Below, one piece after another: positions 1-64,000 of a stretch of DNA of 64,000 bases (positions are counted from its first letter, which is position 1; the number at the start of each line of letters is the position of its first letter). The stretch lies in contig NC_069138.1 of NCBI RefSeq assembly GCF_026914265.1, positions 26,317,262 to 26,381,261 of the forward strand, read 5' to 3'. The notes below the pieces were generated by a model that was given only the letters and a program-made list of their open reading frames with translations, did no database searches and was not told the DNA's origin. A program made the position numbers and the translations under genes. The DNA is from Mya arenaria (lineage: Eukaryota > Mollusca > Bivalvia > Myida > Myidae).

Positions 1-194
1 AATCTCCTAAATGAATGAATTGGTTTACTATAATTTTTTAATTCAATATTTGATCTAGAATTTGTCCATGTTTCGCTTAAGCATATAACATCATACTTAG
101 AGATAAAATCAACAAACTCTGGTGATGATCGTTTTTCAGCACTAAGACCTTCAATGTTCCATGACAAGAATTTGAGAACACTCTCACTGTCTCC
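1..194 (-). CDS. LINE ORF2, N-terminal endonuclease start (partial, runs off window)
   Basis: Read on the minus strand from base 194 down to 1, the frame is open for 64 codons and gives the start of an apurinic/apyrimidinic-type endonuclease: LSWNIEGL, then YDVICLSETW, where the N of the first motif and the E of the second are the usual metal-binding positions of this fold in LINE ORF2 proteins. The remainder (endonuclease core, reverse transcriptase) lies outside the window. It follows ORF1 in the same frame after a single TAG codon, and there is no in-frame ATG in the visible part. Family: L1-like non-LTR retrotransposon, from the pairing with an ORF1 of coiled-coil plus RRM type. Confidence 0.85.
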
Positions 195-1196
195 CTAGTC
201 ACTCTCCTTATATAGTTGTTTGTCTATGAAGAGCTTGTCCACTCGAATGAACGCATCTTTACCTTGTTTCCGGGCATCAATCATGATCGGGATGAGCTTC
301 CGGCGTTTCTCCATTACCTCCCGGGGATACTGTTCGGAGATCCCAAAGTTCGTTCCCTTTAATTGCTTGGCGGCCTGCCGAACACGCTCGCGATCGGGAT
401 ACAGCACGAACTTTGCGACTAGTGGGCGAACCTTGCCGTCCTTGCGAGCACCCACCCTGTGTGCACGGTGCAGCCCAATCTCCGCAGCGTTAGGGATCTT
501 GAGTTTTTCGTCAATAAATGACAGAACTTTACGTTCGCAATTTTCCTCAGCGTCCTCCGGAATGTTATAAAACATTAAATTGTCCCTCATACTGCGGCAA
601 CGTAGATCTTGGATTTCATCCTTGAATTCTTGTTTTTCCTTAGTCTGCTGGCTCTCGACCGACTTCATTTTCTGTATGAGAGAATCAAGTTCTTTTTGTT
701 GTCGATCAATCTTCTCGATTGAGGAACTATCAAACTGGCGACTCTGTTCTATGTCTTTGACCTTTGACTCTATTTCGCTGATCCGTGACTCCATTGACTG
801 AACTTTTACCGTAAGATTGTTAATCGATGATTGAATATAGTCAAGCTGCACCAGTTTCTTATCCATACTATCAAACCGATTCATAATCCGTGTAAACATG
901 TCGTTGTTTACCTGTGCACCTGGAGAAGTCTGAACAGGTGTTATTGGGGTCATAGGCGTGCCCCCTTGAGCCCCTGGGGCCCAACATGTGTATTGTCCAC
1001 TATTCATGTTCATTGCTTGGGTAAAAGGACCCGGTGAGAACTGGGGGTTGCTTCCATACATTTGATTGTTCATTGTACCAAAGTCAAAACACTGACCGCT
1101 ACTATTATCCTTTTCCCGCCTCTTACTAGGCGTCCGGAGGTGATTTTCATTTGGCGATGATTTCGCCCTGTTCCTCTTTGCTTTTCGGTTTGGCAT
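195..1196 (-). CDS. LINE ORF1, L1-like RNA-binding protein
   Basis: Intact 333-residue ORF from ATG at 1196 to TAG at 195. In order: a basic N-terminus (MPNRKAKRNRAK), a low-complexity Gly/Pro/Met/Thr-rich stretch (about 45-95), a long heptad-type coiled coil (about 100-200), an RRM-like domain (about 200-270, with the RNP-like strand NLMFYNIPE and the conserved L-H-R-A-H-R-V-G), and a C-terminal domain (about 270-333). This is the layout of L1-type ORF1p, a trimeric nucleic-acid chaperone that coats LINE RNA. The reading frame is undamaged, so the insertion may be young. The 5' end of the element was not located; the sequence above 1196 turns AT-rich and contains part of a MITE from about 1256, so the 5' UTR must be short or truncated. 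Confidence 0.9.
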   Translation of the reverse strand: MPNRKAKRNRAKSSPNENHLRTPSKRREKDNSSGQCFDFGTMNNQMYGSNPQFSPGPFTQAMNMNSGQYTCWAPGAQGGTPMTPITPVQTSPGAQVNNDMFTRIMNRFDSMDKKLVQLDYIQSSINNLTVKVQSMESRISEIESKVKDIEQSRQFDSSSIEKIDRQQKELDSLIQKMKSVESQQTKEKQEFKDEIQDLRCRSMRDNLMFYNIPEDAEENCERKVLSFIDEKLKIPNAAEIGLHRAHRVGARKDGKVRPLVAKFVLYPDRERVRQAAKQLKGTNFGISEQYPREVMEKRRKLIPIMIDARKQGKDAFIRVDKLFIDKQLYKESD

Positions 1197-1255
1197 TTAA
1201 ACATCGTTTACACCACTACATTTCAATTCATTTTAATCCAAAACAAAATTAATTA

Positions 1256-1400
1256 CACGGTAACAATCTTGTTATCAGTAATTAATATGTTCCATAAATG
1301 TATTATTTAGTAAGACGTTAAAGATTTATCAATGAAAATACAGGTTTGTTATACTAGTACATGTGTATGTATTGATTTTAAATATGAGTGTCACGTTAAA
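1256..1400. mobile_element. fragment of MITE family B (GTGACACTC ends)
   Basis: About 145 bp matching one end of the family seen in full at 61498-61857: both contain CAATCTTGTT followed by CAGTAATTAATAT, a run ending near TGTATTGATTTT, and the terminal GAGTGTCAC. Only this half is present, so it is a truncated copy. Confidence 0.6.
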
Positions 1401-3075
1401 TGCACAAGTAAAGCAAAAACATTCGCAAACTGAGAAAGAGACAAATCCAAACTGGCCTATTTTACCTATATCCCCAATAACTTATAACATCATAAAACTC
1501 AATATGTTCATAATATGTATGTTGTAAAACAAAAACCAAACAAAAACTAAAAAAGTGTTTTATATTTTATCATTCAATCTGCTTCAATATATGTTCAAGG
1601 TTAAAAATTATATATGTTATATTATCTTACTCCAAACACTATTTTAGTGTAATGATCATTAATTTTATGTCAATATTAACAGCTGTTACACAAACATGCA
1701 CTTTCGATGGGGATTTCCAACGGAGAATACAACGATCAGGGGTGGTATTCAATAATAACTAAAGGCAATCTTATGGCCATACATCATTGACTCCATTCAC
1801 TGTATAGGTCCGTTATTTATATAGAGTAATCCGATAAGCTACATCGTTCTAGTCATAACCTTGCTATTTATATAAACACCTACTTGATGGAAGTTTTGTA
1901 AGTGCGGTTAGACCATTATAAGCTCTACAAAATACACACATTTTGGTGAAATAACTGAATGGGAAATTGGTTTTCAATACGTAAGTTGTTTTTACCATAA
2001 TTCTTGAAAATGTAAATGGATTAATTTTACTTGATAAAAGTAAGATAGATGTATTGTTCTATTTTTAATGGACAGTATTTGTGTTTGTAGTCGGAAACAA
2101 TGGATTCGAGAGCGGGTTGGTGGACATTGATATCAGTTTTAACAGGTGCTTAATTTGCATCAAAGGATTACGCTCTGCATTCTGAGTTTACATATTTTAA
2201 TTTTCATGTAAATTGAAGACAAATATGCTGCATACGGAAGTTGAGTTGACTACGACCTTGACCTCTGTCATCCTACTGGTTGCGTTCATAGTTGTACTTC
2301 AAACTGTGTTCTAATTAATGTGCGAAAATAAGGTTTCCCGAAAAGATAAAAAGAAAAAAAAAATGTAAATGACTGGTCCATGTCAACCTACTGGTGGCAT
2401 CAACCCGTCCTCGGGTAATTGTGTGGACTGCAGATGGTCCTACGACAAACTGTTTCCCAGTTATTGCTTGGACAGCACATAGTCGACCGCCTGAAAGCCA
2501 TGCTGACGGACTGACAACCGACTGGCCTTCCGACAGTGCAAACAAATATGATCCTATGTTTAAAGTTCCAGTTAGTTTAAGTAATGTAAACATATTTTGT
2601 ATGTATACCCAAATGACTTCTCAACCCTTTTTGACATTTTACTCCCCCCCCCCCCCCCGGATGATATTGTATCGCAATTACAAAATAAAACAAAACCAAA
2701 AGTATATTCTAAATTTAGCACGCACAACATCATATGAAATTTGCATATCACGTGACTTTCTTCATGCCAAAACAATCTATGCTTTATATATTAATGATTT
2801 CCATTTTATAATTAAGAAGGTTTTGGTTTAAATCTGTTTAAACATAATAAACATACGTTACCTCTATTTTCATAAAATAGTTCACTTGAAATCTATATTG
2901 TTTTAAAAAGGATGACATAAGACGATTAGTATTGAGACCTTATATCTGCGATTTTTCACTAAACAACGTGATAAATGATGAATTTTCATTCGAAAATGCT
3001 TGCACCCCATTTTTTTTAGAAACTTAAGCTTAATTGTCTCCATGTGAAATTTTATTTGAAAATGTTCAGTATTTT
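1401..3075. other. gap without a confident gene
   Basis: AT-rich sequence. One possible short exon lies near 2091-2143 on the plus strand: it follows a TTTGTAG acceptor, has an ATG and then a hydrophobic run (MDSRAGWWTLISVLTG) like the start of a signal peptide, and ends at CAG|GTGCTT. I found no partner exon that joins it in frame, so I do not call a gene. A poly-C run of about 17 is at 2643-2659. Confidence 0.3.
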
Positions 3076-4475
3076 TATGCCTCCCTTCGAAGAAGAAGGG
3101 TATATTGCTTTGCACATGTCGGTCGGTCGGTCGGTCGGTCGGTCCGTCGGTAGACCAAAGCTTGTCCGAGTGATAACTCAACAATTCCTGAACGTATGGT
3201 CATCAAGCTTTACATGAAGGTTGGGCCTGACCAGTAGATGACCCCTATTGATTTAAGGGCTCATCGGGTCAAAGGTCAAGGTCACAGTGACCTTTAATGA
3301 TAAAATAATTTCAAAGCTTGTCCAAGTGATAACTCAACAATGTCTCGACCTATGGTCATCAAACTTGATATGGAAGTTGGGCTTAACCAGTAGATGACAC
3401 CTATTGTTTTTGGTGGTCATCGGGCCAAATGTCAAAGTCACAGTGACCTTGATTGGTTAAAGGGTGTCTGAGTTATAACTCGACAATGCCTGCACCCATG
3501 GCCCTCAAACTTGACTTTCAAGTTGGGCATAACCAGTATATGACCCCTATTGATTTAAGGGCTCATCGGGTCAAAGGTCAAGGTCACAGTGACCTTAAAT
3601 GATAAAGGGTTGTCCGAGTGATAACTCGACAATGCCTCCACCCATGGCCCTTAAACCTGACTTGGAGGTTGGGCCTGACCAGTAGATGATCCCTATTGAT
3701 TTAAGGGTTCATCGGGCCAAAGGTCAAGGTCACAGTGACATTGAGTGATAAAATGTTGTCCGAGTGATAATTCGACAATACCTGAACCCATGGCCCTCAA
3801 ACTTGACTTGGAGGTTAGGCCTGACCAGTAGATGACCCATATTGATTTTAGGGGTCATCAGGTCAAAAGGTCAACGTCAGTGACTTTTGAGGCAAACTTG
3901 ACAATTCATTGACCTATGATCATCAAACTTGACATGAAGGTTGGCCCTGACTAGTAAATGACCCCGTTTTGAGTTTGGGGGTTTTCGAGCAAGAGTTCAA
4001 GGTCACGGTTACCTTTAATGCGAAAAAGTTAGCAAAGCTTCTCCTAGTGATATCTCAACAATGCCTGGACCTATGATCATCAAACTTGACATGGAGGCTG
4101 AGCCTGACGAGTAGATGACCCCTATTGATCTTAGGAGTCATCAGATCAAAGGTCAAGGTCACAGTGACCTTGAACAAAAAAAGCTAGTCTGTGTGATAAC
4201 TTGACAATGGATGCACCCATGGCCCTCAAACTTGACATTCAGGTTTTTGGTGACCATCTGATGACTCCTATGGATTTTGAGGTCATAGAGTCAAAGGTCA
4301 TGGTCATAACACACTCTATCCTCACACTTTGAATGGTCATAATCTTAAAACTGCATCAACGGCATCCAATTCAGCTGTCATTTCGGTCCAAGCATATTTC
4401 ATTCAATTGTCCATATAATCCTGACAACATGGCGCTCGGGGGGGGGGGGGGCATAATGTTTGACATCTCTTGTTC
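3076..4475. repeat. bivalve-type repeat with (GGTC)n head and about 8 diverged 150-bp units
   Basis: Starts with TGCCTCCCTTCGAAGAAG and a (GGTC)n microsatellite at 3119-3143, then about eight diverged units spaced 124-156 bp. Each unit contains ATGACCCCTATTGAT, a GGTCAT block and AAGGTCA...TGACCTT, and ends at about 4475 with a G-run and CATCTCTTGTTC. The palindrome GGTCACAGTGACC is perfect at 3280-3292, 3582-3594 and 4157-4169 and one base off at 3436-3448 and 3729-3741. No ORF of interest and no clear terminal inverted repeat. I recognise the style from bivalve genomes but cannot assign a transposon class. Confidence 0.8.
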
Positions 4476-4850
4476 AAGTTATTTCTCCAATCTAATCCGG
4501 CAACTGCTCAGGTATAGTACTGTTTGCAAAGCGCTACGTATTTACCTCATTAGCATATAGTGAGCTAGCGGTCGATTTAGGGATTTCGTTTGTATTTCCC
4601 ATACATTTCTTTTATAAAAAGCATCGTGTGGACATCGGGTTTTTTCAGACATTACCTGAGACTGTATCTTAGTTATATACTCACTTTTTCTGTTTTTATT
4701 TAAAAAAATCTTCAATAGCACTGGGCCTTAAAACGTGCGTGTGTGTATTTTATTCATAACAATACGCTTAAATGACATTGTGAGTAAGAATGACTCAAGA
4801 AAAAACTGATATAGTGTGTTCAACTACTATGGGGATCACTAGATAACCAT

Positions 4851-5204
4851 TTAAGTGACACTCGTATTTAAAACAATGCATACACATGTATTACAAACAT
4901 AAGTTTTGAGTGCTAAACCTTTAACTACCTACTAAATAATGCATTGATTGAAAATATTAATTCCTGATAACTAGATTGTAACCATGTATTTTAAAGCTGA
5001 AATCGCTGAAATATTAAATGACTGGTGGGTCCTAAAATATTAACAGTGATCAACTATCGTCTTATAAGGTAGAACTACAGTGTTTGCTGCACCTTTCTTT
5101 CAAATGAAACATGGTTTTCTTCTTAAGAACCAATTTACCGTTAAAGTTAAAACAATTTAATTAACTGTGATACATCTTATTTGGGAGTAAGAGTGCATCT
5201 TTAA
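4851..5204 (+). mobile_element. MITE family B copy
   Basis: About 354 bp, starting TTAAGTGACACTCGTATT and ending GTAAGAGTGCATCTTTAA. The ends are imperfect inverted repeats (TTAAAG-x-x-x-CACTCTTA). Other copies are at 16812-17160, 54741-55113 and 61498-61857 (opposite orientation), with a fragment at 1256-1400. Non-autonomous DNA element; no transposase. Confidence 0.7.
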
Positions 5205-5445
5205 AGCTTTTGTGATTTAATCTTTACCGTTAAGTGAAAGTTTGCAATTCAACTTTTAAATTTTAGTGATTTAACATCCGAATTTAAGTGATTCACCTTT
5301 ACATTAAGTGATTAAGCCTTTGAAAATTAATGATTTTACCTTTAAATTGCAGTGATTTAACCTTTTTTAATTTTAGTGATTTAACTTTTTACATTAAGTG
5401 ATCTAACCTTTAATTTTATTTATAGTCATTTTAGTGATTAAAACT
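5205..5445. repeat. degenerate short tandem repeat, about 25-30 bp
   Basis: Directly after the MITE lies a run of diverged units built on TTTTAGTGATTTAACCTTTA, recurring about every 25-30 bases (for example near 5263, 5350 and 5375). No coding potential. Confidence 0.55.
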
Positions 5446-7522
5446 GGGATTGTTTTTTATGTAAGACATAGTTTTTTTATCCCAAAGGCTTACTCGTATT
5501 GCCATTTAAGCATGTACACTTAAACGTTTTTCAAAAGAGAGCTAATGTATAATGTAGCGTGATGTTAAAACTTGTCAAACTATGCATGCTTAAGAAGTGA
5601 CAAAATATATAACTATGTTTATTGCGTTTTGTGTTTGTTTTGCTCTTTACTACACATAAAATAGCGATTGGTATAGAATAAAATTTAACCATTCTACACT
5701 GCTTGTTACATCTTATTATGGAAAACCAAATAATAATTTAGGAAGGCGGGTTGACTTTATATTTTTAAACATGCTTTGTTTGGTATATGTGGGATTGAAG
5801 TTTCTGGTTATCGCCCTTTGGCTTGGTTAATAAGATAGTTTCTTTGTTTCCATCATATAGGACTATATATTATCTATCTGTTGAAACAGGTGTTAAGGTG
5901 CATTTATAAAAGATGTTTATCGCTTCATGCCTAGTTTAAATAGTTATCTTTCCAGTAAAAATGTGTTAATGCAGTACGCTAAAAGTATCAGCGTGGCCCG
6001 ATTTAACATGACGCGGCCTGTCAGTCAAACTAGCCGGTTGATACACGATTGACCAATCAGCGTCTAGATTAGGAGGGGCTAATCGGTTGCCCGTTGTTAT
6101 CCGCCATGACATCCAACAATCTACATGATCAACAGTAGTGTAATTTCGTTTTTTTTTCTATACAAATATGTTTCTCATAACTAAGAGAAAGTAAAGACAA
6201 GTAAGAAAAACCGAAATACTGACAGTTTCTCCAATGCTGCTCAAATTATGCATTTCATTGTACTTGTTCGATAACGAAGTTACTATTAAGTAAGGTAAAG
6301 TCACAATAAGTAATCAGTATAAGTGTATGATTTTGGCGATATCACGCGATTTATTTTTATTTAGAAATTTGTATTTTCTTGCGTTAAATTTTGAATCCGA
6401 AGTATGTACATTTTTTTGGACATACTTGATGCGGAAAAGACAACTCAGTTGATGTTTCGGCATTTAATCATTTTCATGCTTCTTCGTTTTTGTCGGATGA
6501 GCTAAATTTCATAAAAAAAATCTACAATTTCATACAGTAGATTTCAGAAATTTATATTTAAGAATGCGCTAAGAATGGATTTTTTTTATAATTTAGACTT
6601 ATTTATGCCCTATAATCAAGCACGCTTCATAAAAAATGCAACCTTGACCTTTTGAACGCTCAAAACATTACAGTTGTATCTTATAAGAAAATCAGGCATA
6701 AATGGTGCACTTACAAAACGTTTGCGAATTAACAAAAAAGCCAATTTACAAGCTAATGTACAGAACATTTGAAAGTCCGAAAGTTTCAATCTAATATTAT
6801 AAAGTGTCTGTCAAAAATATGCACCATCTTGATGCGACAATGAACCAAACTTTTGCTAGTGTCTTATTGTTTTTTCTGTTGCTTCATTGTGATGTTCATT
6901 ACTTTAAGAAACGAAGAACAAAGCTGCATTGGGGTTTCCATTTAAACATCTTTGTGCCTGTTTAGTTGGTGTTAAGAATAAATAATCGGATGTTTGCATT
7001 GGTTGGTCAGGCAATAACAAGGTAAACCGAAACATATTTAACCGCTGTATAATTCCTGGTTATTAAAGTTTCAGATGTAACATTTGTTTAATTAATAAAA
7101 GGCATTTGACATGATGAGACACAATGTAAGTATATCCACTGTATTTTTACCACCCTTGGACAATGCATCGGTACTTCTTCCCTTTCGTATTTAAATGATT
7201 GGAGCCCAAAATCAATTATTTGGCTACAACATAAAACATTACCCCTAATTAACCTCCCAGAATTCCTTGTTCAGATCCCAAAGTACATGATTCAGGCAAT
7301 ACCCACTGAAATAGCTAACGTTTTATACATTTCATATCGAACAATGGATGTTGCCTGAATTGGTATCGTGATATCTTTTTATTGAATAGCAGCTGCATCG
7401 TCGGCAACCACTGCTAATCTTTTATAGATCTTAACCATCGTTAACCATTTTGTTACAGGCGGAAGGTAATAGCTTTCTTCTTCTAAAAATGAAGTGATAT
7501 GGATTCTCTTTACTTATAAATA
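5446..7522. other. AT-rich gap upstream of the cGAS-like gene
   Basis: No convincing coding exon. A start-plus-donor arrangement at 7111-7125 (ATG ATG AGA CAC AAT then GTAAGT) looks like a first exon, but its phase does not fit the exon starting near 7545. The promoter and 5' exon of the downstream gene probably lie here. Confidence 0.35.
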
Positions 7523-8908
7523 ATGTTCTACCATTTCATTACAGGGGGGAGGGGAGGGAGAAGCAGCGATGAAGTTTTTTCAGTGCGTGCATGTGAGGTG
7601 TTGGACCATCTGGGCTACAGTCAATCCATGGTCCGTCACAGGCGGGATGCTTGGAGAGAGAGGGATTGTATAGTAAACAACAACATGCATGTAAAAGACA
7701 TAACAGAGATTACTGCGGGCAGTAAGTGTGAGGGATTCACAGTTCGATATGAGAGTGACACTGATAGAGTGTACCTATACAATTATGCACGGTGTAGGAT
7801 ACAAGGAGACGTTTCCATATCTCAAAAAAACCACTATGAGTTCACAATGAACAGTGAAAGCTGCCATCCTGGATACTTCAGACTGGAATTGAAACACATT
7901 GGGAACATTGAGAATTCTCATATTCAACAGGCTCTGTTTGTCGATGACAAGGGCAGGACTTTTATTTCAAGCGAAAAGTACATGCTGTCTCACCTCAAGG
8001 GTAACAACACAAAGGAAACAGTTTCAGGACCAGCCGTGACTTGGCGTAGTGAATATGCAAATGGAGACAATGTATATGCCCTCCCCTGTACCAGTCAACA
8101 AATGCTGCTTTCAGAGTGGATCAACAGACGCAGACATCACAACTGGCCAACACCTGACCTGATAGAAGAAGTTTCCAAACTGGACGCCCAAATGGTCCCT
8201 GTGGGCTGTAAAAGTAGTGAAAATAAAGACATTGAGTGGAGGATCAGCTTCAACACCGGTGAGAAAAGGCTAACTGACAGCTGGAATGATAGCCAATACA
8301 AAATATACATCTTTTTCAGGTGGATTATGAAGTCCCAGTTGAAATCAATATCGGATGAAATATCATCATACATATTGAAAAATATCATTATGTGGTACAT
8401 AGAAACAAATCCAGCAAAAAGATTTAAGAACAAGTATTTGCTTGAAAATGTGATCTCTTGTATGAAGAACCTGCAAGACGCTATAAAAACGAACCAACTC
8501 CGATACTACATGATCCCGGGAAGAAACCTGCTGACAGGCAAAATAAACCCCGAACAGCAACAGCTATTGATTGAAAAGCTTCACGAGCTGATAACGGAAG
8601 GTCCGCAAGTGATACTGAGATGCCCCAAAGCGTATGAAGCCCTGCAGATGTCTCCAGCTGAGCTGTCAGAGAAGGGCCGCTGGCGGGACGAGCTGGATAA
8701 GATTGAATTGGAGAGGGTGAACCTATGGTGGCAAAACTGGGAACCTGGAATTGAGTGGAAGGAGGTGACAAACCGGGCGTGGGGAAATCCATACTACAAA
8801 CGTTTGTGGGAGAGAATAAGGGACATAGTCTGGCCTCTGTGGACAGAGTACGAGGGCAATAATCAGAAGGATATAGTCATGAAGAAACTTACTGATGCTC
8901 TATCATAG
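7523..8908 (+). CDS. Mab-21/cGAS-like nucleotidyltransferase (cGLR), main coding exon
   Basis: A 461-codon open frame ending TAG at 8908. It matches the Mab-21 domain family of cGAS-like receptors: a nucleotidyltransferase motif GS-x-x-E-G at residues 66-71, the catalytic acids in ESDTD (77-81), CHPGYFRLEL (114-123), a likely third acid D182 in GDNVYALPC, EWRISFNTGEKRL (238-250), and the helical C-terminal half ending in a Trp-rich segment. Such proteins sense foreign nucleic acid or related ligands and make cyclic dinucleotides that activate STING; the ligand of this one is unknown. No cGAS-type zinc ribbon is evident. The first codons (MFYHFIT) read through a good acceptor (TTTCATTACAG, 7534-7544), so the true exon probably starts at 7545 in phase 1 and the start codon lies in an unseen upstream exon, or at M36. 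No frame damage. Confidence 0.85.
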   Translation: MFYHFITGGRGGRSSDEVFSVRACEVLDHLGYSQSMVRHRRDAWRERDCIVNNNMHVKDITEITAGSKCEGFTVRYESDTDRVYLYNYARCRIQGDVSISQKNHYEFTMNSESCHPGYFRLELKHIGNIENSHIQQALFVDDKGRTFISSEKYMLSHLKGNNTKETVSGPAVTWRSEYANGDNVYALPCTSQQMLLSEWINRRRHHNWPTPDLIEEVSKLDAQMVPVGCKSSENKDIEWRISFNTGEKRLTDSWNDSQYKIYIFFRWIMKSQLKSISDEISSYILKNIIMWYIETNPAKRFKNKYLLENVISCMKNLQDAIKTNQLRYYMIPGRNLLTGKINPEQQQLLIEKLHELITEGPQVILRCPKAYEALQMSPAELSEKGRWRDELDKIELERVNLWWQNWEPGIEWKEVTNRAWGNPYYKRLWERIRDIVWPLWTEYEGNNQKDIVMKKLTDALS

Positions 8909-9359
8909 CTAAATAAGGTCAAACACATAAGTGATGACAAGTTGACAAGCTCATGCATATCATTTAGTTTCTGTTAAAAGGAAGCATAAATAAGAAGTCT
9001 TCTTTAAGTTTGCAATACGTACATTCATTTTCACTAACATAATTTCAAACCTTTGCTATTCTACAAATGATAATTTACTAATATTAATTTCTATTTTTGC
9101 ACGTGTTATGAAATAATTGAATACGGTATGTATTCTTATGTGTATGCAGGCGTGCATGCGAGTGCCGGAATGAGTGTTTGTACATGTGTTTTTTGCGTGT
9201 GTGTTTGTGCGTGTTCCTTTTTTCTATTTGTTTAATGATTGGTAAGTATTGCTTATTGTGTTAACTAGTGTTTTTTTCCAGACGGTCACATTGGAAATAA
9301 GACGCGAGTTATGTTAGGGTAGAATGTGATGCTTTTGTTTATGAGTTACCTTTTATAAT

Positions 9360-9361
9360 TA

Positions 9362-9411
<50 letters not shown>
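9360..9411. repeat. (TTA)n microsatellite
   Basis: An uninterrupted TTA/ATT trinucleotide run of about 17 units. Confidence 0.95.
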
Positions 9412-9989
9412 GGTGATACTGATTACATGGAACATAGTTTAACACAAATTGCCAGAGATTACCTTTATTTACACTGGTTTTAATACCATGGGGACAACTA
9501 TTCTGACCGAGGTGTATAAAGATTTGATAAACACTGTTGAATTTATGAAAGCATTTATTTCTCGAACTGATCTAGTGTTTGACCAAAGCAAAAACAGTGT
9601 GCTTAGCTTGATCTTGTTTCAAAGGACTTGACTCGTTTAAGAGATAAGGGCTTTGTGTTGATTACTTTGGAGCTGAACACTCCTCTGCTGAGGTTCACTG
9701 TTTATCTGTGTATTTCTGTTTTCCTAATACTTACAGCTCCTCTAGTCCATAAAGTTATCATTTTCGGCTATGAAATTAATGGTTTGTGAACGTATTTCTG
9801 TCAAGACATTTCACTATTAAACAAACAATAATGATGATCATTGATCAAGTTAAGCAGAGCACTTAATATGTCTTTTTATTTTGGGTAATCACTATTGCCA
9901 CATCAAGTCTTGTGATATTTCTACAGAAGGCATGCTATCTCTCAATACCGACCTCCTGTTTCCTGCTAAGACCAAGTATTTTGACTGAT

Positions 9990-10660
9990 GTGTTTAGTCG
10001 ACGCTTACTTTGGTTATAAGGTTACATTGTCATTATTTCATGAGTTTTCTTTTGTGTATGTAGGTTCATATGTATGCATATTCGTATGTTTCATGTAAGA
10101 TGCAATTTGCTCAATATTTTTGTCCTGATATGCTTTTTAGTTGCACACTTGGTTAGAAGATACCATCTGGTTTCATTTTCTCCGTTACATAGATGCTGGT
10201 AATGCTGCATTCTGGGTAAAATCTGATGGATCCTTCTGAGTTCTAAATTTGAAGTAGTAGTGTTGTGAATTTAGTTGATATGTCATCTTCCCAATCCAAT
10301 ATGAGTCTGCTGCTGCTTTGAACACTGTTTTCCACTTGCTTATGGGTAAATCATCTTGGAGGTCTTCAGGAGATGGAAAGTCGCATTAACATTATAAACA
10401 GTTTGGTGAGAATTAATTGTCGTTTGGATTAGCCATCGCCAGCGTATAATTCAATGGAGTCTAAGAAAACTTGTCATGCAATTTCAACCCATGGTCATGT
10501 CTGCAGGTTTGCATACCAAAAGAGCATAAACAGCTTCGGTTGATTTCGTTCAGGAACTCTTTTCATTTTCTGCCTTTGGACATTTTCTAATTTCTGGAGG
10601 ATTGTATTTGTGAGATGTTGGACTTCAATTCCATAGCGGTAACGGGGGCACAACAAGTTT
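9990..10660 (-). mobile_element. decayed LINE reverse-transcriptase 3' remnant (weak)
   Basis: On the minus strand, short stretches read like the C-terminal part of a non-LTR reverse transcriptase: RYGIEVQHLTNTILQKLENV near 10620-10560, followed by a basic Q-x-x-K-R-V-P-E-R segment, in several frames with stops. The segment resembles the alanine/leucine-rich helix after the RT palm. It is too decayed for a clade call. Confidence 0.35.
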
Positions 10661-11048
10661 TTTTTATATATTGTACAATACTTTGGGTGACATTCATCTT
10701 CTGTCGTGCATATCTGGGACTGTGCGTTCGGTATAGGGTTTTGTGTGCTCTTTTTAACTTAACATCTAGATCTATATTGTTTCCATTGTTGTGGTTACTA
10801 TGTTACTATATTCGTATGTATCAGGTTAGTAACACAATATTTACTGCCCTTTGTTTAATGAAACTCAAATTGGAGTCTTGAAATATTTGGTTCTTAGACA
10901 ATGAATCCGTAGGCAGGGAATATCAATTATCAAATTTGCAAGTTAAGTCCAGCTGGAATTGCTTCTAAAAGAAAGGAGACAACGCAAATGTATCTTTAAT
11001 ATGACAAATAAAGGGTGACATCTCTGGTGTCTCTTGATTGGAACATGC

Positions 11049-11182
11049 TAAGATAATTAATTACCATTCCTTGGTGGTAACCAGTACTAATCAGCGACGA
11101 AGCTCCAATTAGGGATCAAATCCAGGACCATTTGATCCAGATCCTGATTCGTTAACGACTTGGTCATTGCCACCGACAATAA
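11049..11182 (-). mobile_element. tRNA-derived SINE copy
   Basis: Read on the minus strand, a tRNA-like head with an A-box-like segment (GTGGCAATGACCAAGTCGTT) and a B-box-like GGTCCTGGATTTGATCCC. The related copy at 24764-24962 has the same layout. Non-coding; it lies just 3' of the methyltransferase gene. Confidence 0.55.
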
Positions 11183-11252
11183 AAGAAGACAACAAATAAC
11201 TCTACTGGAAATTGTATTTGTCTAAATAATGCTGTCAGTTCAAAATATCCCG

Positions 11253-14200
11253 TCAACTGCCATTTTCCACAATGAATCCTTTTCTTCTGGGCACACCGAC
11301 AGCTAAAGCATTTTTCCAGTCTTTGGTGTGAGAGTAGTTGATTAGGATGTCAAACACTGAAATAAGTTTAATACAATTAATTAAACATAACATCAATAAT
11401 AGCATACAGAAGAGCATCACATGCAAATCATGACAATACTGATCCAGTGAAGTTCAGTCAATCAAGGGGTATAACTATAAATTATTGCAGTCAATCTAGG
11501 GGCATAACTATACATAAGTTCAGCAAATCTAGGGGCATAACTATACAATAGTTAAGTCAATGTAGGGGCTTAACTGTAAATTAGTTCAGACAATTAAAGG
11601 GCATAACTATAAATTAGTTCAGTCAAACTAGGGGCATAACTATAAATTAGTTTAGACAATCAAAGGGCATAACTCTACACTAGTTCGTACACATCAAGTT
11701 CAAATATTTATTGTTTGAAGGCCTCCGGCCCATACACAGATATGCATACATAAGTTCAGTCAATCAAAGAACATATCTATAAATAAGTTCAGTCAATCTA
11801 GGGGCATAACTAAAAATTGTTTCAGCTAATCTAGGGGCATAACTTTAAATTAGTTTAGTCATTCTAGGGGCATAACTTTAAATTTATAGTTCAGACAATC
11901 TAGGGGCATAACTATAAATTAGTTCAGACAATCTAGGGGCATAACTTTAAATTAGTTCAGTCAAACTAGGGGCATAAATATAAATAAGTTCAGTCAAACT
12001 AGGGGCATAAATATAAATAAGTTCAGTCAAACTAGGGGCATAACTATAAATAAGTTAAGTCAAACTAGGGGCATAACTATAAATAAGTCAAACTAGGGGC
12101 ATAAATATAAATAAGTTAAGTCAAACTAGGGGCATAAATATAAATTAGTTCATTTGACCATATATTTGGATATAACTATACAATTGTATAGACAAGCTAA
12201 GGGCAATACTATACACTAGTTCAGTCACTCAAGGGGCATAACTATAAATAAGTTCAGTCATTCTAGGGGCATAACTATAAATTAGTTCAGACAATCAAAG
12301 GGCATAACTATAGACTAGTTCATTTGACCATATATTTGGATATAACTATACAATAGTATAGACAAGCTAAGAGCAATACTATACACTTGTTCAGTTACTC
12401 AAGGGGCATAACTTAAGAATAGTTCAGATACTCAAAGGGTTTAACTACCAAGGCCATAACTATACAATAGTTCAGGCAATCAAGGCCATAACTATACAAT
12501 AGTTCAGGCAATCAAGGCCATAACTATACAATAGTTCAGGCAATCAAGGGCATAACTTTACAATTGTTCAGGCAATCAAGGCCATAACTTTGCAATAGTT
12601 CAGGCAATCAAAGATCATAACTGTACAAAGTTAAATCAGTCAAGGTGCATAACTCTGCAATACTGCAATCAATCAAGGGGCATAATTATACACTCGTTAA
12701 GTCAATCAGGGGCATTACAATGCAACAGTTCACACAATCGAAGGGCATAACTATACACTACTTCAGTCAATCAAGGGTATAACTCTGTAATAGTACAGTC
12801 AATCAAGGATCATAACTGTAAAAAAAAACAGTTCATCAAGGTGCATAATTCTGCAATACTGCACTAAATCAAGGGGCATATCTAAATTCTAGTTCAGGCA
12901 ATCCAAGGGGCATAACTCAACAAATGCAAGCTAGAGATTGAACATAATGAATTGGAGCTCATGTATTAGTACTTATCTATATATATCGAATCTTAAAACA
13001 AACATGATTAGTTAAAAAGCTTGAATCCTTCTCGCATGAAATACAGAAATTACATTTTCGCCAAATAAAAAAAATCAGATTTGACAAATGGTCCATGTTG
13101 ATAACATTTTTGTCTGAAGGTTTATTTGCACTGCATTGTAATCAACTGGAGTGGGGTTTTGCAGATTTTGAGAGGCTTGCGCCTGATGAAATCAAAACCT
13201 TTGAAAGTCCTTGAAAGTTGAATATGGTCTACTTCCTGATCAAAATGCATTATTCATAACTCTTTCATTATGTAAATTTCCTGTTTAAATCATTTTGAAA
13301 ACATGTTATAAGTCAAGTCAAAGTTTTATAACCATAATTAATAACATATTAGGGAAACATTTTTGTTTGTTTTCGTTTGTCATTTTAACATCATTCAAAC
13401 AATAAATACTTGATATGAAGTGTTATCAGCCGAGTAAAATACGGCAGAATTGCACAAGGTTGAATAGGGACGAAAATATTTTGTAAGATTTTTTGCTAGC
13501 AGATAAATGATGAGTATATAACAAATGTGTTCATCTAAACATATCTTATTTCAGAGACGCTCACCCTATGTATTATACTACAAAAGAATACAAAGTTAAA
13601 ATTACATTTCCACTTTAAAGGGACTAGACACCAGATGATACAATTGCAAGAAAAAAAAGTTGTCCAAAACTAACATAAAATTGACATCATTCGGTACAAC
13701 CCATTTATTCTTACTTACTGATGTATCAAATGGCTTATGACACATGCATCTTTCACATTTTTGTGCATTTTTCCAATTTGACATTTACTGGGGATGTCTA
13801 TCACGTAAATACCAGTAAGTTAAAAAATAACATGGGTACATTTATCTGTACTCGTATGATATGATACTCGTACAGATATGATTTAAACTGGAAAACCATA
13901 ATGTGCTATTTTTAAATGGAGTAACACAAATGAAACAGCAACATGATTGTTACGTTTATTATCTTAACCATGTAAAATGATGTATTATCGACCTCCTACA
14001 AACTCACATTGACAATTGGGGCATCTGGTGTCTAGCCCCTTTAATGAGTTCTTACATATACATGTACATAAACATTGATGTTTGCTTAATAATATAATGC
14101 AGGTAAAATGCAAAACACTATGATGCTAAAGACAGAAAACATCTATGAATTCTCTCATTATACATCACCTTGAGATCCAATTCTTTTAAAATTTATGCTA

Positions 14201-17200
14201 TTTACCCTGATATACATGCCTTTAAAACTAAAGAAAGACTTCATGGTCAAGCATAATGTTACAAATTCTCAGGGTACTGGACAATGAACAATACATCTGA
14301 CAGTTTAAAAAGTACATTTGTATTGAAAGACATTAAACAAGACAAGAGAAAGTTGATGCCAATGCGCCTGTTTTCTTCTAGTATGACCAAAAGGGGCATA
14401 ACTCAATGAAAACATTAGCAAGAGTGAAAGGACTTTCCATACATTTTGCGCACTGCGTGGTGGCCAACATTTTTCGATTGGGGCAAAGCTTGCAAATCTT
14501 GCACAGCACAAATGAGCACAATGACGATTAAAAGATCACTAACACTTTAGCAGTACTTTGAGTTTTTACTCTATATCAAAGGGGTCCTTAAAAGTTATCT
14601 ATCCCTGTAAAAATATTTTTGAAATCATGCAGTTTTCAAAAACATAACTAAGATACCTCAGTAAAATTCATTCCCTTAACTGGCTTTGAGAAAAAAAATT
14701 CCCACCAAAAAAGCATCCTGTTAAGTAGAATTTTTTTCTAGAATTACAGTCTTTGTTAAATGACAGATAAGCATTTATTTTACAATGAAGCAACCATATT
14801 TACCCTGATTAACAGCAAGAACTTGGGAGGGGCTATCCACTTCTGTTCTAACCATGTTCTCCACTATGGGCAGTCTGGCTGTTGTAACAGCTGCACCCTC
14901 TGCTTGGGACAGGGTGATGTGCTGAAAGTAGGATATATTTTTTTTAAATAGGCCGATTGTTAGGAACGTTGTTAAAGTTAACAATGTGTTTAACGACATG
15001 GCTTTTTACATCAAATAATTGATAATGTGATCATATATTTAAATAAAACAAGAGCAGCTGATGGAGCTGTTACAACTGCAACAGATCATAAGTGTACCCT
15101 GATTTCCATTTAACTTCCAGAGCAGTAAAGATTTTTTTAAAAGTTAACAACAATAAAGTTAACAACTTTGTTAACTTTACCAAATTTCTGAATGATAAGG
15201 CACTTTGTGTCATAAAAGGAGTGACTGAATAAGCATCCATCTTCTAATATTACATCAATTTTTATTTCTACTCAGTATTGTTGATTTCTTATAACATTCC
15301 ATTAGTATTTTATAATATGAGCTGCAAATACACGATGTCAGGCTTTCAGACATGAAAGGCTTATCTTGTTTTATTTGATATTTCAATATAGAGACATTTC
15401 AGGAAATTATCCTTAACATTTAATGGTGATCAATATATTTGTCAAGCAGCTCATTGAGGGCCTTTGATCTACTGGCATGAATTTTTGCTAATTTTATCCA
15501 AAGCATGTACATACTAGAAGGCAATATACTGAACTAGCATTCAAGTGAACCATGTTTTCCTGCTATTGGTAACAAAGGGCAAAGGGAGAGTAAAACTATA
15601 TTACACAACTCTCTGTACAAGTTGTCTCCCTTAGAATATAATTTTAATATGGCTACACCATTTAAAGGGCCATAATCCAGTCATACTTGGATGGATCTGG
15701 CTGGTTTATGAAAGGAACTGAGCTCGCAAAAATTTCTAACTACAGTTTAAGTTTGGCCGGTAGAGCTAAAAATCCAAATTTTGACAGCTTTAAAGATTGA
15801 CATTACACAAATAATTTCAATGCATTAAAAAATTCGAAGCCATTTTTACTAATTTTATTTGAAAGAATAATGTCAAAAGGCTCAACATTTTGAGTCACGG
15901 CTCATTTCCTGTGGGTCTAGGTTAACTGAAAATTGTATCAAAATCCTCAACATTTCCAATAAAATACAAATACAGCTCAGTCAAGTTGTCTAATTCAAGT
16001 CTTTATTTATAGTACAAGCCAAACAGCGTGGTTCTTACAGCTGAAAATTGTCAATCCTGAAAACAACTCGGGGTTTGTGTGAGCATGAGCGATTCATGAC
16101 CAAAGTAGGGTTAGGGGCTTAGACCCCTTTTGAAACTGTTTCCGAAATCATTTATATTCATTTCAAGGTACCTCCTATTGTGTTTGATGCAAATGTCTGA
16201 GCCAAAAATATCTTTACAACTAAATGGTCTAAAGTTAAAAGCTCTCAATCCTGATGAGCTGGAAATGCTCCTATGACCGAACAAAACCTTACGGACATTA
16301 ATAAGAACAAGATGGAACTAGAAAGACAAAGTTGTATTGGAGTTTGTTCTGAAAAATCTTACTCATTCTATGTTTACATAATTGTTAATTTAAACTACTT
16401 GTATTAGGTGTTCTATTAAGGCTTAAATAGCAGGGTGTCAAACCCTGCTGCCAGCATCCCACTGCCTTTTTACTACACCCTGCTGTGCCCTTTGATTGAC
16501 AGACTCTGAACTCTTTTCAGAAATAAATATAGAAATAATAAATAAACATAAATTGGTCACTAAAGTAAAGATAACAGCTAAGGTATGCATAACAAACTGT
16601 CAGTATTAAATGTAGTAACAACAGATACACAATATTAATTGAACATTGGCCCTTGCAAGTGCCTCATTAAGGCTCATTCAATGAGCATCAAAAGTGCCCT
16701 TTCAGACCTAGCACCCTGCCCCTTTTCTAATCCTGACTGGAGCACTGCAAAGTGTTCCCAAACTTTAAAACCACAGAAAACAGTAAGAGGACTGATTCCA
16801 GCAAGTTTTTTTTAAACTGACACTAGTATTTAAAATCAATACATACACATGTTTAACAAACATAAAATTTGAATGATAAAAAATACTTACTTAATAATTC
16901 ATCTATGGAAAATATTAATTACGGATGGAAGATTGTAACCCTGTATTTTATAGCTGCACAAATATTAAATGACTGAGTCCTAAAAGATTTACAATGATCA
17001 ACTGTCGTCTCATAAGGTATAAATACCATGTTTTCTGCACCTTTCTTTCAAATTAAACACTGTATCCTTCATAAGAACCATTGTTTTCTATATTTTATTC
17101 ATCTTTTTTGGAAAATTAAAAGAATTGTAATAGTCGTGCTTCGTCTCATTTGGGAGTAATATATATTTGATATGTTGAGTAAGGTGTTAAATAAATGTGT

Positions 17201-20200
17201 GACTGTCCTACTTATGCAATTAAACAATTTTGATGAGTTCTCCTGTTAACGTTTAGGTACAAATTGATGTATTATTAAGCATTGATGTGTTAAATGAATG
17301 TATTATATTCATGTTTCTTAATGTTTTCGTATTACATTTTAATACGTACCTTTCTGAAATCCCATTCTAAGCATTTTACATGTCAAAATGATCATTAATT
17401 TTAGTTATAGGCCATGATGAAAAAAATGTAATAAAGCTTTTTAACAATATGTATTTTTGCGGTACTGTTCACAATGTGTTTTCTCATTTACCATAAGGAC
17501 ATTGCATCGTTTGAAAAATGCTTTTCTGTGAAAATCTGCCAGTGCAAACAGAACAAGCAAAAAAATCATTTACAAATTTACACCTCAAATACAGCAGAGA
17601 TAATTAAACTAAAATCCATGCAAAACTATTTTCTCCCACATTAAACTGATTGTCTTCAATCATTCTCACAGTTTTAAAAACCAAATCCAATAAGTGTAAC
17701 AAATGTTTAACACGGAAACCATGCAAAAACTGTCATTAATTTGATTTATCCCTATAATCTTCTCTGAATCCACACAAAATTCAAAATAAAAAGCCATATG
17801 TGGAGTAACAATGTTTTTTTTCTATCCTATTAAATATCATTAAGTGTTTTTAACTCCCCCTGCTAAATAACAGTTGATGAATGTGATCATTATTGAACAG
17901 TAATGTTTTCTCTTTCTATTTTTGGCTCTTACCTTTTTCACACTTTCATCAACCAAGCCTCCAATGACATAGATTTTGCCTGGATCAACATCCTCCAGCA
18001 GATTGTTAGAGTCAGGGCTAAGGTAGACAACTCTTTCTAAGGGAAACAACTCTATGTGGGATTTTTCCTCAACTTCAATCTGTAAAAAAATGTCAACCAA
18101 AGTTTTAATTTTACATGGGGTTCAAAAATTCGAAGAGTAAACAAGTTACCAAAAGTGTTGCCAATTACTCCAACATTTTCAAAACTAGGAATACTAACAA
18201 TGAAATCAAACAAAACCAGAAATTACAATTAAAATGTCAAATCATAGTTTATTTAAAATATATCGGTATTTACCATTGAAAGTTTTCATTACTAAAGGTT
18301 GATATTAAACAATATTGTGCAGTATGAAATACAATACAAACCAGATAATTCTCAAACCCTGAATTCTTCTTCACCAGCTCTGAGTAGAGTTGTCCCCCTT
18401 TATTAACTCCAGTCAGGTAAATATGGGCTGGGTTATCTACCCTTCTATTAGAGCCATACAGACGGCCAACTTGCATCGCCAATTTCCCCTTCTCCTGGAA
18501 TAGAACAAAGACATAAAGGATACCGGTATCTATTACATTTCTATGTTAAATTTTAATTTAGTCACTGAGTGATCGCACCAACAATATTTAGGAATCACAT
18601 TCCTAAGGTTAGGAGCAAAATTAAAGATCTTACACCAAAATTTAACAAATTTTCTGTGACTTATAATCTAAAATTTAGGAAAAATATCCATGTTTTAAGA
18701 TCATTGAGACATCATTTAAAATAGTTCAACAAGGCATCATGAATGTTAAGTTACAATTATATTGGAGTGAAAACTGTAGTGAAAATAACATTATTTTTCA
18801 CTTTAAAGCATAACAGACATTATAAATTGCTAAATGTTCCTGAGCCTGAGGTCCTTTTTTATGATTTTTTTGTTCTGTTCTATTTTGCGAGGATTAAAAT
18901 TTGGCTGGCCATTATTCATCAAAAAGTAACTATAAAATATCCCACAAACCCTGTGCCGGTAATATAATATGCTTTCCCAGCTCAAATTCTTAATTTTATA
19001 TAGCAGAGTTTTTCTTGCTTCCAATTACTAGTGTAAGAATTCAGGCTTGGTAATTCTTAAGTCCAATTCGATCACATTGTCTTATCCAAAAGGTCCCAGG
19101 GTGACATTCAAGTAAACTTTTAGTTGTTGTCACAATATCAAATGATCATTCTTTTAATTCTTATAGTATATTGCAACAAAAACATATGTGAAATCGAATT
19201 CTCAAATAAATATATCACTTAATTTCAAACTAGAATACCAGAATTTTTAATTTCTGACTGGTTTTGATGTTGCGACATACTTTTTGAAATACCTTTTAGG
19301 TAACAAATTAAATTAAATTCATGAATATATAATAAGCGAAGAGGCAGATCTTTAAGGCAAGTTAGAGAAACTGCCAGTGATTTTTCCATTAGTGTAATTT
19401 ACTGTTGTTTCAGGCTGTTTCACCTTGCAAAAAAATACTTCATTTCCCCAATTAGACAAGTTTTAATTTCCCACCAAAAAAGGGGGAATATTTTACCATG
19501 GAAAAATGAACCACAGGAACCAAACAAATGCCCCCTATGCCCCCTATGGACAGATAGCCATAAGCATTTGGGCTTTTTGGACAGACAGCCATTAATTAGT
19601 TTCTAACATTTTTTCATGACAACCTTCCAATGCAGTTGATGAAATGAAAAAAAAATTAAAGAGCAAAGAATGAACAAAAAAGATGACATTACGTCACTGC
19701 AAGATGGAGTGAATTTCAATATTTGGTACTTTTAACTAAATGAGATTGCTGGGCAAAGCTGAACCTGTATGTATGTGAACACTACATAATGTTAGAGATA
19801 TTTTTGCAAAAATTATTTTGTTTTAAATGAAAACCTATAATAGAAAAAGAAGGTTTGAAAGAAATAAATTTTATGTTAAAGAGAATGAAAAATAATGAAA
19901 AAACAAAAATAACTAGAACTGGATTACTGTTAATGTAAATGATTTAGATAAATGGCTATAATATGTTTACTGTATTGAAATTCTAGTATCCATAATACTA
20001 CGGATCATTCACTGATAGTGTTCAAACTGCCTATCAAGTTAAAGGTTCCTAGGCTCAAGTGTTCATTAGATATTGACTTTTACCTTTGACCCAAAAGACT
20101 TCATATATTTGTCATGACCATGTCTACCAAGTTTGAGGTCACTGGGCCCAAACATTCTTTAGTTATTGATCAGAAACCGTTTTCCGGATCAAGGTCACCA

Positions 20201-23200
20201 TGACCTTTACATTTGACCCACTGACCTCAAAAACAAGAGGTCATTAACTAGTATATGGTGTCTCATACACCTGGCCACCAAGTTGGAGATCCCAGGGCCA
20301 AAGCATTCTTCAGTTATTGGTTGGCAACAGATTTTCAGCTCATGGTAACCTTGACCTTTGACCCATTCACATTACAAGCAATAGGGTTCATCTGCTTGTC
20401 ATGGAAAGCCTGCCTACCAAGTTGGAGGTCCCTGTGCCTAAGTGTTCGCAAGATATTGAGTGAAAATTGTAGAGAAAAACATTACATGCACTTGTATGTG
20501 TATGTTCATGTATAGGTAAAGTTTGCAGTTGAATATAAAAGATGTTTACAAACTTTCAGTTTCAACTTGTACATGTATGCTTTCTAGGGATGCAAACGAA
20601 TATTCGAATATTCGATCGAACGTTTAATATTCGAATGTCAAAATTGGTATTCGAATATTCGATGCTTTTTGTTTGGTAAATATAATAATAAACCTTTTTC
20701 CTACATCTGTGCTGTTGTATATATTAGCATGTCTTGTTTTTACAACGATTGGCCTCTAATTGCCAGAGGCGTGACGTGATGACACTATACCGGTACACGC
20801 GTCATATGTTAATTAGGGACACATAGTCGGAGACTATAAACAGTACCCGTAATTTTACAAAAACTGGCTATAAGACAAGTGGCATCAAACAACTTTCAAT
20901 TATTTTCGGTAAATTCTAATGACCATTATTGGATAATAAACGGAATCGGCAACCAAAGTGGTGTCATGGCTGTCAATTAAGCTGTGCAGTATTGCTCAAA
21001 TCGCCGTAATGATATGGATGACATGTGCTAGTTATATGCTGTTTTCCATGTTTCGATATAACATTCGTGCTTTGAAATGTAACTGTATAGAATAGCAATT
21101 TAGGTCATTGTTATACAATAGATGGGTCAATATTCAGGGTTATTTTCGTTTTATTATTTATCTAATTTCCGAGTAGGTTTGGTGTTTTCATAGTTATATT
21201 TAGTAGATGTCAATCCCAGAACGAGGCCGCTCGTCCTACAGAACGACCCGTTGGTGCATCATGACATTCAACCAGGCATTTACGATCTTCGCCTTTTTCA
21301 GTGGCTATTGCTTTTGTTCGATATTTTTGTAAATGGGGAATTTCATTGCCAATGTTTGGAAAAATCCGGGTCCTTCGCGGATACCGGCTACAACGAAGAA
21401 GGGTTAAAATGCCCCGGCTATTACTAAAGCAAACAATAAAAGTTGTTTACTACATTTCTTATACATTCATATTGGTAATCGAATATTCGAATATTCGATC
21501 GAAAGAATTAACGAATATTCGAATATCAATTTTGCCATTCGTTTGCATCCCTAATGCTTTCTAATACTTGGATATTCACATAAATCATGTTCCTTGTACT
21601 ATCGTACATGTCATTTTAAACTTGTACAATGTACACATACCTGGATGGTGTAGTGCACAAAAGGTATTCCAAATGCACATGTACCTGCGCAAGTAGCGTT
21701 TCACAACGTCTCTAATAAACAAAAAATATATAATAAAACACTGACAGACAGTTTAAATAAACAGACTTGATGAATATTGCTTCCACTATAATCATATTTA
21801 CGGTAATCACTACCAACCAAAATCCATAATTTAATTATTTAAGGATAACAGATTTATCCTTGAAATATTCTTATAGTACAAAATATTGGCATTTTATATT
21901 TAACACCAGATTTAATTAGACTGCCATCAGAACAGGTTATTTTTCCAGAAACTATCATATTACCATCTCAATTCAAATTACCTACCGTAATGTTATAAGT
22001 AAAAAAACTAAATTCAATGTCCTTTTTTTTTTGGCACTTACTCTTCTTAGAAATAAAAGAATAATGTTTAGTGTTTAATTTAAGGTTTTAACTTTCATTT
22101 ATACAGGTTCACACTAGTTACAAATGATATTGCCAATTTAAGTACAAGTATCTTCAGAACATTTTAACATCAAACATTTTCCAGTATAAACTGAATTCAA
22201 TTTTAAATTGAATTGAGTTTTCATAATTGGAACGGTGACAGGCAAAAATAGTTGTTATATAAAAGTTATAAAAAATATCACGTAACATCATAGTTCCCCC
22301 CCCCCCCCGAGACTCAATATAGAATGGTTTGACGTATGTTAAAAGACCATTGTACATTTAAGGTACTCATAGCTTTAATGCAGAACATAGTTTGATGTGA
22401 TATGAAAAACTGATAATTTAAAAATTAACAATACAGGTAAAACCCTTTGGCTCAGTTATAATAACTGTTATAGACTGGGGGAATGGCCAGATATGAAAAA
22501 AGGCTTAATCAAATGAACTTCATTTAATTTCCTATTGCATTGTCATACCAAATTTGTCATTGTGTAATGTTTTTGCAAAAAAATAAGAATGGTATTGGAT
22601 TTACATACAGATATATATATGTAAACTGCAACAAACAAAAATGGGTCTTATATAGACAATTAAATAATCAATTTTCACATCATCAAACATGTCCGAAAAA
22701 AAAAGTATTGCATCATATTTTTGCTTATATTTACTTACTTTTTTAAGACTCATTTTTGCTATTCGCAGTTCGTATATATGTTGTATCTTTCAGTACAACA
22801 CCTTGCCTTAATTTCACGAAGCATCTTAAGTCCTTTATTGCAGGATTACTGTAAGCTAAGCTCCTTATTATTGTTATGGTTTAGTTTGTGAAATATTTAC
22901 ATTCTAAGGAGTTTGAGACTTATAAAGGAAATTTTATAAAGTAAACTCAAGGAAATTCAGGATTAAGTAAGAAATTTGGCTGAATGGAATATGCTACTTA
23001 AACTTAAGAACTTTCATCAAGATATTTTGGCCTGAACAACAGTTTACATAAACTGAACTCAACAACAATTTAAAACAACAAAGTAAACCATGTTGTGTCA
23101 GCCCCTGTTCATGAATGATGTCAATTTCAGAGCCAAGAAGTAAAACTAGTTCAGCAAGAATAATTGAACTTGCTAAACATCTACATAATGATGATAACAG

Positions 23201-25930
23201 ACTAAATTTCATGTGGAGGGAGGGATTTAGGAAGGGAGAACATGGAGGGAGGGTGAGAGCCAGAAAGAGACTCCTGTAACACTAAAACAGTACCTTATCG
23301 CTCATATGTTGTTCCAGACTGCAGTCTATACAAATGATCTGGCCAGTCTTCATGCCTTCCTCGCACCGTTTTCTCATTTCTTCCCGAGACAGGGATGGTT
23401 CTGAACCTACAAATATTAAACCCGAGGATTAAAGTACTATTTAGTAGAAATGTTTCTTATGGTCTCTTTATCATACCATCTTCAATACAGATGATCTGCC
23501 CAGTCTCCATGCCTTCCTCACACCATTCAGTTGTATAACAGTAGTTAATTATTTGGTTTGGTCAAAGTATATTCATTATTTATTGGTCAATATTTACCAA
23601 ATAATTACTGTTAACCAATCAAATAATTTAAATATTTAAGTATGCAAATGAACCAAAAGATAACCAGTGGACTATTTTACCAAGTTTTATACAATTGGCT
23701 ACAGCTTTGTATCACCATTGTGTTATGGAATTTAAGTCTTAGTAGTATTTTACTGAGAACTACATTTTACACTTGTGCTCCCTTGGAGTGAGATAATAAT
23801 ACAACAACTCCCATGTTTTCTTTTAAAGCTAAATGACAGGGTTTGTCTATGTTTTTAAACTATTTGTCTTCTACTCTATAATACTCTTCTCTTTAAAAGG
23901 GCGTTCTCAACTTTGGCGATCTCATTTGTATATAGCCTTTAAGGAATTAACGAGCTGAATTAAGCCTCTTGAAAGCTTCTCATTACCTAATTGCCTACCG
24001 GTAATCATAAAAAGTGCAGACAAAAATATGAAGTATGATAATCTTCAACAGTTGTTCTAAACAAACAAATAACATTCAAAACATGACAACTCTTGTTTAA
24101 ATGTTGATATTTTAAATAAAACCATATCAGAGGCACTGTGTACAGTGGTTTAATGGATATGGTCCCAGGACGGAGACCCACAGTACCCAGCAGTGCGTTC
24201 AGTAAGGCGAGCGTTAACAAAACGCTCGCAAACATTTTGTTTTGTATCTCTGTTGCAGCGCAGTGCATAAACTGCAACTGGGGAACCAAACGGCAAATGT
24301 TTGCGGCAAACATCTTTACTGAACACACTGCTGGTTCCAATCCTTGTGGTCAGAATATTAATATACCCTACCTGCATCTTGCTTGTGTTCTCTATTATGC
24401 TGATTTTCCTCTTGTGTCCTTCTCTTCCTCATCTTCCTCTGTCACATCATCCTGTCACTTAATCATTTCCTCAATCCTCATGGTGTATTAAATATACCCT
24501 ACCTGCCCTTTTCCCTGATCCTCTGTTTTCTCTCAATTTTCTTTTTCTTTCAAATCTCCCTATGTCACTGAATTATCTAAATGTGTAATGAATATACCCT
24601 ACCTGCATCTTGTCCCTGTTCTCTGATCCGTTCTTTTCTTTCTAGTTTTTTTCTCTTCCTCATCTCCTTCTGTCGCTGTATCATCTCCGCATGGCGCTGC
24701 CTTTTTCTCTCAGACCTCTAAAATATATGGCAAACTAAGATGTACAAACACTCGCCAGGCCTTTCATTATTATGGTAAAGGTAAACTTTACGTGGTAATG
24801 ATGAACATGTAACACAAGCTCTGTTTGTACATACTTTTTACCACTACTCAGTACTGGGTGAAAACCATTACTTATCATTGAGGAAGCATTGAGTAGGGAT
24901 TAAACCAGGACCCTCGGATCCAGAGTCTGATATGCTTAACCACTCTGCCATCGCCACCACTGATAGATAATGGATGATAATAACAACACAGGATGGTCCA
25001 GGTACATATATAGTAAGTGCATGTATATGTATCTTATCATAATATAAAATTACATTAGTAAGTAGAAAAACAACAACAAATTCAATATTCAGTCAAACCC
25101 TGTTGGCTCGAACTCACTTGGCTCGAATTTCTCGTTGGCTCAAACTAGACGTAGATGACCGATTTCCTTATACTAAATGTTTAGAATCCCACTTGGTTCG
25201 AATTTCTGAGGCTCGAGATAATTTTGCCGGTTCCTGGGAATTCGAGCTAACAGGGTTTGACTGTAGGTAAATTACAGGTGGGCGTTTTGGTTTTGAGTAA
25301 TCCTCTCCATTACGGTCGGCTGAACACTGAATGTATTTTTCTTGATGTGCTGTTTCTGGTATTTCTTGGATTTCGTATTCAGGTTGCATTGGAAGGGCTT
25401 CGGCCATCTGAAATATGACAGACTTTTTTATATAACAATATTGTGTTGTAAATTTGAAAAATATCAATATTTTAAAATTATAAAATAATCATCTTCATTT
25501 AAATACAACTTAATTTAAACTTTAATATCTATACACGTCTCAGCCACTTAACTTAAAATAAAATCTCCATTTTACACTTTCACAGTTTAAAACTGGTTGC
25601 ATTAATTCAGTACAAATAAACCAACTTGAAATGTTAAAACTTGCGTGAACAAAAATAAAACTAAGATATCGGCTGCATTGGTGGCGGTTCTTTTATCAAT
25701 AGCCTATTGTATAAAATTGGTTTTATAGTTATGTCAGAACCAAATTTCTAAGTGAGAAGAGATAATTACTATAACTAGAAATTAATATAATAGATTACAG
25801 GTGGGTGCTTCAATTTTGTGCGATCCTCTCCATTATGGTGAGCCGTACTATGAATGTCCTTCTCTGGATCTGCAGTTTCTTCGACTGTTTGGTATTCGTA
25901 TTCAGGTTTCATTGGAAGGGCGTCGGCCAT
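11253..25930 (-). CDS. trmt10b: tRNA (guanine-9) N1-methyltransferase, TRMT10B type, seven exons
   Basis: Exons (minus strand, high to low): 25799-25930 or its duplicate 25276-25407; 24603-24717; 23294-23406; 18342-18494; 17933-18079; 14804-14921; 11253-11356. With one copy of exon 1, all phases agree and give 882 nt, 293 aa (human TRMT10B about 316). A SPOUT-fold methyltransferase that methylates N1 of the purine at tRNA position 9 using SAM. Visible: Lys/Arg-rich helix (exon 2), DCSLEQHMSDK, then QVGRLYGSNRR (exon 4), FPLERVVYLSPDS and YVIGGLVDES (exon 5, the knot core), ARLPIVENM and VLAVNQ-V-FDIL (exons 6-7), and a basic tail ending at TGA 11255. The ARLPI and AVNQVFDIL wording favours the B paralogue over A or C. 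Introns hold the 33-bp array, a hAT MITE and SINEs. The 5' UTR is not defined. Confidence 0.92.
11446..12925. repeat. 33-bp diverged tandem array in the last trmt10b intron
   Basis: About 40 units of the form AGTTCAGTCAATCTAGGGGC followed by ATAACTATAAATT, with drift (AAGGCCATAACTATACAATA variants dominate after 12430). The array is broken near 11694-11750 by unrelated sequence. Homogeneous sub-blocks (11940-12140, 12440-12600) suggest repeated local expansion. No ORF. Confidence 0.85.
13619..14040 (-). mobile_element. MITE family A (AGGGACTAGACACC ends), inverted copy
   Basis: Terminal inverted repeats AGGGACTAGACACCAGATG and CATCTGGTGTCTAGCCCCT, flanked by TTAA on both sides. The copies at 42815-43263 and 63159-63594 share the ends and the interior in the opposite orientation. 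TTAA flanks suggest a piggyBac-type target, but because TTAA also continues the inverted repeat, a TA target cannot be excluded. Confidence 0.8.
14041..17932. other. trmt10b introns flanking exon 6: dispersed repeats only
   Basis: Apart from exon 6 (14804-14921), this stretch holds a dispersed bivalve-style repeat near 15640-15720 (GGCTACACCATTTAAAGGGC then CATAATCCAGTCATACTTGG), a CAGGGTG-rich segment at 16430-16740 and a MITE family B copy. No further exon is needed: exon 5 and exon 6 join in phase 0. Confidence 0.5.
16812..17160 (+). mobile_element. MITE family B copy, 3' end diverged
   Basis: Starts TAAACTGACACTAGTATT and follows the family through ATTAAATGACTGAGTCC and CATAAGAACCATTGTTTTC; its right end (TCTCATTTGGGAGTAAT) lacks the final GAGTGCATCTTTAA. 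Same orientation as 4851-5204. Confidence 0.65.
20011..20515 (+). repeat. second nuclear-receptor-motif repeat family
   Basis: About three diverged units with CTACCAAGTTTGAGGTC, TTATTGATCAGAAACCG and AAGGTCACCATGACCTTT. The core GGTCACCATGACC (20193-20205) is a perfect GGTCA-N3-TGACC palindrome; the next unit has CATGGTAACCTTGACC. Different from the 3076-4475 family but built on the same motif. Confidence 0.7.
20585..21553. mobile_element. non-autonomous hAT element with 8-bp target duplication
   Basis: Terminal inverted repeats start TAGGGATGCAAACGAAT on both sides and continue into GAATATTCGAATATTCGATCG blocks. The flanks are an exact 8-bp direct repeat ATGCTTTC at 20577-20584 and 21554-21561, the size used by hAT transposons. 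969 bp, no transposase ORF. It sits in the trmt10b intron between exons 3 and 4. Confidence 0.9.
23478..23530 (-). pseudogene. partial decayed duplicate of trmt10b exon 3
   Basis: Minus strand reads WCEEGMETGQIICIEDG, matching exon 3 (RCEEGMKTGQIICIDCS, 23294-23406) only about 70-110 bases away. The copy lacks both splice ends and the LEQHMSDK part, so it is a truncated exon duplicate. Confidence 0.7.
24367..24590 (-). pseudogene. two decayed tandem copies of trmt10b exon 2
   Basis: The donor edge GCAG|GTAGGGTATATT of exon 2 recurs at about 24370 and in altered form (GGGCAG|GTAGGG) at about 24497. Each is followed (reading up the plus strand) by purine/pyrimidine-skewed sequence matching exon 2, such as TTCTCTTCCTCATCTTCCTCTG against TTCTCTTCCTCATCTCCTTC. 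Neither copy keeps an open frame, so exon 2 is the survivor of a triplication. Confidence 0.7.
24764..24962 (-). mobile_element. tRNA-derived SINE copy
   Basis: Minus strand starts GTGGTGGCGATGGCAGAGTG (A-box region) and has GGTCCTGGTTTAATCCC (B box) 40 bases on, then a non-tRNA body to about 24764. Related to 11049-11182. Confidence 0.65.
25090..25263. mobile_element. pogo/Tigger-like MITE
   Basis: 174 bp with ends CAGTCAAACCCTGTTGGCTC and its inverted match GAGCTAACAGGGTTTGACTG, and internal repeats of GGCTCGAATTTCT. CAG-start ends of this sort belong to pogo/Tigger elements (TA target); the right flank is TA, the left has changed to TT. It lies 12 bases from the donor of trmt10b exon 1 copy a. 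Confidence 0.75.
25276..25407 (-). CDS. trmt10b: duplicated alternative first coding exon of trmt10b (copy a)
   Basis: A 44-codon exon, MAEALPMQPEYEIQEIPE at its start, with its own acceptor (ATATTTCAG|ATG) and donor (CCACCT|GTAATT). Copy b at 25799-25930 has exactly the same length, MADALPMKPEYEYQ at its start, the same acceptor context and donor CCACCT|GTAATC. Both are open and in phase 0, so they look like mutually exclusive first coding exons. Splicing both in series would also stay in frame. Confidence 0.75.
25799..25930 (-). CDS. trmt10b: duplicated alternative first coding exon of trmt10b (copy b)
   Basis: The distal of two tandem 44-codon exons (see 25276-25407). Between the copies the acidic/His content differs (EKDIHSTAHHNGEDRTK against EKYIQCSADRNGEDYSK), while the length and both splice junctions are kept, which suggests selection on at least one of them. 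Confidence 0.75.
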
Positions 25931-26739
25931 CTGAAATATGACAGATTGTTAAATATAACAATATTGAGCATTCATGATAAAAAATGTATGTTGTTAAATA
26001 AACTATAAATTGAACAGCTCAACAATTCTAGTGTCATTTCAAAGTTATTGAACACTTTAATATTTAGATGTATATACATCTTAGTAACTTAACTTGCAAA
26101 AAAAATCTTCAAGATAAAATACCCACTGCAATGGCGGCAACTTGTCTATTAACAGCCGAAAAAACTGGTTTATTGTTTGGTTTGGTTAAAGTTAACCAGA
26201 ATGTTTATTGATTGGTCAATATTGATTCAAAAATTAGTGTTGACCTATCAAATTGCTTTTATAAGCAAACTAGCAAAAACATTACATATTATATAAAGGA
26301 TAACTTCTGCAGTTATATACAATTGACTGCTTGTACATATCTGAATAACTTAATTATATTTATTCTTGTAATCATAGTAGATAAAACTTAACAGAACTGT
26401 TAGTTGAAATAAACATAAATAATTACTGTGGCGGTACTCTGAGGATACAAGGGTTCCAACTAAGGTGTGCTGTCTCTGAAATAGCCATTATACAAAGTAT
26501 TAAGTTCAAGACAGCAAAACAAATAGTCTGTCTCCTTCAAAGTGCTTATAAAGTGATTATTTACACAGCTGAATAAAAAACAAAATACATTACACAAAAA
26601 TAAAATGACATGTAAATGAAATACTTGTAAGCAATTTACCAACAACAGGGAATAGAAGCAGACTTTTGTGTCTGTTTCCCAAGCCTTTTTATATATATTT
26701 ATCTTTTGCATTTGGATTTCCAATCGGCAAAAATGCTGA

Positions 26740-27500
26740 ATTCACACTTCCTGGAGACGTCTGGGGTTCGCATAAGTGAGCAAACCCTTAGATATAGACA
26801 TCATGTTGATAATATATTGGAGCGTGCTGTTCAACCACCTTTGACTCCAAATCACCAAAGACTGAGGTTAGAATTTTCCCAGGTCAAACCCAGTCTCACC
26901 AGACTGGGTTAATTCTTTTTACAGATAAGTCTCAATTCTGTGTTGATCACAATGACGGCCTGAGACTCGTGTGGAGGCTGAAATCTGAGTTGTTCAATGA
27001 TGGTTGTGTCAATCAATAGGTTCTGTGGTTCATCTTGGATGATCTAGGCTGGGATGTCCTATGATGGATTTACAGACTTATATGACTGTGATCCTTAATG
27101 CTTCTTTAACGGGTGTTCATTATCACAACAAAATCTTAGATGAATTTATGAGGCCATATGTTGGTGCACATGGTTGGCAACAAATTCATGCGTATGGATG
27201 ATAATGCTTGCCCACACCGACCTCGGTTCATCAACGCATACCATGAAAGTGACGGTATTTAGCATATTGACGGGCCAACTCATTGCACGACTCAAACCAA
27301 ATAGAGCATGTAGGGAACATCCTCCAGATACAAGTTAGTTTGAGACCCTTCCAACACAGACACAGCTCTGTCAAAGGCACATTAAGGAGAGGTCAAGAAC
27401 CCCCATCCACAAATTAGCACGTCTATTGGCAGCTTATGTTCTAGGTGCAAAAAAGATATGGAAGCTTGTGGAGGGCACATCCGGTATTTACATTATGACA
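26740..27500 (+). pseudogene. decayed Tc1/mariner transposase
   Basis: Broken frames on the plus strand show Tc1 landmarks in order: RYRHHVDNIL, RLRLEFSQ, a TDKSQFCVDHNDG-like catalytic strand near 26930, RVWRLKSE, FMRPYVGAHGWQQIHAYG near 27150, DNACPHRPRFINAYHESDG (the second catalytic block) near 27200, and a C-terminal region to 27500. Several stops and frame changes; no function expected. Plain cut-and-paste DNA transposon, old. Confidence 0.8.
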
Positions 27501-27763
27501 CTTAAGCTGATTTCTACGAAACAGTCTTGTCTGTCAATTGTATTTCCCCACCCATGGACACGGGGGTTTTTTTTGGCAATATTTATATCCTGATTCGGTC
27601 AAGTTCCCAATGGCAAAAAGTTTCTTTTTTCCCAATTTGGAAATAATTAATCCTAATCTTAAGTAAAAAAAACAACATAATTTATTTATATGGCACTGCA
27701 TTCCCCGATTTCTCAAATAAGCCCTCATAATTGTGATATTAGATAAAATAACTTCATACTTAC

Positions 27764-27890
27764 GTTTTATGATGATGTCCGTTCTTTTCTCTAGCGCAGT
27801 TTTAAATGTCATTGGCTCTTTTTTTATACAGCTCCAAAAAGAGCTGGAGCCACTGTTTCGCACTCGTGATTTAAGCCCATCAAATTGTCT
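27764..27890 (-). other. candidate exon, possibly 5' to trmt10b
   Basis: 127 bases with a good acceptor (TATATTTCAG|AGAC) and a perfect donor (AAAC|GTAAGT), open throughout in one frame (RQFDGLKSRVRN at the start). Its phase does not join the ATG exons of trmt10b as coding, so if real it is a 5' UTR exon or belongs to another transcript. Confidence 0.3.
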
Positions 27891-28687
27891 CTGAAATATA
27901 ATTTTCTATAAAGTACTTTTATTATGCAATATGACAGTGTCTCAGAGAAATATAAATAAAGGGGGTAAACAAAGTGAATTGGCACATGCCCCAATGCTCT
28001 TCATGGCGATAATGAAAATCCCCTGGTGTGTCACCCAAATCCCCTAATATTCTAAACAAATCCTCTGTGGAGCTTTTAAAAAATATGGCATGTATGTAAT
28101 ATAATATCCTGGTCCAGATACCTCAGCAGCCCATCTTTGGTGGATGTCTTGTCTGCGTTATTGTATCACTTTGACGTTTGTTTTATTTAAATAACATTTT
28201 AAAGTGATATATTATAATAACAACAAATTAATGTTCTTAAAATAATAATAATAATAATAACTGAGTCTACAATTTTCTTAAAGCATTTGGTAATTTTGAT
28301 GCAGTGATGAGAATTGTATGCATCAGCAAGTGGATCGATCTCTGAGCTTTTTAATCAAACAATTGACTACATGTATTTTAAAGAATTAAAACAAGAGATT
28401 CAACAATGAAAGGCGTTAACAGAGTCAGTGAATATTATGTTGATAATACCAGTGCTATTCATTTTAGTATTATATAAATTATATCCTTTGTAATAATTAT
28501 TTATGAAGAATTTCTCAATTTTGCCAAATTTGACTCAAAAATTCCCAATCTCATGGGTAAAGGTATTAATCCCAAAATACTGAGAAAAACAACATGCGGA
28601 CATGTTTATGTTTTAGAAGTGATCTCGAAAAACAAGGTATCAACCACAAATATTTTTTTCCCAAATTCTATTATAACATATTAAAGT

Positions 28688-29400
28688 ATGACATGTTACG
28701 GCCTGCATATGAACGATGGTGTATGTATACCAAGCCTCCAACATGAAAGTCGCAACACCATTGGTCCAGGACTGGTCATGTGGTGACCCCATAAAGGTCG
28801 ACATGTTTAGACCCCCTTATGAACGATGGTGTATGTATACTACGCCTCCAACATGAAAGTCGCAACACCATTGGTCCAGGACTGGTCATGTGGTGACCCC
28901 ATAAAGGTTGACATGTTTACACCCCCTTATGAACAATGGTGTATGTATACTACGCCTCCAACATGAAAGTCGCAACACCATTGGTCCAGGACTGGTCATG
29001 TGGTGACCTCATAAAGGTTGACATGTTTAGACCCCCTTATGAACAATGGTGTATGTATACTACGCCGCCAAAATGAAAGTCGCAACACCATTGGTCCAGG
29101 ACTGGTCATGTGGTGACCCCATAAAGGTTGACATGTTTACACCCCCTTATGAACGATGGTGTATGTATACTACGCCGCCAACATGAAAGTCGCAACACCA
29201 TTGGTCCAGGACTGGTCATGTGGTGACCCCATAAAGGTTGACATGTTTACACCCCCTTATGAACAATGGTGTATGTATACTACGCCTCCAAGATGAAAGT
29301 CGCAACACCATTGGTCCAGGACTGGTCATGTGGTGACCCCATAAAGGTTGACATGTTTAGACCCCCTTATGAACGATGGTGTATGTATACTACGCCACCA
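28688..29400. repeat. 110-bp satellite, about 6.5 copies
   Basis: GAACGATGGTGTATGTATAC (or GAACAATGG) recurs at 28711, 28821, 28931, 29041, 29151, 29261 and 29371, an exact 110-bp period. Copies are nearly identical except for small variants (GCCTCC/GCCGCC, TTTAGA/TTTACA). Each holds GGTCATGTGGTGACC, an inverted pair of GGTCA half-sites. No ORF. Confidence 0.95.
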
Positions 29401-29435
29401 ACATGAATATCAAAAAGCCATTGGCCTGAGTGAGC

Positions 29436-30112
29436 GGTCCATAGAATTACCGGAATCCCCTTATTACCGGAATCCACCGGAATCTACCATAATCTGATTA
29501 AATTATAAAACATAATCAGCGGTAAACTACCGGAATCCTTGTCACTTTTAGATTAAAACTCTTACTTCATTCTATATTCAAGCATTAACATACTTGAAAT
29601 AGTATTGAAATTTAGTTATTTTAATAATTTTAGTAATTCACAGGGGATTCCGGTAGTTTGGTCATAACATAATTAGCGGTAAACTACCGGAATCCTTGTC
29701 ACTTTTAGATTAAAACTCTTACTTCATTCTATATTCAAGCATTAACATACTTGAAATAGTATTGAAATTTAGTTATTTTAGTAATTCACAGGGGATTCCG
29801 GTAGCTTGGTCAAAACATAATCAGCGGTAAACTACCGGAATCCTTATCCATATTCCTTAAATACAGACTTATACTCATTATAGTCGTTGTATACTGACAT
29901 GAAAACTACCGGAATCCCCGTACCCTTTCAGATAGTATGTACGTACATACGCTCATAATGATATATAATGGATAGTAAATAATTAAAACACCTCCAAACA
30001 CTTATATAAACTAAAACAATATTAAGTTTTAAATTTAAGTTATTTCTCAGGGGATTCCGGTAGATTCCGGTGGATTTTGGTAGTTAGGGAGATTCCGGTA
30101 ATTCTATGTACC
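29436..30112. mobile_element. Mutator-like MITE with 10-bp target duplication
   Basis: Ends GGTCCATAGAATTACCGG and its inverted partner CCGGTAATTCTATGTACC; the inverted similarity extends about 50 bp through ACCGGAATCTACC. Direct repeats CCTGAGTGAG at 29425-29434 and 30113-30122 flank it, with one extra C on the left. A 9-11 bp duplication and GG-start ends fit a Mutator-like origin. The interior is a tandem block of about 150 bp (copies start near 29507, 29663 and 29812), each with CGGTAAACTACCGGAATCC. Confidence 0.85.
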
Positions 30113-30913
30113 CCTGAGTGAGGACATATTGCATCACTTATCTTCATATTGTACCTAAATGGCGTCTATTTTCTTATTCTGATAATTAATGAATCATTTA
30201 TCATAAATAAATTGACAGATGTAAACAGGTTGTTAATGCGATGTTTACGTTACTGTGTTAGTACAATGTAAGGGACGCGATATATGGGATATACGGGTCG
30301 CAGGAAACCATATTCAAGTTCAAGCTTTGCTTTCACCTGATATGGTTGCCTTTGCCCTCTATATCCATATTGGGTCACCTTCTAACCCCGATTATATTAT
30401 ATTTACATGTATAAATAGTACATACATATACAGTATTGGGATTTTTTGTGTGGAGTTGATCATGTTTCAATCATTTTTTGTGTAGCTAACATTTTTTATT
30501 ATTTTTGTCTTGTAGGGAAGATTGACCATATATTGCCAACGTAGCTGCCGCCTGTGGTGAAAGCCTCAATTTAAGAAAAAAATGTGCAAGTGAAAATAAA
30601 TCTTGGTGAAAAGGAAAGTGAAAGTAGATCATAAGAAAGTGAACCTGAATGAAAATATTGAGGTCGACAATTAGAATGAAATTAATAATAAAGCAGACTG
30701 TTTAATATACACACAAAGGCACATGAACAGAGAAGAATACCTGAAAAATGACCCAGCGACGTAACCTTTGACATAAGAGTTCTTGTTCCTGAACGGATGC
30801 TCTTTAATTTAGAGGTTGCCGGTGCTAATGGGTTACACCTCAAGGGAAAGACATCCCACACAGAAATTTTAATGTTATCATACGTTTTTCATTTTTAAAA
30901 AGGTTAAATTATC

Positions 30914-32496
30914 ATGAAAATTATTACTCGTAATGTTTTGCATCAAATGCGACGGATGTCAACCCATGACAATCCTTTTGTAAGTATTTTTTTATATATA
31001 TCAGTGGTGCTAAATTCGGATATGTTAATTCAGATGTTTAAGTAATCTAAATAATCTATGTCAGGTAATTCTTTAGACCTATCGATTACTTAGAGTTGAA
31101 ACAAAGTATCTCAGATTTGTAGGTGCATATTTTACTCTACAAATATATATGTGGTTTTTGGTATATCGATTAATGGTGTTGTTGTTGCCTATATATCAAT
31201 GGTATCAGTGTCAACTTAAATAATCACTTTCATCTTTTGCTATTTTAACTGTGTGCATAAACTCTTTTTAATCTGTTCTAAAACATTCAGTTGTCAATAA
31301 TTACAACCTGTCTGTTTTCAATCAGGAAGTCACACAATTTAGAAACCAGTTCTCCATTAGGCCTAAAAAAAATTACATTTGGTTCGGGTTACCCGACCCT
31401 AGCTACTGAATAGGCGCCGACCCTACTGTTTTTATAGTCAGTTTAAAAAAAAAATTGAAAAACTTAAAAATAAAAATAAAAAATAATAATTCTTTTTAAA
31501 TATGGAGTTTAAAACCTTAAATGGTTATACAGGAGATAACTTTAAAACTATTCTCCAATGATGAAAATGACATTCTTATATAAAGCCTAATAAAAAAAAT
31601 AAAAAAAAATAAAAGCCTACCTACCCTACCTATTTTTGAAAAGGATGTAACCCTAACCAAACAATTTTTTTTAGGCCTTAGCACCAGTTAAAATGTCATC
31701 CACTTCCTTTGCCTGTTATCCTATTGTGATGACTTATTTTTTAAAGCACATACTATTGTGCCATCTGAGAATTTCATGCACAGTTTTTGTCTATTTCTTG
31801 CTTCAGAGTACACACAGTACTTGAAGCAATGGTAAATATAATGTTCCGAAGTTCTGAGACATTACATCTGTCATAGCAGTAACTATATTCAGTAGTGAGT
31901 TTGGCCCAGTGAGCTTTTAGGCATGTACATGTATGTCTGCTCGGTAGTTAGTTTAAGCAATATTTTATTTCATGAAAATATATTGGGACAAAAGTTTATG
32001 TTAAAAAGCATTGGGTATTGGGGCCTTCAGCCTAAAATTTGTCAGGAAAAACACAATGTACGATGACTGTGATATTATGATTAGCATTACTTAAGATTGA
32101 ATGGTTATCTGGTCATATTGTTTGATTATATGTTATTATTTAAAACATCTGCATATCCCTTCTGATTGTTTGCAACACAGCACTAAAACTGGTTGTTTTC
32201 GAAACCAGGGTGTGAAGGATGGTCTGTCAGATCACCAGCAGAAGCTGATGGCCCGTGGTCTGCCACAACGGAGACCTATAGATGGAGTCAAGTCAGTGGT
32301 GGTGGTTGCATCTGGGAAAGGAGGAGTAGGCAAGTCAACAACTGCTGGTGAGTGGTATTCTGAGGCTAAATAAAAACATTGTTGTAAATCTGGTAATCTG
32401 AGTGACACTATTTTTCAGTCCTGACTCTAATTATTTTTTAGTTACCCTGATATATAATTAATTAAAAAAGAGACCTAGTTTATTTTGAGAACAAAC

Positions 32497-32580
<84 letters not shown>

Positions 32581-35500
32581 TGTACTTTACTATATATGTA
32601 TTTATAGTTTGAAATGATTATTTGCTTTTTTGTCTAATTTACATGTGGGCATCACTAATAGAGCTCATCTTAATATTGACAATACAGAATTGAATATCAT
32701 ATGGTTAAATTTCTGTTCTTGAAATCATCAACATATTTAAATAGCATAATAAAAGGAAAGACCAGACTATTTTCTACAGGCATTGTTTTGATAGCAAATT
32801 TTGTTAATGATGGTATTCTACTGTATATACCGTACCTGGGACATGTCTTATTTCAGTGAATCTTGCTTTGGCCATGGCTGCAAATGAACCAGTAAGTTAC
32901 AGAAGCATGTGCATGTATAATGATACATATAAATGTTTAGAAGTACATGTACACATTTGTTAACTTTGACAGATTTTTGTTAATGAGTTAATGAATATAT
33001 TCAAACCATAAAGTTTTAAGTAAAGTAAACATTTCGCCACTACTAAATATTACAAAAGTTCCAATATTTCAGCTGGTACAAGTGTGAGAGCCATGTATAG
33101 GACTTCTATTTTTCCTCACAAAATTGTGATAAAAATCAACCAGTTTGGTGTTGCAGAAGAGGAACATAGGTTTGCTGGATGCAGATGTGTATGGACCATC
33201 TCTACCCACCATGATGAATCTGCAGGGGGAACCCTTTCTGGATGACAGTGAGAATATTATCTATTTTTAGCTCTTCTGATTTTCAATGGGAAAATCCTAT
33301 CTGGATGACAGTTAGAATATTATCTTTTTTTAGCTCTTCTAATTTTGAAGGGGGAACCCTTTCTGGGAATCAGTGAGAACATTATATGTTTAAGCTTGTC
33401 ATATTTACATGTATGAAGAAAAAAATAGGATGTCGTTTTAGTGTCAGCATCGGTGGTGTTCAAAATTTAATTAGTTGTGCAACTTTCATTTAATTTTGGC
33501 CATTACACCAAATCATTCAAGTTATTCAAATGAAACTTGGAACACATGTTATGAGTGACAATATGCATTTGTGAACATGTAGCAATGCCCATAACTCCTG
33601 CTTTAATAGTTGTTGAATTATGCCCCTTGCTGACAGAAAAAACAACAAACAAGTGTTGGTCTTTGCTCCACGGCATTCTTGTTTTAAAATTGAATACAGA
33701 TCTAGATTTGTTATTCAATCTTAAATTGCAATGTCAATGACTTGATTTTTTTTCTCTTTGCAGAAAACCGCATGATTCCTCTTACAAACTTTGGAATAAA
33801 GTGGTGATTATATTTTTTCATTTTCTAGCAGTTGTAAAGGCACCAAAATCATTAAAAGTTAGATCCTAAAGCTCAGTGGCTGATATTTTTTTTATCTTTA
33901 TTTTAGTAGCTTGTCAATAGTTTGTTTCACTTTACCAAGATTTTTAACCTCATTTTTGCTGCCATTACCTCACATCTTCTTGTGTCCTTTCAGCATGTCA
34001 ATGGGTTTCCTTGTGGATGAGAAATCTGCCATAGTGTGGCGAGGACCAATGGTAATGTCTGCTGTACAGAGGCTGCTCAGGCAGGTGGGTGGGAGGCAAA
34101 CTTAATTAATGTTTTGTGTTGTTGTTTATTAAGAATATGTTAATAGTCGAGGTATTGTCTTGGCCCTGGTGTCAGAGAAATCATCAATTGTGCAAAGACT
34201 TGGCCATTACTCAAAAACTAGTGAAGATATTCTCATGAAATTGTGTAAACATATTACATGTTACTTGGCCATTACGCAAAAAGCAGTCAATATATTTACA
34301 TGAAACTATTTACACATTCTACCAGTGACAACATTCATGGAAATTAGACTTTGATAAACAATTCCGAATCCTAATACATGCACTAGTGCTTGCTATCAAC
34401 AGATTTCCCAACAAGCCCTGCTTTATAAAATCGAGAAGTTTGAGCAAGCCCATAAAGTAATAAACCAGTACAGGGCCCATGAGGGGTAATTTTTCATGGC
34501 TTCCCAGAAATGGACTACAGTACTAGTTTCTACCTATTAAGAAATGGACTCAAACTTGATTCTATTTACAAGCTATCAGCTTTTGTCATAATACAATTAA
34601 GAAAAATAAGTATAAACTGAATAAAATGTATATAACAACAAAAAACCTCTTTACTCCAGGTTGCGTGGGCACCCCTTGACTACTTGTTTGTGGATATGCC
34701 GCCCGGGACTGGAGACATTCAACTCTCCCTCTCCCAGAACATACCCATCAATGGTAAGACTGGATATTTCAACTTTGAGAACTTACATGAGGTATAAAAT
34801 AAATGAGGTGCAATGTTACCTATTAATCATGTAAGGAGAATATTTATTCGCTGTTGAGATCATGAGAGTTGCATAATATTAAATGTATTAAAAACTGTTG
34901 CCCTAGACTAGACATTTGTTAGTATGAAAGAGAACAATAGAATGAAAACATTCCAGCTCAAATCAGAAACATCTGGAATTATTGAAAAATCATTAAAATT
35001 TTAACCAATTACCGTATTACTCTATATGGCATGTGTACATTTTCATGACTTTTTAAGGAAATAGTTCATCTTAAAAACATGTGTATGCTGTTTTCACATA
35101 AGAGAAAGTAAATTTGGTAACACTTTAATTTCAATGTTAATTATAGGAGCAGTGATAGTATCAACTCCACAGGACATTGCCCTCTTAGATGCCAGGAGAG
35201 GAGCTGAAATGTTCAGAAAGGTTGATATAACATACCATTCGAATAAAATAATCGCCTTCTGCTAGTTGAGATATACCAAATGGAGGTGCACCTCTAAATT
35301 TAAGATGCTCCTCTATCTAAAAGAGGTGCACCTCTGCATTAGATAGGCTTTGATTTCATCAAAAATTCTGCACCTCTATTTTTAGATTATATACAGATTG
35401 AAGATCTTTGAAGGTATAACTAAAATTCTTTATTGAAACGGTCCCAAGGAGTATCGGACAAGTGTATAACTAATCCATTAAACAGAGATGGTTTATCATT

Positions 35501-37407
35501 TTCAGGCAATCATGATGAAGACATAAACTGAATGTGCCCCCTGTTACAGGTGGATGTCCCAGTCCTTGGGCTAGTAGAAAACATGAGTGTCTACATCTGT
35601 CCCCAGTGTGGCCACCAGGAGCACATTTTTGGCCAAGACGGGGCCAAGGGGCTGGCTGAGGATATGGGCGTGGATATATTAGGTATGGCAGTAGAACATA
35701 CTTCTCTCAGTTTCACAAGTTCTCTTCACATTATTGTTAGGCTAATTGACCAAGGCTTCAAAGAGTTTGCAGCCAGTCCAAGAATCACACCAGTCACCTA
35801 GGTCCCCTTGCTTGCAAGTCAGGCGCCCTACCTACTGAGCTTACCAGTGTCGTTTTCTATTCACACACATTGAATTGAAAACAGATGATTTAATAAAGTA
35901 ACCACAGAAATTCGTTAATAGCCTTCACTCTCTATTGCAGGCAGTGTACCACTGACTCGCGCTATACGAGAGACCAGTGACTCAGGGCAGCCTATAGTAG
36001 TGTCCGATCCAGGCAGCCCACAAGTATGTATAACCAGACGTCAATGTATACTGACCAGTCCGACTGGGACTAGATATTAAATACATATCCATGGTGTTGT
36101 CAGTGTCATAGTGCAAAAACCATGGCCATATAATAAAATTGTATTAAAGCTGCACTCTCGAAGATTGTCAGTTTTTACACTTTAATATTTTTGCTGTCGG
36201 AATCGACTGATTTAAATATTTGACATAGAAATTGTTAAAAAAAATGAAAATACTATTTTAATTCTAATATTTACTGTGGAAATACACTTCAGATTTTTGT
36301 CAATTTTGATAAATCAATTATGAAATTTATCTCAAAATCCATCACTAGTGTGTGGTGTAACAGTGCTCGTCTTCGTTACAAATTTACCTTGAATATAGAA
36401 TGAGACAATATATTTATAATGATTTGTGGGGTTAAAGCTGCACTCTCAAAGATTGACCGTTTTGGCAACTTTTTTATTTTTTGCCTTGCAATGCGCCAAT
36501 TTAGGCATAACTGTCTGTATACCAATGAAATAAGAACGCTGGCTAAAGATTTATGGCTAAAGTGTTAATATATTTTATGAAATATGAATTTTTCAGCTGT
36601 TTTTCAAACATTACAAATCTGTTCTATTGTGAGTTATCTTATATGACTGAAATGAAGACTGAAATGAAGGCATTTATGCCAAAATCAGCCAATTCTGAGA
36701 CAAAATACAAAAAAATTGTCAGATTTGTCAATTTGTGAGAGTGCAGCTTTAATATCACTTGATACCTTCTGGAGCTAATCCCATGTATTGATGATCTTCA
36801 TCATCTTCTTATCTTTATTGACATTATGCCATTTTGGGCCTTTCGGACATAAATATGCTTTTATAATTTTATTGGATACCAGGTATTTGAATTAAATTAC
36901 ATTTCAGGAGGTTTTACAGAAAATTTCATTATGATATCTTGTATTGTGTAATATATGTGTTTACAAGTGGGACCATTAATTTTGTTGCACATACTGAATT
37001 TGAGTCCCAGATTTGAAGTAACGCACATGAGAAATTACATGCAAAATTAGCGTATCAATATTGCAACTAGTTTATAATTTTAGTTGTTTTCATTACACAG
37101 AATCTTGATGGAACATAAATAAAGAAATAATTGATGATTCATTTTCGTATTTAATCCATCTGGCCGATTTTAAACATTAACAATGAATGCAGTCAAATTA
37201 AGTTGGGACCAAATCCATGGTTGCTACGGTAATATGAGTCAACTTATGGTCATAAATTGTAAAGAAAATGTTGCACCAATGATAATACACTCATTTGTTG
37301 TTATTTCTCTTCATGGTATGTTCTTTCTGCATCTCTTTCAGGCCACAGTGTACAGAGATATTGCTAGAACCATAGCTGACAAACTGTCTACTTTGGAGAA
37401 AACATAA
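30914..37407 (+). CDS. nubpl: NUBPL/IND1, mitochondrial Fe-S P-loop ATPase for complex I assembly
   Basis: Eleven exons: 30914-30979, 32209-32347, 32857-32891, 33157-33247, 33764-33803, 33994-34084, 34660-34753, 35147-35220, 35550-35682, 35941-36023, 37342-37407. Every phase agrees: 912 nt, 303 aa (human 319 aa). The protein binds a [4Fe-4S] cluster and delivers it to respiratory complex I in the mitochondrial matrix. Visible: an Arg-rich N-terminus without early acidic residues ([16 protein letters not shown]), deviant Walker [10 protein letters not shown] (58-66), [10 protein letters not shown] (86-95), [27 protein letters not shown] (166-173), [11 protein letters not shown], and the cluster-binding C-P-Q-C (227-230). 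All introns are GT-AG; the intron 8 donor (GTTGAT) is weak. A possible ATTAAA signal is at 37466-37471. Head-to-head with trmt10b. Confidence 0.96.
31357..31680. mobile_element. MITE family C (TTAGGCCTAAAA ends)
   Basis: Ends TTAGGCCTAAAAAAA and TTTTTTTTAGGCCTTA. Interior: GGTTACCCGACCC, GGCGCCGACCCTAC and, at the right, GAAAAGGATGTAACCCTAACC. Copies at 41494-41786 and 60959-61275 (opposite orientation). In nubpl intron 1. Confidence 0.8.
32499..32573. repeat. (TA)n microsatellite, nubpl intron 2
   Basis: About 37 pure TA units. Confidence 0.97.
33229..33390 (+). repeat. three tandem copies of the nubpl exon 4 donor edge
   Basis: The end of exon 4 plus its donor (CTTTCTGGATGACAGTGAG) is followed by two decayed copies at 33297 and 33359, period 62-63 bp, each with AGAATATTATCT-like intron sequence and TTTTAGCTCTTCT. 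The second copy has GTTAGA where the donor GTGAGA was; the third has CTGGGAATCAGTGAG. Confidence 0.75.
33480..33720. repeat. dispersed bivalve-style repeat in nubpl intron 4
   Basis: Contains TTCAAATGAAACTTGGAACA, CAATGCCCATAACTCCTGC and GAATTATGCCCCTT, phrases typical of a dispersed molluscan repeat. A related piece is at 34190-34345 (GCCATTACTCAAAAACTAGT). No coding content. Confidence 0.5.
35740..35860 (-). mobile_element. possible tRNA-derived SINE fragment
   Basis: Minus strand contains AGCTCAGTAGGTAGGGCGCC then TGACTTGCAAGCAAGG, a tRNA-like A-box and anticodon arm. No intact tRNA fold was found, so a SINE head or tRNA relic in nubpl intron 9. Confidence 0.4.
36148..36435. mobile_element. 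fold-back MITE family D, degenerate or one-ended copy
   Basis: Begins AAAGCTGCACTCTCGAAGAT as in the full copies but has no recognisable right end before the next copy starts at 36436. Confidence 0.5.
36436..36748. mobile_element. fold-back MITE family D copy (nubpl last intron)
   Basis: Ends AGCTGCACTCTCAAAGATTG and AATTTGTGAGAGTGCAGCT, flanked by TTAA both sides. Same family at 38714-39069, 47139-47493 and 49800-50159. Confidence 0.8.
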
Positions 37408-37772
37408 TCAAGCAGCATCTCCCTCTATTTATCTATTTGTGTGTTTTTCTTGCAATTGATATTTTATTAAAACTAGCCAAAGTAATTCTTTAACTGCTGT
37501 TTTTTATGCTATTGTATTGATATACAAATGGATATGATGGAAGATATTTTGATCAGAGTGCTGAACAACACATTTAGAGGGTGGGCAGGTTAAACTACCT
37601 TTGAGCATGGCAAATATCGAGCAAAGGGGTAATGCTTACTAAGAGTAAAAAAAATCAGTCCTTTTCATCCAGTTAGAGCCAACTAAGGATATCGAGCCAA
37701 CATGTTTCGACTATGTAGTTTCAAACCCTCACTGGGCACTTTCTCAAGATCTCTGCAAGTTGACACACTTCT

Positions 37773-37787
37773 TTATATATATATATA

Positions 37788-37830
<43 letters not shown>
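37773..37830. repeat. (TA)n microsatellite
   Basis: TA run with one internal interruption (ATAATTATA), 370 bases past the nubpl stop. Confidence 0.95.
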
Positions 37831-37832
<2 letters not shown>

Positions 37833-38713
37833 AGAAATCATGAAGATTCATATAAGCTCATAACTGTGGCTTTAACCACAAAGGGGCCAAGACTAACATG
37901 TTTACAAACTTGTCTCCCTTGGACACTAACAATGCGCATTGTTTTTGAAACCTAATATTCTACGATACATTAAAAAGTGATCTGCATCATTTGGAGAAAA
38001 TCGTTAATGTGTTATGACTTTTGCTTATTTTAAATGTATTTTAACATTTTCTTCTAGCAACTCATCAACATCTTTCATTTAACGAACCAAATAACTACAA
38101 CCATTCAGAAATTATGATCCACTATCATTATTGTAGGCAAACCAGGAGCATAGATACAAAGCCAGCAAGAATATTGAATACATTTGTATCACATCCTTTT
38201 AACAGGGTATAATCACGTCACGGCGACATGTTATCAAAAATACTTGAGAACTGGTATCCAGTCAGTCAATATTATCGATCCCTAGTGGACACAAGTACCT
38301 ATGTTCAATCAGTCAATACTGTTGTAGTTAAATCTATAGAAATATATTAATTTTACATCCATTGTGATGAAAGTTAAATAAACTTGTGCAAGGTCACTCT
38401 AGCTGGCTGGCACAATGTTGTGCGTAAGTGGATGTATGTCATGGAAGAATATGGAGTGCCTGGAGAAAGCCTCATTTGACTGGCTGGGTGATTACCAATC
38501 ACACCCAGGACACCTTGGTGAGAAGGGAGTGTACTAGCCACTGTGCTTCCTAGACAGCCTTATTACTATTTGCCACTATAGGGCGGGACGAGCATGCTGG
38601 TCGGGATGTGTGTTGTCAACTTGTCATGGATACCAGAAATCTAGATGTAGCGTTCCATGAATTACGCTAATTTTCTAAGAATGCCGATTGCATTAAAACT
38701 TTAAACCAATTAA

Positions 38714-39069
38714 AGCTGCACTCTCACAGATATACCATTTTTACAACTTTTTTATTTTTTGTCTTAGAAAGAGCAAATTTTTGCGTAAATATCTGCAAAA
38801 CAATGATTCAAGACTGCTGACAAAAGATCGGGTCGCAGATTTTCATATTTCCATTTGAAAATTAATGTTTTATGGCTTAAACCGTTACTAACGGTTTAAG
38901 AAAAATGCATAAAACATCAATTTTTGAACTTAAATATAAAAATCTGCTGTATGCATTTTTGTCAGCAGTCTTATTAACCTGGTTTCCATGGATATTCGCA
39001 AAAAATGCCTCGTTCCAAGACAATAAAATAAAAAAGTTGTCAAAACGTTCAATCTGTGAGAGTGCAGCT
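38714..39069. mobile_element. fold-back MITE family D, full copy
   Basis: 356 bp between TTAA sites; the whole element is close to a perfect palindrome, with arms from AGCTGCACTCTCACAGAT to a centre near ACCGTTACTAACGGTTTAAG. It would fold as one long hairpin. Confidence 0.85.
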
Positions 39070-39559
39070 TTAATAAACATTTTCAACAGGATTTATTTTT
39101 ATGTTAAAACTCTGCAAACTTCCCATACAACCCTTGTTCCACCCCTGTCTTTGTTTTTGACTTGAAAAACAATGCTCTTATGTGGCGTTTGTGAAAACAA
39201 GGTACTCTGGTCAAACTGTATGACCGCTTTCTTGCATATCAGGAGGTGCACGCAAGCACTTGTCGACCTGAATTTATTACAAACTTTAGTAACAAATTAT
39301 ACCAAACTTTTATTTGAACATCCAATACCTTCTCGAATGGTGTAATAATAGTTTGTTTCACCAAATACTTAATAAAAATCATTTAAAGCAGTGATTTTTT
39401 ATGGATTTAATATTTCTTAACAAAAAACACAACAAGGGAAATCAATGCAAGTTATCAATGACATGTCATGCCATTTGTAAACAAAACATGTGTTTTTAAT
39501 TTGTGTCATTTAACATAAATATGAATGGTATATGGCTTGTGAATAAATATTGCACAAAA

Positions 39560-41250
39560 AATAAAAAAAGGAAATGCAAAACAAAAAAAGCATTTATAAG
39601 AAATTTTAAGCTACATGTACAAGATTTTTTCATCACAAGATGTTCAGGAAATCATAAAGAGAGATATTGAACTAATATTCGTGTATTTCACAGAAGAAAA
39701 GCAAAAAAAGGAATTTAAAGCCATTTTAAGCAACAAGATTTTGTAATCACAGGATGTGCAAAAAATCATAGAATAAGATTTGTAACTGAGTAATATTCAT
39801 GCATCTCAAGGGAAACAAACAGGACTAAAAAAAATCAAAACTAGCCACTTGAAGCATGAACATTTCGTAACCTAAGGATGTGCAAGAAATTATAAAACAA
39901 GACAACCCATTAAATTATATTTGTGTAGTTCACAAAGAAACAGACTGAACAAACTTAAAATTTGTGTAGCTCACGAAGAATTTGAAACCGGACAAAAAAA
40001 TTAAAATAAGCCACTTGGAGCAATAAGATGTCGTAAACCAAAGGATGGGCAACAAATTATAAAATAAGATATATGGCACTAAATAAAATTTGTGTACCTC
40101 ACAAAGAAACAATAAAATAGGATTTGAAAGTCATTTTAAACAATTTTGTTACCACATAATGCGCAAGGAATAATAGAATAAGATATGCCACTTAATTTTA
40201 TTTGTGTAGCAATAGAAACAGAAAAAAAATTAAAGCAAAATTTTGTAACCAAAGCAAGAAATTCACAGTAAACTAAGATTTAGAAATGATACTATTAGTG
40301 AAGCTCACAAAGAAAGAAACCTAAGAAGTTAAAGTAAGTCACTTGAAACAAAAAGATTTCTTAATCACAGAATGTGAAAGACATCATGAAGAAATATATG
40401 GCACTAACCAATATTCATGTATCTCACATATAAATAAAAAATAAGACATCAGAAAGCCATTTTAAGCATCAAGACTTTGTAATCACAGGTCGTGAATGAT
40501 ATAAAAAGAGATTATTATAGCACTGGGTAATATAATTATATTCATGTAGCTCATGAAGAATACAGAAAAAAGACTTTGTCATTTTAAACAACAAATTTTG
40601 TAACCATTATGTGCCATAAATTATTAAATGTGTCACTAAATAATATTTGTGTAGCTCACTAAGAAAGATACACGAAAATAAAATTCAGTCACTTGAACCA
40701 ATAAGATTTTTCAATCACAGAACGTGCAAAAAAAATCTAACAAAGAAACAAAACAAAAGGAATTGAAAGACATTTCAGGTATCAAGATTTTGTCACCACA
40801 TATCGTGAAAGACATTATTAAGAAAGATATTTTATGGCACTAAATAATATTCCAGCAACTCCATTTGTAACCACATTATGTTTAAGAAATTATAGAATAA
40901 GACAGGTCACATAATATTTGTGTAGCTAACACAGAAACAGACACATTTTTTTAATACTTTAAGCTACAAGATCTTGTTATCAAAGGATGTGCGTAAAATT
41001 GTAAAAAAAAGATATGTCACAAGATAATATTTTTGAGTTTCACGATGAAAGAAACAGGACTAAAAACTTAAAATAACAAATAAGATTTGGTAATCACAGG
41101 ATGTGTAAAAATTATAAAATAAGATGAAATCACAGAACGTGCAAGAAATCATAAAGAAAGATATGGCACTTATTATTGCAAGTATTTCAGAAAGAAGAAA
41201 CAAAACCATTATGTGAAAATATAACTCATTAAAAATAGAGTAATCAAGCC
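39560..41250. repeat. strongly diverged satellite, about 110-135 bp units
   Basis: Roughly 13 units share, in order, AAGATTTTGTAATCACAGGA, TGTGCAAGAAATTATA, AAGATATGGCAC and TTTGTGTAGCTCACAAAGAA with heavy drift and length change. It fills the space between the 3' ends of nubpl and the zinc-finger gene. Minus-strand ORFs here (for example 41060-41260) are by-products. Confidence 0.75.
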
Positions 41251-41288
41251 ATGGTGACATCCAGTCGCATTAAAAACCTAACACAGTC

Positions 41289-41868
41289 ATCTGGGCCCAA
41301 TTTCTCGAAACTTTTCAAGCTTTAACAGGGTTTTTGTTGGCTTATTTTAATAAGCAAAAACACATTCTTAAATTCAACTTTGATCAATATAAATGGTTTA
41401 TTGTGATTTTCATAAGGCTAATTCCTATCTTAAGTCTAAAAATTCTAAAATAAGTAGGTATAACAAAAATTATAAAGTAAATGCAACAAATATTAGGCCT
41501 AAAAGATTCGGGTAACCTGACCCTACCTACGAAATAGGTGCCGACCCTACCGTTTTTATAGTCAGTTTGAAAAAAAAAAAAAAGTTTTTTTTTTTTTTTT
41601 TTTTAACTGCTATTCAATATGTTGTTTAAAACCTTAAATGCTTATACAGAATATAACTTTAACACCACTCTCCAATGATGAAAATTACTTTTTTATATAA
41701 AGCCTTATTAAAAAAAAAAGCCTACGTACCCTACCTATTTTTGAAAAGGATGTTACCCTAAGCAAACAATTATTTTTTTAGGCCTTATAGAAAAACAAAA
41801 GAAGTGATCTTAGCTTAATCCTGTTTTAAGAGACTTAAGAAGTTTTGAGAAATTGAGGCCAGGGCATC
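41289..41868. mobile_element. MITE (GGCCCAATTTCTC ends) split by a nested MITE
   Basis: Left end GGGCCCAATTTCTCGAAACT, right end (inverted) reads GGCCTCAATTTCTCAAAACT. The family C MITE at 41494-41786 is inserted between them, so this element is the older one. Confidence 0.65.
41494..41786. mobile_element. MITE family C copy, nested
   Basis: TTAGGCCTAAAAGATTCGGG at the left, TTTTTTTAGGCCTTA at the right; matches 31357-31680 throughout, with a long T-run in the middle. Confidence 0.8.
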
Positions 41869-42189
41869 TTAACAAGGCAGCATGAGAAATGTCTAACACA
41901 ATTCAAAATAAGTTCCTATTTGAGCTGATACATCATGTATTTTTTCTCAAAGAAACCATTTACTTTTTTTTTTCCATATTGTCCTAGAACCAGATTTCTT
42001 TTTTTAAAGAAATTGGTCACATTTAAGGGAATGGTCACTTGATATACATGGAAGTACAATGTAAGACTAGCCCTCCTTTCACCACTTTGCTACATCAAAT
42101 TTCCCAGATCTTCCGTCTTTTACACTGTAGGGCTATAAGTCAATTCAAACTTGCATCATAGTAAATAAGCCGGACCACTTTTCACATCA

Positions 42190-45100
42190 CTAGAACTCAA
42201 CATCAATTGACATACTACTTTCATCGTCGCCATCATTTTCCTGATCTTGAGTGTTCAACCCTGCAGGGCTCCTAGACAGTTCGGTCCCAAGACTAGGCAA
42301 ATTCCTCTCAACAGGGCTAAGCTGTAATCTATTTTCCGGGCTGGGCGAAGTTTTTTTCTCCGGACTTGGTAGACTGCTCGAGATTCCTCCAAATTTCACT
42401 AAATAGTCGTCCATCTCCTTCACAGCATCTTGTCTCACGGATTCAGAAATGCTTTGTGACAAATCTATCTCAGTTTTCTCACTAACAGTTTCCAAGTCTC
42501 TTTTACTAGGGCAGGTAACTATATTTTCACTGAATGACACAAAGTCTTTTGAGTTGCTCCCCTTTGTTAGGAGATCCTTCAGTGTTTGATGTTTTTTTCC
42601 AAGTTTGTACATTTCACCAGGACTATGGTTTATTTGTTCACTGGGATGGTCCTGGAATGGAAACTGGCTGCCTTTCCTTTTCTTCAGTATCTGAAAGCAC
42701 ATTTACCAATTTACGATTATGATTTACCGTTTCAATTTTCTGCAGTGAATGATGAACTAATTATAATGTTTACTTTTTTCATGACTGCCGCCTGTTTCAG
42801 CCCGTCTCCTTTAAAGGGACTTAACACCAGATGGTCCAAAAATCAGCAAATACAGTATTTCCTCAACACAAGCCTAGAATTGACAATGCGAGTTAGTAAG
42901 AGGCTGACAATACATCATTTTACATGATTTAAATAATAAACACAACAATCATGTTGCTGTCTAATCTGTTCTTCCCCCTTTTAAAAATAACGCATAATGG
43001 TTTTCCAGTTTAAATCAGGTCTGTTTAGGAGTACTGATAAATATACCGACACTAGTTTTAAACTTACAGGGATTAACGTGTTAGACAACCCCAGTAAATT
43101 TTCTTATTAGATAAATGCACAAGAACTGCGAAAGATACATGTGTCGTAAGCGATGTGACACATCAGTAAGTAAGATCGATGTGTTGTACACAACAATGTC
43201 AATTTGATGCAAGTTTTTGACAATATTTTTTCTTGCAATTGCATCATCCGGCATCAAGTCCCTTTAAAACCCAAGTTTTCTAGAATCTTTTTTGCCATTG
43301 GTTCAATACAAAAAGACATTGCCAAATGCAGACAGCTAAGAAAAGAAAATCTGCAAGAAAGCAAATTTTTTGCACCATAAAATTGAATTTATTGAACATC
43401 ATCCTTAATTAAATTTTGAAGAACGAGGGGAGAATTCTACTTGATATAATTTATTATTTTTATTTAATATTTTTTCGCAAAACAATTGCCAATGATGTAC
43501 TTTGAATAATTATTTTTGAATCTAATGATATGTTGTGTATAAAGGTACTAAACAAACTTTTATTAGCATAAGCGGCCGACCTCATAGAAACATTTCCCCC
43601 CAAAAAGGTTTCATTATTTAAAAAAAAAAAAAAAAAAAAAAAAATACAAGGTTATTCGAGAAAGAGGGATGTAAAAAAAAAAATATGTTGCATTGAATGA
43701 ATTGTTCAGAATTATTTTAACCTAACAACATGATTAACATGAATTATTTGATGATGTCAGTGATTTCAATAAGAACCGGCTGCCGGCCAAAATGGACGGT
43801 GCAATTTGGAAAACTAAATGAATTTTAAGTAGAATAAGTAGAAGTAGTTACTTTACTATTTGAGACAGTTCAACCGAAAGTTATTGAGAACCCTGTGATG
43901 TGCTCATATATTTAAATGAATCAATGTACAGCTGAAACAGATGTCTCAAATCGTGTTAAAAATACTCCTGGTCACAAGTTTATCCATTAAAAATACAGAC
44001 CAGTCCAGACTGAAGTTAACAATGGTTATAAATTTACATAATTCTGAACATTCAGTCTTATGTTTTTATTTGGCCTAATGAAAAGATATTTATTTAATGA
44101 TTTTTTTCGAATGAAATGTTTTATTTAAAATTAATGTAGAAAAATGGATCATAAAGCAGGACGTAAAAATGAATGTTGCAGTGAATGAGAAACTAAACAT
44201 TGTTTTAATGTGGCCGAATGAAAGATATTTTAACACACTATAATACCTACCCTTTCTGCGGACCGATGGAACTCCACACCCATGTACATTGTTGTGATGC
44301 AGGGTTAAGGATAGTAAACATACATTTATATATTTCTGTTGAAGGGATTAAACGATGCTTCAATATTGTTGAAAATCAATTGTTTTCCCTCAAAGTCTGC
44401 GTTACCGGATTATGATTTTCAAAAACTGATAAGCGATACAATCATATTAATAATAATTTTTAACACAGTCTTTTCTGCTTATTACAATATTAAGAAAAGG
44501 ATAGACTTTGTATTGGCATCTACTGTGCCTTCTGGTATTGGGTGTACATTAAATGTGGGGGGGAGGGGGGGTAAATGGGAACAAAATATAAATTATGATT
44601 TATTCCAAATGAGTTGTTTCAAATCCGAATTTAGTTAACATAATGAACAAAAATAAAACCAGCAATATAATATTAATATGATAAAATTATTATGACATAT
44701 CAGTCATTTATTGTAAGATTTATGTAAGAAATAGTCTCCTCCAAACGACTCCAAAATTACACAGGGTCAGCTGAGACAGCAAAATTGAGTATTTATGTGT
44801 CAGATTTCTGAAGATGGGTTTACTTGTATTTGATATTTAAGCATAAGTGTTCATTCTATCAACTGAACATAATGTTGAAACACTTCTATGTCATAAAAAA
44901 TAAATTTTGTCTCTTGAAATTCAAATGAGGAAATCCTTGTCAAGAAACTTAAAAAAAAAATATTTGAAAATTTGAATCAATACTCTCGTGCAGAAATGAC
45001 ATCACTAAAGAGAGATTGTAGAGCTACAGTAAAATCCCACAAGAGCAGTCACAGACTGCAATATCCCCCACCTAATTAAGAACAGTATCAACTTCGCATG

Positions 45101-48100
45101 ATGACAAAGGATAACAATGAAAATTAACAAAAAATGATGCCCCGAAAACATTAATAATAAAGTAATTGCAGTTCGCTTCTTTACACTAAATTTCAACAAA
45201 ATTGGATTTGAAATTGCCTTTTTCACAATTTGCAGCGGCCAAAAAAAGGGTGTATCTAATATATTTTCAGCAATTGTTTTACGTTTCCGTTCTCTTCTCA
45301 AATGATGTGAAAATAATATAGGGTCGCCAGGCTTCCAAAATTCATTTAACTGTACATTGGAAACCATGATATCATTTCATGCCAAAAACAGTGGCCATTT
45401 CGTCTGTGTTAATTCACTGTCTATCTCATGCAAAGAACTACCAAAAAAAATATCCCAAAAGGTGAAAAAAATAAATGATCGGAAAAATACTGTTGGCTGG
45501 CAGACAATGCGAATGTCCGTCGGACAGTCGGACATGTCCGGTATATTTCCATTTTGACCGACGAAACTTTTGTTTTGGTCGGTCACAATGTCCGGTGAAA
45601 AATTAAAGTCAGCACCGTCTAATTTTCGGAAAATTTACTTTCAGTTTCTAAATAAATGTTCAGAGTTATTTTTAACTATTATATCATGATTATTCAGCAT
45701 GTTAATCCGTGTATCACTATTTGTAAACCCCGTTTCGACATGTTTCCGTAAAAGCCAATAAAACGCGTTAGGTTCCGATTTCAGTTTGTAATCTAATACT
45801 TTTATTTTACGGAATTGTTCGGAAATTACAAAATTCCGTATGTATTTATTTTCGGCGAAGTGGTTCCCGGCAATCGTGTTAATTTAAATGTGATGATTAA
45901 TATACCGAGCTGACTTTCTTTCCGCTCTGTTTAACATTGCCAATAACAAGAACTCTACTTTCGTTTTTGCATAAATGTTGTGCCTGAGTTTGACTTGTAG
46001 TACAATTCGTTACATTTTATAACCGTACTGTATCTTTAAATTAAAGATGAATTAAAAGAGTAAGATCTAGCTGTTCCATGGGTAGACGAACCAGATATGA
46101 GTTTTTTTTGGGAGGCAAGGGAAGAAAAAAATTGACATAAGATCCGAATATTGATTTTTTTTACATGATGTTTGGCTTTTTTTGTAATTTATTATAGTAC
46201 TGTAGGACAAATCTAACCAAAAAGATCTAGACCTATTATAATGGGAACAAAACTTATTTAAAAAAGAGGCTTAAAATCAAGGTTTAGGCTGATGTAACTG
46301 AATACTGTTTGTAACATTGCGACAGGTAAAAATTTGGTGCGACAGGTAAACTTTCAGTGTTTACCTGTCGCAATGTCCTGTGAAGAAGAAAAAGTTTTCG
46401 CGTTGTCTGGGCTGGCTCTAAAAAAGTTAAGGTCGGTGTGAAAAAATATTGTAGGTAAAGGAACCGGAAATCATTTCTTGCTTTGCCTTCTTAGTAAGTA
46501 TGTTGGCTAGAAAAAGGATATGATTTGTATTTTCCCTTCCTCTTGATTTCTACAAGAGGGAAGACCAGCCTTATAGCTCTGTTACACTGTGATCCCCAAT
46601 GGTAGGCCTGCTCCCCGGGACTCGCCCCTAGCACCAGCAGTAGTTCCTGTCTGTAGACACCAGTCTCCATACATCCTGTCCACTGTACAACAGCTGGAAG
46701 TAGAAATAGATATTTGTTATATTTGCCTGGACTGAAGGCCTACTCCCCGGGACTGGCCCCAAGAACCAGCAGTAGTTCCTGTCTGTAGACACCGGTCTCC
46801 ATACATCCTGTCCACTGTACAACAGCTGGAAGTAGAAATAGATATTTGTTACATTTGCCTGGACTGAAGGCCTGCTCCCCGGGACTCGCCCCTAGCACCA
46901 GCAGTAGTTCCTGTCTGTAGACACCGGTCTCCATACATCCTGTCCACTGTACAACAGCTGGAAGTAGAAATAGATATTTGTTATATTTGCCTGGACTGAA
47001 GGCCTGCTCCCCGGGACTGGCCCCAAGAACCAGCAGTAGTTCCTGTCTGTAGAAACTTCACCCAAGGCAACATGTTCCCAGCCGAAAAGCTTGAAAAAGA
47101 TTTTTTTTGTTTTAAAGAATTACAGAACCCCAACTTAAAGCTGCACTCTCACAGATTGAACGTTTTGACAATTGTTTTCATTTTTTTCTTGGAACGAGCC
47201 AATTTTTGCGAAAATCAATGAAAACCAGTGATACAAGACTGCTGACAAAATTTAGATCTCAGATTTTTATATTTAAGTTCAAAAATTGATGTTTTATGCA
47301 TTTTTCTTAAACTGTTAGTAACGGTTTAAGCCATAAAACATTATTTTTTTAACAGAAATATGAAAATCTACGATCTGATTTTTTGTCAACAATCTTATAT
47401 CATTGGTTTGCAGATATTTACGCAAAAAGTTGCTCTTTCCAAGACAAAAAATAAAAAAAGTTGTCAAAACGTTCAATCTGTGAGAGTGCGGCTTTAATGT
47501 TGATTTCAACAGTTACTATAACCTCCAGTTATAGAGGTTTCCATCATTTTGTGATATTTTACAGTTTGATCACTCTTCAGTGCTCAGAGTCAAGTGCAAT
47601 TCAGCCCCAAATGCTCAGACTTATATATCCCAAACCAGTTTTGCATGATAAAGAGATTGAGTAATAGCAGAGAAACAAACCCACATTTTTTATAACTTTT
47701 CTGCCAATCTTTTTTTAAATCAATATGGATTATTCGAAAGAAAAATTGTAATTCTCTATTTAAGTCAAAATGAAGCCAATTTTAACTGATTTTCCCAATC
47801 AAAAAGACCCTAGTCCTATTCCTTATATGATGAGAAATGTACTGTCTTTTATTTTTTATTAGCCTACGTGACCAAGTCAAATAATTTCATTGGCTGTGAC
47901 ATTTTACTTCATGATCTACTTTCCAGGGTTTCAATGTTAAAATCTAAGTTGGTAATTACTTAATGACTGTGTCTGTCTGCCTTTAGTTTCCTGTTAGACA
48001 ATGCTTACAGCTGGCCTTCCCTAGTGGTTTAATACAACAACAGCTCATTGTCCATTACAAATGTCCTGCAACATCTCATGTCAAATATCAAAACTTTTTT

Positions 48101-51100
48101 ACTAACTTGGTAGATGGTCAACAATTCTTTGTGTCTGCCTTAAGTTTACTGTAAAGACAATGCCAACAGCTGGCCTTCCCTGAGTTTACTGTCAAGACAA
48201 TGCCAACAGCTGGCCTTCCCTGAGTTTACTGTCAAGACAATGCCAACAGCTGGCCTTCCCTGAGTTTACTGTCAAGACAATGCCAACAGCTGGCCTTCCC
48301 TGAGTTTACTGTCAAGACAATGCCAACAGCTGGCCTTCCCTGAGTTTACTGTCAAGACAATGCCAACAGCTGGCCTTCCCTGAGTTTACTGTCAAGACAA
48401 TGCCAACAGCTGGCCTTCCCTGAGTTTACTGTCAAGACAATGCCAACAGCTGGCCTTCCCTGAGTTTACTGTCAAGACAATGCCAACAGCTGGCCTTCCC
48501 TGAGTTTACTGTCAAGACAATGCCAACAGCTGGCCTTCCCCGAGTTTACTGTCAAGACAATGCCAACAGCTGGCCTTCCCCGAGTTTACTGTCAAGACAA
48601 TGCCAACAGCTGGCCTTCCCCGAGTTTACTGTCAAGACAATGCCAACAGCTGGCCTTCCCCGAGTTTACTGTCAAGACAATGCCAACAGCTGGCCTTCCC
48701 CGAGTTTACTGTCAAGACAATGCCAACAGCTGGCCTTCCCTTGTGGTTAAATACAACAACAGTAACACATAGTCCATTGAGAATGTCTGAGAACATCTCA
48801 TGTCAAATTTCAAAACTTCTTACTTACTTGGTAAATGTTCAACAATTCTCTCAGTGTCCGCATTCAGTTCTCTGGAAGATGATAACAGCTGGGCTTCCCT
48901 GGGGGGTAAATGGAACAGCGACTCATTGTCCATAGGGAATGTCTGTACTGTGGTGGGGCACTCTATCATGGTGATGCCATAATAGAAGGTTGTGCGAAAA
49001 GTTAAGGTAAATCGTTTGTAAAAGTGAATCTATCATTAAATAACATATCATTTTAGGCTACAAAACATTAAGGTAGGAAAACCATGATATTAAAATTTCA
49101 TGGCGTAACACTAGTTCTTGTGATTATTCAAACAACAGTATTTGAACCATCATCATTAAAGGTCAACTTCAACCTATGGGTAACATACTATTTACAGTTT
49201 GCAATTTAATACAGTTAGGACAAGATAACACTATGATATCTTGTTATGTAAGGTTTGGTAAAAGGATGTTTTTTGTATTTCCCCTTGCGCTGTGCCTGGC
49301 TGTTCGGGAAGAGCTCTCTGATCGCACGATTACATGCTGATGACCAGATTAGAGCGTCGTTGAAATCAGTAGTTGAGCTGATACAATAGAGCAGGTTGTC
49401 TCGAGAAACACTACCCCTCTCACTCTCAACCAAGTACTCTGAAACAAAGGGGCAACGAGTTTCAATGAAAAAGAAATAACTATTTAACCTTTATCAGCGT
49501 TTTATTTACTTTTTTGTGAATAGGGCCAGGGCTCTTTGAATTGTGAAAAAAACTTCAAAATGCCCAAAATTTTGAATTTACGATAAAGTTTATTTAAAAC
49601 AAAGAAACAAAGCTAAGCCCCCTTGAAGATCCTGGGTTTGAATAATTTTAGGAGAACAAGACTGCATTTAGACAAATCTGGGCAAGAAACATATCTAGGC
49701 AAGCAGACTTGTTAAAGAGTAAAAAAAACAAAGTCATCAAAAACCTCATGCAAGTACGGATTAAAGTCATAACCAAATATTGCCTTATTTAGACATTAAA
49801 GCTGCACTCTCACAGATTTACCATTTTTACAACTTTTTTATTTTTTGTCATTGAAAGAGCAGATTTTTGCGAAAATATCTGTAAACCAGTGATAAAAGAC
49901 TGCTGACAAAAGATCATATCGCAGACTTTCATATTTCCGTTTGAAAATTAATGTTAAAATCATGGCTTAAACTGTTACTAACGGTTTAAGAAAAATGGAT
50001 AAAACATCCAACTTTTGAACTTAAATATAAAAATCTGTGACCTTATTTTTTGTCAGCCGTCTTATATAACTGGTTTCAATGGATTTTCGCAAAAATTGGC
50101 TTGTTCCAAGACAAAAAATAAAAAAAATGTCAAAACGTTCAATCTGTGAGAGTGCAGCTTTAACTGATAATTGGTATTATTTGCGTTATATTTTTCAAAT
50201 GAGAATCAAAAGTTTGTGTTACTTGCAGTCTCATATATACATAGTACATTGCAAATTAATGTACCTGGGAAGAGTTCCTTCAGTTTATGGACCCTCCAGT
50301 TTTCCCCCGTTTCACATGTTCCATTTTCTAGAGCAGTTTTCCCTGTAGGACTGCCTCGTCTTCCATCATTTCCTGACCCTTCAGTTTCCATCTTGCTTTC
50401 AAACAGCTGGGAACAGTTTCTCTGATATCCGATTGGACAGGAGTAGTCAGGTGACCCCCTCATCAAAGATGGCGAACTCTGGTGATCTGGACCTGGACTA
50501 GAAGTCTGCAGCATGTTCCATAGCATTGATTTGTGCACTCTGTCGAAGTGTTTCTCATACTCATCAATCCTATGATATTGGAAGCTACAAGCGTGACAAT
50601 TCAGAGGTCTATCAGAGGCAACACAATCTCGCTTTTTATTATCTGCATCTGATTCAATTGCCTTGTTTTCTGGACTATTTGTGTTTCTTGACTTCTCATT
50701 TTGCAATGATATATCACCTTTGTTAGTAAACTTTCCTAGCAGCTTATTTCTAAGAAAAGCCATAATTGAAGAGGTTGGCGCAGGGCTGTTTTGGTGTTGG
50801 TTGGTGGTTTTCCCATCATCTTCACTTTCTGAATCCGCAGTCTGGTCATTCAATGGATTTCTGGTAAATCGTTTACGTTTTTTAATGACCATGTCCACAG
50901 GACATTCACTGGGTCTTTTTGTGTTGTGTCTTGCATTTTCAAAAACAGTACATGAAGAATTTCCATAAGGTGAAACTACTGGTGTTTTTATTTTGTGGTT
51001 AAAAGGTGCGGACTTAGAATGTACAATGTATTTATGGAACAAACTCGGCTCAGGTTTTCTCGGGTTTTGGTTGTAAGCCTGACTGTACAAATATGGATTG

Positions 51101-52893
51101 TTGCTTTGACTCAGGATTTGTGAACTTATACAAGGATTTTTGGGAACACCACTGTTTTCAACATTCTCATTCAAACCTTCATCCTTGTCAGATAATGTAC
51201 TCTCAGGATTCAGTACTCTCCTCTTGTGACTAGCCAAGTTACAGTGTGCTTGAAATGTTGACTTGATAGGGGATTTCCAGTTGCATATCTGGCAGAAGTA
51301 CACAATATTCCCCCCTTCTCTAACGAGCTTTGTAAATTTCCCGAACTCTGCAGTTGAAGCTGGTGTAAAAGGAAACTTGTTATCTGGATCTTTTGACCGA
51401 CTCCTTCCCTGAACATCAGATTTTGCAATTTGGTCAGTAATTTTCTTAATGTCAATATCACATCTCTCCTTAGTTTTTGAACTTGCAGCATTAAATGTTG
51501 CTAGAGTTTCATTCACAACTTCACCTTTCTTTGTGAGGTCCAAAGATCCATTCAAAGTTTCTATTCCGGTATGATCCACCAACTGTTTTGGATTTTGGAA
51601 GTCATGTGATGGTTTTGATCTTTTTACAATCTTTGCTCGGAATTGTCTATGCCCTGAAGAGTCTGAATCACTGTCATTGACACTCTCATGATCTTCATTG
51701 GTATTACCATGGAAATCTGTGACATCACTTCCTTCTATGTCACATGATATGCTGATGTCACTTCCTGTGTGGGAAAACATCATATGCTCTTTCAGATCTT
51801 CAATTGTCTGAAACTGTAATGAACATGATCCACAGGAATGAGGTTGATCACCTTGTGACAAATGCAGTTTGTTTACATGGTCTATGAAACTCTGCTTTGA
51901 TGTCATTATAGAAGGAATAGTTGTACAAAGTGTACATTTGTAAAGTATTTCAGCAAATTTCATAACATTCTCATTGTCATTGTTCTTGTACTCCTTTTTA
52001 TGTGCATTTCCCTTCTTGTAAGCTTTTGAGGTCTTATTACAAACACCAAGTAGATTGAGAGTTTTACAGGAGTCTTTAGTTTCATTTAACCAAGCTCTAA
52101 GATATTGCACAGGAGGGTTTTTCACTACACTGATCATCTTTTCACCATTTTTAATTCTAGTCATGTCATTAGCACTCGACTGGACATTTCTTTCACTTTT
52201 CACTTTGTTGGTGTTGCCTTCATCAGTGCCCACATCACCTTTAGTCCTTGGTGACATCAACAACATTTTCTTCTTGCTTTCACTGATCACTCTGTTAGTG
52301 GTATCTTCATCAGTTTTATCACTGTCCCCATCATTTACATCCTTGACATCAACCTTTTCTGGTTTCTCAAACCAATGTCCTTCATTGTTTCCTATTTCAT
52401 CATTCTGACCACAATTTTCTTCTTCAGAGTGATCAGTCACTTTACTTGAATCTTCGGTCACTTTATTTTCAGCACCTCCTACTTCATCCATTCCAGAGAA
52501 ATCACTGTCCAGGTCCAGCTTAACAGCATCTTTCAGACAAAATTTTGATTCAGCACTTCCTTTGTTAGAATCATCCATACCTCCAACATGTTTATCTTTC
52601 AGGCAAGCTTTAGTTTTGCTGGTTCCATTCTCATAATCATCAATGTCTTGCACATTTGTTTCATGATAATTCTCTGTCTCAAGTTCATGTTTATCTGAAT
52701 CCACAACCTTATCTTCCTCCTTAATATCTTTATCTTCTTGATACATTTCATTGCAGTTTTCACTTGGACTGTCCATGTATCTTCTGCAGGACGTAAAGCT
52801 GGGGATTTTAAGAATTCCCGACGACATGGAGCATGGGCAGGAGCTAGCTGCCAGCATCTCTTGTTGTTGCCTTTGAGGACTTAAACTGTTCAT
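42190..52893 (-). CDS. C2H2 zinc-finger protein with two tandem RFX-like winged helices, six exons
   Basis: Exons (minus, 5' to 3'): 50265-52893, 49270-49438, 48828-48991, 46522-46693, 44251-44293, 42190-42690. The phases join to 3678 nt, 1225 aa. Domains: acidic Ser-rich N-terminus; C2H2 fingers at C320-H344, C354-H375, C534-H556 and C766-H787; a basic stretch KKRKRF (671-676), a likely nuclear signal; first winged helix about 865-945 (VSRDNLL, ACNRAIRELFP, RKGKYK-K-TFYYGI); second about 980-1055 (VYRQELL, QCNRAIRLVFP, KRKGKYK-S-TMYMGV); a disordered SPxK-rich tail ending MSIDVEF. The ending resembles the RFX R-x-x-G...Y-x-Y-Y-G-I motif. Introns 2 and 4 need AT-AC type splicing. ATG 52893 follows an in-frame stop; a 5' UTR acceptor lies at 53012. 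Role inferred: nuclear DNA-binding regulator. I know no named orthologue. Confidence 0.82.
42815..43263 (+). mobile_element. MITE family A copy
   Basis: Ends AGGGACTTAACACCAGATGG and CATCCGGCATCAAGTCCCT, TTAA on both flanks. In the last intron of the zinc-finger/RFX gene. Same orientation as 63159-63594. Confidence 0.8.
44294..46521 (-). other. putative U12-type AT-AC intron in RFX-like domain 2
   Basis: 2228 bp. Donor ATATCCTTTT, an exact U12 AT-AC donor; branch-site-like TATCCTTAAC ends about 10 bases before an acceptor ending CATCAC. Joining TC + A gives serine and completes KYKSTMYMGV. Same codon position and phase (2) as the intron in domain 1. Confidence 0.82.
45480..46440. repeat. unclassified repeat-like segment inside the second AT-AC intron
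   Basis: Holds inverted motifs GTCGGACATGTCCGG and GACCGACGAAAC near 45520-45600 and several GCGACAGGTAAA motifs near 46320-46375. Minus-strand open pieces (for example PDIVTDQNKSFVGQNG) look like relics of a coding repeat. A second CCTTAAC at 46426-46432 is followed by TTTTTTAG, but that acceptor gives no G-x-Y-x-G ending, so it is not used here. Confidence 0.4.
46575..47057 (-). repeat. 132-bp tandem repeat carrying the exon 4 acceptor and start
   Basis: CTCCCCGGGACT recurs at 46611, 46743, 46875 and 47007 (132-bp period, a multiple of 3). Each unit is intron end (CTATTTCTACTTCCAG) plus the first part of exon 4 of the zinc-finger/RFX gene. Units alternate between CTCGCCCCTAGCACC and CTGGCCCCAAGAACC, an A-B-A-B order, so a 264-bp pair was probably duplicated. 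Only the copy starting at 46693 continues into the complete exon. Confidence 0.85.
47139..47493. mobile_element. fold-back MITE family D copy
   Basis: Ends AGCTGCACTCTCACAGATTG and CAATCTGTGAGAGTGCGGCT, TTAA flanks; palindromic arms about 170 bp. In the intron between exons 3 and 4 of the zinc-finger/RFX gene. Confidence 0.85.
47930..48820 (-). pseudogene. two decayed copies of exon 3 of the zinc-finger/RFX gene
   Basis: Two further copies of the 3' half of exon 3 with its donor: one at about 47930-48060, one spanning about 48061-48820 and split by the minisatellite. Shared landmarks on the minus strand are AATGGACAAT, GGGAAGGCCAGCTGTT and the donor-like CTACCAAGTTAGTAA (functional exon: TTACCAAGTAAGTAA). 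Neither copy keeps the reading frame. Confidence 0.75.
48141..48740. repeat. 40-bp minisatellite, exactly 15 units
   Basis: Fifteen 40-bp units, TGAGTTTACTGTCAAGACAA then TGCCAACAGCTGGCCTTCCC. Unit 1 (48141) has TAAG/GTAAAG variants, units 2-10 start TGAG, units 11-15 start CGAG; otherwise identical. Forty is not a multiple of three, so the plus-strand ORFs across it are artefacts. Confidence 0.97.
48992..49269 (-). other. putative U12-type (AT-AC class) intron in RFX-like domain 1
   Basis: 278 bp. Donor ACATCCTTTT (one base off the U12 consensus ATATCCTTT, giving AC instead of AT at the start), branch-site-like CCTTAAC at 49001-49007, then TTTTCGCAC and the acceptor ends AC. No GT-AG alternative keeps the frame. 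Joining AA + A gives lysine and completes KYKKTFYYGI. Confidence 0.75.
49800..50159. mobile_element. fold-back MITE family D copy
   Basis: 360 bp, ends AGCTGCACTCTCACAGATTT and CAATCTGTGAGAGTGCAGCT, TTAA flanks. In intron 1 of the zinc-finger/RFX gene. Confidence 0.85.
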
Positions 52894-53014
52894 TTCAGAA
52901 TTAATTCTAAAGATTCACATATAAGACTTGAAGAATGTTTAGTTGAGGTATATGCATGTCCATTTTTAAGCCCATCATTCATGCCTTAATCATCCAGTTA
53001 TGTCACAGCACCTG
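52894..53014 (-). other. probable 5' UTR part of exon 1 and its acceptor
   Basis: TTATGATTACAG|GTGCTG on the minus strand gives an acceptor at 53012-53013, so exon 1 would run from 53011 with about 118 bases of leader and at least one non-coding exon upstream. An in-frame TGA lies about 27 bases before the ATG at 52893. Confidence 0.5.
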
Positions 53015-54740
53015 TAATCATAAGACAAAATTTTAAATAATATTTTTTGTAAACAACATGTACACATGTAAAATTTATCATCTTGTATATCTTGTATTTA
53101 TGTTCACTTTGGAAATATCTTTTCAAGAACCCTGCGCTCTAAATAAGAACTATTTTTGCCTCATTCAGCAAACGCCTAGAATACCTGCTAAATTTGATTA
53201 TCTGTCATATATAGAGTCAGAATTATCAAATACTACCACACAGCTTGTTAACAAGTACCCATCACCTAGAAAGGAGGCAGAGTTAAAAACTTGCATAAGA
53301 CCAATCAGTATAAGTTACAATATAGTGGTGTGTAACCTAAATTATACAATATGGTATGGGTTTACATGCATGACATCTGAGCTGGTGTACTTGACAAATT
53401 TCACCAATGTTATGTTTTTCATCGGAAATGTTGCATTTTTTTTAAGTTCGAGTCCAGGAAAGTACTTTTCAAATTGACCCCCTGCACGTCTTATAGGATA
53501 TTTACGGTAAATATGACAAAATGATTAATGAATGTCTCTATGGGACAGCGAGTTTTAATTATAATAATATAACTTAAATTAACTGATGGCGATTTCTTAT
53601 TCAATTAACATCATAATATGCTCATATTTAAAGAATGAGCTTACTCAACCACTTGCATTTAACACTTAAAATAGTAGATTTATATTTAAACATGAATGCC
53701 TATATCCAACTATTTACACAACTTAATTTCAACGTAAATATAATAACTGCAGTAGTACCACAAATTGCTGACTACATTTTAGTGTTACTAAATTTACATC
53801 TGTACTGCTGCATGTTGTTGCAGCTATTGTAGATACTGCAATTGTCACAGTTGTTGGTATAGTATTAATAAATAAACTTCTTATAATGACATGTTATACC
53901 ATAGATATTTTATTGATCTTGTCTTTAACATCAGTATAATAATACCTTAGCTATTTTTTTTCTCCATTTACCGAATGAAAACCATTTGAATTTATTATTT
54001 ACTCCATAGAAAAGACAACTTAATTTTAAAAAATATCACATATTTCAGAAAATATAAATGGCAATACATACCACACAGTGAAATCTCTTGAAACAATGAT
54101 TTTAAGATTTAATATTTATTAAACTTAAACCAACAAGACTTAAATCCTATACATCAGAAGCAATAATGAAACTAAGAGCTCAACTCCGGGAAGAGGAGAA
54201 ATGAAAAACCCATAGAATAAATAAAGCCGACAGACAGGCGACCTGTTCAAAGTGTCGAGTCGGTGGCAGACATTTCGTCTGGTGAGGAATTAGCAAGGCC
54301 AGGGGATAATTGTAGCAAGCAGACAGATGTCTGCACTGACACAGGGCGGACCAGACAGAGCGGAGACCTTTCTCATGCGCCATGCCGTGAATACCTAGGC
54401 TATATCTGCTTTATGTGCCCTGTACTCATGATTGATCTAGCTTTTATTTCATTTACAAGATGAAATATTGTATGTTTACTCAATAAAATCTTGCGAGTTT
54501 TAACTCACATTTCTAACAATAAAACCTACTTTTGTTTCCTTGTCAATGCTTCAATCAAATAGCTGATGCTTCCTATCTGGTATGTTGTCTATTGTCAAGT
54601 TTATCTTTTTCACTTGTTAGGCCACAATAATAAATAGTTTGTTTGGTGGTACCCTCTCCAGGTAGGGTAGGCTTTAAGTAATAACGTTATTGTCATCGTC
54701 GGATAATCAGGTGTTAACGAAATCTTATGTACAAAATTTT

Positions 54741-55113
54741 GAAGTGACACTCTTATTCAAAATCAATACATACAGATGTATAATAAATATAAATTTTGAC
54801 TGATAAAACTTCTACTTAATAATTAATGCATTTATGGAAAATATTAATTACTGATGACAAGATTGTAACCGTGTATTTAGTAGCTGAAAACGCAAAAATA
54901 TTAAATGATTGGTGAATGCTAAATGATTTACTGCGATCTACTATAGTCTCATAAAGTAGAAATACTGTGTTTTATGAACATTTCTTCCAAATTAAACTCG
55001 GTACCCTTCATAAGAATCATTGTTTTCGACATTTATTTATCCTTTTTGGAATATTAAAACAATATTATTGATTTTGGTAAATCTTATTTGGGGAAAAAGA
55101 GTGCATCTTTAAA
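54741..55113 (+). mobile_element. MITE family B copy
   Basis: Begins GAAGTGACACTCTTATTC, ends AAAGAGTGCATCTTTAA. Interior keeps TATTAAATGATTGGTGAATG and CTCATAAAGTAGAAATACTG. Close to 4851-5204. Confidence 0.75.
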
Positions 55114-56382
55114 GGATTTAAACTTCATATTAAGTTACACACACTAAGAACATACATAGTGTTAGAATAATTTACCAAAGGGCTTTAAAAACAATAGGTA
55201 ACAGGGTCAGGTAACCTGAACCAAACAGGTTTTTAAGGCCTAGGTAGAGGGTATATATTTTGGGACATAAGAAGTTTTTCGAAGTTGATCATGAAACACC
55301 AAACAACCTGTTTATTAAATGTTGCCTATAAAAATTTTTTAGTGAAGAGTGTTTTAAAACTTGTTTCCAAAATATTGGCTCGATTGAGACTCTGCGTAAA
55401 AAAATATTCGCAAAAATTAATAATCTTCAATGCTGTTTAAGTTTTGATAGGACGAAAACAATCAAATAAACTACATGTACAATTTAAGAGAAAATTAAAT
55501 AGGAAGTTGAATCAGTATCATACAATGTTGCATTAATGATTAAACACTCAGTGGCAATATGAACACCGCCCTGAACTATATAAACCAATGAACAAGTCAC
55601 AAAACAACATGATGCAGTTTACTTTTTGAAATTTTTTGGGCCCCATTCATAATTCTAATCATTGTGCATTTTTTTATTAAAGCAATTTAAGTCCTTCGAA
55701 GCAGCATCTTTTATTTCCCTGGCTGAATTTTGTCTTGAATTAGAAAAAACACTGCAAAAGATTGGCAAAAAAGTCAGGAGGGGAATTCTAGAAGGAATAG
55801 GGGGATATTCTGTAATAAATTTAAATGAATGGAATTGGAAATATGACAAAAAAAGGTTTCAGGACAAAGAATCACTCCTAAGTTTTAAACATTTGAAAAT
55901 ATTCCCAATTATATGAGCATGAGGAAAGTAAGTCTTAAGTCATGCTTAATTAAACGACTGTCATGTTAAAAGAGATGTTGAAATTAGTAAAAACAATTTT
56001 ACAATGTTGAGATCAATACCTGGGATATTTAGACAGAGCTCAGATAGGCTGACACACTGGCCTACTGTCTAGACAGAGACAGAGACAGAAAGATACATCA
56101 TCATAAAAAAAAATGAAATATAAAAGAACATCATTCAATTAAATTGTTGCTGTTTAACAAGGGTAATAGTTTATGCAAAACAAAAAGAATGTAATTGAAT
56201 ATGTAATTTACAACCATTTTGTAGATTTAAAAGTAAGCTAAACAGGGAGTTTAATGGATGGAGGATGCTGATCACTGTATAAACATCATATAAGTGTATA
56301 CCTGCTCCTAGGAGGTCTTAAACAATTTGTACAGAAGAACAGGAGAGTACAGTATGTATGTATATATATATATATACAAGGC

Positions 56383-56800
56383 CAAAACAAAAAATTGTTC
56401 AGTTAGGGTTAAAAAAAATGCCTATTTCGTAGGCTGGGTCAGGTAACCCAAACCAGTCAGTGATTTTTTTTTTGGAATTATTTTTACCACCTGTGCCTTG
56501 CAAATTGGGAAAAGAAGTCAACTTTTGAGAAAATACAAAATCTGACCAAAATAGCTAATATAATGGCAAATATTGTTCTAACTTTTTTTCCATACATTAC
56601 GGCTTGAAAGAGTTATTTTGTTTATATTTCAAGATATTCATTGTTTTTTATTCGTTTAAGTAATCTGCATTTAACAAATTGGGAAAAATATTTAATTTTG
56701 GGAAAAATGGACAGTTTTTCACAAGGGGAAACAGCTTTTAGAAGGCAATAAATTGCACCAAAAAAATCACTGTCCACTTGTATTTTTTAAGGCCTTATCC
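56383..56800. mobile_element. longer relative of MITE family C
   Basis: Left part AGGCCAAAACAAAAAATTG and TAGGCTGGGTCAGGTAACCC, right end TTTTTTAAGGCCTTAT. The ends are those of family C but the middle differs (GGGAAAAATGGACAG). Confidence 0.45.
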
Positions 56801-57857
56801 GAGGTGGAAACTGGTACAATCTTGGTTCTTTACGTATTTTATATAGAATATCTTGTTGAAATTGCTTAATGGCAAGTACTAGTACAATGCTTTCAAGCTT
56901 GTTCCTCTAAGTCTAATTTCAAAGACTGTATTAAAAAGAAAGAAGATATATTTTAAGAAATTTTGCCCCTAGCCCATTTTTACCGATTAATGGCGATTTA
57001 AGAAGATATTCATTGACAATCATGACCATGAACCTGTACTTACAAACAACAACAAAAAGGGGTTGTCTGCTGGTCGAGTTAACCAACCATGACAAATGTA
57101 CAATAACAGTTCAATTTAACGATTCCTGAACCATTAATGCATTGTTCACATCCACAGTTCATGGGTAAAAATCCTTACAACAGCAAATGGGACTAATCCT
57201 TCAACAGTAAAGGTTCTTGACTAGCCAGTTCATAAAGTGCATAAGAAGTTTTTAAAGGATAGTTCAGATACTTTTGTTCTTGGACGGTTCATGAACTACA
57301 TGTATGAATGAAATGATCAAGAACTGCTCAAGAATTACCATTCACTTCCAGTTCTTAAGACTAATTATAAACTAGACTGGTTCCAGAATGGCTCACAGAT
57401 TCAATCCCCTCTATATTTAATGTCTCATTTGCACTTCAGGGACTGGAAATGAAACTTTATATGTCATCCAACAAAAATATCTTAAATTACCTTGAACAAG
57501 TCTGCAATTGAAAATTTGAGTGATTATTTCAAAAAATTACTTCAAACAAAAATAAAATGAGTGTAGCAAAAACAATGTGCAATCCTTATGCAATTTTTAC
57601 ATCCGTATTAATTTTTACATTATACTTAAGGTTGAACTACATGAAGTGCAAGAAAGTAGAAAGGTCTTCATTTTTTTTAAAGCAATCATTTATCCCATTT
57701 GTCAGAATACACATGAATATAAGACGCTAGTTTGAAATAAACTAAATTCTTTCTTAAAATTGGGGAATGACAGTTTCACTAGCTATCAATTAATAAAAAA
57801 CACTTTGAAAAGAGCAAGCTTTTAAACTTAAAAATTATGTACACATTTTAGGTAGGG

Positions 57858-58330
57858 ACACTGTCTTGTGTGCCCCACATTCTTATAATATGGTGGTCAC
57901 TTCTGCCAAATATTTTTCATTATAAGTTCAACACTGTACAACAAAGATATGGACAGGACACAAACTTCAGAAGGTTGCAGTGACCTTGACCTTAAAGAAA
58001 AGGACATGAGTCTTGTGCATGAGACATCCTCATGATATGGTGGTAACGTCTGTCAAGTAATTTTGAAATCCAACCAGGAATGAAAACAATATGAACATAT
58101 TATATATTATAAATTTCAAAAGGTTGGCATGACCTGGAGCTTGAAGCTAGGGACACCGGTCTTGTTTGCAACACATAATCATGCTATTGTGGGCGTTTCT
58201 GCTAAATTACTTTAAAATCTGACCATAAATAAGAGATATGGACCGGACGAGAAGGTGATGGACTGACCGACCGACAGACAGGACTTGATGATGTGCCTGA
58301 TTGCTATATAGGAAACTTCATATGAGGAAT
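57858..58330 (+). repeat. third dispersed repeat with GGTCA half-sites
   Basis: About three diverged units of roughly 150 bp: GACACTGTCTTGTGTGCC, CAGTGACCTTGACCTT, AAGTAATTTTGAAATCCAAC, ending in a GACCGACCGACAGACAGG run at 58266-58285. Resembles bivalve repeats that end in such a run. Confidence 0.6.
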
Positions 58331-59063
58331 CATTTCATTCATTTCTACTGATCTAAATGCACTGATTACTGAAATCAGAAATATTAAAATTGACATCCAA
58401 ATTACTATTCACATTTGTTCCAAAAATATCATTCATCAGTTGACTTTGGGCTTGATAATGTTGCAAACAAGTGCATGAAAAAGTACTAATAAACTTGATG
58501 ACATGTTTTACCTTATTTGTACTCATATTATTTTCAAAGAAAGCACAAAATGCTAATGAAATATTTTACCTGCACATATGGATAAATCATGGCAAATTTT
58601 AAACAAAGGGCAGTAATTATGCATCTAGGGGAGGCAACTATATTATAAAACTTAAAAATTACTTTCTAATATTTTGAAATAAACAGTAAAACAAATAAAA
58701 AGACCTCTCATGGTCAGGTTGTGTGCCAAAAATTCATTAACTTCAATCAAGAACTAATGATAACATGTCTTGAGAGCTGTCCTTACTTGACCTTAAATGT
58801 AACTGACCATACCTAATGTTCCTTGGTCAAGCAGGCATAAATCATTATGATTAAACTCACCTCCAGTCTTATCACACCTGCCACCAGCTAGGGTTTGGAC
58901 ATCATGTCTGTCAATGGCTGGTATCAGGATGTTGTTCTGTCAATTCATTCAGGTCCCAAATATCAAGATAGCAACCTTAAATAAATAACATAAAACTATC
59001 AATTTTAAAATACTTGCTACCATAGCTACACTTACAAAACATGCTCTTCCGTATTATACATTA

Positions 59064-59215
59064 CAGGGGCGGATCCAGGGTAAGATGTTAGAGACAACAC
59101 TTGCATGCATAACCTTTTTACATGCACCCATCCCGAGTTTAAAGTGTTGGCAGGGGGTGCATTGAAAAAGTAAACTTCAAGGTCGCCCCCCCCCCCTCCC
59201 CCCACCTGGATGGAA
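59064..59215. mobile_element. short MITE fragment (CAGGGGCGGATCCAGG)
   Basis: Left end CAGGGGCGGATCCAGGGTAA; the right end is poorly kept (CCCCACCTGGATGG) and preceded by a C-run at 59187-59203. The end sequence looks like hAT-type ends seen in many animals; no clear target duplication. Confidence 0.45.
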
Positions 59216-60342
59216 ATGTTAATGACTGAGCCAACACACTCATGCAAGTACATGCATCTGACTATCTACATCTTCAAATCTCCATCATTACAGCACTTCA
59301 ACATCATGTCTATCAACAAAATAAGAGCTGCAACTCTTGCCGGTTACTGTTTGCAAATAAACTCCGCAAAGTGTACTTGTCAATCACGATCATATTATCA
59401 ATGCCTTTAACAGTCAGGAAACAGTGCATTTGTAATCATCTGAGTCCCAAAAGCAATTCAAACAGCAAGTTTTGGGCACTTATAAAGAGCGCAACTTAAA
59501 CTTTACATGGGCCTGTCCCTTAGTAGCATGTTCCATGCTAATACATTTAAAAGAATACTCTCAATCAACAAGTCGCAGACAGCTTTCTTAGATGGATGAA
59601 GTAGATTGACAGGCTATAGATGTTGCACTTAATTTAAAACACATTTGGGTGGGACGAAAGAAAAGCCTGCAATGATCATTCAATGCTCCAAAACCACCAA
59701 AATTAATGCTAAGTTCATTTGAAAACAGTAGTATTCACTCAATACCCAAAAGCCATTTGATCATACAACTATACATACACACCAAAATGTATTTATCATA
59801 ATCCAAACAATTTTCTTTTTAAATAAATAAATAGATCCAGTGAAAAACTGAGGTAAAATCTGACAAAACGTGAGATCAATACAGAGACTGAATGTCTGAA
59901 GACAGGTTTTCATATGCCAGACAGACAGCAATTATTGTGAGGCAGACACAGGGACTCAAGGCCAGATTTAATTGTATAATTTATCACCGTCTGTCTAAGG
60001 GGTTGAAATAATCAAGAGATAACCATCTACCTGCTACTGTTGAATTTTGCTACAAAACTGTGGAGTTAGTCACTCATTGTTCCATTTTACAGGATGGTGA
60101 CGGGATGTGATGATAACTAAATGATGATTATCCAATTATTACTAATTTAAGAACACACGGATAATGACAGAAGTGATATTATTACAAAACGACATCTTTC
60201 AATGTCAATCTCGTAAATATGTGCTGATACATTTTGGGGGAGACTTACAAAATTGCATCCTTTATTTTAGTGACCTGCGGTATTAATTGTATTAGTGATA
60301 ATACAATTAATATCCTTAAAACTGAGTTTCTCAGGGTTAATA

Positions 60343-60646
60343 CACCAGTCAATTGTAACCTCGGCCCCCCCCCCCCAGGTCCGGGGGTATATTGGGGAAA
60401 TGGGCCGTGTTTTTACCTTTCAGGTGGCCTCGTGCAAAATATAGTGGGGAATTTGCCTTACATAGGCTCCCTGGGGTGCGGGGGCATTTGTTGGGGATTT
60501 GACCATCAGTTCGTCCATGCAGAGCGGAGATTTTACCCGGGGTTGGCTGGACCGAAAGTCAAAGTCCCCGCTACTCCCCGGACCTGTGGGGGTGGGGGTG
60601 GGGGTGGGGGGGGGGGGGGGGGGGGCGTAGTTACAATTGACTGGTG
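60343..60646. mobile_element. GC-rich MITE with long G/C runs
   Basis: Ends CACCAGTCAATTGTAAC and GTTACAATTGACTGGTG. 304 bp, much richer in G/C than its surroundings, with a C-run at 60365-60377 and, at 60588-60625, GGGGGT repeats running into an unbroken G-run of about 20. Confidence 0.8.
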
Positions 60647-60958
60647 CATAAAATTTCAGGCGAAATTTTTTGGGTACACCAACCAAGGGTTTGAAGTGTT
60701 AAGCTGCCATTTGAGGGTCTATTGGTAAGACTGTCCTGACACCCAATCTATGTACCAACCATTTGTTCCTATAAAATGGAATTTGTTTCCTTCAAATTCT
60801 AACACTTCATCTCCAACAGCATCTCTAACAATTAATACACTAGGCTGGCAGGAGTCTGGCCGAGTACTCGTCAATACTGTTCAAAGCAATCAAATATTTG
60901 AGGCCCTGACATAGTTGATTTATAAAGACATCTTTTATTAATCAATGCCGATCACAGC

Positions 60959-61275
60959 TTAGGCCTAAAAAAAAATGGTTAGGGTTACATCCTTTTCAAA
61001 AATAGGTAGGGTAGGTAGGCTTATTAAAAAAAAAAATTTTTTTTTTTTATTAGGCTTTATATAAGAATATCATTTTCATCATTGGAGGATGGTGTTAAAG
61101 TTATCTTTTGTATTTATAAGCATTTAAGGTTTAAACTACATACTGAAAAGCAATTAAAAAAAAACGAAAAAAAATTATTTTTTTTTCAAACTGACAATAA
61201 AACGGTAGGATCGGCGCCTATTCCGTAGGTTGGCTAGGGTTACCCTAACCAAATGTATTATTTTTTTAGGCCTTA
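60959..61275. mobile_element. MITE family C copy, opposite orientation
   Basis: Starts TTAGGCCTAAAAAAAAATGG then GGTTACATCCTTTTC; ends TTTTTTTAGGCCTTA. Matches 31357-31680 in reverse. Confidence 0.8.
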
Positions 61276-61497
61276 TTGCCAATGATTTTTAAAAACAGAT
61301 TTTATCAGTGCCTGACAAGTACCACAATTATTTATCATGAAACATGTGCATCTACATTGAAGACTATGTATACACGGCTTCATTAAATATAGCAGGAAAC
61401 GCAACATCAAGGATATCTGCCTTTAAGAGATTACTTATGTAGACAAGTACACAATATAATGGCCATACAAGGCCCACTGGTCTTAATATAATAGAAG

Positions 61498-61857
61498 TTA
61501 AAGATGCACTCTTACTCCCAAATAAGATTTACCACATTTGATAGTATTGTTTTAATAGTCCTTAGAGGATTAATAAATGCCGAAAAAAAATTTGGTTCTT
61601 ATGCAAAATACCCAATTCAATTTGAAAGAAATGTGCATAAAACACGGTATTTCTACCTTCTGAGACTATTGTAGATTACAGTAAATCTTTAAACATTCCC
61701 CAATCATTTAATATTTTTACGCTTTCAGCTGTTAAATACACGGTCACAATCTTGTTTTCAGTAATTAATATTTTCCATGTAGGAAAGGTTTATCAGTCAA
61801 AATTGATGTTTGTTATACATGCGTTTGCATTGATTTTGAATAAGAGTGTCACTTTAA
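61498..61857 (-). mobile_element. MITE family B copy, opposite orientation
   Basis: Starts TTAAAGATGCACTCTTACTC and ends AAGAGTGTCACTTTAA; 360 bp, the best-kept ends of the family in this window. Confidence 0.8.
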
Positions 61858-63158
61858 GCAGTGTTTTTCCGATCCATTTTTGGCTAATCGGCCCCATCCC
61901 CAGAGCTCTGAAACACTGGGCTTCCATAATAAGAATTTGTAACTGGAAGTATGAACTTCGTTACCATCAATTTTGGAAGTTATTTTTACTGATATGTGGA
62001 AGTCTTGTGAATACTTTGATTTTGTTAAAAATTAAGAAATTTAAAACTATAACTTGCAAATTCCACATTTTTTGTTATAATTCATTCTATTTCAAGACTA
62101 ATTGTAAATGTCACCATAACAGTAGCATTGACACCAGGTTTTGATATTTTAAACTTCTGAGCCTCCATTTGGAGGTTTTCTAAAAAAAACATGTAAGTTT
62201 CTTGTACTTCCAAAGAATCTTATTTTTTTGGTAGTTTTAGCCCATTTCTAGAAAGAAATATACTTCATATCTTCCTTTTTACGCAAGCCTTGTCAAACAT
62301 ACACTTTTCCCAAGTGTGAGAATCAATTTTACAATTTGTTGTTTAATAATAAAGAAATGATTCAGAAAATAGGTGCTTTCATATTTACCTTTCATGGCTT
62401 ATGGCCCAATGATGCAAAAAAACACTTGGAAGGACTTTTTTTCAATGATTCAAATCAATTAAAATGCAAGATGCAATTACATAACATTATATACAAAAAT
62501 AATGGAAGCATTCAAATAATTGAAAACAAAGATATTGACATACAAAATATAACGCTGGATATTGTTTGAACCTAAAACACAGGCATCATTCTTCCGGAAG
62601 AACATAACAATATTCTTTTGAGATTACCTGGAATAAACACATGTTTCATGACAAAGGAAAATCTTGCAAAACATTACTTCAAAGTTTCTCGCCTTTACTT
62701 GCAAAAACCTTTCAAGAAGCATATTTTCCTCTTAAGAAACTGCCGAGAGACAAGTCAAGTATGTTCCTGCAGACGTATTGTCTGGAAGTTGTGTCTCAAG
62801 CCCCCTAGTAATACATAAACTGCAGTCCTGTCTAGACACTTAGCCACAAAAACATTTTAAATGATCCTAAGCATTGATTATGGGCTCAGTCAGACATAAC
62901 ACTGGCTCAGTCTCCCACATTCACTTTCTTTTAAATTCTATGAACGTCAGACAAGATGGAGGTTTGTACATTGGCGTCATTTGAATGCCTTGAAAAGCAT
63001 TGCTCTCATCTCGCTCATAATTCCGGCTCCAAATCGTAACAAGTGTATTATCATTTGTGGGCAATATGTATATTTCATTATGAATGGTTCCGTAAATATT
63101 TGTTTCAAGTATTAATGTGGTAAATGAGTGTGCAAATGTTAATGCACGGATACATTAA

Positions 63159-63594
63159 AGGGGCTGGACACCAGATGCTCCAAAAATAGGCAAATGCATT
63201 ATTTTCACAAGACAATCATAGAATTGTCAATACGAGCTAGTACGAGGTCGCCAATCAGCCACTTGACATGAATAAAAGAGTATTTTGTTGCTGTCACCGC
63301 TGAGTTGACCTGAATTAGCGCATATTTATGGTTTATAGTGTATATATTTAGCATGTGAAGGTACTTGATTAGTTCAGATACATATACCGACGCTATTTTT
63401 AAATTAACTGGGCTTTGTGTGGTAAACAACCCCAGCAAATTTCAAACAGGAAAAATACGCAAAAACTTCATACGAGTTGTATGTGATGTGACACATCAGT
63501 AAGATTCAATGCGTTGTACACGATATCAATTTTATGGATTTTTTTGACAATTTTCTTTTTTTCTTGCAATTGTATCATCTGGTGTCTAGTCCCT
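63159..63594 (+). mobile_element. MITE family A copy
   Basis: Ends AGGGGCTGGACACCAGATGC and CATCTGGTGTCTAGTCCCT, TTAA on both flanks, 436 bp. The minus-strand ORFs over it are not genes. Confidence 0.85.
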
Positions 63595-64000
63595 TTAAGA
63601 CATAATTCTAATTTCTGCCTCTTGAGTTTAATAAGCAATACAATTGACATAGGCTTTTGATATAGAGTTTAAGAGAGCATCAGGGGAGTAGCTCGACTGG
63701 AAACCATTCGTGGCGGTCATAATCTACCAAAATTAAACAGTTTATTGTTCAACATATTTTTCAGTCCAATGAAAAGGCAGTATACTTCAAATTTGCTAAT
63801 GCATCAATTTCAGTAAATCAGCAGTCAACCATTTGTGATTTTAATCAGGAGAACCAGTAGATATAAACAGTGGCTGGCACACTTATAATAAGTGCATAGC
63901 TTACACAAATGTGGACCACTGAATAAATTGTTGTTATAATGAACTTGTAGTACTTACCCAAAATAATTGTTATGCATTTATTTTTGAAAGTATATACAAA

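Follow-up and report, generated by a model that had tools for sequence, protein, structure and literature searches.

The donor consensus of U12-type (minor) introns is (A/G)TATCCTT, and their branch site is TCCTTAAC-like and lies about 10-15 bases from the 3' end. The SCN and CACNA1 channel genes are built of internal repeats. In these voltage-gated sodium and calcium channel genes, the presence of two minor introns in a gene has been described (PMC2831892). Non-canonical ends of U12-type introns have also been named, namely CT-AC, GG-AG and GA-AG as well as AT-AA, AT-AT and AT-AG (in passages that include PMC2831892 and PMC10639083). In the sections compared here, donor position +2 is said to be a highly conserved T (PMC2831892), AT-AC introns are seldom seen converted, in 5 of 79 single-subtype conversion clusters (PMC2831892), and a relative enrichment of minor introns is reported for molluscs (PMC10639083). 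The locus of Mya arenaria described below, within a window that is the whole 64,000-nucleotide stretch of contig NC_069138.1 under analysis, encodes another type of protein than the channel genes, and the ends of its two predicted minor introns are mixed, AC-AC and AT-AC. The AC-AC intron resembles the named non-canonical ones in that its end pair is non-canonical and the other U12 signals are retained, but AC-AC is not among the end types named in the passages compared. The organism has a minor spliceosome, judging from its RNA genes above the Rfam cut-offs (three U12 loci, two U11 and two U4atac).

Positions 52914-42190 of the minus strand probably constitute one putative protein-coding gene. 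A six-exon model, with exon-end phases 1,2,1,2,0, reads as one uninterrupted frame; from the first codon of that frame to the stop it numbers 1232 codons. The features, in window coordinates and in the order of transcription, are as follows.

50265..52914, minus strand: exon 1 (open-frame limits; first Met codon at about 52893), with C2H2-like zinc fingers whose matches are all below the Pfam cut-offs; ends in phase 1 at KELFP
49439..50264, minus strand: intron 1, GT-AG, phase 1
49270..49438, minus strand: exon 2, 169 bases, domain 1 as far as KGKYK-K; ends in phase 2
48992..49269, minus strand: intron 2, predicted U12-type, AC-AC, ACATCCTTTT ... ACCTTAACTTTTCGCAC, 278 bases
48828..48991, minus strand: exon 3, the TFYYGI close of domain 1 and the start of domain 2; ends in phase 1 at VEHLP
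46694..48827, minus strand: intron 3, GT-AG, phase 1
46522..46693, minus strand: exon 4, 172 bases, domain 2 as far as KGKYK-S; ends in phase 2
44294..46521, minus strand: intron 4, predicted U12-type, AT-AC, ATATCCTTTT ... ATCCTTAACCCTGCATCAC, 2228 bases
44251..44293, minus strand: exon 5, the TMYMGV close of domain 2; ends in phase 0
42691..44250, minus strand: intron 5, GT-AG, phase 0
42190..42690, minus strand: exon 6, C-terminal tail and stop codon

Neither exon 1 nor exon 6 had a match among the bacterial and archaeal models of NCBIfam. Intron 3 contains a 40-base array, partial copies of exon 3 and additional copies of the start of exon 4.

A sequence-only reading of this DNA had proposed paired AT-AC introns at the same codon of two tandem RFX-like domains, and its observation as a whole was confirmed when junctions, phases and open frame were recomputed. 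As that reading held, exons 2 and 4 both stop after K-G-K-Y-K plus two bases, in phase 2, and the junctions predicted from the sequence, 49270/48991 and 46522/44293, lie at the positions given and produce KK-TFYYGI and KS-TMYMGV. The pairing of AT-AC ends is correct for intron 4, the signals of which are those of a textbook U12-type AT-AC intron: its donor ATATCCTTTT at 46521 fits the consensus, and its 3' end is ACTATCCTTAACCCTGCATCAC, followed by AACA, at 44294. Intron 2, in contrast, starts with AC and is thus AC-AC; its donor ACATCCTTTT at 49269 fits the consensus at every position except +2, and its 3' end is TTTACCTTAACTTTTCGCAC, followed by AACC, at 48992. The CCTTAAC that had been placed about 10 bases before the AC acceptor in both introns is found 9 (intron 2) and 10 (intron 4) bases from the exon; counted from the second A of the branch sites ACCTTAAC and TCCTTAAC, 10 and 11 bases remain to the 3' end, which agrees with U12 spacing.

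Neither motif is rare on its own. Genome-wide, ACATCCTTTT occurs 10,804 times and ATATCCTTTT 8,545 times; in the window, AYATCCTTTT is found 6 times against 1.04 expected, with ACATCCTTTT accounting for five of the six, and CCTTAAC-N(4-12)-AC yields 5 matches against 4.06 expected, the sites of introns 2 and 4 each being counted twice. What speaks for U12-type introns is that the two signals coincide at precisely this codon and phase, for which a rough product gives about 1e-10 per intron for a site named beforehand, the site here having been chosen post hoc. Predicted duplexes of the donors with U11 RNA were modestly better than those of shuffled sequences (6% and 2% of shuffles as good); for the branch sites, paired with the U12 RNA of the same genome, there was no gain over shuffles, 47% and 36% of which did as well, under a model that gives the bulged A no reward. 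Duplex energies do not discriminate and were discarded as a test of the signals. From these signals, introns 2 and 4 are predicted to be U12-type, and we infer that they are spliced as such.

The two domains are homologous: their local alignment score is 112, compared to 22.9 ± 4.3 for shuffled sequences, none of 2000 of which reached 112. Each domain has a phase-1 intron near its start and then the U12-type phase-2 intron, at matching places, so that the intron phases run 1,2,1,2, and the corresponding exons are of 169 and 172 bases. Because the domains match far above shuffles and also have the upstream phase-1 intron in common, tandem duplication of exons together with the minor intron between them, as already proposed in the earlier reading, is well supported as the simplest interpretation. 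A search of the genome for further copies of both domains returned 6 matches, all of them within the same gene, including the extra exon 4 starts.

What is new here is that another gene of the same genome appears to carry a U12-type intron at the same site. In an RFX5-like gene (C16:30809944-30808426; best PDB match RFX5, 8zjr_M, E 1.2e-27; PF02257, E 6.9e-30), a phase-2 intron of 1519 bases, ATATCCTTTA ... TGTCCTTAATGTGAGTGCAG, with AT-AG ends, precedes the conserved Gly of the RFX domain by five codons, and its removal restores RGQSRYFYGGLRKR. The class of this intron, its phase and its distance from the conserved Gly are the same as in both copies of the window gene; the RFX5-like gene differs in its AT-AG ends, its TCCTTAAT branch site and its clear RFX match, and it has one domain only within the stretch read, as opposed to two. 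Three further RFX loci, two on C4 and one on C5, which we take to be RFX4/6/8-like, are interrupted at the same codon, with the conserved Gly as the reference point, and in the same phase, but by major-class GT-AG introns. A gene on C13, presumably RFX1-3-like, was rejected as a sharer of the site, its GT-AG phase-2 intron lying four codons further upstream; in a presumably ARID2-like locus on C6 (23.9 bits, below the cut-off), the end of the RFX domain was not found within 19.8 kb. Because, under the preferred alignment, the RFX5-like gene has a minor intron at the same codon, this intron probably predates the window gene, and the comparison suggests that the RFX domain had an old minor intron, which was copied in the window gene and converted elsewhere. 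The change to AC postulated for the first donor is also the parsimonious direction, given the ATATCC of domain 2 as well as of the RFX5-like gene.

The earlier interpretation is supported in part: the U12 signals, domain homology and duplication are supported, and the donor drift by parsimony, whereas the naming of an RFX winged helix is a weak call from sequence. The joined domains reach 17.8 bits with PF02257, below the cut-off of 27, and the window gene is not among the 17 matches of a genome-wide search with this model; in the Pfam search neither domain alone matched RFX, and domain 1 alone had a weak match to PF04768 (E 0.066). A PDB search with the two-domain profile produced no match, and the sole match of a PDB search with the window domains, THR6 (E 0.48), was judged irrelevant. 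Comparison with RFX by hhalign (P 0.0013, probability 18%) is similarly faint. There is, then, a real if minority chance that the duplication is genuine but the domain is not RFX, its intron site having come to resemble that of RFX genes by convergence. The site itself is ambiguous by two codons: in the profile-profile alignment the window site falls on the RFX intron site, whereas MAFFT opens the two-residue gap on the opposite side of it, so that the shared position moves by two codons. Against convergence, a profile of five RFX genes of the same genome scores domain 1 at 10.4 bits, a value reached by none of 2000 shuffles (1852 scored), and domain 2 at 4.1 bits, reached by 11 of 2000 (1808 scored); in addition, the phase and the rare intron class are those of the RFX5-like gene. 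The pairwise scores of domain 1 are 48 for the C4 locus at 40.96 Mb, 43 for both the remaining C4 locus and the C5 locus, and 41 for the RFX5-like domain; domain 1 is therefore not tied to RFX5 in particular. Domain 2 is near the level of shuffles (355 of 2000 as good with the C4 locus at 70.57 Mb, 503 of 2000 with the C13 gene).

A second possibility is that intron 2 is an ordinary major-class intron spliced at other sites, its ACATCC signal being a decayed remnant or a chance occurrence, as would be conceivable for a sequence as common in the genome and the window as ACATCCTTTT. The claim that only U12 splicing keeps the frames open is true of intron 4, for which no GT-AG or GC-AG alternative was found. 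For intron 2 it is not strictly so: with donors tried from the RAIR codons onward, three weak alternatives keep the frame, one GT-AG pair and two GC-AG pairs, all of which insert or remove domain residues. The GT-AG pair, AGT/GTTATC at 49229 to GATAG/ATT at 49029, has a donor with 4 of 9 consensus bases and 8 pyrimidines among the 15 bases before the AG, and its use would add some 26 residues where the domain is best conserved. The U12 reading, on the other hand, brings domain 1 into agreement with domain 2 at KGKYK-x-T-x-Y-x-G, and we regard major-class splicing of intron 2 as improbable.

Slightly less probable still is that the gene is in decay and spliced no longer. Tandem arrays within introns and partial copies of exons would fit decay, as would a broken relative of exon 1 on C12, but the copy in the window has a single open frame of 1232 codons in six exons with consistent phases. 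The C12 region (about 35 kb examined) aligns with pieces of exons 1 and 6, with stretches of introns 1, 4 and 5, and with a dispersed element; exons 2-5 were not found in it by blastn (E up to 1e-3), and tblastn matches were weak. The suggestion that this relative is a fossil cDNA, that is, a processed copy, was rejected, and it is uninformative on splicing. Finally, independent gain of two minor introns at one site, or conversion of one of them from a major intron, has a precedent in a single U2-to-U12 conversion reported in Diptera (PMC2831892), but is very unlikely given the same phase and codon in both copies, the common phase-1 neighbour, the third U12-type intron apparently at this site in the RFX5-like gene, and the assumption, in the passage compared, that conversion runs almost only from minor to major (PMC10639083).

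The explanation that we favour, and consider likely, is a single gene with two diverged tandem RFX-like domains, each interrupted by a U12-type intron, where a minor intron of ancestral RFX origin was duplicated and one donor later changed from AT to AC. Under this model, the intron lies between the wing-like KGKYK segment and the last strand of each copy; after recognition of AYATCCTTTT by U11 and of (A/T)CCTTAAC by U12, introns 2 and 4 would be excised by the minor spliceosome, and the joins KK-TFYYGI and KS-TMYMGV would complete the domains. The source of the minor intron was probably an ancestral gene with an RFX domain. Tandem duplication most likely took in exon 2, the minor intron and exon 3 as one unit, the donor of intron 2 changing to AC afterwards; both the direction of this change and the common ancestry with RFX are what we infer from the comparison. 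Retained intron 2 would bring a stop 17 residues past KGKYKK, and retained intron 4 a stop 9 residues past KGKYKS; the output of the gene should therefore track the activity of the minor spliceosome.

In the searches of the open-access literature and the passages compared, we found no paper on an RFX5 or an RFX7 gene with a minor intron and no report of AC-AC ends for U12-type introns. Nor was a description of paired minor introns in a domain repeat found there, judging mostly from titles and the beginnings of abstracts, with passages or sections of PMC6865273, PMC2831892, PMC3584512, PMC8767276 and PMC8280824 compared.

A broader and more tentative proposal, which we hold to be somewhat less than an even bet, is that the minor intron is ancestral to the RFX domain and arose before the split of RFX5/7, RFX4/6/8 and the zinc-finger gene. 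The AT-AC, AC-AC, AT-AG and GT-AG forms would then make up a minor-to-major series, and the window gene would need minor splicing twice, with AC-AC as working ends. The persistence of minor introns, changes of their ends and their turning into major introns have so far been studied largely across species. If the shared position is true, one animal genome would carry this intron site six times within a single protein domain, its ends being of four kinds. Moreover, the window gene would have a pair of sister minor introns whose donors differ at +2, and the cost of this base would be measurable side by side within a single transcript.

The gene on the minus strand lies in contig C17 of the assembly (1.216 Gb, 18 contigs), and its six exons join into a single frame of 1232 codons, measured from where the frame opens to the stop, with exon-end phases of 1, 2, 1, 2 and 0.

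Exons of the window gene (joined open frame)
52914-50265, minus strand, exon 1
49438-49270, minus strand, exon 2 (169 bases)
48991-48828, minus strand, exon 3
46693-46522, minus strand, exon 4 (172 bases)
44293-44251, minus strand, exon 5
42690-42190, minus strand, exon 6, ending in the stop

Introns 1, 3 and 5 are GT-AG. Intron 2 starts with ACATCCTTTT and ends with ACCTTAACTTTTCGCAC, and intron 4 starts with ATATCCTTTT and ends with ATCCTTAACCCTGCATCAC. Joining the exons bears out the sequence-only reading that both introns directly follow KGKYK in phase 2; that observation is right, with its "paired AT-AC" label corrected for intron 2, which has AC-AC ends. The claim that only this splicing keeps the frames open holds for intron 4, where no GT or GC donor (taken only from the RAIR codons onward) can be combined with an AG acceptor so that the frame stays open, and nearly holds for intron 2, where three such pairs exist, all weak. 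Recorded non-canonical U12-type ends include CT-AC, GG-AG and GA-AG, among others (PMC2831892), the majority of non-canonical ends are one base off a canonical pair (PMC10639083), and AT-AG introns are both listed (PMC8280824) and termed disfavoured (PMC3584512). AC-AC ends were not found in the portions of the literature on U12-type and non-canonical splice sites covered by our search.

Taken singly, the donor motifs are not rare: on both strands of the genome, ACATCCTTTT has 10,804 copies against 5,277 for the reversed-pattern control, and ATATCCTTTT has 8,545 against 6,966. The former, about twice as common as its control, is partly clustered (e.g. C1:13122273-13123461), and four further copies lie in the window at 31639, 38191, 41744 and 60987. 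Within the window, AYATCCTTTT was found 6 times against 1.04 expected, and the branch-site-to-AC pattern 5 times against 4.06 expected, which is about the chance level, with the sites of introns 2 and 4 each counted twice. The weight of the evidence lies in both signals occurring together in a pair of related exons, with codon and phase matching between the two. For a named site, the chance of both signals at a given codon and phase is roughly 1e-10 per intron, a rough figure for a site picked after it had been seen.

Domain 1 spans exons 1-3 and domain 2 spans exons 3-5; both contain CNRAIR-x-x-FP and RKGKYK-x-T-x-Y-x-G, and their local alignment score of 112 was equalled by none of 2000 shuffles (mean 22.9). 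Exon 2 is entered after KELFP and exon 4 after VEHLP, both in phase 1, and both are left in phase 2; therefore, two intron sites are common to the domains, and what is repeated, exon 2 with the minor intron and exon 3, forms a symmetric unit with phase 1 at either end. Tandem duplication of a domain together with its minor intron, as originally proposed, is thus well supported by the domain score and the common intron sites. About 50 human genes have two U12-type introns, most commonly ion channel genes (PMC3584512, PMC2831892).

Duplication has gone on in this region, as seen in repeats of the exon 4 start, in incomplete exon 3 copies and in an array of 40-base units. Tandem 132-base units at 46604-47053 (3.4 copies, 95% matches) carry the last part of intron 3 with its acceptor, plus the beginning of exon 4; as their length is divisible by 3, the use of one acceptor or another could make domain 2 longer or shorter. 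In intron 3, a 40-base unit resembling part of exon 3 is repeated 15 times (48143-48741), adjoined by the partial exon 3 copies. A dispersed element with inverted ends (AAAGCTGCACTCTCACAGATTGAACG...) flanks exons 2-3, at 47135-47497 in intron 3 and 49796-50163 in intron 1, with further end copies at 36434 and 39038 and one copy on contig C12. A broken relative of exon 1, with many stops, lies at C12:27376270-27384183; it shows 78-82% protein identity in the three best pieces, and its middle part is present five times in tandem. Elsewhere in the window, open frames at 32101-35801 (plus strand) resemble a NUBPL/Mrp-type ATPase, and a 333-codon frame at 195-1196 (minus strand) resembles a LINE ORF1-type protein.

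Assignment of the window domains to RFX is weak on several counts: the Pfam RFX model gave the joined domains 17.8 bits, under the cut-off of 27, and matched neither domain 2 nor domain 1 (true N-terminal part included) singly; the window gene was absent from the 17 genome matches of this model; and profile-profile comparison with RFX gave P 0.0013 but a probability of only 18%. Domain 1 also weakly matches PF04768 (E 0.066). A profile built from five RFX genes of Mya arenaria scored 10.4 bits with domain 1, reached by none of 2000 shuffles (1852 received a score), and 4.1 bits with domain 2, reached by 11 of 2000 (1808 received a score). Nor do pairwise scores tie domain 1 to RFX5 in particular: it scored 41 with the RFX5-like gene on contig C16, and 48, 43 and 43 with what we take to be RFX4/6/8-like genes (two on C4, one on C5), the closest. 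Domain 2, compared with three RFX domains, scored 37 with the RFX5-like one, a value equalled by 18 of 2000 shuffles, and near shuffle level with those on C13 and at 70.57 Mb of C4. On these results, the domains would best be called RFX-like, not RFX or RFX5.

Eight of the 17 genome matches, in five loci, exceed the Pfam cut-off, and the intron site was read at all five. In a sixth locus, presumably ARID2-like, which lies on C6 and scores under that cut-off, the end of the domain was not located within 19.8 kb. The C16 locus, whose best solved relative is RFX5, has a phase 2 U12-type intron of 1519 bases (ATATCCTTTA...TGTCCTTAATGTGAGTGCAG), and splicing it out rebuilds RGQSRYFYGGLRKR, which aligns without a gap to RFX5 there. 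The split codon lies five codons upstream of the conserved glycine, as in both window domains. The RFX4/6/8-like genes have introns at the same codon and phase, but these are GT-AG, unlike window introns 2 and 4; the C13 intron lies four codons further upstream. The span from FP to the conserved glycine is two residues shorter in the window domains. MAFFT places this gap after the intron site, setting the window and RFX sites two codons apart, whereas hhalign places it before, so that the sites coincide. On structural reasoning, we prefer the hhalign placement because the gap then falls in the wing loop and not in the last strand. Among the matches listed in our literature search, no paper described RFX5 or RFX7 with a minor intron.

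The genome contains U12, U11 and U4atac RNA genes; pairing energies with its own U11 and U12 RNAs discriminated poorly. Because retention of intron 2 would end the predicted protein 17 residues after KGKYKK, and retention of intron 4 would end it 9 residues after KGKYKS, the full protein would need both predicted minor splicing events. In human cells, AT-starting minor introns depend on CENATAC and are less efficiently spliced (PMC8280824), and by analogy introns 2 and 4 may share this dependence and lower efficiency. Conversion is usually taken to run from minor to major (PMC10639083) and is described as rare for AT-AC introns (PMC2831892). With the preferred hhalign placement, and leaning on an assignment of the window domains to RFX that is itself weak, it is plausible that the RFX domain had a minor intron from early on, which has survived at three places of this genome and turned major at three others.
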